Source of the DNA: Rhizobium sp. PP-CC-3A-592
Lineage (GTDB): Bacteria; Pseudomonadota; Alphaproteobacteria; Rhizobiales; Rhizobiaceae
Length of the DNA stretch: 64,000 bases
Direction: 5' to 3'
Assembly (NCBI RefSeq): GCF_003217095.1
Contig: NZ_QJSR01000005.1
Location: 279,335 to 343,334 of the forward strand
A model generated the notes under the pieces. It was not told where the DNA came from and did not search any database. It saw only the letters and a program-made list of their open reading frames with translations. Positions within the stretch are counted from its first letter, which is position 1, and each line of letters starts with the position of its first letter. The translations under genes and the position numbers were made by a program. Below are positions 1 through 64,000 of the stretch, one piece after another.

Positions 1-1010
1 CGAACGGGCGCGCCTGCTGGAACGTCGTGACGTCGGATCACGACGAGACCGGCTACAATTTCAACCGCACGGGGCTCGATCCGCACGAAATGCGCTATGA
101 GCGGTGCCGGGAGTTCGTGGATGTCGTCTTCGGGCTCTGGGACAGTTTTGAGAAGGATGCGCTGCTGCTCGACCGCGACAGTGGCCTCTACTACGACAAG
201 GCCCGGCATCACATGCTGAACCATGTCGGCAAGCACTATCAGGTGCGCGGACCGCTCAACATCGCGCCCTCGGCGCAAGGTCGGCCTGTGATCGCGCAGG
301 CCGGCGGGTCGGAGGCCGGCATGGACCTCGCCGCGCGCACGGCCGAGATCGTCTTCAGCCTTGCCTCCAATATCGACCGGAACCGGGCGTTCTACGCGAA
401 CGTCAAGGGACGGATGCCGGCGCTCGGGCGCGATCCCGACGATCTCAAGATCATGCCGGGCGTGGTGCTGAATGTGGGGGAGACGGAGGCCGAGGCGCGA
501 GCCAAGGTCGAGTTCCTGATCGATAGACTGCATCCCGATGTCGGACGGCTGATGCTGTCGGAATTCCTGGAGGCGGACCTGCGCGGCGTGCCGCTGGACG
601 AGCCATTCCCGATGGACCGGCTTCCCGAACAGCCGAAGGGCTCCAAGGCGCTGTTCGAGGAACTGACCGATTTCGTGAAGAAGGGCCATACGGTGGGCGA
701 GCTGATCCGGCTTTACGCCGAGAAGCACACCGGCAACGGCATCACCGGCACGCCGGTGCAGATCGCAGATTTCATGGAGGAATGGTTCGAGACGCGCGCG
801 GCCGACGGCTTCATCCTGATGTTCCCGACCCTGCCGGCAAGCCTTGAGGATTTCTCTCAGTTGGTCCTGCCGGAACTGCGCCGCCGCGGGCTGTTCCGGG
901 AGGAATATGAAGGCGCGACGTTGCGCGAGAATCTCGGCATCTCCGTACCAGTCAACCGTCATACCGCCGCCCGGCAACGTTCCGGCACCTCGGACGTTCA
1001 GGCTCGGTAA
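1..1010 (+). CDS. NtaA/SnaA/DszA-type FMN-dependent monooxygenase (5' end cut off)
   Basis: The open frame runs in from base 3 with no start, so the N-terminus lies outside the window. The first visible residues, GRACWNVVTSDHDE, match the GR-x-x-WN-x-VTS signature of the nitrilotriacetate / dibenzothiophene-sulfone / pristinamycin monooxygenase branch of the bacterial luciferase superfamily. About 335 residues are visible against a family length near 440. Family members use FMNH2 from a partner flavin reductase to oxidise C-N or C-S bonds. A flavin reductase gene follows at 1151 and a FAD oxidoreductase at 1689, giving a three-gene catabolic run on the + strand. The substrate cannot be read from the sequence: aminopolycarboxylates, sulfones and other compounds are all used in this family. 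Family assignment is firm, function only general. Confidence 0.88.
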   Translation, partial: NGRACWNVVTSDHDETGYNFNRTGLDPHEMRYERCREFVDVVFGLWDSFEKDALLLDRDSGLYYDKARHHMLNHVGKHYQVRGPLNIAPSAQGRPVIAQAGGSEAGMDLAARTAEIVFSLASNIDRNRAFYANVKGRMPALGRDPDDLKIMPGVVLNVGETEAEARAKVEFLIDRLHPDVGRLMLSEFLEADLRGVPLDEPFPMDRLPEQPKGSKALFEELTDFVKKGHTVGELIRLYAEKHTGNGITGTPVQIADFMEEWFETRAADGFILMFPTLPASLEDFSQLVLPELRRRGLFREEYEGATLRENLGISVPVNRHTAARQRSGTSDVQAR

Positions 1011-1150
1011 AGCATACGCGAAGATCGAGGTCCGTCCTTCGCAGTCCTGTTTTTGGTGGAAGGAAGATGTTCAGTGCATTCGGATAGACAGGGAGCCCCG
1101 ACCGAGGATATGCCGTCGATCGGAATGCTCCAGATGCGAGGTGTCGTGAC

Positions 1151-1678
1151 ATGACTGCTGCCGTTTTTCCGTCTGGCGTGGACGTGGCCGGCCCCGATGC
1201 CGCGGCCTTCAAGCTCTCCATGCGCCATCTCGCCGGTGCCGTCTGCGTCATCACGGTGGGCGATGGCGAGGGGCGGACCGGGTTTACCGCGACGTCGGTC
1301 ACCTCGCTCTCGGCTGAAGTGCCCTCGGTCATCGTCAGCCTTAACCGCACATCCTCCTCCTGGCCCGTGCTGGAGCGGAGCGGCCATTTCTGCGTCAACG
1401 TGCTGGCGGAAGGTCAGGACGGTGTTGCCAAGGCCTTTGCCGGCGCGGACGGACGCCGGGGGGCTGAGCGCTATGCCGGCGCCGAATGGACCCGGCTTGA
1501 TAGCGGCGGATGGGCGCTTGCCGATGCGCTGACCGTCATCGATTGCGGCCTCGACGAGGCGCTGCATCGCCACACGCATGCCATCCTCATCGGCCGCGTG
1601 CGCAGCGTGCAGGTTCGGCCGGACGTGGCACCGCTTCTCTACTTCAATGGCGGCTTCCGTACGCTGCTTCCCGAATAG
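1151..1678 (+). CDS. Flavin reductase-like protein (partner of the monooxygenase)
   Basis: The 175-residue protein fits the flavin reductase-like family (HpaC/NtaB/DszD-like), which reduces FMN or FAD with NAD(P)H for a partner monooxygenase. The N-terminal FKLSMRHLAGAVCVIT, the TGFTATSVTSLS segment that contacts FMN, the SLNRTSS turn and the FCVNVLAE strand are all in the expected order. Length is normal for the family. It starts 140 bp after the monooxygenase stop and ends 10 bp before the FAD oxidoreductase, so co-transcription is likely. The ATG at 1151 directly precedes the conserved region. It probably supplies reduced flavin to the upstream enzyme. That pairing is inferred from position. 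Confidence 0.88.
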   Translation: MTAAVFPSGVDVAGPDAAAFKLSMRHLAGAVCVITVGDGEGRTGFTATSVTSLSAEVPSVIVSLNRTSSSWPVLERSGHFCVNVLAEGQDGVAKAFAGADGRRGAERYAGAEWTRLDSGGWALADALTVIDCGLDEALHRHTHAILIGRVRSVQVRPDVAPLLYFNGGFRTLLPE

Positions 1679-1688
1679 GACGACCCGC

Positions 1689-3074
1689 ATGCCCGATCTC
1701 GACGCCGTCTTCGCCGCCATCACCGCGGCCGTTCCCGGCGTGGACATGCGCATCGGGGCCGATATGACAGTGCTTCATCCCGGCGAACATCCTGACAATC
1801 TCAGCGGCTCCGCCGTCATCGCGCCGCGCGATGTCGCCTCCCTTTCCACCATCGTCGGCATCTGCGCGCAGGCCGGCATTCCCGTCGTCACCCATGGCGG
1901 ACGGACGGGGCTGGTCGGCGGCGGTATCTCGGCGGCGGGCGACGTCGTGATCTCGCTGAAAAATCTCGACCGCATCCTCGAGATCGACCCGATCGGCGGC
2001 GTGGCCGTGGTCGAAGCCGGGGTGACGCTGGAGGCATTGCAGCAGGCCGCCGCCGTTCACGGGCTGGAGCCGGGCATTGACCTTGCGGCACGGGGGTCGG
2101 CGACGCTCGGCGGTATGGCCTCCACCAATGCCGGCGGCGTCATGGCGTTCCGCAACGGTGTTATGCGCCATCGCATCCTGGGGCTGGAAGCGGTGCTGCC
2201 GGATGGCGGCATCTATCGCGACATGGTGCGCGTGGTGAAGAATTCCGCCGGCTACGACCTGAAACATCTGCTGATCGGGGCGGAGGGAACGCTCGGCGTG
2301 ATCACCGGGCTGGTGGTCAAGCTCGATCCGGTGCCGGCGGCGAGCGCCACGGCGCTGTTCGGCCTGCCCTCGACGGACGCCGCATTGGCGCTGATGGGGC
2401 TTGCCCGGGCCACGGGCAAGTTGCGGGCCTGCGAGGCGATGTGGTCGCGCTATTTCGGCTTCACGGCGTCGCATTTCGGCTGGCGTGAAACGAGCGATGC
2501 GACGCCGGTGCATCTGGCCATCGGGCTTGGCGGCGAGACGGACGAGGCGCTTCTCACCGTCCTTGCCGGGCTCTACGAGGCGATCTGCGAGACCTATCCG
2601 GAAACGACGGCGGTGGTTGCAGGCTCCGTGCAGCAGGCGCACGAGATCTGGCGGCTGCGGGAGGAGACGGCGCTGATGTACCGGGCCTTTCCCGCAGCAC
2701 CCTCCTATGACATTTCGGTGCCGATCGACCGGCTCGGCGCCTATCTCGCGCGGATCGCGCCGGCGCTCGGCGCCATCGACGGCCTTTCTCCCTTTATTTT
2801 CGGCCATGTCGCCGACGGCAACCTGCATATCGTGCTCGACCGGCCGGGGAGCTGGATGACGGAGGCGCGCCGCGATGCCGTGGAGCAGGTGCTCTATGAG
2901 GGGATCGGCGCGATGGGCGGGTCGTTCTCGGCCGAACACGGCGTCGGCTCCAAGCGCATTCATGCGCTGCTGGCGACGGGCGATCCGGTGAAGCTGGCGA
3001 CGATGCGGGCGATCAAGCAGGCGCTCGACCCGAAGGGGTTGTTCAATCCGGGCAAGGTTCTGCCGGTGGCGTAA
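1689..3074 (+). CDS. FAD-binding oxidoreductase of the GlcD / D-2-hydroxyacid dehydrogenase family
   Basis: The 461-residue protein has a PCMH-type FAD-binding half (GGRTGLVGGG near residue 65; GSATLGGMASTNAGG; NSAGYDLKHLLIGAEGTLG) and a C-terminal FAD-oxidase half with the metal-site motif HVADGNLH and the closing SAEHGVGSKR. This is typical of D-2-hydroxyglutarate, D-lactate or glycolate dehydrogenases, which oxidise an alpha-hydroxy acid to the keto acid. The frame stays open upstream inside the flavin reductase gene. The ATG at 1689 is preferred because MPDLDAVFAAI begins the family's N-terminus and sits 10 bp after the previous stop. In context it may oxidise a hydroxy-acid or amino-acid fragment released by the monooxygenase. 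The actual substrate is unknown. Confidence 0.88.
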   Translation: MPDLDAVFAAITAAVPGVDMRIGADMTVLHPGEHPDNLSGSAVIAPRDVASLSTIVGICAQAGIPVVTHGGRTGLVGGGISAAGDVVISLKNLDRILEIDPIGGVAVVEAGVTLEALQQAAAVHGLEPGIDLAARGSATLGGMASTNAGGVMAFRNGVMRHRILGLEAVLPDGGIYRDMVRVVKNSAGYDLKHLLIGAEGTLGVITGLVVKLDPVPAASATALFGLPSTDAALALMGLARATGKLRACEAMWSRYFGFTASHFGWRETSDATPVHLAIGLGGETDEALLTVLAGLYEAICETYPETTAVVAGSVQQAHEIWRLREETALMYRAFPAAPSYDISVPIDRLGAYLARIAPALGAIDGLSPFIFGHVADGNLHIVLDRPGSWMTEARRDAVEQVLYEGIGAMGGSFSAEHGVGSKRIHALLATGDPVKLATMRAIKQALDPKGLFNPGKVLPVA

Positions 3075-3098
3075 GGCCGCTTATTACACCAGCCCCTA

Positions 3099-3890
3099 TC
3101 ACACGAGCATCGAGGCGCCGCGGTCGAGATAGGTGTCGAGGAACTGCTCGAGGCGGGGGTGGCGGGGCTTGCCGAAAACCTCAGACGGCGGGCCGGAGAA
3201 GAGCAGGCGGCCCTGATCGAGAAAGCTGATCCGGCTGCCGACGGTCGCGGCAAAGCCGATCTCATGGCTGACGACGACCATGGTCATGCCCTCTGCCGCC
3301 AGATCCCGCATGACGTTCAGCACCTCGCCGGTCAGTTCCGGATCGAGCGAGGAGGTGGGTTCGTCGAACAGCATGATCTTCGGCTTCAGCGCCAAAGCCC
3401 TGGCAATGGCCACGCGCTGCTGCTGCCCGCCCGAGAGTTGCGAGGGATAGTGCCCGGCGCGGGCCTCCAGCCCCACCTTGACCAGTTGCTCCATGGCGCG
3501 CGCTTCGGCGTCCTTCCGGCTCATCTTGTGCACGGTGCGCAGGGCCTCGCTGACATTGCCGAGCGCCGTCATGTGCGGCCAGAGATTGAACTGCTGGAAG
3601 ACCATGCCGATCTTCGAGCGAATGGCGCGGTTCGTGGTGGCGGGAATGCGCTCGCGCATACCGTTCGAATGTTCCGAGAAGCCGAGGACCTCACCATCCA
3701 CCGTGATGGTGCCGCTCGTCGCCTCCTCCAGAAACGCCATGCAGCGCAGGAGCGTACTCTTGCCCGAGCCCGACGGGCCGATGAGGCAGGAGACCTGTCC
3801 GGGCGGAATGTCCAGATCGATACCATGCAGCACGGCGGTGTCGCCGTAGCGCTTGACGAGGTTTCGGACGGCGATGGCGGGAAGGGTCAT
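3099..3890 (-). CDS. Polar amino acid-type ABC transporter ATP-binding protein
   Basis: A 263-residue ABC ATPase of the GlnQ/HisP class. Walker A GPSGSGKST lies at about residues 38-46, signature LSGGQQQRVAIARAL follows, and Walker B IMLFDEPTSSLDPE comes with the H-loop VSHE. It powers import by the two permeases encoded just upstream (3887-5193). The ATG at 3890 overlaps the stop of the preceding permease gene by 4 bp, which indicates translational coupling. The frame remains open further upstream but only across the permease gene, so the ATG beginning MTLPAIAVRNLV is chosen. Substrate class is inferred from family resemblance to polar or basic amino acid importers. Confidence 0.93.
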   Translation of the reverse strand: MTLPAIAVRNLVKRYGDTAVLHGIDLDIPPGQVSCLIGPSGSGKSTLLRCMAFLEEATSGTITVDGEVLGFSEHSNGMRERIPATTNRAIRSKIGMVFQQFNLWPHMTALGNVSEALRTVHKMSRKDAEARAMEQLVKVGLEARAGHYPSQLSGGQQQRVAIARALALKPKIMLFDEPTSSLDPELTGEVLNVMRDLAAEGMTMVVVSHEIGFAATVGSRISFLDQGRLLFSGPPSEVFGKPRHPRLEQFLDTYLDRGASMLV

Positions 3891-4555
3891 GTCGGGGAAA
3901 ACCTGTATCGGGACAAGCGATGCTCGGCATAGCGGCCGAGCTTGTCGGTGACTTCCACCAGCACCCAGTAGAACACGGCGAGCAGGAAGAGCGATTCGAC
4001 GAAGGCATATTGCTGGGAGCCGATGGCGCTGACGGTGAGCGTCAGCTCCGGCACGGTGATGATGGAGAGGATCGCGGTTTCCTTCATCAGGATCACGGCC
4101 ATGTTGATGGCGGGGGGCAGCACCAGCATGGTCATTTCCGGCAGAAGGATGCGCCGCACGATCTGGCCCTGGCTGAGGCCGACGCATTCCGCCGCCTCGA
4201 TATGGCCTTTGGGAATGGCGGCAAAACCGGCGCGAAAAATCTCGCTGAAATAGGCGGCGCCGTAGATCGTCAGGCCGAGCAGTCCGGCGGGGATCGGATC
4301 GAGCGCGAGGCCGATGAAGGGGCCGCCGTAATAGAGAAGGAAGATCTGGATGAGGAACGGCGTGCCGCGCGGCACTTCGACCGCAAGCCCGAGCGGCCAG
4401 TCGATGATGCGGCCGCCATAGCGCCGGCCGACGGCGACGAGAAAGCCCAGTGCCGCGCCGCCGATGGTTCCCGCGATCCAGAGAAGCAGCGTGACGCCGG
4501 CACCGGAGAGGATAGCCGGGAGCTGGGCGAGAATGACGTTGATATCGAAGGTCAT
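3887..4555 (-). CDS. Amino acid ABC transporter permease (HisM/GlnP type), second permease
   Basis: A 222-residue inner-membrane permease with the His/Glu/Gln/Arg/opine-type layout. Several hydrophobic helices are followed by the cytoplasmic EAA loop EAAECVGLSQGQIVRRILLPE, which docks on the ATPase. The N-terminus MTFDINVILAQLPAILSG is typical of this family. The start at 4555 overlaps the stop of the upstream permease gene (ATGA) and its own stop overlaps the ATPase start, so the three genes form a tight operon. It probably forms a heterodimer with the product of 4552-5193. Confidence 0.92.
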   Translation of the reverse strand: MTFDINVILAQLPAILSGAGVTLLLWIAGTIGGAALGFLVAVGRRYGGRIIDWPLGLAVEVPRGTPFLIQIFLLYYGGPFIGLALDPIPAGLLGLTIYGAAYFSEIFRAGFAAIPKGHIEAAECVGLSQGQIVRRILLPEMTMLVLPPAINMAVILMKETAILSIITVPELTLTVSAIGSQQYAFVESLFLLAVFYWVLVEVTDKLGRYAEHRLSRYRFSPT

Positions 4556-5193
4556 CGCGGCACTCCGGGCAGGGACCGCTCGATAAGGCCGCCGGTACGC
4601 GCGACCACCCAGTTGATGACGAGATAGATGAGGCCGGCGCAGGCGAAGAGCTGCAGCGGCAGGAAGGTGCTGCCGGCCAGATCCTGCGCCATGCGCGTCA
4701 GCTCGACGATGCCGACGACGGAGACGAGCGAGGAGGCCTTGAGGATCAGGATCGCCTCGTTGACGAGCGCGGGAAATGTCAGCCGCAACGCGATCGGCAC
4801 CTTGATGCGGCGGAAGGCCTGGGAGGGCGTGAGGCCGACCATCTCGGCCGACTCGATCAGGCCGCGGGGCACGCTGGCAAAGCCGCCGCGCAGGTTTTCC
4901 GCCTGATAGGCCGCGGTGCAGAGCGAAAGGCCGATGATGGCGGCGACGATGCTGGGCACGTTGAGGCCGATGACGGGCAGGAGATTGTAGATCAGCAGCA
5001 ACTGCACGAGGAGAGGCACGCCGCGGAAGAAGCTGATGAAAATACGGGCAGGAACCGCCAGCGCGCGGCGGCCGGACAGGAGCATGCCGGAGAGGAGAAT
5101 GGCAATCGCAAAGCCGATGAGGATCGACACGAGGCTGATGCCGATCGTGTAGAGCGAGGCTTTGAGAAGGAGTTCGAACAGCTTGAAGGACAT
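4552..5193 (-). CDS. Amino acid ABC transporter permease (HisQ/GlnP type), first permease
   Basis: A 213-residue permease beginning MSFKLFELLLKASLYTIG, with the hydrophobic pattern and EAA-like loop ESAEMVGLTPSQAFRRIKVP of the His/Glu/Gln/Arg/opine family. It is the first gene of the permease-permease-ATPase block. The binding protein gene lies 224 bp upstream at 5418-6245 on the same strand, with a palindromic repeat in between. It forms half of the membrane channel. The exact ligand is unknown, but the family imports polar amino acids and their relatives. Confidence 0.92.
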   Translation of the reverse strand: MSFKLFELLLKASLYTIGISLVSILIGFAIAILLSGMLLSGRRALAVPARIFISFFRGVPLLVQLLLIYNLLPVIGLNVPSIVAAIIGLSLCTAAYQAENLRGGFASVPRGLIESAEMVGLTPSQAFRRIKVPIALRLTFPALVNEAILILKASSLVSVVGIVELTRMAQDLAGSTFLPLQLFACAGLIYLVINWVVARTGGLIERSLPGVPR

Positions 5194-5259
5194 TGCCGGC
5201 CAATTCGTCGGGTGGGCTGTCGGACGCGGTACAGTGCCGTGCGTCAGATAGGACGCCCT

Positions 5260-5333
5260 TAGTTCGCTGTAACGCTTTACACCTGCTGCATCATTCGATC
5301 CAAAAATCGATTACGATGTCAGGAATGATGCAG
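5260..5333. repeat. Intergenic palindromic repeat, copy A (related to 60400-60471)
   Basis: This lies between the ABC permease and binding-protein genes. The 11-bp arms CTGCATCATTC (5286-5296) and GAATGATGCAG (5323-5333) are exact inverted copies. They are preceded by a TTCGCTGTAACGCTTTA segment that is nearly repeated at 60403-60421, next to the other copy. The shared flank plus shared arms show one repeat family. As RNA it could end or stabilise the binding-protein transcript before the permeases. Confidence 0.7.
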
Positions 5334-5417
5334 TGGGGCGAGCGGAAGGGCGGGGCCGACTGTGCGCACGTGCGTCGTGCCGATTCAGCCCCGCTTTGGA
5401 TCAGGGAACGGTCCTGA

Positions 5418-6245
5418 TCAGAATGCCGGGTCCTTGACGGCATCCGGTGTGTCGAAGCTGGCGCCGAACCACTTTTCCTGCAGCTTGGCGAGGCGTCCGT
5501 CACCCTTCATCTTCAGGAGCGCTGCGTCGATCGCGTCCATCAGCGGCGCGTGGTCCGCATCCTTTGTGCCGATGAAGCCGAAATAGGCCTTCTGGCCGAA
5601 GGGCGGCATCACGACCTCGAACGTATCCTTGCGTTGGCTGGCAACGAAGGCGATGTTCGGCAGGGAGTTTGCGACACCGGCGATGCGGCCGGCTGCGAGA
5701 TCGGCGTAGGATTCGGTGAAGGCAGGATATTCGCGGATATCGACCTTTGCGGGAAGCTTTTCGGAGTAGCCCTGCAGCTGGGCGAGCTGTGCCGTCGCCT
5801 TGCCGACGCCGATCGCCTTGCCGGCGATGTCTTCCGGCTTGGTGATGCTGGTATCGCCGGCCTTCTTCAGGATCGCGACCGTCGCTTCGGCCACCGGCGG
5901 CGTGAAGCGGTAGCGCTCCATGCGGGCCTTGGTGATCGTGGCCGGGCCGGCGACCATGTCGAACTTGCCGGCTTCGAGGCCCGGCAGGACGCCTTCCCAG
6001 GGGAGGGCGATCCATTCGATCTCGACGCCGAGTTCCTTGCCGAGTTCGGCGAAGACATCCACGTTGAGGCCCGCATGCTCGCCGGCGTCGATGAAGTCGA
6101 AGGGTGCGAAGGCGGTTTCGGTGCCGACCTTCATGGTGCCGGCGGCCTTGATGCGGGCGAGCGCGTCTTCGGCGTGGGCCGAGAAGGTCGCGCCGAGCAG
6201 GAAGGCCGCGGCAACGAGGCCCTTCAGCAGGAAATGGGATTTCAT
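5418..6245 (-). CDS. Periplasmic substrate-binding protein of the amino acid ABC importer
   Basis: A 275-residue type II binding protein (SBP_bac_3). The start at 6245 gives a classic signal peptide, MKSHFLLKGLVAAAFLLG, ending in SAHA before EDALARIK. The mature protein shows family landmarks: GTETAFAPFDFID, the LPWEGVLPGLEAGKFDMVAGP strand-loop region, and a C-terminal KMKGDGRLAKLQEKWFG segment. The arginine that grips the ligand carboxylate is not in the usual place: in the segment that normally reads S-x-x-x-T-x-x-R it reads GPATITKARMERY. It captures the ligand in the periplasm for the permeases at 3887-5193. Upstream and divergent lies a GntR regulator, likely its controller. Confidence 0.9.
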   Translation of the reverse strand: MKSHFLLKGLVAAAFLLGATFSAHAEDALARIKAAGTMKVGTETAFAPFDFIDAGEHAGLNVDVFAELGKELGVEIEWIALPWEGVLPGLEAGKFDMVAGPATITKARMERYRFTPPVAEATVAILKKAGDTSITKPEDIAGKAIGVGKATAQLAQLQGYSEKLPAKVDIREYPAFTESYADLAAGRIAGVANSLPNIAFVASQRKDTFEVVMPPFGQKAYFGFIGTKDADHAPLMDAIDAALLKMKGDGRLAKLQEKWFGASFDTPDAVKDPAF

Positions 6246-6328
6246 GATCGTCTCTCCAGTATCGTGCCGCATCTCACGCGGCGTTCCCGTCTTCAAAATT
6301 GGATCTGCAGGCTTCTGCGTCCTGCATT

Positions 6329-6346
6329 TTGACTATACAAATAGAC
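6329..6346. promoter_or_regulatory. Candidate GntR/HutC-type operator in the divergent control region
   Basis: In the 230-bp gap between the binding-protein gene and the GntR gene, TTGACTATACAAATAG contains CTAT-ACAA-ATAG (6333-6344), an inverted repeat whose AT-rich core resembles the TATACAA half of hut-type operators. TTGACT (6329-6334) also reads as a -35 box toward the GntR gene, with TTGCAT (6353-6358) 18 bp on. A regulator bound here could repress itself and the transporter. The assignment is inferred from position and similarity only. Confidence 0.35.
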
Positions 6347-6475
6347 AGGTCCTTGCATAAGGTGTCAACGACAAACTGCCCGCGGTGTGCGGCATCCGCT
6401 GCCCTTGTCATGCGAGTGACATGCAAGCGTCGTGCCGTGTCCGCATCGCCTGTCCGCCGACCGGAGAGCCGTGCC

Positions 6476-7180
6476 TTGACCTCGCTTCACCAGCGCATTT
6501 TCGAAGACATCGAGCAGAAGATCATGAGCGGCACCTGGCCGCCCGGGCAGCGGATTCCGGCCGAGCACGAGTTGGAAGTGACCTATGGCTGCTCCCGCAT
6601 GACGGTGAGCAAGGCGCTCTCGGCGCTGGCGGCGCGCGGCATGATCGTGCGCCGACGCAGGGCCGGGTCCTTCGTTGCCTCGCCGCAGATCGACCGGACG
6701 GTGATGGACATTTCCGATATCGGCACGGAAGCGAAGGTGGCGGGCCACGCCTACAGCCACCGCATCCTGTCGCGGCGGATCGAGCGGCTGTCGGCTGTAG
6801 ACGCGGTCGTGATCGAGGAGGCTGCCGGGGCGGAGGTGCTGCGGGTGGAATGCCTGCACATCGTGGATGGCAGGCCCAATGCGCTGGAGAAGCGACTGAT
6901 CCTGCTCGATGCGGTGCCGCAGGCGCGGGACGAGGCCTTCGAGACGAGCCCGCCGGGGAGCTGGCTTCTGGATCAGGTGCCGTGGTCGGAGGCGAAACAC
7001 ATCATTCGTGCGGTCGCGGCGGATGCGGCAACCGCGAAGCTGCTGACGATCGCGAGACACGCCGCCTGCCTGCTCCTGACCCGCCAGACGTGGCAGAACG
7101 GCCGGACGGTGACCTTCGTCGAAATCACACACCCCGGCGACCGTTACCAGTTCGCCGGGGTGTTTCATCCGTCCAAGTAA
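6476..7180 (+). CDS. GntR family transcriptional regulator, HutC-like (UTRA ligand domain)
   Basis: The protein of about 234 residues has an N-terminal GntR winged helix (LTSLHQRIFEDIEQKIMSG, RIPAEHELEVTYGCSRMTV, KALSALAARGMIVRRRRAGS) and a C-terminal UTRA ligand domain ending DRYQFAGVF. The HutC branch senses urocanate or similar metabolites and represses catabolic genes. The frame is open back to 6299, but TTG at 6476 is preceded by GGAGAG with a 7-nt gap and starts the protein just before the DNA-binding domain. An ATG at 6410 would add 22 residues without visible family sequence. It diverges from the ABC importer and likely controls it. Confidence 0.88.
   Translation: MTSLHQRIFEDIEQKIMSGTWPPGQRIPAEHELEVTYGCSRMTVSKALSALAARGMIVRRRRAGSFVASPQIDRTVMDISDIGTEAKVAGHAYSHRILSRRIERLSAVDAVVIEEAAGAEVLRVECLHIVDGRPNALEKRLILLDAVPQARDEAFETSPPGSWLLDQVPWSEAKHIIRAVAADAATAKLLTIARHAACLLLTRQTWQNGRTVTFVEITHPGDRYQFAGVFHPSK
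7129..7166 (+). terminator. Hairpin with short T-run inside the 3' end of the GntR gene
   Basis: ACACCCCGGCGA (7129-7140) and TCGCCGGGGTGT (7152-7163) are perfect 12-bp inverted copies separated by 11 nt and followed by TT. They code for the last residues of the regulator before its stop at 7180. The stem is strong but the T-run is short, so termination would be weak or Rho-aided. Confidence 0.4.
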
Positions 7181-7208
7181 TGTTGGCCAAGTCGTGTTGG
7201 CCAAGTCG
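7181..7208. repeat. Tandem duplication of a 14-bp unit
   Basis: TGTTGGCCAAGTCG occurs twice back to back (7181-7194 and 7195-7208), immediately after the GntR stop and just before the end of the convergent MFS gene at 7218. It looks like a recent slippage duplication. No function is evident. Confidence 0.85.
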
Positions 7209-7217
7209 TTTCGGCTG

Positions 7218-8555
7218 CTATTCCCGGGCGAGCAGGCGCTTGTTGAGGAACAGCGCCAGCATGGTGCAGATCGCGCCCGACAGCAGGTAGTAACCGACGA
7301 AGGGCAGGCCGAACTTGCTCGACAGGCCGAGCGTGATCAGCGGTGCGAAGCCGGCGCCGAGGAACCAGGCGAGGTCGGAGGTGAAGGCCGCGCCCGAGTA
7401 GCGATAGCCCTGCGTGAACCGCGAGGACACCGAGCCCGCCGCCTGGCCGAAGGAGAGGCCGAGCACGCCGAAGCCGGCGATGACGAAGGACGAGATGCCC
7501 GTCTGGCCGGAGCCGAGCAGGATCGGGCCGATGAAGCTGAAGATGGCGATGATGATGGCGCCGACGACGAGCTGGCTGCGGCGGCCGATGCGGTCGGCAA
7601 GCAGGCCCGACGCAATGACCGTGAGAATGCCGAGGCCGGCACCCGCCACCTGCACCAGCATGAACGAGCCGATCGACTGGTCGCTGTTGAGGTTCGTCCA
7701 CGCCAGCGGGAAGATCGTGACGACGTGGAACATGGCAAAGCTGGCCAGCGGCGCGAAGGCGCCGATCAGGATGTCGCGGCCATGGGTGCGGATCAGGTCG
7801 GTGAAGGGCACGGCTTCGAGCTCGTGACGCTCCAGCAGGTCGCCGAAATCCTTGGTCATGACGAGACGCAGGCGGGCGAAGAGGGCGACGACGTTGATCG
7901 CGAAGGCGACGAAGAACGGGTAGCGCCAGCCCCAGGAGAGGAAGTCGGCTTCGGAGGTATTGGCGACGAAGAAGCCGAACAGGATGCTGGCGAGCGCAAA
8001 GCCGATCGGCGCGCCGAGCTGCGGGATCATCGCGTACCAGCCGCGGTGCTTCTCCGGCGCGTTCAGCGCGAGCAGGGAGGCAAGGCCGTCCCAGGCGCCG
8101 CCGAGCGCAAGGCCCTGACCGATACGGAAGATGGCGAGCAGGTAGATCGACCAGACGCCGGCATCCTGATAGCTGGGCAGGAAGCCCATGCAGACCGTGG
8201 AGATACCGAGCAGGAACAAAGCGATGGTGAGCTTGGTGCCGCGTCCGTAGGCACGGTCGATCGCCATGAAGACGACCGAGCCGATGGGGCGCGCGACGAA
8301 GGCGAGCGAGAAGATCCCGAAAGAATAGAGCGTCGCCGTCAACGGGTCCGGCTCGACCGAGAAGACGAGCTTGGGAAACACGAGAACCGAGGCGAGGCCG
8401 AACACGAAGAAGTCGAAGAACTCCGACATGCGGCCGATGATCACGCCAAGCGCGATCGAGCCGGGGGATACGGGTGCGTCGCCGTGGATCTGCCGCGCGT
8501 CGCGCTCCAGGGCCGAGGATGAGGGTCCGCCGGACGTCTCTGCTATCGTTGTCAT
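7218..8555 (-). CDS. MFS transporter, metabolite:H+ symporter (MHS) type
   Basis: A 445-residue polytopic protein of the major facilitator superfamily, with about 12 hydrophobic helices. The early GVIIGRMSEFFDFFVFGLAS and ARPIGSVVFMAIDRAYGRGT segments (the conserved MFS loop 2-3 region) are typical of the MHS group (ShiA, ProP and relatives), which import organic acids or compatible solutes with protons. The start at 8555 begins with a polar N-terminus of about 30 residues. The gene converges on the GntR gene (37 bp between stops) and closes the accessory catabolic region, so it may carry the same substrate or a by-product. That link is inferred from position. Confidence 0.9.
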   Translation of the reverse strand: MTTIAETSGGPSSSALERDARQIHGDAPVSPGSIALGVIIGRMSEFFDFFVFGLASVLVFPKLVFSVEPDPLTATLYSFGIFSLAFVARPIGSVVFMAIDRAYGRGTKLTIALFLLGISTVCMGFLPSYQDAGVWSIYLLAIFRIGQGLALGGAWDGLASLLALNAPEKHRGWYAMIPQLGAPIGFALASILFGFFVANTSEADFLSWGWRYPFFVAFAINVVALFARLRLVMTKDFGDLLERHELEAVPFTDLIRTHGRDILIGAFAPLASFAMFHVVTIFPLAWTNLNSDQSIGSFMLVQVAGAGLGILTVIASGLLADRIGRRSQLVVGAIIIAIFSFIGPILLGSGQTGISSFVIAGFGVLGLSFGQAAGSVSSRFTQGYRYSGAAFTSDLAWFLGAGFAPLITLGLSSKFGLPFVGYYLLSGAICTMLALFLNKRLLARE

Positions 8556-8956
8556 CGGGATGCCTCCATGCCTTTCACTGGCCGCGCGGTTCCACGCGTG
8601 CCGTCTTTTAAACGATGTTGATCAAACGGGCCGCGTTATCAAGTGGCAGGGTTGAGAAATTCTACCCTGCGACGGTATGACCCGTGTAAGGACGCGGTCA
8701 TTTCAAGGGGAAGCCTCGACTTTCTCATCAGGACCTATATCTCGCATGTTAGCGGGCTGACGACGTGAAGTCTGACGTGAAGTCTGTGGACGACGCGCTG
8801 TTGCGAATGGTGGACCGAGCCCGAGAGGTCTATCGACGCGGCGGTGAATTTTGCCGCAGGGCATCATTTTTGCTGCGGTGCGACCAAACACCTCATATCG
8901 TTCGTGGTCGCAGGGTATTACTCGCAGGGCAAAGATAACGAAAAGAGCATTGGACC
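8556..8956. other. Gene-free 400-bp region between the MFS gene and cyoA
   Basis: The gap must hold the divergent promoters of the MFS gene (-) and cyoA (+). The only clear structure is the palindrome at 8646-8670. A 62-residue - strand frame at 8703-8891 has no recognisable features and is not called. No FNR-type TTGAT-N4-ATCAA site was found. Confidence 0.6.
8646..8670. promoter_or_regulatory. 25-bp imperfect palindrome upstream of the MFS gene
   Basis: GCAGGGT (8646-8652) and ACCCTGC (8664-8670) are exact inverted copies around an AT-rich centre. The site lies about 90 bp upstream of the MFS start, a plausible operator position for a dimeric regulator. No T-run follows on either strand, so it is not an obvious terminator. 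Confidence 0.3.
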
Positions 8957-10228
8957 ATGGCGAACCTTTATCGACACGCTTGTCGCATCCTCATGCTGCC
9001 GCTCCTGGCGGGGCTTGCCGGCTGCAACATGGTGGTGATGTCCCCCTCGGGCGACATCGCAACGCAGCAGCGCGACCTTATCCTGGTCTCCACCTTCCTC
9101 ATGCTCCTGATCATCATTCCGGTGATCGTCCTGATCTTCTACTTCGCCTGGCACTATCGCCGGGCGAATACGGAAGCCGTCTATGATCCCGAGTGGCATC
9201 ACTCCACGCGCCTGGAAGTCGTGATCTGGTCGGCACCGCTCGCCATCATCGTCGCGCTCGGCGCCGTCACCTGGATCAGCACGCACAAGCTCGACCCGTA
9301 CCGGCCGCTCGACCGGCTCGATGCAGAACGGCCGGTGACTGCCGACATGAAGCCGCTGACCGTCGAGGTCGTGGCGCTCGACTGGAAGTGGCTGTTCTTC
9401 TACCCGGAATACGGCATCGCCACGGTGAACGAACTGGCCGCGCCGGTGGACGTGCCGATCAACTTCAAGATCACGGCCTCCTCGGTCATGAACTCCTTCT
9501 ACATTCCGGCGCTTGCCGGCCAGATCTATGCCATGCCGGGCATGCAGACGCGGCTTCACGCCGTCATCAATGCACCGGGCGAGTTCGAGGGCTTCTCCGC
9601 AAACTATAGTGGCGCCGGCTTCTCGCACATGCGTTTCAAGTTCCATGGCCTCGACCAGGCCGGCTTCGACGGCTGGGTCGCCAAGGTCAAGCAGCAGGGC
9701 ACGATGCTCAATCGCGACACCTACCTGAAGCTCGAAAAGCCGAGCGAGCGGGAGCCGGTTCGCTACTATGGCGGCGTCGAGAACGGTCTCTACGAGGCGG
9801 TCCTCAACATGTGCGCCCAGCCCGGCAAGATGTGCATGAACGAGATGATGCATGTCGACATGATGGGCGGCGGCGGCGAGGACAGCGAAGGCAACCGCGA
9901 GCGTCTACAGTACGACAACCGCCATGCCGGCACCGGCGAGGGCACGAGCGCTGCAACCTTCCCCGCCACCGGCCAGCCGGCCCGCTCGGAGGGTGCGCCG
10001 GAAGGCGGCAACGATCATGGCCAGCACGGTGCCGCGCCGGCCGAAGGCCAACCCGCTGACGGCGCACAGCCGATGCAGCACGACATGCAGAACATGAATG
10101 GGCACGACATGAACGGGCACCAGATGGGTGGCCAGAATCCGGAGGCTTCCGCTCCTGCCCCCGACAGTGGCTCGATGACGCCCGACAAGGGCTCGATTGC
10201 GCCCGAACAGCTGAACAACTCGAAATGA
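8957..10228 (+). CDS. cyoA: Cytochrome bo3-type ubiquinol oxidase subunit II with His/Met-rich tail
   Basis: The 423-residue lipoprotein has a signal sequence ending in LLAGLAGC, with the lipidated Cys at residue 23. Two membrane helices follow (about 43-63 and 85-105) and then a periplasmic cupredoxin domain (VEVVALDWKWLFFYPE; MNSFYIPALAGQIYAMPGM; SGAGFSHMRFKF). The CuA ligand set of cytochrome c oxidases is missing, as expected for a quinol oxidase. E. coli CyoA has about 315 residues. Here about 100 extra residues (from about 323) form a low-complexity periplasmic tail with repeated HGQHG, MQHDMQNM, NGHDMNGHQM motifs. It is the first gene of cyoABCD-surf1. Subunit identity is firm. Confidence 0.96.
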   Translation: MANLYRHACRILMLPLLAGLAGCNMVVMSPSGDIATQQRDLILVSTFLMLLIIIPVIVLIFYFAWHYRRANTEAVYDPEWHHSTRLEVVIWSAPLAIIVALGAVTWISTHKLDPYRPLDRLDAERPVTADMKPLTVEVVALDWKWLFFYPEYGIATVNELAAPVDVPINFKITASSVMNSFYIPALAGQIYAMPGMQTRLHAVINAPGEFEGFSANYSGAGFSHMRFKFHGLDQAGFDGWVAKVKQQGTMLNRDTYLKLEKPSEREPVRYYGGVENGLYEAVLNMCAQPGKMCMNEMMHVDMMGGGGEDSEGNRERLQYDNRHAGTGEGTSAATFPATGQPARSEGAPEGGNDHGQHGAAPAEGQPADGAQPMQHDMQNMNGHDMNGHQMGGQNPEASAPAPDSGSMTPDKGSIAPEQLNNSK

Positions 10229-10276
10229 TCGCGGCGCTTTTCCGCACCGCTTGCGACTGCAAGAACTGGGGTCACC

Positions 10277-12277
10277 ATGTTTAATCAGGACATTTCCAGC
10301 CTCGTCTTCGGACGATTGACCTTGGAAGCCTTTCCGTACCACGAGCCGATCCTCGTGCTCACCTTCATCGGCGTCGTTCTCGGCGGCATCGCCGTCGTCG
10401 CGGCTCTCACCTACTTCAAGCTCTGGGGCTATCTCTGGAAGGAGTGGCTGACGAGCGTCGATCACAAGAAGATCGGGATCATGTATGTGATCCTCGCGCT
10501 GATCATGCTTCTGCGCGGCTTTGCCGACGCCTTGATGATGCGCACGCAGCAGGCCATCGCCTTCAACGGCAATGAGGGCTTCCTGCCGCCGCACCATTAC
10601 GACCAGGTGTTCACCGCGCACGGCGTCATCATGATCTTCTTCATGGCCATGCCGTTCGTCACGGGCCTGATGAACTTCGTCGTGCCGCTGCAGATCGGCG
10701 CCCGCGACGTGTCGTTCCCGTTCCTGAACAATTTCTCGTTCTGGATGACGGCGGCCGGTGCTGCGATCATCATGATCTCGCTGTTCGTCGGCGAATTCGC
10801 CCGCACGGGCTGGCTCGCCTATCCGCCGCTGTCGGGTGCGGATTACAGCCCGGGCGTGGGGGTCGATTATTATATCTGGGGCCTGCAGGTGGCGGGTGTC
10901 GGCACGACGCTGTCGGGTATCAACCTGATCGCAACCATCGTGAAGATGCGTGCACCCGGCATGACCATGATGAAGATGCCGATCTTCACCTGGACCTCGC
11001 TCTGCACCAACGTTCTGATCGTCGCCTCCTTCCCGATCCTGACCGCAACGCTCGCGCTGCTGTCGCTCGACCGTTACGTGGGCACGCACTTCTTCACGAA
11101 CGATCTCGGCGGCAACCCGATGATGTATGTGAACCTCATCTGGATCTGGGGTCACCCGGAAGTCTACATCCTGATCCTGCCGGCGTTCGGCATCTTCTCG
11201 GAAATCGTCGCCACCTTCAGCGGCAAGCGCCTGTTCGGCTATGCCTCGATGGTCTACGCCACGGTCGTCATCACGATCCTGTCCTACCTCGTCTGGCTGC
11301 ACCACTTCTTCACCATGGGTTCGGGCGCCAGCGTCAACGCCTTCTTCGGCATCACCACGATGATCATCTCGATCCCGACGGGCGCCAAGATCTTCAACTG
11401 GCTGTTCACGATGTATCGTGGCCGCATCCGGTTCGAAGTCCCGATGCTGTGGACGATCGGCTTCATGGTGACCTTTGTCATCGGCGGCATGACGGGCGTT
11501 CTGCTCGCCGTCCCCCCGGCCGACTTCGTGCTGCACAACTCGCTGTTCCTCATCGCCCACTTCCATAACGTCATCATCGGCGGCGTGGTCTTCGGCGTCA
11601 TGGCCGGTGTCACCTACTGGTTCCCGAAGGCCTTCGGCTATCGCCTGAACGACTTCTGGGGCAAAATGAGCTTCTGGTTCTGGCTGGTCGGCTTCTACTT
11701 CGCCTTCATGCCGCTCTACGTGCTCGGCCTGATGGGCGTCACGCGCCGCCTCAGCCAGTTCGAGGATCCGTCGCTGCAGATCTGGTTCATCATCGCAGCC
11801 TTCGGCGCCGTTCTGATCGCGCTCGGCATCGCCTCGTTCATCATCCAGCTGGTCGTCAGCTTCCTGCAGCGCGAGCAGTTGCGCGACCTGACGGGCGATC
11901 CCTGGAACGGCCGGACGCTGGAATGGTCCACGTCGTCGCCGCCGCCGGATTACAACTTCGCCTTCACGCCGGTCATTCACGATCACGACTCGTGGTACGA
12001 CATGAAGAATCGCGGTTACGAGCGTCCGCTGGGTGGCTTCAAGCCGATCCACATGCCGAAGAATACCGGCACGGGGGTCATCCTCAGCGCGCTGAGCGTC
12101 GCCTTCGCCTTCGCCGTCATCTGGTACATCTGGTGGCTCGCCATCGTGTCCTTCATCGGCATCATCGCGGTCTCCATCGGACATACCTTCAACTACAACC
12201 GCGATTTCTACATTCCGGCGGATGACGTCGTTGCAACGGAAGGAGAGCGCACGCGGCGGCTCTCCGGGCAGGCCTGA
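10277..12277 (+). CDS. cyoB: Cytochrome bo3-type ubiquinol oxidase subunit I
   Basis: A 666-residue heme-copper oxidase subunit I. Key motifs are present: [15 protein letters not shown] (CuB His and the cross-linked Tyr region), LHHFFTMG (CuB His pair) and [13 protein letters not shown] (heme His). The [12 protein letters not shown] and [14 protein letters not shown] segments are typical of the quinol oxidase branch. Length matches E. coli CyoB (663). The protein reduces O2 to water and pumps protons in the inner membrane, taking electrons from ubiquinol. It lies 48 bp after cyoA and 2 bp before cyoC, in one operon. Confidence 0.98.
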
Positions 12278-12279
12278 TC

Positions 12280-12909
12280 ATGAGCGCACCGACACACAAC
12301 CCTCTCGCCGACGGCGAAAAGCCGGTCTTCTACCTGACGGAAGACCATCATCCGGAAAACAGCACGGGCCTCGGCTTCTGGCTGTACCTGATGAGCGACT
12401 GCCTGATCTTCGCCATCCTGTTCGCCACCTATGCCGTGCTCGGCCGCTCCTATGCGGCCGGCCCGTCGCCGGCCGATCTGTTCGACCTGCCGCTGGTGGC
12501 GATCAACACCTCCATGCTGCTCCTGTCGTCGATCACCTACGGCTTCGCGATGCTGCAGATGGAGCGCAAGGCGAAGACCGAGACGCTGTTCTGGCTCGGC
12601 ATCACCGGCATCTTCGGCGCGATCTTCATCGGGCTCGAAATCTACGAGTTCGTGCACCTCATCCATGAAGGCGCCGGCCCCGGCCGCAGCGCGTTCCTGT
12701 CGGCCTTCTTCGTTTTGGTCGGCACCCACGGTCTGCACGTCACCTTCGGCATCATCTGGCTGATCACGCTGATGGTGCAGGTGTCGATGAAAGGGTTGAT
12801 CCCGGAAAATCGCCGCCGCCTGATGTGCCTGTCGATGTTCTGGCACTTCCTCGACGTCGTCTGGATCGGCGTTTTCTCGATTGTCTACCTGATCGGAGTT
12901 CTCGGATGA
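12280..12909 (+). CDS. cyoC: Cytochrome bo3-type ubiquinol oxidase subunit III
   Basis: A 209-residue membrane protein with five hydrophobic helices and subunit III sequence ([55 protein letters not shown]). The length equals typical CyoC. It stabilises the oxidase core. The start follows the cyoB stop by 2 bp and its stop overlaps the cyoD start (ATGA). Confidence 0.97.
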
Positions 12910-13319
12910 GCACCCACGCCCCTGTCAACACTGGCGGACACGAGGACGCGCACGAAGCCCATCACGGCCACAGCCACGGTCATGAGGCGTCGCATGGTTC
13001 CTTCAAGAGCTACATGACCGGCTTCGTGCTGTCGGTCATCCTCACGGCCATCCCGTTCTGGCTGGTGATGGGCGAGGTGTTCGAGAACAAGGCTGTCACC
13101 GCCGGTCTCGTCATGCTGTTCGCGGTCGTGCAGATCGTCGTGCACATGATCTACTTCCTGCACATGAACACCAAGTCCGAAGGCGGCTGGACCATGATGG
13201 CGCTGATCTTCACGCTCGTGCTGATCGTCATCGCGCTGTCCGGTTCGCTCTGGGTCATGCATCATCTGAACACCAACATGATGACCATGACGCCGGATAT
13301 GATGCGCAATGTCCCCTGA
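12906..13319 (+). CDS. cyoD: Cytochrome bo3-type ubiquinol oxidase subunit IV with His-rich N-terminus
   Basis: A 137-residue protein with three membrane helices and CyoD landmarks ([34 protein letters not shown]). The start at 12906 overlaps the cyoC stop by 4 bp. Before the first helix comes a stretch very rich in His, Glu and Gly (about residues 11-32, [15 protein letters not shown]), longer and more His-dense than the usual N-terminus. It may bind a metal such as copper, which is an inference. The 3' end overlaps the SURF1 gene by 11 bp. Confidence 0.95.
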
Positions 13320-14163
13320 TACACCCCGGCGGCCGGACACGGCCGCCGGATCCCCCGGGAAGGCTGCACCATCTGCCTCCGGACGCAGCACAAAGGGGCG
13401 CGCGGCGGATGGCGGCGCTTCGTCGGGGCGCGGCTCCCGCAAGGGGCTCGTCGTGCTCGGGGCGGTCGCGACCTTCGTCACGGTCGTTCTTCTGGCGCTC
13501 GGCATCTGGCAGGTGCAGCGCCTGTTCTGGAAGCTCGACCTGATCGAGCGCGTGGATGCGCGGGTCCATGCCGCACCGGTCGAGGCGCCGCGTGCCGACC
13601 AGTGGTCTTCCATCACGCCCGGTAACGACGAATACCGCCATATCAGCGTCAGCGGTACCTTCCGGCATGAGGCTGAAACGCTGGTGCAGGCGACGACCGA
13701 GCGGGGGCCGGGCTTCTGGGTCATGACACCCCTGGTGCGGGACGACGGCACCGCCATCCTCATCAATCGCGGCTTCGTGCCGCCCGACCGGCGCGACCCC
13801 GCGACGCGAAGCGCCGGGAATGTTTCCGGTTCGACGCATCTCGTCGGCCTTCTCAGGCTGTCGGAGCCGGGCGGCGGCTTCCTGCGCGAAAACGATCCGT
13901 CAGGGAACCGCTGGTACTCCCGGGATGTCGCCGCCATCGCTGCGGCCCGCGGCCTGCAACAGGCAGCGCCCTATTTCATCGACGCTGACGGCATGGAAAA
14001 TCCCGGAGGCTTTCCGGTCGGTGGGCTGACGCGCATCGTCTTTCCGAACAACCACCTCGTCTATGCCCTGACATGGTTCGCGCTCGCGGCGATGCTGATC
14101 GGTGCGATGCTGGTCATCGGGCGCCGGGAATGGGCGCGCGCCTCGATCGATCCCGAGGCTTGA
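13309..14163 (+). CDS. SURF1-family oxidase assembly protein
   Basis: The 284-residue protein has a Pro/Ser/Gly-rich leader of about 45 residues, a first membrane helix (GLVVLGAVATFVTVVLLALGIWQVQR), a SURF1 body (HISVSGTFRHEAETLVQ; GPGFWVMTPLV; ILINRGFVPPDRRD) and a second helix near the C-terminus ending in IGRREWARASID. SURF1 proteins help place heme a or o in heme-copper oxidases. The ATG at 13309 overlaps cyoD by 11 bp, so it is the last gene of the cyo operon. No heme O synthase (cyoE/ctaB) gene follows. Confidence 0.92.
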   Translation: MSPDTPRRPDTAAGSPGKAAPSASGRSTKGRAADGGASSGRGSRKGLVVLGAVATFVTVVLLALGIWQVQRLFWKLDLIERVDARVHAAPVEAPRADQWSSITPGNDEYRHISVSGTFRHEAETLVQATTERGPGFWVMTPLVRDDGTAILINRGFVPPDRRDPATRSAGNVSGSTHLVGLLRLSEPGGGFLRENDPSGNRWYSRDVAAIAAARGLQQAAPYFIDADGMENPGGFPVGGLTRIVFPNNHLVYALTWFALAAMLIGAMLVIGRREWARASIDPEA

Positions 14164-14191
14164 GCGTCGTCACATCCGGTGCGCGCCCGCC

Positions 14192-15208
14192 TCAGGCAAG
14201 CAGCGCCAGAAGATCGTCGTGCAGAGGCTTTGGGATCTCGACGCTGCCTGCCGCCTCGCTGCGTTGGCGTGCGGTATAGCGGCGCTGCGAGGGGAGGCGC
14301 GCACCCTGGCCGATGATGGCATCGAACAGGGCCTCCGCCCGCTCGGCATTCTCCGTCGCCCGCCCGCCGGAGAGGAGGTTCGGATCGAAGGCGAGCAGCA
14401 GTTCGCCATGGCAGGGTGCGGCACCGAGGCCTGCGTCAAAGATCTGGGATTCGCGGCTCGTCAGGTCGCCGATCAACGGTCCTGCCATCAACTCCACCAT
14501 GGCGGCAAGGGCCGAGCCCTTGTGGCCGCCGAAGGTGAGCATGGCGCCGGCCATCGCGGCTTCGGCATCCGTCGTCGGCACACCGTCACTGTCGATCGCC
14601 CAGCCTTCCGGGATCGGCTTGCCGGCGCGCCGGTGCAGCTCGATCTCGCCGCGTGCGGCAGCGCTGGTCGCAAAGTCGAACACGAAGGGGAACGGGCCGG
14701 GGCGTGGCCAGGAGAAGGCGATGGGGTTGGTGCCGAAGACCGGCTTGGTGCCGCCGGCAGGGGCAACCCAGCTGTGGCTCGGCGTCATGGCAAGAGCCGC
14801 AAGGCCAGCAGCCGCGATGCGCTCGACCTCGGGCCAGAGGGCGGAGAAGTGGAAGCAATTGTTGATGGCCAGGGCCGCGACACCCTGTGTCCGCGCCTTC
14901 TCCTGCAGAAGCGGCAGGCCGAGCCGGAAGGCGAGCGGCGAGAAGCCATGCTTCGCATCGACCCTGACGATGCCCGGCGCTTGGTCGATCACCTCCGGCA
15001 CGGCCGTCGCGTTTACCTTCCCCTCGCGGATCGAGCGGACGCAGCCGAGCACGCGGTAGAGCCCGTGTGAGTGGCACTCGTCGATCTGGCCCGCCATGAC
15101 CGTATCGGCCAGCGCCTCGCAATGCTGGGGCGAGAGGCCGGCACGGGAGAGGGCCTTCACGGTCAGGGCGCGGGCCTCGTCGAGGGGCAGTCGGACGGTT
15201 TCGGTCAT
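14192..15208 (-). CDS. Ldh family oxidoreductase (malate / L-lactate / ureidoglycolate dehydrogenase-like)
   Basis: The 338-residue protein belongs to the type-2 malate/L-lactate dehydrogenase family, with an NAD(P)-binding fold unrelated to classical LDH. Marks include DECHSHGLYR (catalytic His region), GGTKPVFGTNPIAFSWP, FDFATSAAARGEIELHRRAG and GGHKGSALAAMVE. Relatives reduce or oxidise 2-keto acids, ureidoglycolate or cyclic imino acids such as delta1-piperideine-2-carboxylate. The ATG at 15208 starts the family's N-terminus; the longer open frame upstream is not supported. An AraC regulator lies 85 bp upstream on the same strand. The substrate is not known. Confidence 0.88.
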   Translation of the reverse strand: MTETVRLPLDEARALTVKALSRAGLSPQHCEALADTVMAGQIDECHSHGLYRVLGCVRSIREGKVNATAVPEVIDQAPGIVRVDAKHGFSPLAFRLGLPLLQEKARTQGVAALAINNCFHFSALWPEVERIAAAGLAALAMTPSHSWVAPAGGTKPVFGTNPIAFSWPRPGPFPFVFDFATSAAARGEIELHRRAGKPIPEGWAIDSDGVPTTDAEAAMAGAMLTFGGHKGSALAAMVELMAGPLIGDLTSRESQIFDAGLGAAPCHGELLLAFDPNLLSGGRATENAERAEALFDAIIGQGARLPSQRRYTARQRSEAAGSVEIPKPLHDDLLALLA

Positions 15209-15293
15209 GGGAACTCCGGTTCGAGGCAGGGTGTATTGGCAAGGTTTCCGGCAGGGGATGGAATACAAGATTCGCCGGCTATCGATAGATGGC

Positions 15294-16268
15294 TCAACCC
15301 TCGCTGAGCATTTCCGGCTCGCCGGCCAGCCGGCCGAGGAGCGAGCGTCGGGTACGCCCGGCATCGCGCAGGGGCGGCGCGCCGAACTGGCGGGCATATT
15401 CGCGGCTGAACTGCGAGGGGCTTTCATAGCCCACCTGATGCCCGGCACTGCCGGCATCCAGCATGTCTTCTACCATCAACCGGCGGGCCTCCTGTAGGCG
15501 AAGCTGCTTCTGGTACTGCATGGGGCTCATGGCGGTGATGGCCTTGAAGTGGTGGTGCAGTGACGAGACGCTCATGCTGACGCGCCGGGCGAGATCTTCG
15601 ATGCGCAGCGGCAGGGCGTAGTGCTCCTTTAGCCAGGCGCAGGCGCGGCCGATCTGGTGCGACTGGCTCTCGACCATCGTCATCTGGCGCAGGCGCGCCG
15701 CATGCGGGCCGGTCAAGAGACGGAAGATCAGCTCCTGCTCGATCAGCGGCAGCAGAGCGGGTATGTCGCCGGGACGGTCGAGCAGGCGCAGGAGCCGGAG
15801 GGCCGCATCCTCGAGTTCGGGCGTCAGCGCCGCAACCGACATGCCGCGCTGCTCGGGTGGCTCGGAAAATGCGCCCGCCGGTTCCCGCACTTGCGTCGTG
15901 GCGGGCGGACGGTCGAGCAAGGCGAGAAGCGGCGGGATCTTTGCGACGTCGATCTCGAAGACCATGCCGAGATAGGGGCTTTCGGGCGAGGCCTGCACGA
16001 TCTGGCTCGTCACCGGCAGGTCAAACGAGGTCAGCAGATAGTCCGAGCCGCCATAGATGTAGGTCTCGTGGCCGAGCGTCACCTTCTTCACGCCCTGTGC
16101 GATCAGCGCGAAGCTTGGCCGGTAGGCAGCGCAGGAGGGAACGGCCTGCTCGGAGCGCCGGTGCACCGTCAGGCCCGGGACCGATGTCGCGTGGTCGCCA
16201 TCCTCTCTGGCGAAACGGGCAATGATCTCGACGAAAGGCTGGCGGCGGGCGGCGGAGGGATCGAACAT
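15294..16268 (-). CDS. AraC family transcriptional regulator (AraC_N type)
   Basis: A 324-residue regulator. The N-terminal ligand domain (VHRRSEQAVPSCAAYRPSFA; GSDYLLTSFDLPV) belongs to the AraC_N type, and two C-terminal helix-turn-helix units follow (ALPLRIEDLARRVSMSVSSLHHHFKA; QVGYESPSQFSREYARQFG). This group often activates alcohol or aldehyde dehydrogenase genes. It diverges from the zinc alcohol dehydrogenase at 16573, and the 304-bp gap holds a pair of helix-phased direct repeats (16451-16480) that would suit it. Control of the dehydrogenase is inferred. Confidence 0.92.
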   Translation of the reverse strand: MFDPSAARRQPFVEIIARFAREDGDHATSVPGLTVHRRSEQAVPSCAAYRPSFALIAQGVKKVTLGHETYIYGGSDYLLTSFDLPVTSQIVQASPESPYLGMVFEIDVAKIPPLLALLDRPPATTQVREPAGAFSEPPEQRGMSVAALTPELEDAALRLLRLLDRPGDIPALLPLIEQELIFRLLTGPHAARLRQMTMVESQSHQIGRACAWLKEHYALPLRIEDLARRVSMSVSSLHHHFKAITAMSPMQYQKQLRLQEARRLMVEDMLDAGSAGHQVGYESPSQFSREYARQFGAPPLRDAGRTRRSLLGRLAGEPEMLSEG

Positions 16269-16572
16269 GAGGCAAGCCTTTCCTGAAACGGGGATGCCGG
16301 ACGAGACGGTTCTAACGCGAAAACCTCAAGCGCGACAACGGCTGAATGCCGGGCGGTCAGGCGTTCAGACGCACTCTCTCCTGCATTGCGTGGTGATGAT
16401 GGTTTCGAGATAGGCCGGATGCGCGACGGCCACAAAGTCTTCAGAGACCATTTGCAGGATCGTGCAAGAAATTTGCAGGAATGGCGCATGCCTATGTTGG
16501 TCGCAACTTGCATAGTGCAGGCGCCGGCGATGTCTCGACCGGCCCAGATTTGCAGACAGAAGGAAACCACCC
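16269..16572. other. Divergent control region between the AraC gene and the alcohol dehydrogenase
   Basis: A 304-bp gap with no gene. It must contain promoters for both neighbours. The only clear internal pattern is the TTTGCAGGA direct repeat listed separately. No convincing -35/-10 pair was found for the dehydrogenase, in keeping with an activator-dependent promoter. Confidence 0.6.
16451..16480. promoter_or_regulatory. Helix-phased direct repeats, likely AraC-family binding site
   Basis: TTTGCAGGA occurs at 16451-16459 and again at 16472-16480, exactly 21 bp apart, that is two turns of DNA on the same face. Direct repeats spaced about 21 bp are the classic AraC/XylS-type operator. The site lies 93 bp before the start of the zinc alcohol dehydrogenase gene and 183 bp from the AraC gene start. 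Confidence 0.5.
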
Positions 16573-17613
16573 ATGGCTTTCGCAAAAGGATATGCGGCGA
16601 CCGACGCGTCGAAGCCGCTCGAACCCTTCACCTTCGAGCGTCGTGCGCCCAACGAAGACGATATCGTCATCGACATCAAGTATTCCGGGATCTGCCACTC
16701 GGACATCCACCAGGCCCGCAACGAGTGGGGCAACTCCAAATTTCCCATGGTTCCCGGCCATGAGATCGTCGGCATCGTTTCCGCCGTCGGCTCCGGCGTG
16801 ACCAAATTCAAGGTGGGCGACAAGGCCGGCGTCGGCTGCTTCGTCAATTCCTGCACGAGCTGCGCCACGCGCGATCTCGACCTCGAACATTACATGCCCG
16901 GTCTCGTTCAGACCTATAACGATGTCGAAGCCGACGGCACGACGCCGACCTATGGCGGCTATTCCGACAGCATCGTCGTCAAGGAAGGCTACGCGCTTTC
17001 CATTCCCGACACGCTCGACTTCGCTGCCACCGCGCCGCTGCTCTGCGCCGGCATCACGCTCTATTCGCCGCTGATGCACTGGAAGGCCGGTCCCGGCAAG
17101 AAGGTCGCCATCGTGGGTATGGGCGGTCTCGGCCATATGGGCGTGAAGATCGGTGCCGCACTCGGTGCCGAAATCACCGTGCTCAGCCAGTCGCTCTCCA
17201 AGAAGGAAGACGGCCTCAAGCTCGGGGCGACGCATTACTATGCGACCAATGATCCTACGACGTTCGAAACGCTGGCCGGCACGTTCGACCTGATCATCAG
17301 CACCGTCGGCGTGACGATGGATCTGAACCCCTACTTAAGCCTTCTCAAGCTCGATGGCTCCATGGTTGTGGTCGGCGTGCCGGAAAAGCCATCGCCGATC
17401 CATGCGTTCTCGCTGATCGGCGGGCGTCGCTCGCTGTCCGGCTCCATGATCGGCTCGATCAAGGAAACGCAGGAAATGCTCGACTTCTGCGGCAAGCACG
17501 GCATCGTTTCCGAAATCGAGCTGATCCGCATGGATCAGGTCAATGAGGCCTATGAGCGCGTGCTGAAGAGCGACGTGCGCTACCGCTTCGTCATCGACGC
17601 CGCGACGATCTAA
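16573..17613 (+). CDS. NAD(P)-dependent zinc alcohol dehydrogenase (YahK/cinnamyl type)
   Basis: The 346-residue protein is a medium-chain dehydrogenase. Catalytic zinc ligands are present (GICHSDIH, GHEIVG, LLCAGIT), and the nucleotide fold motif GMGGLGHMGVKIGA follows. The family reduces aldehydes with NADPH. The lobe that normally holds a structural zinc through C-x2-C-x2-C-x7-C reads SCTSCATRDLDLEHYM, so the third and fourth cysteines are Arg and Met and that zinc is probably absent. The gene diverges from the AraC regulator. A tandem repeat and terminator hairpin follow the stop. Confidence 0.93.
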   Translation: MAFAKGYAATDASKPLEPFTFERRAPNEDDIVIDIKYSGICHSDIHQARNEWGNSKFPMVPGHEIVGIVSAVGSGVTKFKVGDKAGVGCFVNSCTSCATRDLDLEHYMPGLVQTYNDVEADGTTPTYGGYSDSIVVKEGYALSIPDTLDFAATAPLLCAGITLYSPLMHWKAGPGKKVAIVGMGGLGHMGVKIGAALGAEITVLSQSLSKKEDGLKLGATHYYATNDPTTFETLAGTFDLIISTVGVTMDLNPYLSLLKLDGSMVVVGVPEKPSPIHAFSLIGGRRSLSGSMIGSIKETQEMLDFCGKHGIVSEIELIRMDQVNEAYERVLKSDVRYRFVIDAATI

Positions 17614-17660
17614 TCGACGCCGCGACGATCTGAGGATCGGTGCCGCGACGATCTGAGGAT
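17593..17660. repeat. Three-copy tandem repeat of the gene's last codons
   Basis: GCCGCGACGATCT occurs at 17599, 17619 and 17642, with most of the surrounding ATCGACG and GAGGATCG also shared. The first copy encodes the last residues of the dehydrogenase; the next two lie just after its TAA. This is a small duplication of the 3' end of the gene. Confidence 0.85.
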
Positions 17661-17678
17661 CGACGCTAAATGCAAAAC

Positions 17679-17713
17679 GACAAGGGGCGACCGGCAGCGG
17701 CGGCCCCTTTGTC
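17679..17713. terminator. Intrinsic terminator hairpin between convergent genes
   Basis: GACAAGGGGC and GCCCCTTTGTC form a strong stem with a one-base bulge around a 13-nt GC-rich loop. The right arm supplies a T-run for the + strand. It sits between the dehydrogenase stop (17613) and the end of the convergent gene (17728), and could serve both. Confidence 0.65.
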
Positions 17714-17727
17714 ATGAGGGGGGTCTT

Positions 17728-18828
17728 TCAGAGCGACAGGCGCTGGCGGATGTCGGCTTCGCGCTCGGGCCGCTGGATGACGACGCCGCACCAGCCGAGG
17801 CCGTCATAATCCTCGTAGCCGAGCGTGGGGGCGAAGGCGACCAGCGTTCCGTCGCTCATGTAGTAGCTGCCGCGCTTCATGCCTTCCGGCGGCGTCAGGA
17901 CGAAGCTGGTATAGACGAGGGCCGGGCGCGAGGCGGCGATCACCATGCCCTGTCCGTCGAGCAGCAGCACGGTCGTGCGCTCCACGTCGGCCGGTGCGAT
18001 GTTGGCCTCCTTGTGGACGATCGATTGGCCCTGGTTCGCCCAATCGAAATAGACGCCGAGCGCGCCGACCAGCGGTGCCGTGGAGACGCCACCCTGGCGG
18101 ATGCCCGTGGCGTAGACGAGCGCATCGGCATTGCCGTGCAGGGGGCTCGGCTTGACCACATCAACGATATAGTCGTCGCCCGACCCCGTCTTCATCGCCG
18201 CCCTGACCCAGGGTTCGCCGGAGAGGTCGCGGCCCATGATCGTCTTCTGGAAATTCGGATTGGCCGAGGCAACCGCGCGGCCGGCTTTGTCGACCATCAC
18301 GAGATCGAGATAGACCGTATAGAACCGGTTGATGACGCCTAAGCGCGTGGCGGCGAAGGCCTGCCTGTCGCGATCGGGGTTTTCGAGGGCCTCCCAGAGC
18401 GCGGTGTCCGTCGCCCACCAGCGCACGTCTGCCGTCCGCTCGAACAGGTTTCGCACGATCAGCTGAATGAGCGTCTGGGCGAGGTCGACGAGGCGCACGC
18501 CCTCCATCTCGTGCACCAACGCGTCCGACAGGGAGCGCCCGAGGTTGACGCGCTCCAGCACTTCCTGCTGGAATTTCGCGGCGATGGCGGCCGAAGCGCC
18601 GGCCAGTCGCTGCACTTCGTTCGCAACCACGGCAAAGCCCTTGCCGATATCTCCGGCGCGGGCGGCCTCGATGCTCGCATTGATGCCGAGCAGGCGGATG
18701 TGGCGGACGATGTCGTCGTTCTCCCGCCGAAAACTCTCAAGATCGTTGCCGATACGCTCGGTGACGGCACGCATGGCGCGTGGCGTTGCGCGCATGGCAG
18801 GTGCATCCGTCCTCTCAGCTTCGATCAT
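17728..18828 (-). CDS. Soluble chemoreceptor-like protein: short MCP signalling segment followed by a Cache domain
   Basis: The 366-residue protein begins with a short methyl-accepting (MA) coiled-coil segment whose hairpin tip is well kept (GINASIEAARAGDIGKGFAVVANEVQRLA, about residues 48-78). About 240 residues of Cache-like sensor sequence follow (ALWEALENPDRDRQAFAA; VYLDLVMVDKAGRAVASANP; the C-terminal GWCGVVIQRP). No membrane helix is visible. This reverses the usual order, where the sensor precedes the signalling domain, and the MA arm is far shorter than a full receptor. It probably acts in the cytoplasm or as a signalling adaptor. The start at 18828 is preceded by an AGAG-like site. 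Confidence 0.75.
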   Translation of the reverse strand: MIEAERTDAPAMRATPRAMRAVTERIGNDLESFRRENDDIVRHIRLLGINASIEAARAGDIGKGFAVVANEVQRLAGASAAIAAKFQQEVLERVNLGRSLSDALVHEMEGVRLVDLAQTLIQLIVRNLFERTADVRWWATDTALWEALENPDRDRQAFAATRLGVINRFYTVYLDLVMVDKAGRAVASANPNFQKTIMGRDLSGEPWVRAAMKTGSGDDYIVDVVKPSPLHGNADALVYATGIRQGGVSTAPLVGALGVYFDWANQGQSIVHKEANIAPADVERTTVLLLDGQGMVIAASRPALVYTSFVLTPPEGMKRGSYYMSDGTLVAFAPTLGYEDYDGLGWCGVVIQRPEREADIRQRLSL

Positions 18829-18947
18829 CGCTCTGGCCCTCTACCTGGAACCGACCATGGCCCCGCACTATTAGTTTCTTCTCATATGTATGACTGTGAA
18901 ACTTGTGCGGGTATTGCGCGATAGCGCCGGGTGGGCGGCAAACGCTC

Positions 18948-19412
18948 CTAAAGGAGCGGCAGAGGGCCGTCGTTCTTGATTTCTTCCATGACGGCATAGG
19001 TTCGGGTCTCCTTGACGCCCTGCAACGTCCAGAGGAACTGGCCGAGGAAGTTGCGGTAGGCGCTCATGTCCTCGAAGCGGGTCTTGACGAGATAGTCGAA
19101 GCCGCCGGCGACCATGTGGCACTCGATGACGGATGGCGCCTTGCGGATGGCATCGGCGAAGGTGTCGAAAACTTCCGGCGTCGTCTTGTCCAGCATGACC
19201 TCGATGAAGACGAGCAGGCCGAAGCCGAGGCGCTGGGGATCAAGGCGCGCGCCGAAGCCGGAGACATAGCCCTCCTTCAGCAGCCGGCGCATGCGTTCGC
19301 TGGTGGCCGTCGGCGAAAGGCCGACGCGCTCGGACAGTTCCAGATTGGTGATCCGCCCGTCGGCCTGGAGAATGCTGAGGATCTTGCGGTCGATCCTGTC
19401 GATGCCGCTCAT
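18948..19412 (-). CDS. Lrp/AsnC family transcriptional regulator
   Basis: A 154-residue regulator with an N-terminal helix-turn-helix (DRKILSILQADGRITNLELSERVGLSPTATSERMRRL) and a C-terminal RAM ligand domain (GLLVFIEVMLD; IECHMVAGGFDYLVKTRFEDM). Such proteins bind amino acids and control a neighbouring metabolic gene. Its start codon overlaps the stop of the M20 amidohydrolase gene (TGATG at 19412), so the two are translated together. That coupling suggests it responds to the amino acid released by the amidohydrolase. Confidence 0.93.
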   Translation of the reverse strand: MSGIDRIDRKILSILQADGRITNLELSERVGLSPTATSERMRRLLKEGYVSGFGARLDPQRLGFGLLVFIEVMLDKTTPEVFDTFADAIRKAPSVIECHMVAGGFDYLVKTRFEDMSAYRNFLGQFLWTLQGVKETRTYAVMEEIKNDGPLPLL

Positions 19413-20590
19413 CAGGCGCCCAGGCGGCTTTCGGCAAGGCGCACCCAGTAGGAGATGCCGTGGGGGATGGCCTCGTCGTTGAAGTCGTAGCCGGGATTGT
19501 GCAGGCCGGCGCTGTCGCCGTTGCCCATGAAGACGAAGGCGCCGGGGCGGGCGAGCAGCATGTAGGAGAAGTCCTCGCCGCCCATCATCGGATCGACGTT
19601 GCCCACCACCTGCGCGGCGCCCGCGACGTCCGTTGCGGCCTCCAGCACATGGCCGGTTTCCGTGGCGTGGTTGACCGTGACGGGATAGTTGCGGGCGTAG
19701 CGGACGCGGGCGGTCGCGCCATAGGCGGCGGCCAGATGCGTGCAGATCTCGTTGATGCGGCGCTCGGCCATATCCCGGTTTTCGGCCATCAGCGTGCGCA
19801 CGGTGCCGGCCAGCAGCGCCTGTTCGGGGATGACGTTGTGGGCAAAGCCTGCATTGAACTTGGTGACCGAGACGACGACGGCCGACAGCGGATCGGCGGT
19901 GCGCGAGGCGATGGTCTGCAATGCCGTGACGATCTGGGCGCCGAGCACGATCGGGTCGATGGTCTTGTGCGGCTGGGCCGCATGACCGCCGCGGCCCTCG
20001 ATGGTGATCGAGAACTCGTCGGTCGAGGCCATGATGGGGCCGACGCGCGAGGCGAAGTGGCCGAGCGGCATTCCCGGCATGTTGTGCAGGCCGTAGACCT
20101 CGGAGATGCCGAAGCGCTCCATCATGCCGTCCTTGACCATCTCGTTGCCGCCGCCGCCGCCCTCTTCGGCCGGCTGGAAGATGACGGCGACCGCGCCCTT
20201 GAAGTTACGGGTTTCCGCGAGATACTTGGCGGCGCCGAGCAGCATGGCCGTATGGCCGTCATGGCCGCAGGCGTGCATCTTGCCGGGGGTGGTGGAGGCA
20301 TAGGGCTTGCCGGTCGATTCCGTCATGGGCAGGGCGTCCATGTCGGCGCGCAGGCCGATGGTGGTGCCGTCGCCCCCTCTGCCATCGCCAAGCCGTCCGC
20401 GGATGAGCCCGACGACGCCGGTGCGGCCGATGCCGGTCACGATCTCGTCAACGCCGAATTCCCGGAGTTTGTTTTCCACGAAGGATGCCGTATTTTCCAC
20501 GGCGAACAGAAGTTCGGGCCGGCTGTGGATATGGCGGCGCCACGCGGTGACTTCGTCCTGGAGTTCGGCTGCACGGTTGAGAATCGGCAT
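19412..20590 (-). CDS. M20 family amidohydrolase (hippurate / N-acyl-amino acid hydrolase type)
   Basis: The 392-residue metallohydrolase has the M20D layout. The metal ligands HACGHDGH, the catalytic glutamate pair in PAEEGGGGG, YGLHNMPGMPLG and the late ligand region MMGGEDFSYM are all visible, as is a dimerisation insert (TIEGRGGHAAQPHKTIDP). Family members release amino acids from N-acyl or peptide-like conjugates, for example hippurate or IAA-amino acids. It overlaps the Lrp gene by one base. Exact substrate is unknown. Confidence 0.92.
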   Translation of the reverse strand: MPILNRAAELQDEVTAWRRHIHSRPELLFAVENTASFVENKLREFGVDEIVTGIGRTGVVGLIRGRLGDGRGGDGTTIGLRADMDALPMTESTGKPYASTTPGKMHACGHDGHTAMLLGAAKYLAETRNFKGAVAVIFQPAEEGGGGGNEMVKDGMMERFGISEVYGLHNMPGMPLGHFASRVGPIMASTDEFSITIEGRGGHAAQPHKTIDPIVLGAQIVTALQTIASRTADPLSAVVVSVTKFNAGFAHNVIPEQALLAGTVRTLMAENRDMAERRINEICTHLAAAYGATARVRYARNYPVTVNHATETGHVLEAATDVAGAAQVVGNVDPMMGGEDFSYMLLARPGAFVFMGNGDSAGLHNPGYDFNDEAIPHGISYWVRLAESRLGA

Positions 20591-20715
20591 GATCTATCCT
20601 GTCGGTCGTGGTGGCGGCACGCAATCGCATGGCAAAGGTCTTTGCCTTGCCCCTGCCATATAGGTTAAATAGCGCCTCGACACGAGGCAATGCCCGAAAA
20701 TTTCGAGGTTGAACT

Positions 20716-21834
20716 GTGGTGACTATGAAGATTCGCATGTCCGGTTCCCAGCTATTTGTTGGGGCCATCGCCGGCGTCCTGGCGCTCACGTCCGCCGCAC
20801 CGACGCTCGCCAACCCCAAGCTGGTGGTGGATGTGGCGACGCTGAAGGTCTACGAGCAGGAGGACATTTTCCAGCGCTGGTATCCCGCATCGCTGACCAA
20901 GCTGATGACGGCCTACACGACGTTCCGGGCCCTGAAGGCCGGACGGATGACGCTGGAAACGCCGATCGTCATGTCCAAGCATGCGGCCTCCGAGCAGCCG
21001 AGCAAGATGTACCTGAAGCCCGGGGCGTCGATGACGCTCGACAGCGCGCTCAAGATGATGCTGATCAAATCGGCAAATGACATCGCGGTCGCCATCGGCG
21101 AGGCGGTCGGCGGTTCCGAGCCCGGCTTCGTCGCCATGATGAATGCCGAGGCGAAGCGGATCGGCATGACGTCGTCGAACTTCGTCAACCCCAACGGCCT
21201 TCCCGAGCCCGGGCAGTACACGACCGCGCGGGACCTCGCCGTGCTCGCGATCACCATCAAGCGCGAGTTTCCGGAATATGCGGCCTATTTCGCCTATGAG
21301 GGCTTCACGACGGGCAAGAAGAGCTATCCGAACTACAATATGCTGATCGGCCGCTTCGACGGCGCCGATGGCATGAAAACGGGCTTCATCTGCGCGTCGG
21401 GCTTCAACCAGGTGTCGTCGGCCACCCGCAACGGCCGCAGCGTCGTTTCCGTCGTGCTCGGCGCCGACAGCCTCGGCGGACGGGCGGACGAATCCGCCCG
21501 GCTGATGCAGATGGCGCTGACGGCAAGCCCCGCCGGCAAGCCGGGCTTGGGGCAGATCGCCGCCTATGGCGAAACGCGCGATGTGACGGCCGATATCTCC
21601 AAACAGATCTGCTCGGCGCAGGCCGCCAAGGTGCGCAGCGAAGGCCGCGACGAGGCGGGACGCCAGAAGCTGCTCTCGCCCTTCATCCACGAGATCAACC
21701 GGCCGCTCAATTTCGTGTCGGCGCAGTTGATCCCCGGGCAGGGTGCGAAGGCGGCGGATGCGGACGGGCAGACGAGCGAGGCCCAGGGCGATGTCGCCAA
21801 TGTGCCGGTGCCCGTGCCGCGGCCGGTGTTCTAA
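20716..21834 (+). CDS. D-alanyl-D-alanine carboxypeptidase (penicillin-binding protein 5/6 type)
   Basis: The 372-residue serine peptidase (S11) trims the terminal D-Ala from peptidoglycan stem peptides. It has a signal peptide ending near APTLANPK and the three active-site motifs: SLTK near residue 59, SAN in IKSANDIAV, and KTG in GMKTGFICASGFN. The GTG at 20716 is 8 nt after a GAGG site and is chosen over the in-frame ATG at 20725. The C-terminus is Pro/Val-rich (VANVPVPVPRPVF) and lacks an obvious amphipathic anchor. The CobW-type gene follows 56 bp later. Confidence 0.93.
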   Translation: MVTMKIRMSGSQLFVGAIAGVLALTSAAPTLANPKLVVDVATLKVYEQEDIFQRWYPASLTKLMTAYTTFRALKAGRMTLETPIVMSKHAASEQPSKMYLKPGASMTLDSALKMMLIKSANDIAVAIGEAVGGSEPGFVAMMNAEAKRIGMTSSNFVNPNGLPEPGQYTTARDLAVLAITIKREFPEYAAYFAYEGFTTGKKSYPNYNMLIGRFDGADGMKTGFICASGFNQVSSATRNGRSVVSVVLGADSLGGRADESARLMQMALTASPAGKPGLGQIAAYGETRDVTADISKQICSAQAAKVRSEGRDEAGRQKLLSPFIHEINRPLNFVSAQLIPGQGAKAADADGQTSEAQGDVANVPVPVPRPVF

Positions 21835-21890
21835 AGATTCTCCTCCCTGACGCACCCCGTATCGCGGGCGTGCCCTCGAAAGCGAACGAC

Positions 21891-23039
21891 ATGATCACCC
21901 GTTTCGATCCGGTGCCGGTCTCGATCCTCACCGGCTTTCTCGGTGCCGGCAAGACGACGCTTCTCAACCGTCTGCTGAAGGATCCGGACCTCGCGGACAC
22001 CGCCGTCATCATCAACGAGTTCGGCGACGTGTCGCTCGACCATCTGCTGGTCGAGTCCTCCGGTGACGGCGTGATCGAGCTTGCGGACGGCTGCCTCTGC
22101 TGCACGGTGCGCGGGGAGCTGGTGGATACGCTGGCCGACCTGATGGACCGGATGCAGACGGGCAAGATCCGGCCGCTGAAGCGCGTCGTCATTGAGACGA
22201 CCGGCCTTGCCGATCCCGCCCCCGTCATGCAGTCGGTCATGGGGCATCCGACGCTGCAACAGAGCTATCGGCTCGATGGCATGGTGACCGTGGTGGATGC
22301 CGTCAATGGCCTGTCGACGCTCGACCATCATGTCGAGGCGGTGAAGCAGGTGGCGGTGGCCGACCGGCTGGTGCTGACCAAGGCGACACTCGCCTCTCCC
22401 GAGGCCGTGGCGGCGCTCAAGGCGCGCCTTGCCGACCTCAACCCCCGGGCGCCCGTCATCGACGGCGACCTTGAGGAAACGGGCCGGGCGGCGCTATTTG
22501 CCTGCGGGCTCTACGACCCCGCGACCAAGATCGCCGATGTCGGCCGCTGGCTGCAGGACGAGGCGCAGAACGATCACGACCAAGATCATGGGCATGAGGG
22601 GCATGGGCACCACGGCCACGACCACCACGGGCATCACCATCACCACGATGCCAACCGGCATGGCGACGATATCCGCTCGTTCAGCATCGTGCACGACCGG
22701 CCGATCTCCGCGATGGCGCTCGATATGTTCGTGGACCTCATCCGCTCGGCGCATGGCGAGAAGCTTCTGCGGATGAAGGCGATCGTCTGCACGGCGGAGC
22801 GGCCGGACCGGCCGCTGGTGCTGCATGGCGTCCAGCAGATTTTTCACCCGCCGGAGCGGCTCGCCGCCTGGCCGGACCCCGATGACCGGCGCACGCGCAT
22901 GGTGCTGATCACCAAGGGGCTGGAGGAAGGCTTCGTGCGCGACCTGTTCGACGCCTTCACCGGCAAGCCCGCCATCGACCGGCCGGACCGGCAGGCGCTG
23001 TCGGACAATCCGCTGGCGGTGCCGGGTTTGCGGATGTGA
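21891..23039 (+). CDS. CobW/COG0523-family GTPase (metal chaperone) with His-rich linker
   Basis: The 382-residue P-loop GTPase has Walker A GFLGAGKTTLLNRLL, the family's metal-binding GCLCC motif, the switch region ETTGLADPAPV and a C-terminal CobW domain (FSIVHDRPISAMALDMF; LHGVQQIFHPPERL). A linker of about 35 residues near 225-260 is almost pure His/Asp/Gly (HDQDHGHEGHGHHGHDHHG). Family members deliver zinc, cobalt or other metals to client proteins. The ATG at 21891 begins next to the fold; an in-frame GTG at 21870 is possible. No Zur site or cobalamin riboswitch is visible upstream, so the metal is uncertain. Confidence 0.92.
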   Translation: MITRFDPVPVSILTGFLGAGKTTLLNRLLKDPDLADTAVIINEFGDVSLDHLLVESSGDGVIELADGCLCCTVRGELVDTLADLMDRMQTGKIRPLKRVVIETTGLADPAPVMQSVMGHPTLQQSYRLDGMVTVVDAVNGLSTLDHHVEAVKQVAVADRLVLTKATLASPEAVAALKARLADLNPRAPVIDGDLEETGRAALFACGLYDPATKIADVGRWLQDEAQNDHDQDHGHEGHGHHGHDHHGHHHHHDANRHGDDIRSFSIVHDRPISAMALDMFVDLIRSAHGEKLLRMKAIVCTAERPDRPLVLHGVQQIFHPPERLAAWPDPDDRRTRMVLITKGLEEGFVRDLFDAFTGKPAIDRPDRQALSDNPLAVPGLRM

Positions 23040-23127
23040 AGTGAGCCTCGGTCGCACACCGGGACGAATGCGGTTTCCGGTTGATCGATGCCAAGCCTTC
23101 GTTTCGAGCAAACGTTCGCTCCGTCCA

Positions 23128-23242
23128 CCGTCATGCTCGGGCTTGTCCCGAGCATCTGCGGCACTGCCCGCGATCTGAAGTACCGTGGTCTTGCGTATGC
23201 GGGGACGACAGCAGATGCTCGGCACAAGGCCGAGCATGACGG
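23128..23242. repeat. Alphaproteobacterial palindromic intergenic repeat
   Basis: Two 32-bp arms (23128-23159 and 23211-23242) are inverted copies matching at 30 of 32 bases. The two differences compensate each other inside a small hairpin within each arm (GCTCGGGCTTGTCCCGAGC). The spacer is 51 bp. CGTCATGCTCGGGC elements of this kind are scattered between genes in Rhizobiales genomes. It fills most of the 276-bp gap between the CobW gene and tusA. Confidence 0.8.
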
Positions 23243-23315
23243 CAGGGGGTTAGCGTCGCTCAACGTCAAAACAATGCCGTCAGGCGTCAATCAACGGGCG
23301 ACTGTATGTGATCCG

Positions 23316-23591
23316 TCAGTCTTCAGCTTTCCGGATCAGGAAGCTGTGGCCGCGGTCCGTTGCGTGCCAGCGTTCAAGGCGGTGGCCGTCCTCGGCGCAG
23401 AAATGCGGCATGTCGATGACGGCGAGCGGGTCGGTGGTTTCCACCCTGATCAGTGTGCCGGGGCCGAGCGATGCCATCCGCTTGCGCGTGCGGAAGACGG
23501 GAAGGGGGCACTTGAGGCCTTTGAGGTCGAGATGGAGCGCCGGTTCCTCAGGATCGTGACCGGGCGAAGTCGGGCTCGTATCTGATGTCAT
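23316..23591 (-). CDS. tusA: TusA/SirA-family sulfur carrier protein
   Basis: The 91-residue protein has the TusA fold: LDLKGLKCPLPVFRTRKRM carries the CPxP motif, whose Cys28 bears the persulfide, followed by VETTDPLAVIDMPHFC. TusA proteins pass sulfur to tRNA thiolation and molybdenum cofactor routes. The ATG at 23591 follows the L,D-transpeptidase stop (23608) by 16 bp on the same strand; the longer open frame upstream lies inside that gene. An about 18-residue N-terminal tail is Pro/Ser/Thr-rich. Confidence 0.88.
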   Translation of the reverse strand: MTSDTSPTSPGHDPEEPALHLDLKGLKCPLPVFRTRKRMASLGPGTLIRVETTDPLAVIDMPHFCAEDGHRLERWHATDRGHSFLIRKAED

Positions 23592-23607
23592 CGGCCCGCT
23601 CCGGCCT

Positions 23608-25170
23608 CTACCAGAGCTTCCAGAATGGCTTCTTCCTGCCGTCCGGCTGCTGCTCGGCCAGCGCCTGCGGCACCGGCATCTCGCCGGAGGCCTGGGCACC
23701 TGTCGCGTCGGCGGCAGAGGTTTGCGCGCCGGTCGTTTGATCTATGGGGGCCGCCTGTGGGCCCTTGTGGCCCGGCTTGACGGTGACCTTGCGTGTCTCC
23801 ACGTGCACCGGAACACCGGCCGTGATGTCGCGGCTCGTCTTGACGGATGCGATCCGGCTTGCCGTCTGGCTCTGGCTCTGGCTCTGGCCTGTCGTGTCGG
23901 CGCTGGCGGTCTGCGGTTCGCCGAGGAGCGGGCCGGCGGCGGGATCGGTGGCTGTGATGGGCGCCGGTTTCTTGAACAGGTTGCCCCAGAAGCCGCCTTG
24001 GCCGGGGGCCGGCGAGGCGGAGGCGATCTGGGCGACCGGGCGCGGCAGCGGGTTTTCCTGCGGGATCGGCACGCTCTTGCCGTTGCGGGTGCTCTGCTCG
24101 AGGGCCGCCGTCTGGATCTCGATGGCTTTCTTGGCCTCTTCGAGTTCGGCGCGGTGGGCTTCCTGCTTTTCGAGGTCGGCGACCTTCATCAGCTTGCCGG
24201 CATCGAGCGAGGTGCCCGTCGGGGCATAGGCCAGCTCGCGGCCGGCGCGCTGCTTGGCGACCACGGCCTTGCGCTCGGCTTCGCTCGGCTCGTACCAGAC
24301 GAGGCCGTCGAGCTTCTTCAGGGCCTTGCCGTAGTCGGCATCGTATTTCTTGTTGTAGTTCGCCAGCGCCATTTCCATGGAGGGCGGCGTGGAGAGCGCC
24401 GGGCACTGGCCCGTCGGGTTCATCTTGCCGACGACGCTCTTGTTGAACACGTATTTCCGGTCGCAGATCGCAAATTCCGGCGGGCGCTTGGTGATCTCGA
24501 ACTGGTCGTACCCTTCCTTCAGGTTCTTCCAGAAATCGTAATGCGGGCTGTTGCGGTGCCGCGCCATGTTTTCCGCGGTCATGCGGAAGGGCAGCGCCTG
24601 GAGCTGGATGGTCGACTGGCCACCCTTGAAGGCGTCGCGGGCGAGCGCGAAGATTTCCTGCATCTGCTCGTCGGTCATCGAGTAGCAACCCGAGGACGAG
24701 CAGGCGCCATGGATCATCAGATTGGTGCCGAAGCGGCCGTTGGCGCGGTCGAACTGGTTGGGAAAGCCGGTGTTGATGGCGAGGTAGTAGCTGGAATTCG
24801 GGTTCAGCTGGCCGGGGGCGAGGGGATAATACCCCTCTGGCGCCTGCCGATCGCCTTCCTTCACCTTGGGGCCGAGCTTGCCGGACCAGGCACAGATCTT
24901 GTATTCGCGCAGCTTTTCGAAGCGATTGGCGGTATTGGCCTTCCAGACCTCCAGCGCGCCTTCCTCCTTGAAGATGCGCAGCATGATCGGCGAGGTCTTC
25001 GCCATGCTCATCGCCTGCATCTTCTGCACGATCTTGCCGGACAGTTCGTAGCCGGTTTTGCTGGTGACTTTCTTCAGGTCGACATCGACGCTATCGACGA
25101 CTTCTTCCGTGGTGCAGCCTGCAAGAAACAGGCCCATGACGGCGGCGGCGAGGATATGTGTCAGACGCAT
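23608..25170 (-). CDS. L,D-transpeptidase lipoprotein of the YafK type with long low-complexity C-terminus
   Basis: The 520-residue protein has a lipoprotein signal with lipobox LFLAGC and an L,D-transpeptidase catalytic segment of the HG-x(n)-S-x-GC form (HGACSSSGCYSMT, Cys near residue 165). This class cross-links peptidoglycan or attaches proteins to it. The enzyme part ends near residue 275. The rest is Ala/Pro/Gln/Lys-rich, including a helical stretch (EAHRAELEEAKKAIE) and SQSQSQ, and is not recognised. ATG at 25170 is preferred to the TTG at 25176. E. coli YafK is about half this length. Confidence 0.85.
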   Translation of the reverse strand: MRLTHILAAAVMGLFLAGCTTEEVVDSVDVDLKKVTSKTGYELSGKIVQKMQAMSMAKTSPIMLRIFKEEGALEVWKANTANRFEKLREYKICAWSGKLGPKVKEGDRQAPEGYYPLAPGQLNPNSSYYLAINTGFPNQFDRANGRFGTNLMIHGACSSSGCYSMTDEQMQEIFALARDAFKGGQSTIQLQALPFRMTAENMARHRNSPHYDFWKNLKEGYDQFEITKRPPEFAICDRKYVFNKSVVGKMNPTGQCPALSTPPSMEMALANYNKKYDADYGKALKKLDGLVWYEPSEAERKAVVAKQRAGRELAYAPTGTSLDAGKLMKVADLEKQEAHRAELEEAKKAIEIQTAALEQSTRNGKSVPIPQENPLPRPVAQIASASPAPGQGGFWGNLFKKPAPITATDPAAGPLLGEPQTASADTTGQSQSQSQTASRIASVKTSRDITAGVPVHVETRKVTVKPGHKGPQAAPIDQTTGAQTSAADATGAQASGEMPVPQALAEQQPDGRKKPFWKLW

Positions 25171-25389
25171 CGGCAAGAGCCCATCGATAGGAAAGTCGGA
25201 CGCGACTCTTCCCTAGCGGCGGAGTCTGACAGAATCAATACGGTTTTATGCTTCACAAATTGTTAACCGCGCCGCTCTCCGGAGATCGCGCGCAGATGTC
25301 ACCACCAAGGCCCGACAATCATGGCCGAGATGGGGCAGGGTGCAATCGTCTCGCATCCTGTCCTCAGACCCCGGAGAGCCCGGTCGTTC

Positions 25390-26343
25390 TTAGAGCGAGC
25401 GGCCGATGCTCAGATACTTCTCGCGGCGCTCCTTGCGCAGATCGTCGCCCTTGCGGCTGGAGAGATCCTTCAAGGCGTCGGCGATGATGCCGCCGGTGCG
25501 GTCGATGGCGAGATCGGCATCGCGGTGCGCGCCGCCGACCGGCTCCTCGATGATGCCGTCGATGATGCCGAAGCCCTTCAGGTCCTCGGCCGTGATCTTC
25601 ATGTTGGTCGCGGCTTCCTTGGCGCGCGTCGAATCACGCCAGAGGATCGAGGCGGCGCCTTCCGGCGAGATGACCGAATAGATCGCATGCTCCAGCATGT
25701 AGACGCGGTTGCCCGTGGCGATCGCGATCGCGCCGCCGGATCCGCCTTCGCCGAGCACGACGGAAATGATCGGAACCTTGAGGTTGAGACACATTTCTGT
25801 GGAGCGGGCGATGGCTTCCGCCTGACCACGCTCTTCCGCGCCGATGCCGGGATAGGCGCCGGCCGTGTCGATCAGCGTGATCAGCGGCAGGCCGAAGCGG
25901 TCGGCCATTTCCATGACGCGGATGGCCTTGCGGTAGCCTTCCGGCCGGGCGCTGCCGAAATTGTGCTTGATGCGCGACTTGGTGTCGTTACCCTTTTCCT
26001 GGCCGATGACGGCCACCGGAATGCCGCGGAAGCGTGCGAGGCCGGCCTGGATGGCGGCGTCCTCTGCAAACTTCCGGTCACCGGCGAGCGGCGTGAAGTC
26101 GGTGAAGAGGCCGGCGGCATATTCCTGGAAGTGCGGGCGCTGCGGGTGGCGCGCGACCTGCGTCTTCTGCCAGGGCGTCAGCTTGGAATAGATCTCGACG
26201 GTCGCCTCGCGGGCGCGGACTTCGAGCCGTTCGACCTCGTCGCTCGTGTCGATGCTCTCGTCCTCGCCGGCGATCTTCTTCAGCTCGTGAATCTTGCCTT
26301 CGAGGTCCGAGATCGGCTTTTCGAAATCGAGATAGTGATGCAT
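25390..26343 (-). CDS. accA: Acetyl-CoA carboxylase carboxyltransferase subunit alpha
   Basis: The 317-residue protein begins [23 protein letters not shown] and carries AccA landmarks: [57 protein letters not shown] and [12 protein letters not shown]. With AccD it moves the carboxyl group from biotin to acetyl-CoA, the first step of fatty acid synthesis. Length is typical for alphaproteobacteria. The gene lies downstream of xerD with a 65-bp gap. The frame is open far upstream through xerD, but only the ATG at 26343 makes sense. Confidence 0.97.
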
Positions 26344-26408
26344 GAGATGCGGTTCCGATCGTTTCGACGCGGGTCTCCCGTGGCATTCCAGAACGGGAGG
26401 CGAGCGTC

Positions 26409-27365
26409 CTAATCCTGTTTTTTGGCCTGTTTGGCAAGAGGGTGATGGTTTTGCACAAGATCGTGCAGCCTTTCCTCGAGCACATGCGTGTAGATTTGTG
26501 TGGTCGAAATGTCTGAATGGCCGAGCAGTTCCTGCACGGCGCGAAGATCCGCACCATTGGCCAGCAAATGGCTGGCGAAGGCATGACGCAGCACATGCGG
26601 CGAAATCGAGGCGACGCGGACGCCGGCCCGTCCGGCAAGCCCCTTGAGGTCGCGCGCAAAGACCTGCCGGGGGAGATAGCCGGATTCCGAACTGGAGGGG
26701 AAAAGCCAGGGGCTGTCCTCCCCCCCTTTCGCCTCGCCGCCCTTGGCTGCCGTCTCCGCCTGCATCCGCGCGCCATAGCGCTGCATGGCCGCGATGGCGC
26801 TGCGCGACAGGGGCACCATGCGCTCCTTGTTGCCCTTGCCGCGCACGATGAGGAAACGGCCGTCGCGGGCGAGCACCGAGGCGGGCAGGGAGACGAGTTC
26901 GCTGACGCGCATGCCGGTCGCATAGAGAAGCTCGATCAGGGCGGCCATGCGCAGGCGCTCGAGCCGCGGCTCGGCCACGGCCTCCGCTTCGGCCTGGGTG
27001 ATGAGGCGTGTCACATCGTCGACGCTCATGGTCTTGGGCAGCGGGCGGCCCTTCTTCGGCGCATCCAGCACGCCGGTCGGGTCGTCGGTGCGGATGCCCT
27101 CGGCATAGAGGAATTTGTAGAACTGGCGGAGCGCCGACAGGCGGCGGGCCTGCGAGGAGGCCTTGAAGCCCTGCGCGGCGAAGTCGGCGAAATAGGCGCG
27201 AAAATCGTCCGGCTCCGCTTCGGTCGCCTTCACGCCACGCACTTTCAGGAAAGACAGGATGTCTTCGAGATCGCGCTGATAGGAGGAGAGCGTGTTGACG
27301 GCCGCGCCGCGCTCGACGCTCATCATTTCCAGAAAGGATTCGAGGTGTGCGGACGACAGATCCAT
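26409..27365 (-). CDS. xerD: Tyrosine recombinase XerD
   Basis: The 318-residue recombinase has a SAM-like N-terminal core-binding domain ([20 protein letters not shown]) and the catalytic set R (TGMRVSEL), K ([10 protein letters not shown]), HxxR ([12 protein letters not shown]), H ([10 protein letters not shown]) and Tyr (IYTHV). With XerC it resolves chromosome dimers at dif. The active site and early length match housekeeping XerD rather than a phage integrase. An insert near residues 205-225 is Gly/Glu-rich ([12 protein letters not shown]). Its ATG overlaps the stop of a 53-residue peptide gene (TAATG at 27365). Confidence 0.94.
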
Positions 27366-27526
27366 TATTTCGGAGCCAATCTTTCGGGATCAAGCCGTTC
27401 GGGCGGTATGCGGATCGTCACGTCGCGCTCGGCCGGATCGACGAAGGTGACGAGGGCCAGCATGGTTCCATAGACGGCGCCGGTGATGACGAGGCAGATG
27501 ATGAGAAACCGGACAAGGGTGGGCAT
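27365..27526 (-). CDS. Small single-pass membrane protein coupled to xerD
   Basis: The 53-residue product [20 protein letters not shown]... has one membrane helix (about residues 4-27) and a short polar C-terminus ending [10 protein letters not shown]. It is not a family I can name; similar short ORFs occur upstream of xerD in rhizobia. The ATG at 27526 is favoured over in-frame starts further up. Its TAA overlaps the xerD ATG, so the two are probably co-translated. It diverges from aroK. Confidence 0.6.
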
Positions 27527-27687
27527 GATCGTCTCCGAGGCGTCGATCACTATGGCGCCGCCTCCGCCGGATCGCAAGCAGGAGCGGGTTTGCGTGGGGA
27601 TATGAAAGACGCGAGCTACCCTTGCGCGACTTGACGCTTCCTCCTGTTTTGTCGATAGAACAGAGAAATGGGGAAAGTCTTGCGGTG

Positions 27688-28269
27688 ATGAGCGACGTGG
27701 TCGAGCCGGTTTCGGAAACGCTGGTCAAGCGGGCGAGAGCCGTGCTCGGCCGGCGCAACCTCGTCTTCGTCGGGCTGATGGGGGCGGGCAAGTCGGCCAT
27801 CGGGCGGCTGACGGCGCAGGCGCTGTCGCTGCCCTTCGTCGATTCCGATCACGAAATCGAGCGCGTCTCGCGCATGACCGTTGCCGAACTCTTTGCCGCC
27901 TATGGCGAAACGGAATTCCGGGCGCTGGAAACGCGGGTGATCAAGCGGCTGCTGCAGTCGGGCGCCCGCATCGTCTCCACCGGCGGCGGCGCCTATATCA
28001 ACCCGCAGACGCGCCGGAACATTCAGAAGAGCGGTGTTTCCGTGTGGCTGAACGCCGAACTCGACGTCCTGTGGGAACGTGTCAACAAGCGCGAGGGACG
28101 CCCTCTCCTGAAAACCGACAATCCCAAGGGTACGCTCGAAAAGCTGATGATCGAGCGATATCCGATCTATGCCGAGGCGGATGTCAGTGTGCTTTCGCGC
28201 GACGTCAAGAAGGAGCGCATCATGGAAGAGGTGCTGGAAGCCATCGCCGCCATGCCCCTGAAAAAGTAG
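27688..28269 (+). CDS. aroK: Shikimate kinase
   Basis: The 193-residue kinase has Walker A GLMGAGKSAIG, the shikimate-binding DSDHEIER and the GGGAYI motif, and the lid arginine in KREGRPLL. It phosphorylates shikimate in the pathway to aromatic amino acids. The ATG at 27688 is chosen; a GTG directly before it and an open frame to 27622 add little. aroB follows 66 bp later in the same direction, the usual aroK-aroB pairing. Confidence 0.95.
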   Translation: MSDVVEPVSETLVKRARAVLGRRNLVFVGLMGAGKSAIGRLTAQALSLPFVDSDHEIERVSRMTVAELFAAYGETEFRALETRVIKRLLQSGARIVSTGGGAYINPQTRRNIQKSGVSVWLNAELDVLWERVNKREGRPLLKTDNPKGTLEKLMIERYPIYAEADVSVLSRDVKKERIMEEVLEAIAAMPLKK

Positions 28270-28335
28270 GGCCGCCGAAGAAATAGCGCCGCCGAAGAAC
28301 AGTCGTCAGACACCAGCCATAGAGTGAGCCGAGCG

Positions 28336-29469
28336 ATGAGCGAAACCCCGACCGTGCGCAAGATCCATGTTCCGCTCGGCGACCGTGCCTATGACATCCT
28401 GATCGGCCCCGGACTGATCGGCTCGGCCGCGCGGGAGATCGCCGCAAGGCTGACGGGCCGGCGTATGGCTGTGGTGACGGACGAGAATGTCGCGCCGCTC
28501 TATCTCCAGCCGCTGATGGAGAGCTTAGCGCAGGCGGGGATCGAGGCTGTGTCCGCCATCCTGCCAGCCGGAGAGAAGACCAAGAGCTTCGAGCATCTCG
28601 TTCCGGTCTGCGAGACGATCCTCGGCGCGCGCATCGAGCGCAACGATGCGGTCATCGCGCTCGGCGGCGGCGTCATCGGCGACCTCACGGGCTTTGCCGC
28701 GGGCATCGCCCGGCGCGGCTCGCGCTTCATCCAGATCCCCACCTCGCTTCTGGCACAGGTGGACAGCTCCGTCGGCGGCAAGACCGGCATCAACTCGCCG
28801 CATGGCAAGAATCTCATCGGCGTCTTCCACCAGCCGGATCTGGTGCTGGCCGATACCGACGTGCTCGACACGCTGTCGCCGCGCGAGTTTCGCGCCGGCT
28901 ATGCCGAAGTGGCGAAATACGGGCTGATCGACAAGCCGGACTTCTTCGCCTGGCTGGAGGCCAACTGGCAGGCGGTCTTTGCCGGCGGTGCGGCGCGCAT
29001 CGAGGCGATCGCGCTCAGCTGCCAGGCGAAGGCCGATGTGGTGGTGGCCGACGAGCGGGAGAACGGCCGCCGCGCGCTGCTCAATCTCGGGCACACCTTC
29101 GGCCACGCGCTGGAAGCGGCCACCGCCTATGACGGCGCCCGGCTGGTGCATGGCGAAGGCGTGGCGATCGGCATGGTGCTTGCGCATGCCTTCTCCGCCC
29201 GGATGAACCTTGCGAGCCCCGACGTAACCGCGCGGGTGGAGGCGCATCTGCGCACCGTCGGCCTGCCGACGCGGATGAGCGAGATCCCCGGGCAGCTGCC
29301 GCCGGCGGAGGTGCTGATGGATGCGATCGCGCAGGACAAGAAGGTGAAGGGCGGCAAGCTGACCTTCATCCTCACCCGCGGCCTTGGCGAAGCCTTCGTC
29401 GCCGACGATGTGCCGACCTCGGCCGTGCTGTCGTTCCTTGCCGAAAACCATCCCGATCGCGCGGCATGA
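28336..29469 (+). CDS. aroB: 3-dehydroquinate synthase
   Basis: The 377-residue enzyme converts DAHP to 3-dehydroquinate. NAD-binding [14 protein letters not shown], active-site [19 protein letters not shown] and metal/substrate motif [11 protein letters not shown] are all intact. Length is normal. ATG at 28336 is preferred to the upstream GTG at 28324. The stop overlaps the start of the CorC-like gene (ATGA), which ties that membrane protein to the aro operon. Confidence 0.96.
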
Positions 29470-30770
29470 CCATGGAGGCGCCGATCGCCCTCCTGATTGC
29501 GCACGGGCCGGCCGTACTGGCGATCCTCCTGATGATCGTGCTTGCGGCGTTCCTGTCCGGCTCTGAAACGGCGCTCACGGCCGTGTCGCGCACGCGTCTT
29601 CACACGCTCGACGTCCAGGGCGAGGCGCGCGCCGGCGTGGTCGATCGGCTCATCGAGCGGCGCGACCGGGTCATCGGCGCGCTGCTGCTCGGCAGCAATC
29701 TCGCGCGCGTCCTCGCGACTTCGGTCGCCACAGGCCTGTTTCTCTCGGCCTTCGGCGCACCGGGCGTCGCCTATGCGACGATCGCGATGACGATCCTGCT
29801 CGTGGTGTTTGCCGACGTGCTGCCGCGCAGCTGGGCGAATGCGGCGCCGGAGCGCTTTGCGGTGGGTGTCGCGCGGCCGGTGCGCGTGGTCGTCGCGGTC
29901 GTCGGGCCGCTGTCGAGCCTCATCAATGCGATGGTCCGGGCGATCATGCAGGCCTTCGGCTTCAAGCTGTCGCGCGAGGCGCCGATGCTGACGGCGCATG
30001 AGGAGTTGCGCGGGGCCGTGGATTTCCTTCACCGGGAAGGCGCCGTGGTCAAGGCGGACCGCGACCGTGTCAGCGGCGTGCTCGATCTCGACGAGCTCGA
30101 GGTGTCCGACATCATGGTGCACCGGATGGCGATGCGGGCGCTGAATGCCGACGACCCGCCGGCCGTCAACGTCAAGGCCGTGCTCGATAGCCCCTATACC
30201 CGCATGCCGGTGTGGCGCGGTTCGGCGGACAACATCATCGGCGTGCTCCACGCCAAGGATCTCCTGCGGGCGCTGGCCGAGCCCGACGCTCAAGCAGACA
30301 CGGTCGATATCGTCAGAATCGCGCAGAAGCCGTGGTATGTCCCGGATGCCACGGATCTGGCGAGCCAGCTCAGCGCCTTCCTGCGCCGCAAGAGCCATTT
30401 CGCCATCGTCGTCGATGAATATGGCGAGGTGCGCGGGCTGGTGACGCTGGAGGACATTCTGGAGGAAATCGTCGGGGATATCGCCGACGAGCACGATCCC
30501 GATGTCCGCGGCGTCTATCCGCAGGCGGACGGTTCGCTCGTGGTGGATGGCGGTGTGCCGATCCGCGACCTGAACCGGGCGCTCGACTGGTCGCTGCCCG
30601 ACGGCGAGGCGACGACCATTGCCGGCCTGGTGATCCACGAGTCGCGCACGATCCCGGACGAGCGGCAGGCCTTCACCTTTTACGGCAAGCGCTTCATCGT
30701 GATGAAACGCGTCAAGAACCGCATCACCAAGCTGCGCATCCGCCCGGCCGAGGATACGCCCGCAAGCTGA
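29466..30770 (+). CDS. HlyC/CorC (CNNM) family membrane protein with CBS domains
   Basis: The 434-residue protein has an N-terminal DUF21/CNNM membrane domain of three to four helices ([22 protein letters not shown] is diagnostic), a pair of CBS domains ([42 protein letters not shown]) and a C-terminal CorC_HlyC domain ([22 protein letters not shown]). This family is linked to Mg2+ or Co2+ efflux. The ATG at 29466 overlaps the aroB stop; a second ATG lies at 29472. BolA follows convergently 13 bp away. Confidence 0.93.
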
Positions 30771-30783
30771 TCTTCTGGCTGAG

Positions 30784-31065
30784 CTACCAGCGCGTCTCTT
30801 CGCCGGGGGCTGCCGGTTCGACGGCAAGGGCGTGCAGGCCGGCCTCGAGTTCCGGCTTCAGGAGGTCGTTGATCGCGCGGTGGCGGGCAATGCGGGACAT
30901 GCCGGTGAAGGCGCCTGCCACGATGCGCACGCGCATGTGGGTCTCGCCGGTGCCGTTGAAATCGGCGTGATGGCCGGCATGCAGGTGGCTTTCGTTGATC
31001 ACGGCGAGGCGCAAGGGCGCGAAAGCCTCGGTGAGCCTTGTGGTGATACGCTGCTCTAACGACAT
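30784..31065 (-). CDS. bolA: BolA family protein
   Basis: The 93-residue protein has the BolA fold: RLTEAFAPLRLAVINESHLHAGH, with the His that can bind an iron-sulfur cluster with a monothiol glutaredoxin, then THMRVRIVAGAFTGMSRIARHRAIN. BolA proteins work in iron sensing and cluster handling. The gene diverges from the J-domain gene at 31216 with a 150-bp gap. The symbol is by family. A second bolA paralogue is usual in rhizobia. Confidence 0.93.
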   Translation of the reverse strand: MSLEQRITTRLTEAFAPLRLAVINESHLHAGHHADFNGTGETHMRVRIVAGAFTGMSRIARHRAINDLLKPELEAGLHALAVEPAAPGEETRW

Positions 31066-31215
31066 GGTTCTGCCCTGTTTTTCCGGCTTTTGACACGAGG
31101 TGGACGCGGCGGTCGGACCTCTGTCGCTCTACCGGCAAATCACCCTCAAAAAGCCTGCAACATTCGCATTTGTCAATTCTTGTTGTGACCCCTGCATCGC
31201 ACCATAATGTGTCCC

Positions 31216-31845
31216 ATGAAACTCGACTCAAAATACTTCGATACCATCCGGACGAAGAGACGCGGGACCACCCGGAAACCGGAGCCCGTGGCTCCGATGT
31301 GCCAGTGGGACGGCTGCGAGGAAAATGGCGGGCATCGCGCCCCGGTCGGGCGCAATGCCGAGAACCAGTATTTCATGTTCTGCTTCGAGCACGTGAAGGA
31401 ATACAACAAGGGCTACAACTACTTCTCCGGCCTTTCCGACAACGAGATCGCGCGCTACCAGAAGGAAGCGCTGACGGGGCATCGGCCGACTTGGACGCTG
31501 GGCGTGAACCGCAGCGCGAAGAATGCGCCGGAGCAGGGCCAGACGCGGTCCGGTTCGGCGGGCGCCAAGGCGCGCATGAGCGATCCGTTCGGCTTTCTTC
31601 ATGAGGCGCGGGGGCGCCGGGCGCAGCCCGAGCCGCGCCAGCGCAAGCTGAAGACGCTGGAGACGAAGGCGTTCGGCACGCTCGGCCTGCCGGCCACGGC
31701 GACCAGCACGGACATCAAGGCCGCCTACAAGGACCTCGTGAAAAAGCACCATCCCGATGCCAATGGCGGAGATCGTGGATCGGAAGACCGTTTTCGCGAG
31801 GTCATTCAGGCCTACCAATTGTTAAAACAGGCAGGCTTCTGCTAG
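31216..31845 (+). CDS. J-domain protein with N-terminal Cys/His motif, upstream of cobST
   Basis: The 209-residue protein ends in a J domain (about 150-209: FGTLGLPATATSTDIKAAYK, then KKHHPDAN with the HPD tripeptide that stimulates DnaK). The N-terminal half is different: MCQWDGCEENGGHRAP followed by CFEHVKEYN gives Cys and His pairs that could bind zinc, plus a conserved YNYFSGLSDNEIARYQK helix. The ATG at 31216 is chosen over one at 31207. cobS starts 65 bp downstream. The order J-domain, cobS, cobT suggests, but does not prove, a chaperone role for the cobaltochelatase. Confidence 0.9.
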   Translation: MKLDSKYFDTIRTKRRGTTRKPEPVAPMCQWDGCEENGGHRAPVGRNAENQYFMFCFEHVKEYNKGYNYFSGLSDNEIARYQKEALTGHRPTWTLGVNRSAKNAPEQGQTRSGSAGAKARMSDPFGFLHEARGRRAQPEPRQRKLKTLETKAFGTLGLPATATSTDIKAAYKDLVKKHHPDANGGDRGSEDRFREVIQAYQLLKQAGFC

Positions 31846-31910
31846 GAAGATTCCCGTCACACTGCAATGCGATATGAGGCCTGGCGCGAAGCGCGGCCGC
31901 CGGAGACATG

Positions 31911-32906
31911 ATGAGCAAGGTAGACCTCGATATTTCCAATCTTCCCGATACGACCGTATCCGTCCGTGAGGTCTTCGGCATCGATAGCGACCTGCGCGTG
32001 CCGGCCTATTCCAAGGGCGATGCCTATGTGCCGGACAATGATCCCGACTATCTCTTCGACCGGGAAACGACGCTTGCGATTCTCGCAGGCTTCGCGCACA
32101 ACCGCCGCGTCATGGTTTCGGGCTATCACGGCACCGGCAAATCAACGCATATCGAACAGGTCGCCGCGCGGCTGAACTGGCCCTGCGTGCGCGTCAACCT
32201 CGACAGCCATGTCAGCCGTATCGATCTCGTCGGCAAGGATGCGATCGTCGTCAAGGACGGCATGCAGATCACCGAATTCAAGGACGGAATCCTGCCCTGG
32301 GCCTACCAGCACAATGTCGCGCTGGTGTTCGACGAATACGATGCCGGCCGTCCGGACGTGATGTTCGTCATCCAGCGCGTGCTCGAATCCTCCGGCCGCC
32401 TGACCCTGCTCGACCAGAGCCGCGTCATCCGGCCGCACCCCGCCTTCCGCCTGTTTGCGACCGCCAACACGGTCGGCCTCGGCGACACGACCGGCCTCTA
32501 CCACGGCACGCAGCAGATCAACCAGGCGCAGATGGACCGCTGGTCGATCGTCACCGTGCTCAACTACCTGCCGCACGACAACGAAGTCGATATCGTCGCT
32601 GCCAAGGTGAAGGGCTTCACCGAGAAGCGCGGCCGCGACACCGTGTCGAAGATGGTGCGCGTCGCCGATCTCACCCGCGCCGCCTTCATCAACGGCGACC
32701 TGTCGACCGTCATGAGCCCGCGCACCGTCATCACCTGGGCCGAGAATGCGCATATCTTCGGCGATATCGCGTTCGCCTTCCGGGTGACGTTCCTCAACAA
32801 GTGCGACGAGCTGGAGCGGGCGCTGGTGGCCGAACATTACCAGCGGGCCTTCGGCGTCGAGCTGAAGGAAAGTGCCGCCAACATCGTCCTCGAAGCGACG
32901 GCCTGA
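31911..32906 (+). CDS. cobS: Aerobic cobaltochelatase subunit CobS
   Basis: The 331-residue AAA+ ATPase has Walker [16 protein letters not shown], Walker [14 protein letters not shown] and sensor region [16 protein letters not shown]. With CobT and CobN it inserts Co2+ into hydrogenobyrinic acid diamide in the oxygen-dependent cobalamin route. The ATG at 31911 has a better ribosome-site distance (GGAG, 5 nt) than the adjacent ATG at 31908. cobT starts 4 bp after its stop. No cobalamin riboswitch precedes it. Confidence 0.97.
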
Positions 32907-32910
32907 TCGC

Positions 32911-34809
32911 ATGGCAGGGCGCGGCGACAATACGAGACCGAAACCCGGCGTCCAGGTGGATGTCGAACCGTTCCGCCGCGCGCTGACCGGCTGCATCCGC
33001 TCGATCGCCGGTGATTCGGAGATCGAGGTCGTGTTCGCCAACGAGCGGCCCGGCCTGACCGGCGACCGCATGCGCCTGCCGGACATCTCCCGCCGCCCGA
33101 CGCGGCAGGAACTGTCGGTGACGCGCGGCATCGGCGACAGCATGGCGCTGCGCAAGGCGTGCCATGACGATCGCATCCACGCGACCATGTCGCCGCAGGG
33201 TGCGGACGCGCGCGTCATCTTCGACGCCGTCGAGCAGGCGCGCTGCGAGGCCATCGGCTCGATGCGCATGGACGGCGTGGCGGACAACATCTCCTCCATG
33301 CTGGACGAGAAATATGCCCGCGCGAATTTCGGCGCGATCGACAAGCAGTCGGACGCGCCGATCGAGGAGGCCGTGGCGCTGATCGTGCGCGAGCGGCTGA
33401 CCGGGCGCAAGCCGCCGGAATCGGCCGGCAAGGTGCTCGATCTCTGGCGCTCCTTCATCGAGGAGAAGGCCGGTCGCGAGATGGAAAACCTCTCGGGCGC
33501 CGTCAACGACCAGCAGGCCTTTGCCCGCGTCGTGCGCAACATGCTCGCCTCGATGGATGTGGCCGAGAAGTACACGGACGAGGACGCCGAGCCGGACGAC
33601 CAGGAAACGCAGACGGACGAGGACCAGCCGCGCAGCCAGGAACAGGACGAATCCACGTCCGAGGAGGATGCGGGCTCGGATGCCGCGCCGTCTGAGGAGA
33701 ACGAATCTGCCGAAGAGCAGATGGACGACGGCGAAATGGACGGCGCCGAGATTTCCGACGAGGAAATGTCGGATGACGGCGACGAGGACAGCGAGACGCC
33801 CGGCGAGGTCAAGCGGCCGAACAGTCCGTTCGACGACTTCAACGAGAAGGTCGATTACTCCGTCTTCACCGAGGAATTCGACGAGACCACCACCTCGGAG
33901 GAACTCTGCGACGAGGCCGAGCTCGACCGGCTGCGCGCCTTTCTCGACAAGCAGCTTTCACATCTTCAGGGGGCTGTCGGTCGTTTGGCCAACAGGCTGC
34001 AGCGCCGCCTGATGGCGCAGCAGAACCGCTCCTGGGAGTTCGACCTCGAAGAGGGCTATCTCGATCCGGCGCGCCTCACGCGCCTTATCATCGACCCGAT
34101 GCAGCCGCTCTCCTTCAAGCGGGAGAAGGACACCAACTTCCGCGACACCGTGGTGACGCTGCTGATCGACAATTCCGGCTCCATGCGCGGCCGGCCGATC
34201 ACGGTTGCCGCCACCTGCGCCGACATTCTGGCGCGGACGCTGGAGCGGTGCGGCGTGAAGGTCGAAATCCTCGGCTTCACCACCAAGGCGTGGAAGGGCG
34301 GTCTGGCGCGCGAGAAGTGGCTGGCCAGCGGCAAGCCGCAGGCGCCGGGCCGGCTCAACGACCTGCGCCATATCATCTACAAGTCGGCCGACGCACCCTG
34401 GCGCCGGGCGCGGCGCAATCTCGGCCTCATGATGCGGGAAGGACTGCTGAAGGAGAACATCGACGGCGAGGCGCTCATCTGGGCGCACAACCGTCTGCTG
34501 GCGCGGCCCGAACAGCGGCGCATCCTGATGATGATCTCGGACGGCGCGCCGGTCGATGATTCGACGCTGTCGGTCAATCCGGGCAACTATCTGGAGCGGC
34601 ACCTTCGTGCCGTGATCGAGCAGATCGAGACCCGCTCGCCGGTCGAGCTGCTGGCCATCGGCATCGGCCATGACGTGACGCGCTATTACCGCCGCGCCGT
34701 CACCATCGTGGATGCCGACGAGCTGGCCGGCGCGATGACCGAGCAGCTTGCCTCGCTGTTCGATGACGAGAACGGACGCGGACGACGCGCAGCCCGACGT
34801 GCGGGCTGA
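32911..34809 (+). CDS. cobT: Aerobic cobaltochelatase subunit CobT
   Basis: The 632-residue subunit has an N-terminal CobT domain ([20 protein letters not shown]), a very acidic central linker of about 85 residues (Asp/Glu runs, about 215-300) and a C-terminal von Willebrand A domain with MIDAS motif DNSGSM near residue 420 and [11 protein letters not shown]. It forms a ring complex with CobS that drives the metal-inserting CobN. The ATG at 32911 follows cobS by 4 bp. The next gene overlaps its 3' end slightly. Confidence 0.97.
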
Positions 34810-35839
34810 GCCGGTCTTGAAGGCTGCTGCCTGCCTTCGGCTCGTGCTCCTGGCCGGGCTCTGCGCGTGTGCCTTGCCCGCGCAGGCGGCAAGCCCGGAG
34901 CCGGATCGGCCGGTGACCGAGACGATGACGATCTTCTCAAAGAAGATCGAGACGTTCCGGTTCGGCTCCGACCAGCGGGTGTTCGGCAAACTGGAGTTCA
35001 TTGGCGGCCTCGACCTGACCTCCAATAACGCTCTGTTCGGGGCCTTCTCGTCCATCCGTTTCCGCCCCGACGGCGCGCATTTCGTCGGCGTGCTCGATAC
35101 GGCCCACTGGCTGGAAGGCCGCATCGAGCGGGATTCCGGCGGACGGCTGTCCGGTCTAGGCGATGTCACCGTCACCTCGATGAAGGACCGGCAGGGCCGC
35201 ACCGAGAGTGCCAAGGCGCGCATGGATTCCGAGGGTGTCGCCCTGCGGGACGGGCAGGTGCTCGTCAGCTTCGAAGGCGACGCGCGGGTGGACATCTATC
35301 CCGACCCCGGCTTCACGCAGTCACGACCGCTGAAGACCCTGCCGATCCTGCTTCCGCGGGACAGGCTGAAGCGCAATCGCAGCCTCGAGATGGTGGCGGT
35401 ATCGCCGCAAGACGGCCCGCTCGCCGGCGCCCCCGTCATCGTTGCCGAGCTGTCGTTCGACAAGGACGATCATCTTCTCGCTGCCGTGCTCGAAGGTCCG
35501 CGCAAGGGCGTGTTCGGCGTCGTTCAGAAGGATCCCTTCGCGGTGACAGACGGCGCGTTTCTGCCGAACGGCGATCTTCTGCTGCTCGAACGCCGCTTCA
35601 GCTTCGCCGCCGGCCTCGGCATGGAAATCCGCCGCATCAAGGCCGATGCCATCCGCCCCGGCGCCGTCGCGGATGGCGAGGTGCTGATCTCCGCCGACCT
35701 CGGCTACCAGATCGACAATATGGAAGGCCTCGATGTGGTCGTCCAACCCAATGGCGACATCCATCTCATCCTCGTCTCCGACGACAACCACTCGATCCTC
35801 GAGCGGTCGCTGATGCTGGAGTTCAAGCTTCTGCCGTGA
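34799..35839 (+). CDS. Secreted esterase-like / phytase-like beta-propeller protein
   Basis: The protein of about 346 residues begins with a signal peptide ([25 protein letters not shown]). A phytase-like esterase domain follows ([46 protein letters not shown] near the end). The start is unsure: GTG at 34799, TTG at 34817 and ATG at 34763 are all in frame, and the upstream part overlaps cobT. GTG is chosen because it keeps a short charged segment before the hydrophobic core. Similar genes follow cobT in rhizobia. The enzyme's substrate is unknown. Confidence 0.82.
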
Positions 35840-35886
35840 TGTGGGTGGCGCGGAGGTGCTGCGCTAGCCTTGTTGCGCTGCGCGCT

Positions 35887-36037
35887 GCCCCTCATCTGCC
35901 TGCCGGCATCTTCTCCCCGCCTGCGGGGAGAAGAGACTCGTGGTTCCCAACCACAACCGTCACTGAAGAAGCGGACGCTTCCCGCATGTCCCTTCGCCCC
36001 GCGCGCGGGGAGAAGGTGGCGGCAGCCGAATGAGGGG
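35887..36037. repeat. RIME-like palindromic element, copy 1
   Basis: The outer ends CCCCTCAT and ATGAGGGG are inverted. Each side contains a CTTCTCCCCGC...GCGGGGAGAAG hairpin, with GGCGGCAGCC on the right. The layout and sequence match the element at 50876-51030, but the arms here have more differences. This resembles the Rhizobium-specific intergenic mosaic element family. It sits between the converging esterase-like gene and yhhQ. Confidence 0.75.
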
Positions 36038-36055
36038 CTGCGACGTCCGCTAACC

Positions 36056-36688
36056 TCAGACGCGCGCCCCCGGCATCGGCTTCAACACGGTCATCAAGGC
36101 GCCGTAGGGCAGCAGGAGGACGAGGCCGACGAGGATCTTGACGACGAGGTCGCCCAGCGTCCAGGAGATCCAGCGGGGGGCCTCCGTGGTGAGGATGCCG
36201 AGGATCGGCGAGGATGCCAGCGCGAAGGGGTCGTTCGGGCCGATGAAGGCGAACACGGGCGCGAAGGCGAGGGAGAAGAAGATGGCGGTGTCGAGCGCCG
36301 AGCCGAACAGGGAGCCTGCGAGCGGCGCGCGCCACCAGCGTTGACGGCGCAGGCGGTTGAAGACGGAGATATCCAGAAGCTGTCCGAACAGGAAGGCCGA
36401 ACCGGAGGCAATCGCAATGCGCGGCGTGGCGACCATGATGGAGATCACGACGGCGACCGCAAAGCCGCAGACGACGACGCGGCGCGCGACCTTGGGGCCG
36501 AACTGGCGATTGGTGAGGTCGGTCACCAGAAAGGCGGCGGGATAGGTAAAGGCGCCCCAAGTGAGAAGATCGCCCAGCTGCATGCCGGCGATGGAGCCGG
36601 GCAGGGGGAACTGCACAAGGACATTGGAGGCGACGACCACGAGGGTCATGAAGGCAACGTAGGTTGCGAACAGGCGTGTGTTCAGCAT
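36056..36688 (-). CDS. yhhQ: Queuosine precursor transporter (YhhQ/COG1738)
   Basis: The 210-residue polytopic protein has about six helices and the YhhQ signature: FATYVAFMTLVVVASNVLVQFP, AFLVTDLTNRQFGPKVARRVV and FLFGQLLDISVFNRLRR. E. coli YhhQ imports 7-cyano- and 7-aminomethyl-7-deazaguanine for tRNA queuosine. The ATG at 36688 has an AGGA site 7 nt upstream that is part of a hairpin (36698-36714), listed separately as a possible preQ1 riboswitch. It lies downstream of the rpmB terminator, so it has its own promoter. Confidence 0.92.
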   Translation of the reverse strand: MLNTRLFATYVAFMTLVVVASNVLVQFPLPGSIAGMQLGDLLTWGAFTYPAAFLVTDLTNRQFGPKVARRVVVCGFAVAVVISIMVATPRIAIASGSAFLFGQLLDISVFNRLRRQRWWRAPLAGSLFGSALDTAIFFSLAFAPVFAFIGPNDPFALASSPILGILTTEAPRWISWTLGDLVVKILVGLVLLLPYGALMTVLKPMPGARV

Positions 36689-36716
36689 TTTTTTATCCTG
36701 GGTGATGCCACCAGTT
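36685..36716 (-). ncRNA. Candidate preQ1-I-like riboswitch in the yhhQ leader
   Basis: Just before yhhQ the RNA reads CUGG-UGGCAUCAC-CCAG, then GAUAAAAAA and the start codon. This parallels class I preQ1 aptamers: a short P1 stem, a C directly before the 3' P1 strand, and an A-rich tail whose end pairs back with the loop. Here UGC of the AUGC at the start (36685-36687) can pair with GCA of the loop (36706-36708), which would hide the start codon. The P1 stem has only 4 pairs and a simple hairpin with a bulge is an alternative. The gene downstream fits the ligand. Confidence 0.4.
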
Positions 36717-36782
36717 GGAGGAGAGGACTTGGCTGCCCGAACGGCGGCATATCCCACTGAAATATCGATCAGACGCTCATGG

Positions 36783-36808
36783 AAAAGGCCCGCCCGTGAA
36801 GGCAGGCC
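36783..36808 (-). terminator. Intrinsic terminator of rpmB
   Basis: On the - strand GGCCTGCC and GGCGGGCC form an 8-bp stem (one G-T pair) around a 6-nt loop, followed by TTTT. It lies 31 bp after the rpmB stop and separates rpmB from yhhQ. Confidence 0.7.
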
Positions 36809-36839
36809 GTGATCCGAAATGCTTGAGCCTTCGTGCCGA

Positions 36840-37136
36840 TCAGGCAGCGATGGCTTCTGCGGTCTTCTTGACGATCTGGCGGCGCAGCAGGCGTGCGCGC
36901 TGCGACAGGTCCAGTTCGCTGGCCTTCAGCAGGAAAGCGTCGAGACCGCCGCGATGCTCGACCGTGCGGAGAGCCGCAGCCGAAACGCGAAGACGGAAAC
37001 GCTGGTTGAGCGAGTCCGAGATCAGCGTGACCTGGCAGAGGTTCGGCAGGAACTTGCGCTTGGTCTTGTTGTTCGCGTGGCTCACATTGTTGCCCGACTG
37101 GACGCCCTTGCCGGTCAATTCGCAACTACGGGACAT
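36840..37136 (-). CDS. rpmB: 50S ribosomal protein L28
   Basis: A 98-residue basic ribosomal protein starting [27 protein letters not shown], the standard bL28 N-terminus, with [32 protein letters not shown] following. Length matches the alphaproteobacterial form. It is single and divergent from the DUF3108 gene, with a 303-bp shared upstream region. A terminator follows. Confidence 0.97.
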
Positions 37137-37439
37137 GGAATCACCTATTTCTTTTCGCCTGCGTTCAATGCGTTTGCGGGCCACAAGCCCAAGCAGCATT
37201 CCCACCGGTCATGATTGGAAAGTTGCGGTTCTATAGTCAGCGGCGCGCCGCGCGTCAAGACAAAACACCGGATTTTCCCGGAAAGTCGGGGCAGGGCCGT
37301 GGAAAAAGCGGCGGGATGGCGGCCAATACCAGATCGGGACCAGGCTCGGGCGCGGGCTCGATACCACGGGCGTAGAAATGCCGCAAACGCTTCCTATCTC
37401 TCTGTTTTTCTCCCGATCTCTTTCGGAAAGGTTCTCGGC
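37137..37439. other. Divergent upstream region of rpmB and the DUF3108 gene
   Basis: The 303-bp gap has no supported gene. It should hold the strong rpmB promoter and that of the DUF3108 gene. The DUF3108 ribosome site GGAAAGG lies 8 nt before its ATG. I see no clear operator or RNA element. Confidence 0.55.
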
Positions 37440-38219
37440 ATGGCCCTGCGTGTCGGTCTTGCGGCTCTCGCCGCAATGTCCCTGGTGACGGTTCCCACGA
37501 ATGCGGCGCGGCCGGCGGATGTCGTGCACGACACGGATTATACCATCTCGCTTGCCGGCCTGCCGATCGCGAAAGCCTCGTTTCATACCAAGCTCGAGGA
37601 TCGGCGCTACACGATCTCGGGAACGCTGAGTTCGGCGGGGCTCGCCGATATCCTGTCGAGCACGAGCGGGCGCACCGAGGTGTCCGGCACGATCGAGAGC
37701 GACAAGCTCGTCGCCACCGACTATTCCGTCCGCTACCAGACCGGCAAGAAGAAGCGCGCGATCGACATCGCCTTCGACAAGGGCAATGTGACCTCCGCGA
37801 CGCTGACGCCGCAGCGCAAGAGGCCGCCGAAGAACTGGGTGCCGGTGACCAAGGACGACATGCGCGGCGTGGTCGATCCGCTGTCGGGGCTGATCTTTCC
37901 GGCCAGCGCCAAGGTGTGCCCGAAGACGCTGCCGGTGTTCGACGGCGAATCGCGCATGGACCTGAAGCTGAGCGCCAAGGGCACAAAGCCGTTCAAGACC
38001 GAGGGTTTCAGCGGCGACGTCATCGTTTGCGGCATCCAGTTCGTGCCGAAATCGGGCTACCGCAAGGGCCGCGAGGACGTGGATTACCTGCGCAAGCTCG
38101 ACAGCATGGAGATCTGGTTTGCCAAGTCGGATAGCGTGCAGGTATATGCTCCGGTCTATGTCCGGATCCCGACGAAGTACGGTCCGGTGACCGTGTGGGC
38201 CACGCGCTTCAAGGGGTGA
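37440..38219 (+). CDS. DUF3108 domain-containing exported protein
   Basis: The 259-residue protein has a signal peptide (MALRVGLAALAAMSLVTVPTNA) and the DUF3108 body (YTISLAGLPIAKASFHTKLEDRRYTISGTL; TDYSVRYQTGKKKRAIDIAFD; DPLSGLIFP). The family is an outer-surface or periplasmic beta-rich protein of unknown function, common in alphaproteobacteria. The ATG at 37440 has GGAAAGG 8 nt upstream. The open frame extends back to 37215, but the signal peptide fixes the start. Two cysteines (in VCPKTLPVF and VICGIQFVP) could pair. Confidence 0.88.
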   Translation: MALRVGLAALAAMSLVTVPTNAARPADVVHDTDYTISLAGLPIAKASFHTKLEDRRYTISGTLSSAGLADILSSTSGRTEVSGTIESDKLVATDYSVRYQTGKKKRAIDIAFDKGNVTSATLTPQRKRPPKNWVPVTKDDMRGVVDPLSGLIFPASAKVCPKTLPVFDGESRMDLKLSAKGTKPFKTEGFSGDVIVCGIQFVPKSGYRKGREDVDYLRKLDSMEIWFAKSDSVQVYAPVYVRIPTKYGPVTVWATRFKG

Positions 38220-38271
38220 TCCGTTCAGGGTCTCGCCCTATCGCCGCCCGCTGCAATCGGAGAGTGGGCGA

Positions 38272-39180
38272 ATGCAGACCAGAGCGACGTTGATCGGATT
38301 TTCCGCCATTCTGATGTGGGCGCTGCTGGCGCTCTTCACTGCCGCCTCCGGCACCATGCCGCCGTTCCAGCTTTCGGCGATCTGCTTTGCCATCGGCAGC
38401 CTTCCCGGCCTCGTGGTGCTGGCGCTCAGGCCGGAGCGGCTGGCGCTGCTGCGGCAACCGCCACGGGTCTGGGTGGTCGGTATCGTCGGGCTGTTCGGCT
38501 ATCACGCGCTCTACTTCACGGCGCTGCGCAACGCGCCGGCCGTCGAGGCCGGGCTGATCGCCTATCTCTGGCCGCTGCTGATCGTGGTGGGTTCGGCGCT
38601 GCTGCCGGGCGAGCGCCTGCGATGGTATCATGTTGCGGGCGCGCTTTGCGGCCTTGCCGGTACGGCGATGATCGTCGCGCGCAATGGCGTGGCGTTCGAC
38701 AGCGCCTATACGCTCGGCTACGGCGCAGCACTTTGCTGCGCCTTCACCTGGGCCATCTATTCCCTGATGACGCGACGGTTCGAGGCGGTATCGACCGATG
38801 TCGTCACCGGCTTCTGCCTTGCGACGTCGGTTCTGTCGCTCCTCTGCCATCTCGCGCTGGAGACGACCGTGTGGCCGGACACCGGTACGCAGTGGCTGGC
38901 GGTCGCCGGCCTCGGGCTCTTACCTGTGGGAGCTGCCTTCTATGCCTGGGATTACGGCGTGAAGAACGGCAATATCCAGCTGCTCGGCGTTGCGAGCTAC
39001 TCGGCGCCGGTGCTCTCCACGCTGACGCTCATGCTGTTCGGCTTTGCCGAGCCGTCGCTCAGCATCGCGCTGGCCTGCCTGCTGGTGACGGGCGGCGCGC
39101 TGCTGGCCGCGCGCGACGTGATCTTCTCGTCGCGCAAAGTGCAGGCCCCGGCCGAAGACCGGGTTCAGCCGGCGTCATGA
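38272..39180 (+). CDS. EamA/DMT family membrane transporter (YddG-like)
   Basis: The 302-residue protein has about ten helices in two EamA halves. TLIGFSAILMWALLALFTAASGTMPPFQLSA at the start and NAPAVEAGLIAYLWPLLIVVGSALL resemble YddG-type aromatic amino acid exporters, as does AFYAWDYGVKNGNIQLLGVASYSAPVLSTL. The family exports amino acids or drugs. It lies after the DUF3108 gene and its 3' end overlaps the converging cupin gene by 16 bp. Substrate is inferred only loosely. Confidence 0.92.
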   Translation: MQTRATLIGFSAILMWALLALFTAASGTMPPFQLSAICFAIGSLPGLVVLALRPERLALLRQPPRVWVVGIVGLFGYHALYFTALRNAPAVEAGLIAYLWPLLIVVGSALLPGERLRWYHVAGALCGLAGTAMIVARNGVAFDSAYTLGYGAALCCAFTWAIYSLMTRRFEAVSTDVVTGFCLATSVLSLLCHLALETTVWPDTGTQWLAVAGLGLLPVGAAFYAWDYGVKNGNIQLLGVASYSAPVLSTLTLMLFGFAEPSLSIALACLLVTGGALLAARDVIFSSRKVQAPAEDRVQPAS

Positions 39181-39623
39181 GGTGCTGGCGGCTCCCATCC
39201 GGGCGGCGCCATTTCGAAGACGCTGAAATCGAAGCCGGGCGCGACGGTGCAGCCGACCAGCGTCCAGGCGCCCCGTGATTCGGCCGACTGCCATATGCCC
39301 GCGGGAACGACGCCTTGCGGGCGTTCGCCGTTTTCCAGATCCGTGCCGAGCACGATGAGGGCGGCGGGTTCCCTAGGAGCCGCAATCCGGAGGGTCAGGG
39401 CCGCGCCGGCATAATGGTGCCAGACCTCGGCGGCGTCGCGCACGCGATGCCAGTGCGACCGCTCGCCCGCTTCCAGCAGATAATAAATCGCCGTGGAATG
39501 CCCGCGCGTGCCGCCTGCATCGTCGCGAAAGGTCTCGGCATACCAGCCGCCTTCCGGATGCCGGATCATGCCGAGTGTGGTTACGATCGACCGTGCGTCC
39601 TGTGCCTCACCGTGCGCGGCCAT
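39165..39623 (-). CDS. Cupin domain-containing protein (DUF985)
   Basis: The 152-residue cupin of the DUF985 family has the early HPEGGWYAETFRDDAG, STAIYYLLEAGERSHWHRVRDAAEVWHHYAGAAL (metal-type cupin motif 1) and VPAGIWQSAE, with the late APGFDFSVFEMA. The function is not known. Its ATG overlaps the gloB stop (TGATG at 39623), so it is coupled to gloB. Its 3' end overlaps the DMT gene by 16 bp. Confidence 0.88.
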   Translation of the reverse strand: MAAHGEAQDARSIVTTLGMIRHPEGGWYAETFRDDAGGTRGHSTAIYYLLEAGERSHWHRVRDAAEVWHHYAGAALTLRIAAPREPAALIVLGTDLENGERPQGVVPAGIWQSAESRGAWTLVGCTVAPGFDFSVFEMAPPGWEPPAPHDAG

Positions 39624-40393
39624 CAGAAATTGTCCTTGCGCTTGCGGATCTCGGCAAAGACCTCGCCATCGCTGGCGGACGGCATGCCCAGATGGGCGCG
39701 GATGCCGGGGTCGGCCGGGCGCAGGAAGGGGTTGGTGCGTTTTTCGAGGCCCAGCGTCGTCGGTGCGGTGAAGCCGCCGCGCTCGCGCAGGGCCTCGATC
39801 TCGGCGGCACGGGCCTTCAGTTCGGCATTGTCGGGATCGACCGTCACGGCGAAGCGGGCGTTCGACAGGGTGTATTCGTGGCCGAAATAGACCTGCGTGT
39901 CGTCCGGCAGCGCCATCAGCTTCTGCAGCGAGGCCCACATGTCGGCCGGCGAGCCTTCGAACAGGCGGCCGCAGCCAAGGGCAAAGAGCGTGTCGGCGGC
40001 AAAAAGCAGGCGGTCGTCCGGCAGATGGTAGCAGATATGGCCGGCGGTGTGGCCGGGCGTGCCGATGACGCGGACCTTGTGGCCGGCAAAGGTGAAATCG
40101 CCGCCGTCGCCGATGGTCATGTCGATACCGGGAATGCGCGAGGCCTCGCGATCCGGGCCGATGATGGTGGCGTCGTAACGGGTCTTGAGGGCGAGGTTCG
40201 CCTCCACATGGTCGCTGTGGTGGTGCGTGGTGAAAATATGCGTCAGCGTCCAGCCGCGGCGCTCCAGCGCGTCGAGGATCGGCTGTTCCTCGGGTGCGTC
40301 GATCGAGGCCGTCTCGCCGCTTTCGGGGTCGTGGAGGAGAACACCGAAATTGTCGGTCCGGCAGAGAAACAGGTCGAGATCGAGCGCTGGCAT
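39623..40393 (-). CDS. gloB: Hydroxyacylglutathione hydrolase (glyoxalase II)
   Basis: The 256-residue metallo-beta-lactamase-fold enzyme has the two-metal site [30 protein letters not shown] and YFGHEYT. It hydrolyses S-lactoylglutathione to lactate and glutathione in methylglyoxal detoxification. Length is typical. The start at 40393 gives [15 protein letters not shown]. It diverges from the methyltransferase gene with a 160-bp gap and is coupled to the cupin gene downstream. Confidence 0.95.
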
Positions 40394-40552
40394 GATGAGG
40401 TCCTCGGGGAGATCTGGGACGTGGGGTTGCCCGAGGGAATGTAAAGGCGGCGGAGGGGAAGTCCAGCGACAGCATGCGGGCGCGAAAACCCGACGGGAAA
40501 ATCGGCACCGCACCGGTTCCCTTTCTCCGGGCCACGCACTACCCTCTCCCGT

Positions 40553-41308
40553 ATGCACGCCGATATCGTCGATCTTCGTCAGTTCTACCATTCGCGGCTC
40601 GGGCGCTTTACCGAGCAGGCGATCTCCATGGCGCTCGCCTCCATCTGGGCGCGGTTGCCCGAAGAGCGGCTGGTGGGGCTCGGCTATGTCCTGCCCTATC
40701 TGGAGCGCTTTCGCACTGACACGGAGCGGACCTTCGCCTTCATGCCCGCGGGGCAGGGGGCGGTGAACTGGCCGGTTGCCGAGCTGTCCTCGACGGCGCT
40801 GGTGTTCGACGAGGAACTGCCGCTGCCCGACAGCTCGATCGACCGCATTCTCATGGTCCATTCGCTGGAGTTTGCCGAGAACCCGCGCGAGACCATGAAG
40901 GAGATCTGGCGGGTGCTCGCGCCCGGCGGGCGTCTCGTCATCGTGGTGCCCAACCGGCAGGGCGTCTGGGCGCGGATGGACCATACGCCCTTCGGCTCCG
41001 GCCGGCCCTATTCGCGCGGGCAGCTGACGGCGTTGCTGCGGGAGACGAACTTCACGCCCGGGGCCTCCTGCGAGGCGCTGTTCTTCCCGCCATCGACCAC
41101 GAAGACCGTGCTGAAGCTCGGGCGCGCCTTCGAAAAGATCGGGCGGGCGCTCTGGCCGGTGTTCTCAGGCGTGATCATCGTGGAGGCGCAGAAGCGGCTC
41201 TATCAGGGGCTGCCGGTGGCGGCGCGGGCGTCGCGCCGGGTGTTCGTGCCCGTGCTCGCGCCGCAGGGGGTGCCGACCACGCGTGACGGCCAGCCGCCGG
41301 TGCGGTGA
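40553..41308 (+). CDS. Class I SAM-dependent methyltransferase
   Basis: The 251-residue protein fits the methyltransferase-11 group found next to gloB in rhizobia. The usual glycine-rich motif I is poor ([13 protein letters not shown]), but the acidic turn [18 protein letters not shown] and the motif [21 protein letters not shown] are typical. The C-terminus is basic and Arg/Ala/Pro-rich. Target is unknown. It diverges from gloB. Confidence 0.85.
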
Positions 41309-41408
41309 GGGGCTGATCGCCTAAGCCCTCGACAAGCCTAAACACTCGACAAGAAGCCGGCGGGGCGGTAATGGCAAAGCCATCCGAGACACCAGCGAAA
41401 GCCAGACC

Positions 41409-42515
41409 ATGAGCTCCCTCCCGAACGCTCCGACCCCGCGCCCCGGCATTCTCGACATCGCCGCCTATGTGCCGGGCAAGGAACACGCTCCGGGCGTGGC
41501 CAAGGTCTACAAGCTTTCCTCCAACGAGACGCCGCTGGGCGCGAGCCCCAAGGCTCTGGAGGCTTTTCGCCAGGCGGCCGGCCAGCTGGAGCGTTATCCG
41601 GACGGGCAGGCGATCGAGCTTCGCAACGCGATTGCCGAAGTCTACGCGTTGAACCCCGCGAACCTGATGTGCGGCAACGGCTCGGACGAGCTTCTGGGGC
41701 TGCTCGCCCACACCTATCTCGCGCCCGGCGACGAGGCCGTTATCACCGAGCACGGCTTTCTCGTCTACCGGATCCAGATCATGGCAGCCGGCGGCACGCC
41801 GGTGACGGTGAAGGAGCGGGATTGCCGCGTCGATGTCGATGCGATCCTCGCCGCCGTGACCGAAAAGACGAAGCTCGTGTTTATCGCCAATCCCGGCAAC
41901 CCCACGGGCACCTTCGTGCCCGTCGAAGACGTGCGCCGCCTGCAGGCCGGCCTGCCGAAGCATGTGCTGCTCGTGCTGGACGCCGCTTACGCCGAATATG
42001 TGCGGCGCAACGACTACGAGGCGGGGATCGAGCTGGTCTCGTCCAACCAGAACGTCGTGATGACGCGCACCTTCTCCAAGGTCTATGGTCTGGCAGCCCT
42101 TCGCGTCGGCTGGATCTATGCGCCGGCCGCCGTCATCGATGCGCTGAACCGCAGCCGCGGGCCGTTCAACCTGAATGCGCCGGCGATTGCGGCCGGTGCC
42201 GCTGCCGTTCGCGACCAGGCGTTCACGGCCGCTGCCGTGGATTTCAACGCGGAATGGGTGGCGAAAGTGAGCGAGAGGCTGACGGCGCTCGGCCTCGAGG
42301 TCACGCCGTCGGTTGCGAATTTCGTGCTGTTCCACTTCCCCGATGTAGCCGGCAAGCGGGCGGAGGATGCGGATGCGTTCCTGACCAGCCGCGGCTTCAT
42401 CCTGCGGGCGGTGCGTGGCTACGGGTTCCCCAATGCACTGCGCCTGTCGATCGGCACGGAGGAGGCAAACGAAGGCGTTCTTGCCGCCCTTGCCGAATTC
42501 CTCGGGAAGAACTGA
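41409..42515 (+). CDS. hisC: Histidinol-phosphate aminotransferase
   Basis: The 368-residue class I/II PLP aminotransferase has [43 protein letters not shown] and the lysine motif [16 protein letters not shown], with the C-terminal arginine near LRLSIGT. In alphaproteobacteria this form converts histidinol phosphate and often also prephenate or phenylpyruvate. It precedes the prephenate dehydrogenase gene by 8 bp, so it may also serve aromatic transamination. Confidence 0.94.
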
Positions 42516-42523
42516 GATCTGAC

Positions 42524-43450
42524 ATGGCCAAGCTCTTCGAAAAGGTCGCGCTGATCGGCATCGGCCTCATCGGCTCCTCCATCGCGCGGGAGATCCGCGA
42601 CAAGGGGCTTGCGGCCTCCGTGACGATCTCGACCCGCAGCCGCGAGACGCTCGACCGGGCGGAGGTGCTCGGCCTTGGTGATCGCTATGTGCTGTCGGCC
42701 AGTGAGGCGGTAGAGGATGCGGATCTCGTCATCGTCTCCGTGCCGGTCGGGGCGTCCGGTGTCGTGGCGCAGGCGATCGCGCCACATCTGAAGGCCGCGG
42801 CTATCGTCACCGACGTCGGCTCCACCAAGGGCTCCGTCATCGCGCAGATGGCGCCGCATCTGCCGGCGAGCGTCCACTTCATTCCCGGCCACCCCATCGC
42901 CGGCACGGAATATTCCGGCCCGGATGCGGGCTTCGTCGGCCTGTTCAAAAGCCGCTGGTGCATCCTGACGCCGCTGGCCGGCACCGACGAGACGGCCAAG
43001 GGGCAGCTGCGGGCTTTCTGGGAGGCGCTCGGCTCGGATGTCGAGGAGATGGACCCGGAGCACCACGACAAGGTGCTGGCCATCGTTTCCCACCTGCCGC
43101 ACATCATCGCCTACAACATCGTGGGCACGGCGGATGATCTGGAGACGGTGACGGAATCCGAGGTCATCAAATATTCCGCCTCGGGCTTCCGCGATTTTAC
43201 GCGCTTGGCTGCGTCCGACCCGACCATGTGGCGCGATGTCTGCCTGCACAACAAGGACGCGATCCTCGAAATGCTGTCGCGGTTTTCGGAGGATCTCGCC
43301 TATCTGCAGCGGGCGATCCGCTGGGGCGACGGGGACAAGCTGTTCGACCTCTTCACCCGCACCCGCGCGATCCGCCGCTCGATCATCCAGGCCGGTCAGG
43401 ACACCGACATGGTCGACTTCGGCCGCCATGCGCTGGACGCGAAGTCCTGA
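42524..43450 (+). CDS. tyrC: Prephenate/arogenate (cyclohexadienyl) dehydrogenase
   Basis: The 308-residue enzyme has the NAD fold IGIGLIGSSIAREIRD, then DLVIVSVPVGAS, TDVGSTKGSV and HPIAGTEYSGPDAG, where the His acts on the ring hydroxyl. It makes 4-hydroxyphenylpyruvate or tyrosine. The ATG at 42524 lies 8 bp after hisC. The frame remains open upstream inside hisC but the Rossmann motif fixes the start. No C-terminal ACT domain is visible. Confidence 0.94.
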   Translation: MAKLFEKVALIGIGLIGSSIAREIRDKGLAASVTISTRSRETLDRAEVLGLGDRYVLSASEAVEDADLVIVSVPVGASGVVAQAIAPHLKAAAIVTDVGSTKGSVIAQMAPHLPASVHFIPGHPIAGTEYSGPDAGFVGLFKSRWCILTPLAGTDETAKGQLRAFWEALGSDVEEMDPEHHDKVLAIVSHLPHIIAYNIVGTADDLETVTESEVIKYSASGFRDFTRLAASDPTMWRDVCLHNKDAILEMLSRFSEDLAYLQRAIRWGDGDKLFDLFTRTRAIRRSIIQAGQDTDMVDFGRHALDAKS

Positions 43451-43476
43451 CGTTCCCCATATCTTGACGGCTTGGA

Positions 43477-44478
43477 TCAGAGCTGCGGCAGTACGCCGAT
43501 CGGGATGAAGGCGAGGAAGGCGGTGCCGTCGCGCACATTGAGCGTGACGGTGGTGTCGTTGCCGCCGGCGGCGAGTGCCGTCAGCATGTTGGCGGCGTTG
43601 TCCAGCATGTTCTCGCTCTCCGGAAAAGCCGTTGCCAGAGCCGTGCGCCACGCCTGGACATCCTGCATCGTCACCTTGAAGGCACCGGAAATCAGCCCCT
43701 GATCATCGATGGTGAACGGGCCGTTCGCCGTCGTCACCATGCCGTTCCCAAGGTCGATCGTGAGGTTGCGCACCTCGCCCGCACTGTTGCGCAGGGCATG
43801 GCGCGAGAGGCCGCCACGATCGAGCACCGTCGCACGGTCCTTGACCGTGAGGTCGATGGCGGCGTTCATCAGCGGCAACAGGCTTGCGCCATTGTGCGGC
43901 TTCAGGTCGAGCCCGGTAATGGAGAGGGCGGCATCGAGATCGGCCGCGTTCTGGCGCAAGTGCAGTTCCGTATGGCTGGTGGCAAAGCCGAGCACGTCTT
44001 CGCCCAGCGTGGGCACCAGCGTGCCGGTCAGGCGTTCGGAGACGATGGATGTGCGGCTGAGGCCCGACAACGTCGCCTGAATGCTCGCCCTGAGGGCCTG
44101 CCAGTCCATGGATGTCGCAATGCCGGGGGAAAAGCGCAGCTCGGCCGGGCCATCCACCTCGATCACGGCGTGGCCGGGCCAGTAGACCTGTGCTGCGGAC
44201 CTGAGAGCACCGGCGGAGCCGGATGCGCCGAGCTTGGTGTCGTCGACCTTCACGGAATCGCAGAACAGCCCGATGCGGAAGGGGAAGCCGCGAACGGTGA
44301 GGCCATCGCACCGCGCGCTGGCGCTGCCGGAGCGGCTGGTGAGGAAGCTTGCGAGCCGGGTTTCGATCTGGTGGGCGGCCAGGAACCAGATGCCGCTATA
44401 GACCGCGAGGAAGATCACGATGCCGATGCCGAGACGCCTGATACGGATACCTGCGGCCGGCGGTGCTGTCTGTGTCAT
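43477..44478 (-). CDS. DUF2125 domain-containing membrane-anchored protein
   Basis: The 333-residue protein has one N-terminal membrane helix (GIGIVIFLAVYSGIWFLAA) and a periplasmic DUF2125 region (ARCDGLTVRGFPFRIGLFCDSVKVDD; WPGHAVIEVDGPAELRFSPG). The family is of unknown function and found in Alphaproteobacteria. Two Cys in the CDGLTVRGFPFRIGLFC segment may form a disulfide. The ATG at 44478 follows a short polar leader. It converges with tyrC. Confidence 0.9.
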   Translation of the reverse strand: MTQTAPPAAGIRIRRLGIGIVIFLAVYSGIWFLAAHQIETRLASFLTSRSGSASARCDGLTVRGFPFRIGLFCDSVKVDDTKLGASGSAGALRSAAQVYWPGHAVIEVDGPAELRFSPGIATSMDWQALRASIQATLSGLSRTSIVSERLTGTLVPTLGEDVLGFATSHTELHLRQNAADLDAALSITGLDLKPHNGASLLPLMNAAIDLTVKDRATVLDRGGLSRHALRNSAGEVRNLTIDLGNGMVTTANGPFTIDDQGLISGAFKVTMQDVQAWRTALATAFPESENMLDNAANMLTALAAGGNDTTVTLNVRDGTAFLAFIPIGVLPQL

Positions 44479-44765
44479 GCGGGTCTCCGGTCGGCGGTCT
44501 GGATGCGGTGAGGGATCGGCGCGGTGGACGGCGCTCCTGGGCACCGCCGGCACCCCTGCAACAGGGCTGCGTCTTGCGGGTCTTCTAGCGCATAACATCA
44601 CGGATCGGAATGCGTTCGGAAAAATAGCCGGACCCTTGGACCGACGCGGTCATCGCCTCCAAAATACAGGCGAGACAATCCTCCTCGTTCCGCTGGCCGC
44701 TATTTTGCAGTAGGACGGCAAGACCGGCAGACATGCCCGGCATGTGACGATGGGATGGACCTTCT

Positions 44766-45323
44766 GTGACGGACCTTGTGGTAACGGATTCGGACGACGT
44801 GTGGGTGTTCGGCTATGGCTCGTTGATGTGGAATCCGGGCTTTGCCTTCGTCGAGCAGGCCCGAGCGCGGGTGTTCGGTTATCGCCGGGCGCTGTGCGTG
44901 CGCTCTCATGTGCATCGCGGCACGGCCGAAAGTCCCGGTCTCGTGCTCGGCCTCGATCTTGGCGGCTCCTGCCTCGGCATGGCGTTCCGCATCGCACCGG
45001 AGGACCACGAGGCTGTGATCACCTATCTGCGCGAGCGCGAACTGGTAACCCATGTCTACAAGGAGCGCATGCTGCCGCTGCGGCTCGCCGACGGGCGGAC
45101 GGTCATGGCGGTCGCCTATGTCATCGACCGGGCCCACCTGCAATATGCGGGCGCCTTACAGGCCGACGAGGCTGCGCTGGTCGTCGCCCATGCGCGCGGT
45201 CGCTCGGGCGAGAATGTCGATTACGTCATGAACACGCTCGAACATCTGCGCGCGATGGGCATTCGCGATCACTGGCTGGAAGAGGTCGGCCGCGGCGTGC
45301 AGGTCCTGCTCGCCAAGCGCTAG
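44766..45323 (+). CDS. chaC: Gamma-glutamylcyclotransferase (ChaC family)
   Basis: The 185-residue enzyme has the substrate loop WVFGYGSLMWNPGF and the catalytic Glu in YLRERELVTHVY. ChaC-type enzymes degrade glutathione to 5-oxoproline and Cys-Gly. The start is GTG at 44766. The 287-bp gap upstream shows no other gene. The 3' end overlaps the converging plsC gene by 4 bp. Confidence 0.93.
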   Translation: MTDLVVTDSDDVWVFGYGSLMWNPGFAFVEQARARVFGYRRALCVRSHVHRGTAESPGLVLGLDLGGSCLGMAFRIAPEDHEAVITYLRERELVTHVYKERMLPLRLADGRTVMAVAYVIDRAHLQYAGALQADEAALVVAHARGRSGENVDYVMNTLEHLRAMGIRDHWLEEVGRGVQVLLAKR

Positions 45324-46120
45324 TTCTTCTCCGGCACGGTCACGCCGAGTTCGGCAAGGCGCGTGCGCGCAGTGTCCGGCAGGGGAAGATGCGGGTTGTT
45401 GCGGACGGTCTCCACCAGCAGTTCGTCGCTCGCCGTTTCCGTCACAGAAATCAGCGTCTTCAGGAAGGTGTCGCTGTCCAGCCCGGGTCCGATGGGCGGC
45501 AGAATGCGGACCTTGAAGTGGCCGGGGAAGCGGAGCGTCGTGCTGCGGGGCCAGAAGAGACCGGGATGCATCGCCACCGGTACGACGGGAACCTGAAGGT
45601 CCCGATAAAGACGGGCAATGCCGTATTTATAATCCGGCGGCGCGCCGGGCGACCGCCGGGTGCCTTCGGGATAGATAATCAATTGCCGGCCGGTGGCGAT
45701 TTCCGCCTTGGCGCGCTGCATGACGGCCGCCATCGCCCGGCCGCGGGCGCTGCGATCCACCGGCACCATGCGCTGCTTGGCGACATACCAGCCGAACAGC
45801 GGGATGCGCATCAGCTCGCGCTTGAGGATGAAGAACGGGTCGGAGAGCCACGGCAGCAGGGCATAGACATCCCAGAAGGACTGGTGCTTCGGCGCCAGGA
45901 TATAGACGCCATCCTTCGGAATATTGTCGAGACCCTCGATCTCGAAGGTCGTGCCGACGATCACCCGCATCAGCCAATGATTGCTGCGCGCCCAGTTCTT
46001 CGGCACGAACCAGGACGTCTTGCGCGACACGAGAAAATAGATCGGCGTCAGCAAGACCATGCGCAGGATGAGATTGGCGTAGAAGGCGACGTTGAAGAGG
46101 ACCGAGCGAAGGCGAATCAT
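45320..46120 (-). CDS. plsC: 1-acyl-sn-glycerol-3-phosphate acyltransferase
   Basis: The 266-residue membrane acyltransferase has an N-terminal helix pair, the HX4D motif in KHQSFWDVYALLP, the FPEG-type block YPEGTRRSPG and the VPVVPVAMHPG motif. It adds the second acyl chain in phospholipid synthesis. The ATG at 46120 (MIRLRSVLFNVAFYA) starts the first helix. It lies downstream of the YdcF-type gene with a repeat region between. Confidence 0.94.
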   Translation of the reverse strand: MIRLRSVLFNVAFYANLILRMVLLTPIYFLVSRKTSWFVPKNWARSNHWLMRVIVGTTFEIEGLDNIPKDGVYILAPKHQSFWDVYALLPWLSDPFFILKRELMRIPLFGWYVAKQRMVPVDRSARGRAMAAVMQRAKAEIATGRQLIIYPEGTRRSPGAPPDYKYGIARLYRDLQVPVVPVAMHPGLFWPRSTTLRFPGHFKVRILPPIGPGLDSDTFLKTLISVTETASDELLVETVRNNPHLPLPDTARTRLAELGVTVPEKN

Positions 46121-46229
46121 GGGCGGCTTTCGAAGAGCGAGCGGCGGCACGGATCGAGCGTGCCGTCCCGGGTGCCTACACCAATAAAGCCGCGACGAAA
46201 ACCGGGATCTCGCGCGCGACGGCGCTCAT

Positions 46230-46324
46230 GCCTGGAGCATTTCTGGTGGACGCAGGTTCACCAGAAATGCTCCAGGCTGCTGTTTTTGCCGCATTGTCCG
46301 ACGCCGGAGCGATTCCGCTCCGGC
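46230..46324. repeat. Two perfect hairpins between the YdcF-type gene and plsC
   Basis: GCCTGGAGCATTTCTGGTG (46230-46248) and its exact inverse (46259-46277) form a 19-bp stem with a 10-nt loop. GCCGGAGCG...CGCTCCGGC (46303-46324) forms a second 9-bp stem. A TTTTT run at 46282-46286 lies after the first on the + strand. The region may end or process the transcript of the YdcF-type gene on the - strand. Confidence 0.7.
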
Positions 46325-46334
46325 TGGAAATGCT

Positions 46335-47054
46335 CTATTGCGCGGTCTGGGCGCGTTCCGTCCGCAAGCCGCTATCTGTCGGCGTGCCGAGGAGATCGCG
46401 CAGCGACGCCACCGTCAGCTTGGCATATTCGGTGAGGATCGACTTCAGCACCATGGGGTTGGCCATCCAGTTCGTGCTTTTCAGGTCGGAATTGACGACC
46501 GGATAGGGCACGAAGGTGATGCCGGGATTGGCGCGGCGAAGCTCCAGCAGGCTGCGGGGCATGTGGTAATTGTTGGTGACGACCAGAATGCTCTTGTAGC
46601 CGTTGTTGCGGATCCAGTTCGCGGTTTCGTGCGCATTGCCGATCGTATCGATGGCATCGTGGCCGATATCGACGCAGCAGCGGAAGAGATCGGCCGAGCT
46701 CTGGGTGTTGCGGCGGATCTGGCTGCTGGTGGTGGTGGGGTGTACGCCGGAAATCAGCAGACGCTGGCCGGCGCCGGCCTTCAGCAGATCAACCGCCTGA
46801 TCGATGCGCTGGAACCCGCCGGTCAGCACGACGATCGCATCGGCCTTGGGATCGACCGGCGGCTGAAGCGAGGCGACCTGATCGGCGAAATAGAGAAGGC
46901 TGGCGGTGCCGCAGCCGGCAACCACCAGCATGACATAGAAGGTCAGGCGGACGAGCTGCCGCCGGAAGCTGACATGCCGGCGCGTTCGCCGCGCAAGGCG
47001 CTTGCGCTCGGTGTCGCCGGAAGTCTCCGCCTCGGAGGTTTCGTCCGCCATCAT
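46335..47054 (-). CDS. YdcF/SanA (ElyC) family DUF218 membrane protein
   Basis: The 239-residue protein has a charged N-terminus, one membrane helix (VRLTFYVMLVVAGCGTASLLYFA) and a DUF218 domain (DAIVVLTGGFQRIDQAVDLLKAG; GNAHETANWIRNNGYKSILVVTNNYHMPRS). Family members act in envelope or peptidoglycan-lipid carrier functions. The ATG at 47054 has GGAAG 6 nt upstream. It follows ftsX in the same direction (171-bp gap), the common rhizobial order. Confidence 0.9.
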   Translation of the reverse strand: MMADETSEAETSGDTERKRLARRTRRHVSFRRQLVRLTFYVMLVVAGCGTASLLYFADQVASLQPPVDPKADAIVVLTGGFQRIDQAVDLLKAGAGQRLLISGVHPTTTSSQIRRNTQSSADLFRCCVDIGHDAIDTIGNAHETANWIRNNGYKSILVVTNNYHMPRSLLELRRANPGITFVPYPVVNSDLKSTNWMANPMVLKSILTEYAKLTVASLRDLLGTPTDSGLRTERAQTAQ

Positions 47055-47225
47055 GATGTTCTTCCACCGTCACGCCGGATGTCTGCGGCTCGACGGGACG
47101 GGTGTTGCGATGCTGCGCGACCGGTGAACCAGCTTTGCGCCTTAACGATGGCTTGAGCGGCCGGAGCGAGGAAAATGGCCGGCTCGAGAAAAAGGGAAGG
47201 AGGAGAGGGCGAGCGCATGAGCTTG

Positions 47226-48266
47226 TCAGGAATTCGGGATGAGATCGGCCCGTGCCGGGTCGGAGCGGATGCGGTCGATTTCGTAGATGGTGCGCATGAC
47301 CGTGAAACGCGCCGTCAGCGTGGTGAGAAGCGCGATGACGAGCATGATGGCGGCGATGCCGAGATAGCCCGTGTAACCGATCGTAAAGGTGCCGAAGAGG
47401 GCCGTTGCCTGATCGCTCTGGGGCGTGGCGAGCGAGCGGGACTGCCACCAGCCGGCCACGGCAAACGACAGGGCCGCCAGCAGCCCGCCGGCGCCGGCGC
47501 CCTTGAAGCTGATCTTGAGGAAATGCTTCTGGAATTCGGACGCGACGAAGCCCGCCTCCGCGCCGACGAAGTGCAGCACCTCGACGATATGGCGGTTGCC
47601 CGACAGCGTGCCGCGCGTGGCGAAGATGACGGTGAGGACCATGGCGGAGAAGACGAGGGTGAGCACACCCGTGCCGATGAGCGCCGTCGTGTGTGCCATC
47701 GCCACCAGCCGGTCAACCCATGTGCGGTGATCGTCAAGCGTCGCCTGCGGGATTTCGCCCGTCAGGCGCGCCCGCATTCCGGTGAAATCCGGCGGGTTAC
47801 GCTCGTCGATGGTGATGATGACGAGGCGGGGCACGGGCAGTTCGTCGATATCGAGGCCTTCGCCGAGCCAGGGTTCCAGCAGGCGTGCGGTCGCCATGCG
47901 GTCGACGATATTGCCGTTGACGGTGCCATCGAAGGTGAGGGCGATATCGCGCGCGTCGCGCAGGGCCTTTTCCATGTCGAGCCCTTCCTCGGGCCGGATC
48001 TGGATCGTCACCTCGCGGGAGATCTCGCTCTGCCAGCTCTCGGCCGTCGACCGCACCATGGAGACCGCGCCGAGCGTCAGGCAGGCGAGGAAGGACATGA
48101 TGGCGATGACCAGCATCAGCGCATTGCCCGAGACGTTGACCGGCGGCACGATGGGCGCCATCGGGCGGACGCGCATGGGCGCCTTGCGCCCTTCCGTTTC
48201 CGGCTGCGTGCTACTACGGGCGGGGCCCTTCATCGCCGCGGGCGGCTTTTTCCGGGCGTCAGTCAT
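47226..48266 (-). CDS. ftsX: Cell division protein FtsX
   Basis: The 346-residue membrane protein has a basic N-terminal tail of about 45 residues, a first helix (ALMLVIAIMSFLACLTLGAV), a periplasmic domain (EVTIQIRPEEGLDMEKALRDA) and three later helices (TALIGTGVLTLVFSAMVLTVIFA and following). FtsEX recruits peptidoglycan hydrolases to the septum. Its start overlaps ftsE by 8 bp. Confidence 0.94.
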   Translation of the reverse strand: MTDARKKPPAAMKGPARSSTQPETEGRKAPMRVRPMAPIVPPVNVSGNALMLVIAIMSFLACLTLGAVSMVRSTAESWQSEISREVTIQIRPEEGLDMEKALRDARDIALTFDGTVNGNIVDRMATARLLEPWLGEGLDIDELPVPRLVIITIDERNPPDFTGMRARLTGEIPQATLDDHRTWVDRLVAMAHTTALIGTGVLTLVFSAMVLTVIFATRGTLSGNRHIVEVLHFVGAEAGFVASEFQKHFLKISFKGAGAGGLLAALSFAVAGWWQSRSLATPQSDQATALFGTFTIGYTGYLGIAAIMLVIALLTTLTARFTVMRTIYEIDRIRSDPARADLIPNS

Positions 48267-48918
48267 AGATGTCGAGCCGCCCTTGCGACAGGATCATGCG
48301 GCGCGCTTCCACCTGATCCATCAGCGAGAGATCATGCGTGGCAATGACGACGGCGGTGCCGAGGCGGTTGAGCTCCATGAACAGGTTGAGGAGCCGGCGG
48401 GCCATCGGCGGATCGACATTGCCGGTCGGCTCGTCGGCGAGCAGAATTTCCGGCCGGTCGATGAGCGCGCGGGCAATGGCGGCACGCTGTTTTTCACCGC
48501 CCGAGAGAACCGGTGGCAGGACGTTGATCCGCTCGCCGAGGCCGACCCAGCCGAGAAGCTCCAGCACGTCGGAGCGGTAGGACGATTCGTCCTTGCCCCT
48601 GACGCGCAGCGGCAAAGCGACGTTTTCGTAGGTCGTGAGGTGATCGAGCAGGCGAAAGTCCTGGAAGACGATGCCGACGCGGCGGCGCAGCATGGGCAGT
48701 TCGTCGCGCGGGATGGCGGTGATGTTGCGGTCGAACATGCGGATCAGGCCGCGCGTCGGCTGCAACGACAGGAACAGAAGGCGCAGCAGCGTCGTCTTGC
48801 CGGCACCCGAGGGGCCGGTGAGGAACTGGAAGGATTTGCGCGGGATGTCGAAGGTCAGGTCGCGGAGAATTTCCGGTCCCATGCCGTAGCGCAATCCGAC
48901 GTTTTCGAAATGAATCAA
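48259..48918 (-). CDS. ftsE: Cell division ATP-binding protein FtsE
   Basis: The 219-residue ABC ATPase has Walker A GPSGAGKTTLLRLLF, signature LSGGEKQRAAIARAL and Walker B ILLADEPTGNVDP, with N-terminus MIHFENVGLRYGMGPEILRD. It is the partner of FtsX. The gene diverges from the hypothetical gene at 49163, with 244 bp between. Confidence 0.96.
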   Translation of the reverse strand: MIHFENVGLRYGMGPEILRDLTFDIPRKSFQFLTGPSGAGKTTLLRLLFLSLQPTRGLIRMFDRNITAIPRDELPMLRRRVGIVFQDFRLLDHLTTYENVALPLRVRGKDESSYRSDVLELLGWVGLGERINVLPPVLSGGEKQRAAIARALIDRPEILLADEPTGNVDPPMARRLLNLFMELNRLGTAVVIATHDLSLMDQVEARRMILSQGRLDIYD

Positions 48919-49162
48919 CTTCCAGCCTCTGAGATGGACGCTCTACCGCCAAGTGCGGGCGCGATCCGGCCAGCATGGTTAAACACTGGTTAATATTCCC
49001 TTTAACGTCGCATGCAAAAACGTCGCTTTAAGGGCCGTGGTGGCTTCATGACCTCTCGCGAGGGCGTTGTGAGGGGACGTTTCCGTTCTGTTAACCCTTC
49101 TCCTTTACCTTTCGGAAAGGATTTTCGTCGTCTTCGGGCGAGCATATGGCGGAGGACCATGC

Positions 49163-49789
49163 ATGGCCGGCTTTTCAAGCGCTTCGCGAAGGATCGATCT
49201 CCTGCCGCCGGAACGGACACGTACGGCGCGTCCCGCACCGCGTGTGCTGCGGCAGACCGATGCGGTCGATGCCGTTTTCGAGGTGGTGCCGCTTTCCCGT
49301 GCGCCTGTGTCCCGTGCCGCATCGCGTTCGCCAATTCCAGCCCGGCCCGTCGAGCATCGGCCTGGTTTCCTGAGGTCGGTCGAGCGGACATTGCAAGCCA
49401 TCTCGCCGCGCGTTTTCGCGGGGCTGACGATCGGGCTGTGTGCTGCAGCCTTCGGCCTTGCCATCACGCTTGCGCCGACCGTGCCGCAGGCCGCACCGGC
49501 ACTCGGATTCGGCGATGTGCGCACGGAGCTTCAGGATGCGAGCGGCCTGAAGGTCGTCGCCGTCTACGGCACAGTGGTCAATGCGACGTCTGCACCGCGC
49601 GCGATCCCGGATATCAAGGTCGATGTCGCAGCCTCCGGCCAACGCATGACGGCTGAGGGCCAGCTTGCCGGCAGCCGCATGCTGGCGCCGGGCGAAAGCC
49701 GCGCCTTTTCCGCACGCCTGCCGCATGCCGGTGGATCGGCGCCGATCGTGCAAATTTCCTTCGGCCCAGCGGGTGCTTCGCCGCGCTGA
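49163..49789 (+). CDS. Conserved hypothetical single-pass protein (DUF3426-like C-terminus)
   Basis: The 208-residue protein has an Arg/Pro-rich N-terminus (RRIDLLPPERTRTARPAPR), a single helix near 90-110 (RVFAGLTIGLCAAAFGLAITLAP) and a C-terminal beta-rich domain (VVAVYGTVVNATSAPRAIPDIKVDV; MLAPGESRAFSARLPH) like DUF3426. Related rhizobial genes in this place start with an MJ0042-type zinc ribbon. None is visible here, and no such cysteines are present. The ATG is 7 nt after GGAGG. Function is unknown. Confidence 0.75.
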   Translation: MAGFSSASRRIDLLPPERTRTARPAPRVLRQTDAVDAVFEVVPLSRAPVSRAASRSPIPARPVEHRPGFLRSVERTLQAISPRVFAGLTIGLCAAAFGLAITLAPTVPQAAPALGFGDVRTELQDASGLKVVAVYGTVVNATSAPRAIPDIKVDVAASGQRMTAEGQLAGSRMLAPGESRAFSARLPHAGGSAPIVQISFGPAGASPR

Positions 49790-49850
49790 CTGTGCTAACG
49801 CCAAGCCTTGAAGGACGCCGGACGGCGTCCCGTCGCCTGGAGCCATAGCC

Positions 49851-50402
49851 ATGCCCGTCGTTCGCGGAAAGATGATCGAGACGCTGTTTTCGCCGGACGT
49901 GATTGCGACGCGCAACACGGAGATGGCGGCCGAAATCGTCAAGGGCCGCAATGACGACCTGCTGGTCATCTCGGTGCTCAAGGGCTCCTTCATTTTCGCG
50001 GCCGACCTCATCCGCGCCATGCATCATGCCGGGCTTGCGCCGGAAGTCGAGTTCATTACCCTGTCGAGCTATGGCACAGGCACGGTGTCGCGCGGCGTGA
50101 AGATCATCAAGGACATCGACAGCGACCCGCGTGACCGCGACGTGCTCCTGATCGATGATATTCTCGAATCCGGCCGGACCCTGCGTTTTGCACGCGACCT
50201 GATGCTGGAGCGTGGCGCGAAATCGGTGTCGATCGCCGTTCTCCTCGACAAGAAGGTGAAGCGCGAGGTCGATTTCGAGGCGGATTTCGTGGGTTTCGAA
50301 TGCCCTGATTATTTCGTCGTCGGCTACGGCATGGACGTCGCCTACGCCTTCCGCGAGCTGCCTTTCGTCGGCGTTGTCACCGGGGACGCCGACAAGGTCT
50401 GA
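49851..50402 (+). CDS. hpt: Hypoxanthine phosphoribosyltransferase
   Basis: The 183-residue purine salvage enzyme has LLVISVLKGSFIFAADLIRA and the PRPP motif DVLLIDDILESGRTLRFA, with the late DKKVKREVDFEADFVGFECPDYFVVGYG. It makes IMP/GMP from free bases. cpdR follows 77 bp later in the same direction, the common rhizobial pair. Confidence 0.95.
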   Translation: MPVVRGKMIETLFSPDVIATRNTEMAAEIVKGRNDDLLVISVLKGSFIFAADLIRAMHHAGLAPEVEFITLSSYGTGTVSRGVKIIKDIDSDPRDRDVLLIDDILESGRTLRFARDLMLERGAKSVSIAVLLDKKVKREVDFEADFVGFECPDYFVVGYGMDVAYAFRELPFVGVVTGDADKV

Positions 50403-50479
50403 CGCACGGGATGTCCGCTCTTTACGGTTTTCAAAGGAAACTCTGCGCTTTGTAGGCTTCCGAATTGTAGGAGGCCATG

Positions 50480-50839
50480 ATGGCAAAGATCCTGATCACC
50501 GAGGACGAGGATTCTCTTCGCCGCTTCGTTGCGCGCGCGTTGCAGATGGATGGGCATGACGTGGTGCAGGCCGGCGATGGCGCCGAAGGCCTCGAGCACC
50601 TGCACGGTGCCCCGTTCGACCTCCTGCTCTCCGACATCCGCATGCCTGTCATGGACGGCATCGCCCTTGCGCACGAAGCTGCTGCTGCTTTTCCCAAGCT
50701 GAAGATTTTGCTGATGACCGGCTATGCCGAACAGCGCGAACGCGCCGACGACCTCGCGGACAAGATCATCGACGTCGTCGCCAAGCCGTTCAGCCTGCCG
50801 GATATTCGCAAGGCGGTTGCGGGGGCTTTGGCGGCTTGA
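50480..50839 (+). CDS. cpdR: Response regulator CpdR
   Basis: The 119-residue single-domain receiver reads MAKILITEDEDSLRRFVARAL, with acidic EDED, the phospho-acceptor Asp in LLSDIRMPVMDG, the Thr of LLMTGYAEQRERA and the Lys of VVAKPFSLPDI. CpdR, when unphosphorylated, brings ClpXP and cell-cycle substrates to the pole. The ATG at 50480 is 5 nt after GGAGG; the one at 50477 is too close. No output domain exists, as expected. Confidence 0.94.
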   Translation: MAKILITEDEDSLRRFVARALQMDGHDVVQAGDGAEGLEHLHGAPFDLLLSDIRMPVMDGIALAHEAAAAFPKLKILLMTGYAEQRERADDLADKIIDVVAKPFSLPDIRKAVAGALAA

Positions 50840-50875
50840 GGTCGCATGTTGTGTTCAACGTCCTGGTCTTGGCGG

Positions 50876-51030
50876 CCCCTCATCCGGCTGCCGCCACCTT
50901 CTCCCCGCGCGCGGGGAGAAGGGACTTGTGGCGATCGTCTGGTCTCTAAGTTCCGTTTTTAGAGCGAGCGGGTGCCACATCGCCCTTCGCCCCGCTGGCG
51001 GGGAGAAGGTGGCGGCAGCCGGATGAGGGG
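50876..51030. repeat. RIME-like palindromic element, copy 2, with perfect 33-bp arms
   Basis: The arms 50876-50908 and 50998-51030 are exact inverted copies (33 of 33), CCCCTCATCCGGCTGCCGCC and on. Each arm carries its own CTTCTCCCCGC/GCGGGGAGAAG hairpin. The middle is about 89 bp. It lies between cpdR and the TIGR02302 gene, and matches the copy at 35887-36037 in plan and sequence. Confidence 0.85.
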
Positions 51031-51050
51031 CAGCCGCAACCCCAAACACC

Positions 51051-53753
51051 TCACCGAATATCCAGCAACCGCTCCAGATACTGCCGCTCCACCTCCGGCG
51101 AAACGTTGTTGCCCAGGCGACGGCGGATTTCGTCGAGGATTTCGCGGGCGCGCTGGGTGTCGATCTCGTCGGGCACCTTCACCTGATCGCCGAAATCGGG
51201 GCCGGGATTCTGCTGGCGGCGGCCGAGGGGGTCGCGGCCGTTCTGGCCGTATTGCGGGATACCCTGGCCGGGACCTTGCCCCTGGCCCTGACCCTGGCTC
51301 ATCTGGTTCATCATGTCCTGCGCGCCCTCACGCAGCGCCTGCAACGCGCGGCCCTGGCTGCCGACGGCCTGTTCGCCCTGGCCTTCGCCGAGCTGGCCCG
51401 AGGCGCCCTTCATCTCGCGACCGGCCTGGCCAAAACCCTTGCCGGGCTTGATGCCCATGCCTTCGAGGCCCTTCTGCAGCTCGCCGAGCTGCTTTTCCAG
51501 GGCCTGTTGCTGGCCCTGAAGGTCCTTCAAAGCCTGGCGTAATTGTTCCTCGGTCATCTGCTCGGTCGGATCGCCGCCCTGTTGCTCCTGCTGTTGGCCC
51601 TGCTGCTGGTTCTGGTCTCCGGGCTGCTGCTCGAACAGGTTCTCGTCCGTCAACGGATCGCCCATCTGCATGCGGTTGCGCAGGGCCTGATCGTGCTTGA
51701 AGGTCTGCTCCATCAGCCGCTGCTGCTCCTGCATCAGCTGGCCGAGCTTGTCCATCTGCTGGCGCATCTCGCTATTGTCCTGGCCCTGCTGCATATCCTG
51801 CGGCGTCCGACCGGCCTGGAGATTGTTCATCATGCGCTGCATTTCTGACAGCATCTGCCGGGCCTGATCCTTCGAGCCGGATTTCGCGAGGTTCTCGATC
51901 TGGTCCATCATCTTGTCCAGATCCTTGCTGCTCAGCATGTTCTCCATATTGGGCCGCGCGGCCATTTGCGGGTTCTTCATCGCCTGTTCGGCGAGCGCCT
52001 GCATGAATTCCTTCATCGCCTCGCGCAGTTCCTGCATCGCCTTGGCGATCTCCTCGTCGGAGGCGTTGCGCTCCAGTGCGTCCGACAGCTTCTGCTGGGC
52101 CTCGCGCAGATTGCGTTCGGCCAGCGACAGGTTGCCGTCCTCGATGCCGAGCGCGACCTCCCAGAGATAATCGGCGGTGCCGCGCATCATCTCGTCGTCG
52201 CGCGCGAGCGCCATGCGGCCCTTGGCGGATTGCAGAAGGAGGAAATGGGTGAGGTTGGGGATGTTGTCTTCCGGGCGGATGTTCAGCGCGTCGTTAAGCT
52301 CGATCGCACGCGGCAGGTCCTTGCTGTTCAGCGCCATGACCTGACGCTCCTCGGCGACCGCGCCGGCAAGCGGCTGGGTGAAGCGGCGGGCGGGCAGGAT
52401 CATCTCCTGCGGCACACTGCGTCCCTCCTGGCCGGCGGCGTCGCGGGCGACCAGCGTGATGCGCACACGCTTGCCGGCCAGCGGATGTTCCGACAGGTTC
52501 CGGCTGGCGGTCGCCTTGGCGTCCTTGGCGTTGCGGCGGGGCAGGTCCAGGCGATATTCGGGCGCGGGATAAAGCGGCGTCGCTTCGGCCGGTGCTGCTT
52601 CGGTCGGCACGATCTCGGCGAAGGCTTCGCTGAGCCCGTAATCGTCTTTCGCAAGGAAGGGAATCTCCAGCGCGGCGTTGACCGTGGCGCGCGGGGTGCC
52701 GTCGAAGGCGATGTCCGGGACGGCATCGGGAATGACGGCGAACTGCCATGTCTCCTTTCCGACGGTCAGCGTGCCGTCGCGGGTGATCTTGTAGAGATGG
52801 GTGCTGTTGTCGACCGGCGCATTTGCCGCGGCTTCCGGAGCAGGCGGCGCATTGCCGGCCGCAGCCTCCTGCACGGGTGCCTTTTCCGGTTTTTGCGGCG
52901 GGATCGGCGTTGCCGCGGTCGCGCCCTTGTCGAGGAAGGTCACAGTGGTGTCAGTGGCCGTACCCGCGCTCGTGACGCGCACGGTGACGTCGCTGAACTG
53001 CGGGATGCGGAACAGGCTCGCCTCGGTGGCCTGAGGCTCGGTGCCTGCTCGCGGCTGGTCCTGCCGGCCGGTGAGGAAGACCGGGGCGCGGCCGGTATAG
53101 GCGGGCGGGGTGACCCAGGCGTCGATGCGCACGTCCGGCGGCGCCACGATGTTCTCGGGAATACGGAAGGCATCGGATATCAGCCCGGCGCGGTTGGAAT
53201 AGGAATAGGCGAAGGCGATGGCGACGAGGAGGACCGGCAGGACGCGCAGGCCGAAGCCGTCATGACGGGCGATATCCGGCCGCGGTAGGCCGGTTTCGAG
53301 CGCACCGATCATCCGGGCCATGCGGCTCTGGTGTTCGAGCCAGAGCGCCTGCCCGAAGGCGCCGCCGGTCGCCGGCTTGTCGTCCTGTACGCCGATGGCC
53401 TGATGCGGCAGGGCGTTGCGCTCTTCGAGCAGCCGGTCGGCCTCGTGCGTATCAGGCAGGCGGACGCGGAACACCGGCACGAGGGCCGCGATGAAGGCGA
53501 GGACGAAGGCGAGAAGCAGGCCGGCATGCACCAGCGGCGGCACGGCGCGGAAGAGGCCGAACCAGGCTGCCGACAGGAAGACGAAGGCCACTGCGAGGGG
53601 GGGAAGTGCGCGGGGCGCTAAGCGCTCGGCAATGATGACGAGCCGTGCAAAGCCGCGCTTGCGCGCCAATGCGCGCGCCATGCCGGACACGCCGTCTTTA
53701 TTGTCCGCACTCGTCTGCCGCCGGAATTCTGCCATCCGTACCGTCCTGCTCAT
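51051..53753 (-). CDS. TIGR02302 family (DUF4175) membrane protein
   Basis: The 900-residue protein has two N-terminal helices near 45-90 and one near 165. A long periplasmic part follows, with a beta-type region (IDAWVTPPAYTGRAPVFLTG; TLTVGKETWQFAVIPDAVPDI), then a long Glu/Gln/Met-rich coiled coil (about 535-720; QEQQRLMEQTFKHD), and a Gly/Gln region (QGQGQGQGPGQGI) before the conserved end. It is an alphaproteobacterial family of unknown role. The start may be 53753 or the ATG at 53735. It lies downstream of lysA. Confidence 0.88.
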   Translation of the reverse strand: MSRTVRMAEFRRQTSADNKDGVSGMARALARKRGFARLVIIAERLAPRALPPLAVAFVFLSAAWFGLFRAVPPLVHAGLLLAFVLAFIAALVPVFRVRLPDTHEADRLLEERNALPHQAIGVQDDKPATGGAFGQALWLEHQSRMARMIGALETGLPRPDIARHDGFGLRVLPVLLVAIAFAYSYSNRAGLISDAFRIPENIVAPPDVRIDAWVTPPAYTGRAPVFLTGRQDQPRAGTEPQATEASLFRIPQFSDVTVRVTSAGTATDTTVTFLDKGATAATPIPPQKPEKAPVQEAAAGNAPPAPEAAANAPVDNSTHLYKITRDGTLTVGKETWQFAVIPDAVPDIAFDGTPRATVNAALEIPFLAKDDYGLSEAFAEIVPTEAAPAEATPLYPAPEYRLDLPRRNAKDAKATASRNLSEHPLAGKRVRITLVARDAAGQEGRSVPQEMILPARRFTQPLAGAVAEERQVMALNSKDLPRAIELNDALNIRPEDNIPNLTHFLLLQSAKGRMALARDDEMMRGTADYLWEVALGIEDGNLSLAERNLREAQQKLSDALERNASDEEIAKAMQELREAMKEFMQALAEQAMKNPQMAARPNMENMLSSKDLDKMMDQIENLAKSGSKDQARQMLSEMQRMMNNLQAGRTPQDMQQGQDNSEMRQQMDKLGQLMQEQQRLMEQTFKHDQALRNRMQMGDPLTDENLFEQQPGDQNQQQGQQQEQQGGDPTEQMTEEQLRQALKDLQGQQQALEKQLGELQKGLEGMGIKPGKGFGQAGREMKGASGQLGEGQGEQAVGSQGRALQALREGAQDMMNQMSQGQGQGQGPGQGIPQYGQNGRDPLGRRQQNPGPDFGDQVKVPDEIDTQRAREILDEIRRRLGNNVSPEVERQYLERLLDIR

Positions 53754-53898
53754 GGGTCAGGGCCTGTCGTCACGCGATTCCCGCGCGCGTCTGACGCCTG
53801 TTTGCCAGCAAGGATACCATTGTTTGTGGCGAAGACGAGGGCGAGAACGCAATCGTGAACGTTCCTCGCCTGCGCGCCAAAGGGGCTTACACTCGGTA

Positions 53899-55173
53899 TT
53901 AGTCTTCCGAGAGCCAGTCCGGCAGGCTGTCGAGGCCGATCAGGTCTTCGATGGTGGTGCGGGGCCGCACGACGTGGAAGCGGTTGCCCTTGACGAGCAC
54001 TTCCGGGACCAGAAGCCGCGAATTGTAGGTGCCCGCCTGAACGGCACCGTAAGCGCCGGCCGTGCTGACGGCGAACAGATCGCCGGCGCGGGGCATGGCC
54101 ATTTCGCGGTCGAGACCCAGATAATCGCCGGTCTCGCAGACCGGGCCGACCACGTCCGCCCGGATACGCGGCGCGTTGGCGGCGGAAATCCGCACCGGGC
54201 GGATTTCGTGATAGGCCTCATAGAGGGTCGGGCGGATGAGGTCGTTCATCGCGGCATCGACGATGACGAAGGTCTTCGACCCGCCATCCTTCACATAGAT
54301 CGTTTCCGTCACCAGAATGCCGGCATTGCCGACGATCAGGCGGCCGGGCTCCATGACGATGCGGCAGTTCAGGCCGGCGAGCTGGTCCTTGACGATCGCC
54401 GCATAGGCGTCCGGCAAAGGCGGGGGATTGTTGTCTTCCTTGTAGGGCACGCCAAGGCCGCCGCCGACATCGACATGGTCGATGACGTGGCCATCGGCCC
54501 GCAGCGTCTCCACGAGGTCGCGCAGCACCTTGAAGGCATCCTCGAACGGCTGCAGATCCGTGATCTGGCTGCCGATATGCATGTCGATGCCGGTGACCTT
54601 GATGCCGGGAAGCGTGGCGGCATGGGCGTAGACGGCGCGGGCGCGCTCGAAGCCGATGCCAAACTTGTTTTCCTTCTTGCCGGTCGAGATCTTGGCATGC
54701 GTCTTCGCGTCCACATCCGGATTGATGCGGAAGGAGACGTGCGCCCGACGGTTGAGGCGCACGGCGCGGGCGTTGAGCACTTCGAGCTCGGGCTCGGACT
54801 CGACGTTGAAGCAGTAGATGCCGGCGGCCAGCGCCAGATCCATCTCGCCGGCCGTCTTGCCGACGCCGGAGAACATGATGCGCTCGGCCGGAATGCCGGC
54901 TGCCAGCGCGCGCGCGAGTTCGCCGCCGGAGACGACGTCGATGCCGGCGCCGAGGCGGCCGAGCGTCTTCAGCACGGCCTGATTGGAGTTCGCCTTCATT
55001 GCATAGCAGACGAGTGCGTCGATGCCCTCGAAGGCCTTCGAAAAGACGGTGTAGTGCCGCTCCAGCGTCGCTGTGGAGTAGCAGTAGAAGGGTGTGCCGA
55101 CGGCGCGGGCGATGTCGGTGACCGGCACGTCTTCCGCATGCAGAACGCCGTCGCGATATTCGAAATGATTCAC
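53899..55173 (-). CDS. lysA: Diaminopimelate decarboxylase
   Basis: The 424-residue PLP enzyme (fold III) has CYAMKANSNQAVLKTL (PLP Lys), HIGSQITDLQPF, VDVGGGLGVPY, EPGRLIVGNAG and CETGDYLGLDRE (active-site Cys from the partner subunit). It makes L-lysine from meso-DAP. The gene is 22 bp downstream of lptM, in the order argH-lptM-lysA. Confidence 0.96.
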   Translation of the reverse strand: MNHFEYRDGVLHAEDVPVTDIARAVGTPFYCYSTATLERHYTVFSKAFEGIDALVCYAMKANSNQAVLKTLGRLGAGIDVVSGGELARALAAGIPAERIMFSGVGKTAGEMDLALAAGIYCFNVESEPELEVLNARAVRLNRRAHVSFRINPDVDAKTHAKISTGKKENKFGIGFERARAVYAHAATLPGIKVTGIDMHIGSQITDLQPFEDAFKVLRDLVETLRADGHVIDHVDVGGGLGVPYKEDNNPPPLPDAYAAIVKDQLAGLNCRIVMEPGRLIVGNAGILVTETIYVKDGGSKTFVIVDAAMNDLIRPTLYEAYHEIRPVRISAANAPRIRADVVGPVCETGDYLGLDREMAMPRAGDLFAVSTAGAYGAVQAGTYNSRLLVPEVLVKGNRFHVVRPRTTIEDLIGLDSLPDWLSED

Positions 55174-55195
55174 GGGATGGGCCTTGAGATGGCTG

Positions 55196-55552
55196 TCAGA
55201 GCAGCGGATCGAGGAGGAAGGGGCGCTCGGGGACGTCGGTCTGGTCGCCGGTGCGGCCGCTGCGGGCGGCTGCGTTGTCCGATCCGGGAACGACGTTCAT
55301 CTGCGTGACGGCCGTCGTCTGGCTGGATGCGTTGCCGGTCACGGCGGAACTGGCCGGCGCGGCGCCGCTTGCCGGCCGTACGAGGGCGGACGGGGCGGCC
55401 GAAGGCGAACGGGTCGTGTTCCCGGCTTCTTTCGCCGCCTGCGCGCGGGCGACGCTCGGACGCTCGAGATCCCCCTTGCGGCCGCAGCCGGAGGCCGTCA
55501 GCACCGTTGCCGTCAGAAGCAGCGCCGTCAGGGCGGCAGTCCGGAATGTCAT
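55196..55552 (-). CDS. lptM: LptM-like small lipoprotein
   Basis: The 118-residue lipoprotein has a signal sequence (MTFRTAALTALLLTATVLTA), then SGCGRKGDLERP, matching the LptM (YifL) C-G-x-K-G-x-L motif; in E. coli LptM assists LptD assembly. The tail after the motif is Ala/Ser/Pro-rich and longer than in E. coli. Position between argH and lysA is the common place for this gene. The assignment rests on the motif and context. Confidence 0.8.
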   Translation of the reverse strand: MTFRTAALTALLLTATVLTASGCGRKGDLERPSVARAQAAKEAGNTTRSPSAAPSALVRPASGAAPASSAVTGNASSQTTAVTQMNVVPGSDNAAARSGRTGDQTDVPERPFLLDPLL

Positions 55553-55691
55553 CGTCGCAGTTCCTTTGCGAAGGCAGGCGGTTCCTCTTAGCTGTTTTTC
55601 AAGGACCGCGCACGTTCGAAATTCTGATGGATCGCCCGGGAAAAATGATGGGTTTCCCCGGGGATTAAAGTCGGATCGAGACGGAATTGTC

Positions 55692-57095
<1,404 letters not shown>

Positions 57096-57141
57096 CGCAG
57101 ATATCCGTTCCTCAAAAAAGGTACAAGTCTTGAAAACCGAC

Positions 57142-57822
57142 ATGACAGACCCGGGAAAACCCCGCTCCGCCCTGCGGCTCGTGGCGCTTGCAGCCCTGCT
57201 GGGCCTGATCGCCGGTGCGGCTGCGGTATACGTCAGGCAGAGCGGGTCTGGCAATGCTCCGGAGGTCGCTTCCCAAGGTGATGCGGGTCCCTGCACGGCG
57301 GCAGCGCCCAGGATCGCCGGTCTGACGCCGCTGATGAAGGGTCAGGTCGCCGCCATGGCGCCCGCCGACCGGCCGCGGCTTCTGGAGGGTCTGACGTTCA
57401 AAGACGGCGCGGGCAAGGACCTGACGCTTGCCGATTTCAAGGGCCGAGCGGTGCTGCTCAATCTCTGGGCGACGTGGTGCGTGCCCTGCCGCGAGGAAAT
57501 GCCGGCGCTCGACAGGCTGGAGAGGGCCGAGGGGAGCGACCGCTTCGAGGTCGTCGCCGTCAACATCGACACCGGCAGCGACGAGAAGCCGAAAGCGTTC
57601 CTATCGGAAACAGGTGTCACGGCGCTGAAACCCTATCGCGATGCTTCCATGGGCGTTTTCAACGCTTTGAAGAAGGAGGGGCTGGCCTTCGGTCTGCCGG
57701 TCACCGTGCTGCTCGACGACAAGGGCTGCCTGCTCTCGGCCATGAACGGGCCGGCGGCCTGGGATGGCGAGGAGGGGCGGGCGCTGGTGCGCGCTGCCGC
57801 GTCAGCGGGTGCCGGCTCCTGA
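57142..57822 (+). CDS. tlpA: TlpA-type thiol:disulfide interchange protein
   Basis: The 226-residue protein has an N-terminal anchor helix ([21 protein letters not shown]) and a periplasmic thioredoxin domain with active site WATWCVPC and the cis-Pro turn [10 protein letters not shown]. TlpA reduces ScoI or oxidase copper sites. There is an extra Cys in GPCTAAAP and one in GCLLSAM. The ATG at 57142 is favoured over upstream starts. Its last 190 bp overlap the converging LtaS-like gene. Confidence 0.93.
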
Positions 57823-59153
57823 GGCCGGCGGCTTCGCAGCAGGTACCAGTCCACAAGGCCGGGCTTGAAATGGCGGCGGGCGGCGCGCTCCCAGAGCGGC
57901 GTCTGATGATCGCCGACGATGAGGATATCGGTCGGCGGCAGGTCCGGATCGCGCGCGATGACGGCCACCGAGCGGAAAAGGTCGCTCCACAGGTTCGTCA
58001 GGTCGCACACCGTGCGGTTGTCGATGGCCGGCGCCATGGTGGCGCAGCCGAGCCTGTCGATGGCGGAGGGCTGGTAGGGAATATGCGTGTTCAGCGTCAG
58101 GAAATAGACGAATTTCTGCGTGTCCGGATCGGCCTTGAGTGCCGCATCCACGACGCCGGCGACTTCCGTGTCGCAGAGCCCCTTGAAGACATTGCCGCAG
58201 CGCGATGGCGTGGGGCTTGGCACTTCTGCCGCCATCTCCTCCATGAAGGTGCTGCGTTGGAAGCCGATCTGCGGATACCAGTGATGCCGCAGGAACATGT
58301 CGCGGGAATAGCCGTGAAAGGACAGCGTGCTCAGGCCCTTTTCGCTCAGGCGACGCGGCAGGCAGTCGAAGGGCTGGTCGCTGATAAAATCGAGCCAGCT
58401 GCCCCAGTGTCCGCAAAGCTCCCGCGCGGCAGCGCCGGTGGTGGAGCCTGAATAGCGTGTCGTGCCGCTGGTGAGCTGATAGCGCCCGCCGAGGGTTTCC
58501 TTCTGCAGGATCTGGCTGAGAAGCGCCCGATCCTGCGGATCGGCAAAGGCACCGAGGCCCTCGACCATGACGAACAGCATGTTGTGCCCCGATGCAGCGA
58601 TCCTTGTTGCCGTCAGGTCATTCTGGAGGATGGCGCTGTCAAAAGGTGGTTTTGCCGTCGTGAAGGGCTGGTTGACCGCGATATCGAGCCCGACCACGGC
58701 GAGCGCGGCAAAGGCCACGGCCGTGGGGGAGGCGAGCGGCACATCGGAGCGAAACCTGTTGAAGAGCCCTGCCGTGAGAAGCGCCATGCCGACCATTGTC
58801 AGGATGAGCGCGACATAGAAGGCGGATGCCGCGACATTGATGGTGGCGAGAAAACCGAGCGTGTCGATGGCATCGCCAATCGGCAGATTGAAGGCGACCA
58901 TGGCGACGAGGACCATATCGAGAAGCGCGGCGAGCACGAAGACCGGGTAGGCCGCCCAGCCGGGCAGGACGTAGGCAGCGGTTCCGGCGAGCACGTAGAA
59001 AAGCGGGGACATCGTCCGGACCGCCACGTAAAAGGGCATCGCGAGCAGGAAGACGATATTGGGGACGACGAGGGTGCCGATCAACCGTACGCTCGCTCGA
59101 CGAGAGGCCGGGATTCTAAGGGCTACGTTCCGCGCGCTGGTTTTTGCAGTCAT
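57633..59153 (-). CDS. LtaS/sulfatase-fold membrane protein
   Basis: The 506-residue protein has about five helices in the first 170 residues and then a periplasmic alkaline-phosphatase-superfamily domain: NMLFVMVEGLGAF, SGSTTGAAARELCGHWGSW (likely Thr nucleophile), HGYSRDMFLRHHWYPQIGF, LTLNTHIPY and GDHQTPLWERAA. Relatives transfer phosphoglycerol or phosphoethanolamine, or cut sulfate. After [11 protein letters not shown] the final about 65 residues are low-complexity and lie opposite the tlpA coding strand, so the usual stop may have been lost. Start is ATG at 59153. Confidence 0.85.
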   Translation of the reverse strand: MTAKTSARNVALRIPASRRASVRLIGTLVVPNIVFLLAMPFYVAVRTMSPLFYVLAGTAAYVLPGWAAYPVFVLAALLDMVLVAMVAFNLPIGDAIDTLGFLATINVAASAFYVALILTMVGMALLTAGLFNRFRSDVPLASPTAVAFAALAVVGLDIAVNQPFTTAKPPFDSAILQNDLTATRIAASGHNMLFVMVEGLGAFADPQDRALLSQILQKETLGGRYQLTSGTTRYSGSTTGAAARELCGHWGSWLDFISDQPFDCLPRRLSEKGLSTLSFHGYSRDMFLRHHWYPQIGFQRSTFMEEMAAEVPSPTPSRCGNVFKGLCDTEVAGVVDAALKADPDTQKFVYFLTLNTHIPYQPSAIDRLGCATMAPAIDNRTVCDLTNLWSDLFRSVAVIARDPDLPPTDILIVGDHQTPLWERAARRHFKPGLVDWYLLRSRRPQEPAPADAAARTSARPSSPSQAAGPFMAESRQPLSSSSTVTGRPKASPSFFKALKTPMEASR

Positions 59154-59231
59154 GAGAACTCCGTGCCGTCAAGCAGGCGAACTCAGGATTGCATTCAATA
59201 TTCGTAATGATCAATACAACGCGGAGTGGTT

Positions 59232-59498
59232 TAATACCAAGTGTCGATGATAGGAACCTATAGGACAGGCTTCTCGGGTTTTCTGGCTAGGAGAGGTGCG
59301 CAGATCGATGCTGTCGTATCGGTCAAGAGCCTCGACAACGCCAGAAAGCCCGAGAAGCCTGCCGAAGGTGGTTCAGTGCTGGTCTCTGGCGTTGTTGCGA
59401 TGCTTGCCCGATGCGACAGCATCGCGCTGCGCACCGCGCCTAGCCAGAGATCAGCACTGAACCATCCTATAGGTCCCTATCATCGACACTTGGTATTA
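59232..59498. mobile_element. 267-bp multi-palindromic element with 34-bp terminal inverted repeats (MITE-like)
   Basis: The ends 59232-59265 and 59465-59498 are inverted copies, 33 of 34, starting TAATACCAAGTG. Inside are three more inverted pairs: 59266-59287 with 59340-59361 (21 of 22), 59369-59390 with 59443-59464 (21 of 22), and 59285-59316 with 59414-59445 (28 of 32). The element has no ORF of note. Its right end supplies the TAA stop of the 3-hydroxybutyryl-CoA dehydrogenase. TA lies at both ends, as expected for IS630-type MITEs, but this is unproven. Confidence 0.75.
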
Positions 59499-60368
59499 GC
59501 GCGTCGGAACCGGGGTTTCCCCACGATAGTCGTAGAAACCGCGACCGGACTTCCGGCCGAGCCAGCCGGCCTCGACATATTTCACCAAGAGCGGGCAGGG
59601 GCGGTATTTGCTGTCGGCGAGGCCGTCATGAAGAACCTGCATGATCGAAAGGCAGGTGTCGAGGCCGATGAAGTCGGCGAGTTGCAGCGGGCCCATGGGA
59701 TGGTTCGCGCCGAGCTTCATGGCGGTGTCGATGGCATCGACGGTGCCTACACCTTCATAGAGCGTGTAGATTGCCTCGTTGATCATCGGCAGGAGGATGC
59801 GGTTGACAATGAAGGCCGGAAAATCCTCTGCAACCGTGATGGTCTTGTCGAGCGCGGTAACGAACTGGCGGGCCGAGGCGAACGTGCCCTCCTCGGTTGC
59901 AATGCCGCGCACCAGTTCCACGAGCTTCATGACGGGAACCGGGTTCATGAAGTGGATGCCCATGAAGCGCTCGGGGCGGTCCGTGGCGGAGGCGAGGCGG
60001 GTGATCGAGAGGGAGGAGGTGTTGGTGGCAAGGATGGCGTCCGGCTTGAGCACCGGACAGACGGCGACGTAGATCTTGCGCTTGATGCTCTCGTCTTCGG
60101 TGGCGGCCTCGATCACGAGGTCGGCCGGTGAGAGATCCGTCAGGTCCGAGGAGCCCTTGATCAGCGTCAGCGCCTTCTTGCGCTCGTCCTCGGTCAGTTT
60201 TCCGGAGGAGACCTGGCGGGCCATGTTGCCGTTGATCGTGGCAAGGCCGGCCTCGATGCGATCGGGCGCGATGTCGTAGAGGTGGACCTTGTACCCTGCC
60301 ATCGCGGCGACCTGCGCAATGCCGCAGCCCATTTGTCCCGCACCGACGATTCCGACATTCTTGATCAT
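59496..60368 (-). CDS. 3-hydroxybutyryl-CoA dehydrogenase
   Basis: The 290-residue enzyme has NAD fold GIVGAGQMGCGIAQVAAMAGY, NTSSLSITRLA, GIHFMNPVPVMKLVE (catalytic His), NRILLPMINEAIY and ANHPMGPLQLADFIGLD. It interconverts acetoacetyl-CoA and 3-hydroxybutyryl-CoA. The ATG at 60368 fixes the start. The TAA is within the palindromic element. It lies downstream of etfA/etfB (235-bp gap with a terminator), the order common in rhizobia. Confidence 0.95.
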   Translation of the reverse strand: MIKNVGIVGAGQMGCGIAQVAAMAGYKVHLYDIAPDRIEAGLATINGNMARQVSSGKLTEDERKKALTLIKGSSDLTDLSPADLVIEAATEDESIKRKIYVAVCPVLKPDAILATNTSSLSITRLASATDRPERFMGIHFMNPVPVMKLVELVRGIATEEGTFASARQFVTALDKTITVAEDFPAFIVNRILLPMINEAIYTLYEGVGTVDAIDTAMKLGANHPMGPLQLADFIGLDTCLSIMQVLHDGLADSKYRPCPLLVKYVEAGWLGRKSGRGFYDYRGETPVPTR

Positions 60369-60399
60369 CAAGCCGTTGTTCCCCAATCGCAGCCGACGT

Positions 60400-60471
60400 C
60401 TAGGTTCGCTATAGCGCTTTATACCTGCTGCATCATTCCTCAAATCGATTTCGATTTGAGGAATGATGCAG
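60400..60471. repeat. Intergenic palindromic repeat, copy B (perfect 21-bp arms)
   Basis: Arms 60428-60448 and 60451-60471 are exact inverted copies with a 2-nt loop; the core is GCATCATTCCTCAAATCGA. The preceding TTCGCTATAGCGCTTTATACCTG matches the flank of the copy at 5260-5333. It lies 32 bp before the 3-hydroxybutyryl-CoA dehydrogenase start. Confidence 0.8.
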
Positions 60472-60550
60472 GCAAGGCCTGTCTGAACGTGATACCGGCT
60501 GGCAGCAGTTTTTGCCAGTGCTTTCCGTCGCTCTTTGCGCGTCTTCGAAT

Positions 60551-60583
60551 GCAAAACGGCCGCATCGGGGGGATGCGGCCGTT
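60551..60583 (-). terminator. Intrinsic terminator of the etf operon
   Basis: AACGGCCGCATC (60555-60566) and GATGCGGCCGTT (60572-60583) form a perfect 12-bp stem. On the - strand it is followed by TTTTGC. It lies 21 bp after the etfA stop. Confidence 0.8.
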
Positions 60584-60603
60584 CAATTATCGGTGTGTCT
60601 GGC

Positions 60604-61533
60604 TCACAGAGCCTTTTCGAGTTCCGGCAGGATCGTGAAGATGTCGCCGACGAGGCCGTAATCGGCGACCTGGAAGATCGGGGCGTCCTCGTCCTTGTTG
60701 ATGGCGACGATGACCTTCGAGTCCTTCATGCCGGCGAGGTGCTGGATGGCGCCGGAGATGCCGCAGGCGATGTAGAGCTGCGGGGCGACGACCTTGCCGG
60801 TCTGGCCGACCTGCCAGTCGTTCGGAGCGTATCCAGCATCGACCGCGGCACGGCTTGCGCCAACGGCGGCACCGAGCTTGTCGGCGAGCGGCAGGATGAC
60901 CTCCTGGAACTTTTCCGCCGAGCCGAGAGCGCGGCCGCCAGAGACGATGATCTTCGCCGAGGTCAGTTCCGGACGGTCGGACGAGGACAGGGCATCGCCG
61001 ACGAAGGTGGACAGGCCGGGATCGGCTGCCGCGGACACGGGCTCGACCGGTGCCGAACCGCCAGCGGCTGCGGGCGCAAATGTCGAGGTGCGCACGGTGA
61101 TGACCTTCTTGGCATCGCCAGACTGTACGGTCTGGATGGCGTTGCCGGCATAGATCGGCCGCTTGAACGTGTCGGCCGAAACGACTTCGGTGATTTCCGA
61201 GATCTGCGCAACATCGAGCAGGGCCGCGACGCGCGGCATGACGTTCTTGCCGACGGACGTGGCCGGCGCGATCAGCACGTCGTAGCTGCCGGCAAGCGAC
61301 ACCAGCAGGGCTGCCAGCGGCTCGGCAAGGTTGTTGGCAAGGCCCGCATCATTGGCGAGCAGAACCTTGGCCACGCCGGAGAGCGCTGCGGCGCTCGCCG
61401 CTGCGGCATCCGCACCGGCGCCGGCGACCAGAACGTGAATGTCGCCGCCGATCGCGGTTGCGGCACTGATGGTCCGGGCGGTGGCGTCCGAAACGGTCTG
61501 ACCGTCATGATCCGCCAGAAGAAGAATGGCCAT
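60604..61533 (-). CDS. etfA: Electron transfer flavoprotein subunit alpha
   Basis: The 309-residue subunit has the C-terminal FAD domain motifs [40 protein letters not shown] and [22 protein letters not shown]. It accepts electrons from acyl-CoA dehydrogenases and passes them to ETF-quinone oxidoreductase. The ATG at 61533 begins [11 protein letters not shown]. etfB is upstream with a 155-bp gap holding a GC hairpin. Confidence 0.96.
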
Positions 61534-61643
61534 GTCGTATGTTCTCCTTAAAGTCTCAATCTGTCTTGGCTGCGGCACCATCCTGTCGATCTCGACGGGG
61601 CATCCGGCAGCACGTCACGTGCAAGGGCATCTGGATCGAAGGT

Positions 61644-61672
61644 CGCCGCCCGGCCTCTGCGGGCCGGCGGCG
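61644..61672 (-). other. GC-rich hairpin between etfB and etfA
   Basis: CGCCGCCCGGCC and GGCCGGCGGCG pair with a one-base bulge around a short loop. No T-run follows on the - strand. It may stabilise or slightly reduce read-through from etfB into etfA. Confidence 0.4.
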
Positions 61673-61688
61673 GAGCTTCGCCCAATGT

Positions 61689-62438
61689 TTAGAGCACGCC
61701 GGCTTCGTTCTTCAGCTTGTCGACGAGTTCGGCGACCGAGCCGACCTTGATGCCGGCCTTGCGGCCGGCGGGCTCTTCGGTCTTCAGCACGGTCAGGCGC
61801 GGCGTGGTGTCGACGCCGAAATCGGCCGGCGTCTTCTTGTCGAGCGGCTTCTTCTTCGCCTTCATGATGTTGGGCAGCGAGGCGTAGCGCGGCTCATTGA
61901 GGCGCAGGTCCGTCGTGACGACGGCGGGAAGCTTGATGTCGATCGTCTGCAGGCCGCCATCGACTTCGCGGGTCACGGTTGCCTTGTCGGCGCCGAGCTC
62001 GATCTTGGAGGCAAAGGTGCCCTGGCTCCAGCCGAGCAGTGCCGACAGCATCTGGCCCGTCTGGTTCGAGTCGTCGTCGATCGCCTGCTTGCCGACGATG
62101 ACGAGGGACGGCTGTTCGGCGTCCACGACGCCCTTGAGGATCTTGGCGACCGCCAGCGGCTCGACGGCAGCGTCGGTTTCGACGAGGATCGCGCGGTCTG
62201 CGCCCATGGCGAGGCCGGTGCGCAGCGTTTCCTCGGCCTTGGCCGGGCCGATCGAGACGACGACCACTTCCGTCGCCTTGCCCGCTTCCTTCAGCCGCAG
62301 CGCTTCTTCCACGGAGATTTCGTCGAAGGGGTTCATCGACATCTTCACATTGGCAAGCTCGACGCCGGAACCGTCCGGCTTGACGCGGATCTTGACGTTG
62401 TAGTCAACGACGCGCTTCACGGTGACAAGAATTTTCAT
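61689..62438 (-). CDS. etfB: Electron transfer flavoprotein subunit beta
   Basis: The 249-residue subunit has [76 protein letters not shown] and the C-terminal [12 protein letters not shown]. It binds AMP and pairs with EtfA. The ATG at 62438 follows a GGAAGG-like site. Upstream 269 bp separates it from the rhomboid stop and holds no visible gene. Confidence 0.96.
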
Positions 62439-62707
62439 GGAGCCTTCCTTCATCGAATCTCGGCAGTGGATGTCAGCGGGGCGCTTTCGACGCCGGTCTT
62501 AAAGCCGCAAGCTTTTCAGACGTCCTGCATCATGGGATCGCATATTCCCTTGCCGCCCCGTCAGTCGATTGGCGACATCGATACGCGTTTTTTCCACAAA
62601 TACAATCTTGCCTGAACGCGCTCCCGGTCCCGAAGCGTAAATTACTGACCTTTACGTGCACGTCAATAGTTCTGGCGAAAATTCTCGTGGAGATGTCTGG
62701 TTTGCGC

Positions 62708-63505
62708 TCACGGTCGCGTGCCCCAGGGGCCTGCTCCGCCCTGTGGCGTTGACGGCGGGGGCGGCGGGATCTCACGCGGTGCGGTATCCACCAGGCGCAC
62801 GGCCTTGGGCACGACGACGACCCGGTCGAAGAGGGGAACGCCCTCGCGGCGCATGACGAGGACCAGGAGCAGGCCGGCAATGATGCCGCCGACATGGGCA
62901 CCCCAGGAGACATCGGCCGAGGGATCGACGGCGAGCATGTAGAATTGTTGCGCGATCCAGAGAGCGAGCGGGATGAAGGCGGGCAGGGGCAAAGGAATGC
63001 GGAAGAGGACGAGCACCCAGACGCGGACTTTGGGATGCAAGAGGAAATAGGCTGCGACGACACCCGAGACTGCGCCGGATGCGCCGATCAGCGGCGCCTG
63101 CGAAAACGGGACGACCAGACCGTGGACGAGGGCGCCGGCCGCCGCGCAGGCGAGGTAGAAGATCAGGAAGCGGACGTGCCCCAGCGCATCTTCCACATTG
63201 TCGCCGAACACCCAGAGGAACAGCATGTTGGTGCCGAGATGATAAAGATCGGCATGCAGGAAGGCATAGGTGATGTGGGTCGCGGCTTCCGGCACGACGG
63301 CGATGCCGGGCGCCAGCGTCGCATCGCCGAAGATCAGTGCAGGGATGTAGCCGAAGCCGAGAAGGTCGGCATTGACGGTGGAAGCCTCCACGAACAGAGG
63401 CCCTGTGAGGAAGAAGATCACCACGTTCGCAAGGATGAGCCCGATCGTCACGACCTGCAGGCGGATGTGCTTCAGGTTGTTGCGGTCGTGAAGCGGTATG
63501 AACAT
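62708..63505 (-). CDS. Rhomboid family intramembrane serine protease
   Basis: The 265-residue protein has six helices. HADLYHLGTNMLFLWVFGDNVED is the H-x3-N oxyanion region, LIGASGAVSGVVAAYF holds the catalytic Ser, and WGAHVGGIIAGLLL holds the catalytic His. The C-terminus is Pro-rich (IPPPPPSTPQGG). Rhomboids cleave membrane proteins in the bilayer. It follows the adenosyltransferase gene in the same direction, with tandem repeats between. Confidence 0.93.
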   Translation of the reverse strand: MFIPLHDRNNLKHIRLQVVTIGLILANVVIFFLTGPLFVEASTVNADLLGFGYIPALIFGDATLAPGIAVVPEAATHITYAFLHADLYHLGTNMLFLWVFGDNVEDALGHVRFLIFYLACAAAGALVHGLVVPFSQAPLIGASGAVSGVVAAYFLLHPKVRVWVLVLFRIPLPLPAFIPLALWIAQQFYMLAVDPSADVSWGAHVGGIIAGLLLVLVMRREGVPLFDRVVVVPKAVRLVDTAPREIPPPPPSTPQGGAGPWGTRP

Positions 63506-63530
63506 CGTGTCTCCTCCGGCGCAGGCGGCG

Positions 63531-63630
63531 TTACCGCGTAAGCCCAGGCCTTACCACGTAAACCCGGGTCTCACCGTGTGAGCCCGGGTCTCACCGTGTG
63601 AGCCCGGGCCTTACCGCGTAAGCCCGGGCA
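63531..63630. repeat. Five 20-bp tandem units over the end of the adenosyltransferase gene
   Basis: Units start at 63531, 63551, 63571, 63591 and 63611, each of the form T(T/C)ACCGCGTAAGCCCGGG plus two to four bases. The last unit codes for the final residues PGLTR and stop of the adenosyltransferase. The other four are copies in the spacer; three keep PGLTR-stop and one has changed to PGFTW-stop. The 20-bp period shifts the frame each time. Confidence 0.9.
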
Positions 63631-64000
63631 CCCAGAGCACGTCGCCGCGGCCGCGATCGTTCAGCCAGCGGGCTGCTACGAAGAGGAAGTCGGAGAGCCG
63701 GTTCACATATTCGAGCGCTGCCGGGCTCACCGTCTCGCCGTCGGTGTGCGAGAGGGCGACCATGGCGCGCTCGGCGCGGCGCGCGATGGTGCGGGCGAGG
63801 TGCAGGTGGGCTGCGGCCGGGGTGCCGCCGTTCAGCACGAAGGAGCGCAACGGTTCGAGATCGGCGTTCAAACGGTCGATCTCGCTTTCCAGCCGCGCGA
63901 CCTGGCCGGCGACGATGCGCAACGGCTCGTAGGGCAGGGTTTCGCCCGTATCCGGCGTCGAGAGGTCCGCGCCGAGATCGAAGAGATCGTTCTGGATGCG
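63611..64000 (-). CDS. PduO-type cob(I)alamin adenosyltransferase (N-terminus cut off)
   Basis: The 129 visible residues fit the C-terminal part of the PduO/MMAB-type ATP:cob(I)yrinic acid a,c-diamide adenosyltransferase. They read RIQNDLFDLGADLSTPD, RLESEIDRLNADLEPLRSFVLNGG, ARTIARRAERAMVAL and YVNRLSDFLFVAARWLND. The enzyme adds the adenosyl group to cobalamin. The reading frame enters from beyond base 64000 without a start. Its stop falls in the last unit of the tandem repeat. It matches the cobST genes in giving a full B12 coenzyme. Confidence 0.9.
   Translation of the reverse strand, partial: RIQNDLFDLGADLSTPDTGETLPYEPLRIVAGQVARLESEIDRLNADLEPLRSFVLNGGTPAAAHLHLARTIARRAERAMVALSHTDGETVSPAALEYVNRLSDFLFVAARWLNDRGRGDVLWVPGLTR

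Follow-up and report, generated by a model that had tools for sequence, protein, structure and literature searches.

The window, a 64,000-nucleotide stretch of Rhizobium sp. PP-CC-3A-592 DNA, contains a gene for a 3-hydroxybutyryl-CoA dehydrogenase (59496-60368, minus strand; NF005715, E 1.8e-169) whose stop codon abuts a strongly palindromic element. The element lies between this gene and a codirectional minus-strand ORF (57633-59153, no match in an NCBIfam search), 78 bases upstream of the start of the latter; the sole plus-strand ORF of at least 80 codons that runs into it (59241-60131) matched no Pfam family. The discrete mobile unit measures 261 bp (59235-59495, TACCAAG...CTTGGTA), has no assigned strand, and is delimited by two 98% copies in the same genome together with filled and empty versions of three sites. 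It is bordered by a left target-site duplication, TAA (59232-59234, a TNA triplet defined by empty-site comparison), and a right one, TTA (59496-59498), which, read on the minus strand, forms the TAA stop of the dehydrogenase gene. Its left terminal inverted repeat (59235-59265, plus strand) was recognized by inverted-repeat search and by comparison with IS630-family ends, and its right one (59465-59495, minus strand) by inverted-repeat search and the genome copies.

Between these ends lie two hairpin units, A (59263-59363, plus strand) and B (59367-59467, minus strand), inverted relative to each other and joined by a linker, CCGAAGG (59362-59368), that was placed between the two stems from sequence and fold. 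Covariance model R1, which was built from 15 units, scores unit A at 100.3 bits against 30.2 on the opposite strand, its rows including units near-identical to A, and unit B at 110.8 bits against 48.1, B being itself one of the rows. The stem of A pairs 59266-59287 with 59340-59361 (22 nt, 95%) and carries conserved internal loops; that of B pairs 59369-59390 with 59443-59464 (22 nt, 95%). A first-pass annotation of the sequence had described a 267-bp element with 34-bp terminal inverted repeats and three further inverted pairs. The inverted-repeat search recovered the end repeat (59232-59265 with 59465-59498, 34 nt, 97%) and all three pairs, the pair 59285-59316 with 59414-59445 being enclosed in a longer one (59282-59345 with 59385-59448, 64 nt, 83%). 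The structure therefore stands, but the size does not, since 3 bp at either extremity belong to the target duplication, leaving 261 bp and 31-bp arms; the dehydrogenase TAA, correctly placed within the end repeat, is its outermost triplet.

The window also contains other inverted repeats. Just upstream of the dehydrogenase gene, a perfect 21-bp inverted repeat, CTGCATCATTCCTCAAATCGA (60428-60471), resembles another rhizobial repeat. A different one, of the CTCATCCGGCTGCCGCCACCTTCTCCCCGC type (50871-51035, 62-nt arms, 89%), belongs to a high-copy repeat with 73 matches in the genome, both strands and partial matches counted, and was not matched by the hairpin-unit model. Two long imperfect inverted repeats lie at 35883-36042 (55 nt, 82%; by eye like the 50871 repeat) and 23128-23242 (44 nt, 84%).

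Copies of the element are dispersed. The host genome (5.12 Mb in 27 contigs) holds the window element, two copies at 98%, one diverged copy at 78% and one fragment, in addition to several palindromes of ∼52 bp consisting of the two ends only. Matches were found in 10 of the 61 genomes searched, the host included; a plasmid of Agrobacterium sp. MA01 carries a copy at 82% where no feature is annotated, plasmid searches with two other subfamilies returned 2 and 4 records, and a search of phage records returned no match. For all three full insertions in the genome (3/3), empty counterparts exist in related genomes. The window site, filled here as gtggtt-TAA-element-TTA-gcgcg, is empty in two genomes of the same genus, G005 and G001 (gtggttTTAacgcg and gtagttTTAacgcg), and also in G003, G006 and G002, but with diverged flanks; this reading covers those five genomes. 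The second site (TAA-element-TAA-ccc here) is empty in five genomes, G001 to G005, as TAACC or TAACCC, and the third (cactc-TGA-element-TTA-catcc here) is empty in G001 and G002 as TTAcgtcc and in G004 and G005 with other letters. The symmetrical reading that fits all three sites is a 3-bp TNA duplication around TACCAAG...CTTGGTA. At two of these three sites the left middle base differs from that of the empty site; at the window site the left duplication is TAA where the two nearest empty sites have TTA, so the middle base differs here. The last codons and stop of the dehydrogenase gene are preserved: the two relatives whose empty site is clean have CGT TAA where CGC TAA stands here. The first-pass annotation had held that the mobile-element idea fails if the sequence occurs only here, with neither copies nor empty sites, and both were found.

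Scanning the genome collection for exact matches to TNATACCAAGTGTCGATGA placed these three sites in a wider set. The scan returned 79 stretches, 75 of which carry Rhizobiaceae names, the exceptions (L082, L091, L098 and L107) having a lone or spurious end only. Paired elements numbered 64 (46 of 254-268 bp, 10 of 44-58 bp and 8 of other lengths), and 61 distinct sites, all from Rhizobiaceae, remained after removal of one 2,744-bp pair, addition of the three copies from the host genome and removal of 5 orthologous repeats. TNA stands on both sides at 54 of the 61 sites, with identical triplets at 43; because the scan pattern itself demands one TNA, free evidence comes from the opposite end alone. 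In 11 of the 54 duplications the middle base differs, two of these being among the three in the host genome. The duplications include 8 TGA/TGA and 3 TCA/TCA sites, which lack TA altogether, and the proposal that the element has 'TA at both ends' gives way to a TNA duplication. The target itself is palindromic, G-N-C-TNA-G-N-C, with A or T favored in the middle (GNC-TWA-GNC).

The position of the window element at a stop codon is a recurrent one. With gene calls based on codon usage, 23 of the 61 insertions fall exactly in a stop codon, 33 are intergenic and 5 lie inside called genes, as against 315, 2,846 and 11,776 control TNAs at the same loci (stop versus intergenic, Fisher p 2e-9); cruder gene calls, which these replaced, had given 28/63 and 16/63 stop hits. 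A pure motif preference was considered and rejected as the whole explanation of the excess: with a target motif derived from the insertions outside stop codons used to weight the controls, the expected stop share rose from 10% to 15%, which accounts for part of the observed 41% (23/56, p 3e-6). The flanking-gene contexts of the 33 intergenic insertions resemble those of the controls. However, 28 of the 33 have a gene end, 5' and 3' ends alike, within 100 bp, versus 58% of control sites, which suggests that survival or accessibility at gene ends may matter. Furthermore, TAA and TGA are themselves TNA triplets, and an insertion there should be nearly harmless because the duplicated triplet supplies the stop again. 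The excess is accordingly attributed to motif and survival together, with no claim of active aiming.

The TACC ends and TNA duplications point to a class of transposase. Screening the DDE_3 loci of five genomes for inverted TACC ends, with TNA not required, yielded two elements of the form TAA-TACCAA...TTGGTA-TAA, G003:C27 (1,161 bp, in a genome of the same genus) and G142:C40 (1,157 bp). The G003 insertion sequence has two overlapping 190-codon open stretches with a run of A near their junction; the first ORF scores 89.1 bits against NF033545, below the cut-off of 100, whereas the second exceeds it (153.3 bits, E 9.8e-45) and also matches PF13358 (DDE_3, E 2.1e-27). An IS630/DDE_3-type transposase was thus identified in the candidate partner only. 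This insertion sequence matches 336 plasmid records, 134 of them over at least 80% of its length. Among the 40 plasmid matches listed, 15 were inspected and all 15 have identical TNA triplets, the ends being set by the BLAST match (query 1-1161) for 12 and picked by a TNA-favoring script for the other three (H43, H44 and H47). Together with the two genomic copies, TNA-TAC...GTA-TNA with identical triplets holds in 17 of 17 inspected copies, which represent 15 distinct sites, as the flanks of L261 equal those of L256 and the flanks of L267 those of L266. Their duplications are TAA, TTA and TGA: elements that carry the IS630-family annotation, namely L246:866-2026 and the plasmid copies L260-L274, duplicate TNA, not only TA.

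The likeness of the ends is partial. The end of the window element shares 18 of its outer 25 bases with that of the G003 insertion sequence (p 0.0001 against shuffles that kept TACC fixed), and other subfamilies reach up to 20/25; across ten element subfamilies, 42 of 50 end comparisons gave p<0.05 and 8 were no better than shuffles. The match is confined to the outer ∼25 bp. No TNA-type IS630 transposase was matched in the host genome assembly at E<=1e-30, and at the one DDE_3 match there (L248) the inverted pair adjoins CTAG instead; the partner can therefore be named only at the level of its class. Among 247 genomes of the family, 75 have the hairpin unit, 40 the transposase and 15 both, with about 12 expected, a weak association. 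An autonomous partner with the same long ends was sought within 4 kb at the 79 loci and by eye at 15 solo ends, and none appeared in either set. Three further sets of candidates were set aside: the 2,744-bp pair in Bosea (L107), whose ends carry 6 and 2 mismatches and one of whose flanks is CGG; the DDE_Tnp_1 loci, which contained no TNA-TACC pair; and the TACC pairs without TNA in L228, L232, L235 and L257 (arms 9-11 of 18), which are taken as chance background.

Taken together, the feature is very probably a non-autonomous miniature DNA transposon (MITE) that would be mobilized in trans by an IS630-family transposase. It has no transposase gene, and it has terminal inverted repeats, dispersed near-identical copies, target duplications, empty sites and ends related rather than identical to those of an autonomous element. 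The MITE interpretation of the first-pass annotation is hence borne out, and its IS630 idea holds at the level of the family, in that full-length elements with the same kind of ends encode such a transposase, but not in the TA duplication that it assumed. Duplication of a TA dinucleotide is the rule for the IS630 family, and classical IS630 elements differ from this one in that respect; at the level of class, assignment to a TNA-duplicating IS630-type transposase is nevertheless the most likely one and, judged from sequence comparison, strong. The closest known systems are the Rhizobiaceae IS630 elements with TNA-TAC ends, for example Pararhizobium gei NZ_CP119410.1 66574-67734 and G003:C27, which share the terminal TACCAA, joined in those most similar by a subterminal TC..TGAT..GAACC, and the 3-bp TNA duplication, but are about 1.16 kb long, with a transposase encoded by two reading frames that overlap. 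The hairpin-unit model matched none of seven such loci (L246, L256, L260, L262, L265, L270 and L272).

Division of the interiors of 44 full elements into hairpins, with the window element counted once, revealed two inverted units of ∼100 nt whose consensus contains conserved internal loops. Under the better of two sorting rules, 32 elements are A+B, 11 are C+D and one is A+D; the first rule gave 30 A+B, 10 C+D, 2 B+B, 1 A+D and one single-unit element. R1 detects the unit in 75 of 247 genomes of the family (55/109 genera, E<=1e-4) and in 52 of 297 genomes of the order (37/123 genera, E<=1e-5), the host being included in both; these counts are lower bounds because stricter filters were used and few candidates were scored per genome. 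From 56 loci (L172-L227), 31 with recognizable ends were picked and rescanned with the unit model, and 24 of them carry two units, always plus on the left and minus on the right (E<0.001 in 23 of them, 0.04 in L186). By eye, 11 of these 24 have type I ends (TACC...GGTA), with TNA on both sides except in L190. The other 13 (L176, L178, L186, L189, L191, L198, L199, L203, L205, L213, L218, L223 and L225) have type II, CTAG-type ends, mostly CTAG-AGC, with the variants CTAG-ACC, CTAG-ATC and CTAG-TACC and an imperfect CTAG in L186, L189 and L191. The distinctive trait of these elements, as read from their sequences, is a conserved hairpin pair that recurs across the order in elements with quite different ends.

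With at least two end types, the core has presumably depended on two or more kinds of transposase for its movement. In a tree of 56 unit cores, type I ends as a single clade are rejected (p 0.0007); end-swapping is suggested by this rather than shown, because each element has two paralogous units and the tree used only 64 columns. Tentatively, then, the core may be a functional module in its own right, present across Hyphomicrobiales in elements with at least two end types (TNA-TACC and CTAG-type), acting in cis as folded DNA (or RNA) to raise transposition or persistence, and traded between ends. A plainer account, in which the element is an ordinary IS630-derived MITE, the interior a neutral passenger and the hairpins near-perfect only through template switching during replication, seems rather unlikely. 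Unrelated interiors are common among MITEs, palindromes tend to self-correct, and the short deletion forms likewise lie between TNA triplets, all of which this account accommodates. Self-correction of stems, however, does not explain the unpaired loop motifs (TAGG, CGCAG, CAAG and CGACAAC), which are conserved across families of the order and across differing end types. The stems do covary: two-sided pair changes were counted at 9/34 (A), 15/38 (B), 1/37 (C) and 12/34 (D) pairs over 83 distinct units (truncated unit L137r left out), but compensatory changes in a palindrome can come from template switching and on their own are no proof that structure is under selection.

The earlier suggestion of a structured RNA that alternates between two folds, a cloverleaf and a rod, would make the element riboswitch-like or an sRNA, a reading that is improbable. 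The predicted fold is indeed very stable (-185.9 kcal/mol versus -88.6 +/- 4.8 for shuffled sequences, z -20.4, 0/200 shuffles as low), the stems covary, and the element directly follows a gene's stop codon and may be transcribed. Yet the element is mobile, with target duplications, and the energy gap on which a switch would depend is not conserved: the cloverleaf is lower in energy in 34 of 44 distinct elements, with differences among copies of about -10 to +30 kcal/mol, and no arm order is preferred with respect to the gene (6 A, 6 B, 3 D, 1 C). G-T mispairs outnumber A-C in unit orientation, 33 to 15 column occurrences, which would favor an RNA, but this ratio is biased because RNAalifold favors G-U columns. 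The terminal hairpins of A and B resemble each other slightly more when they belong to one element than when they come from different ones (identity 0.889 vs 0.866, 0/2000 permutations as high), whereas the core (p 0.27) and 5' stem (p 1.0) gave no such result and exact identity of the 4-nt loops, seen in 12 of 32 elements, was not above that of shuffled pairs (p 0.07); shared descent, inter-arm conversion or loop pairing could produce the likeness. A search of Rfam 15 at E<=1 gave a single match, which at 20.6 bits falls far short of its gathering score of 100, and hence no curated RNA family. Finally, A and B lie on opposite strands, so that one transcript would contain one sense and one antisense unit; as the same directional sequence is kept in both, a symmetrical role at the DNA level is likelier than a single RNA.

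The short copies bear on how the double hairpin came to lie within its ends. The short form L126 retains ATCGG, a microhomology found at both interior edges of the L060-type subfamily, and L073, L133 and L084 have joins of the same kind; such copies are best read, from these joins, as probable internal-deletion products, which makes a nested insertion unnecessary. A deletion form of ∼52 bp occurs at the same gene end in G000, G001 and G002 (L011, L023/L061 and L024), and because three genomes of the genus have it there, some copies are old and stable. That a 199-bp double-hairpin element inserted into the center of a ∼54-bp palindrome, duplicating CCTATAGG, is highly improbable and was rejected: 54-bp palindromes with this center do exist in the host genome and its relatives, and CCTATAGG does border the interior on both sides, but it is its own reverse complement and occurs twice as part of a stem anyway, other subfamilies have a different sequence at its position, and the short forms, most clearly L126, look like deletion products with interior remnants at microhomologies.

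Among known repeats, REP/REPIN elements, which depend on RAYT, make to our knowledge no target duplication, unlike the 3-bp duplication present here. The Yersinia palindromic sequences YPAL/RU-2 are closer in character, as they too are short, palindromic and mobile, duplicate their target and occur at sites for which filled and empty states are known, and they tend to sit just after stop codons. They are about 168 bp long, with internal rather than terminal inverted repeats and duplications of 3-26 bp (PMC2229807); they differ from the present element in size, repeat position, duplication length and hosts. The CIR of Caulobacter and Brucella are intergenic repeats of about 110 bp with a conserved GANTC and RNA models of two stem-loop arms and a linker, and the section devoted to them mentions no enclosing terminal repeat (PMC2229807). 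The likeness lies in an alphaproteobacterial intergenic repeat with two arms and a linker, but the conserved GANTC is absent here, 41 of 44 full copies having none and the remaining 3 having one. RIME are about 108 and 150 bp in size. RIME, Sm-repeats and AB/C motifs are named as rhizobial repeats (PMC2573895), and resemble the element, by that description, as intergenic palindromic repeats of the same family. Titles and abstract openings of the open-licence papers listed yielded no description of the element.

For the MITE, a mechanism can be proposed. An IS630-family DDE transposase supplied in trans would bind the TACCAA...TTGGTA ends, cut at TNA within GNC-TWA-GNC and insert the element with a 3-bp stagger. 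Stop codons, TAA and TGA or TTA and TCA on the other strand, would offer ready-made TNA targets, and the duplicated triplet would restore the stop, so that insertions could do little harm and persist. A single strand of the element is predicted to fold mainly as a cloverleaf, and the symmetrical role proposed for its core may consist in binding a protein, or extruding a hairpin, at each end.

The first-pass annotation thus recorded a real feature, which is a mobile element and not an RNA switch. A puzzling palindrome is thereby tied to a class of transposase, and the TNA duplication explains how a repeat can lie exactly in a stop codon without damage to the gene. In some elements that bear the IS630-family annotation the duplication is a 3-bp TNA rather than TA, and a structured core, found across a bacterial order, now has a function that is open to test.
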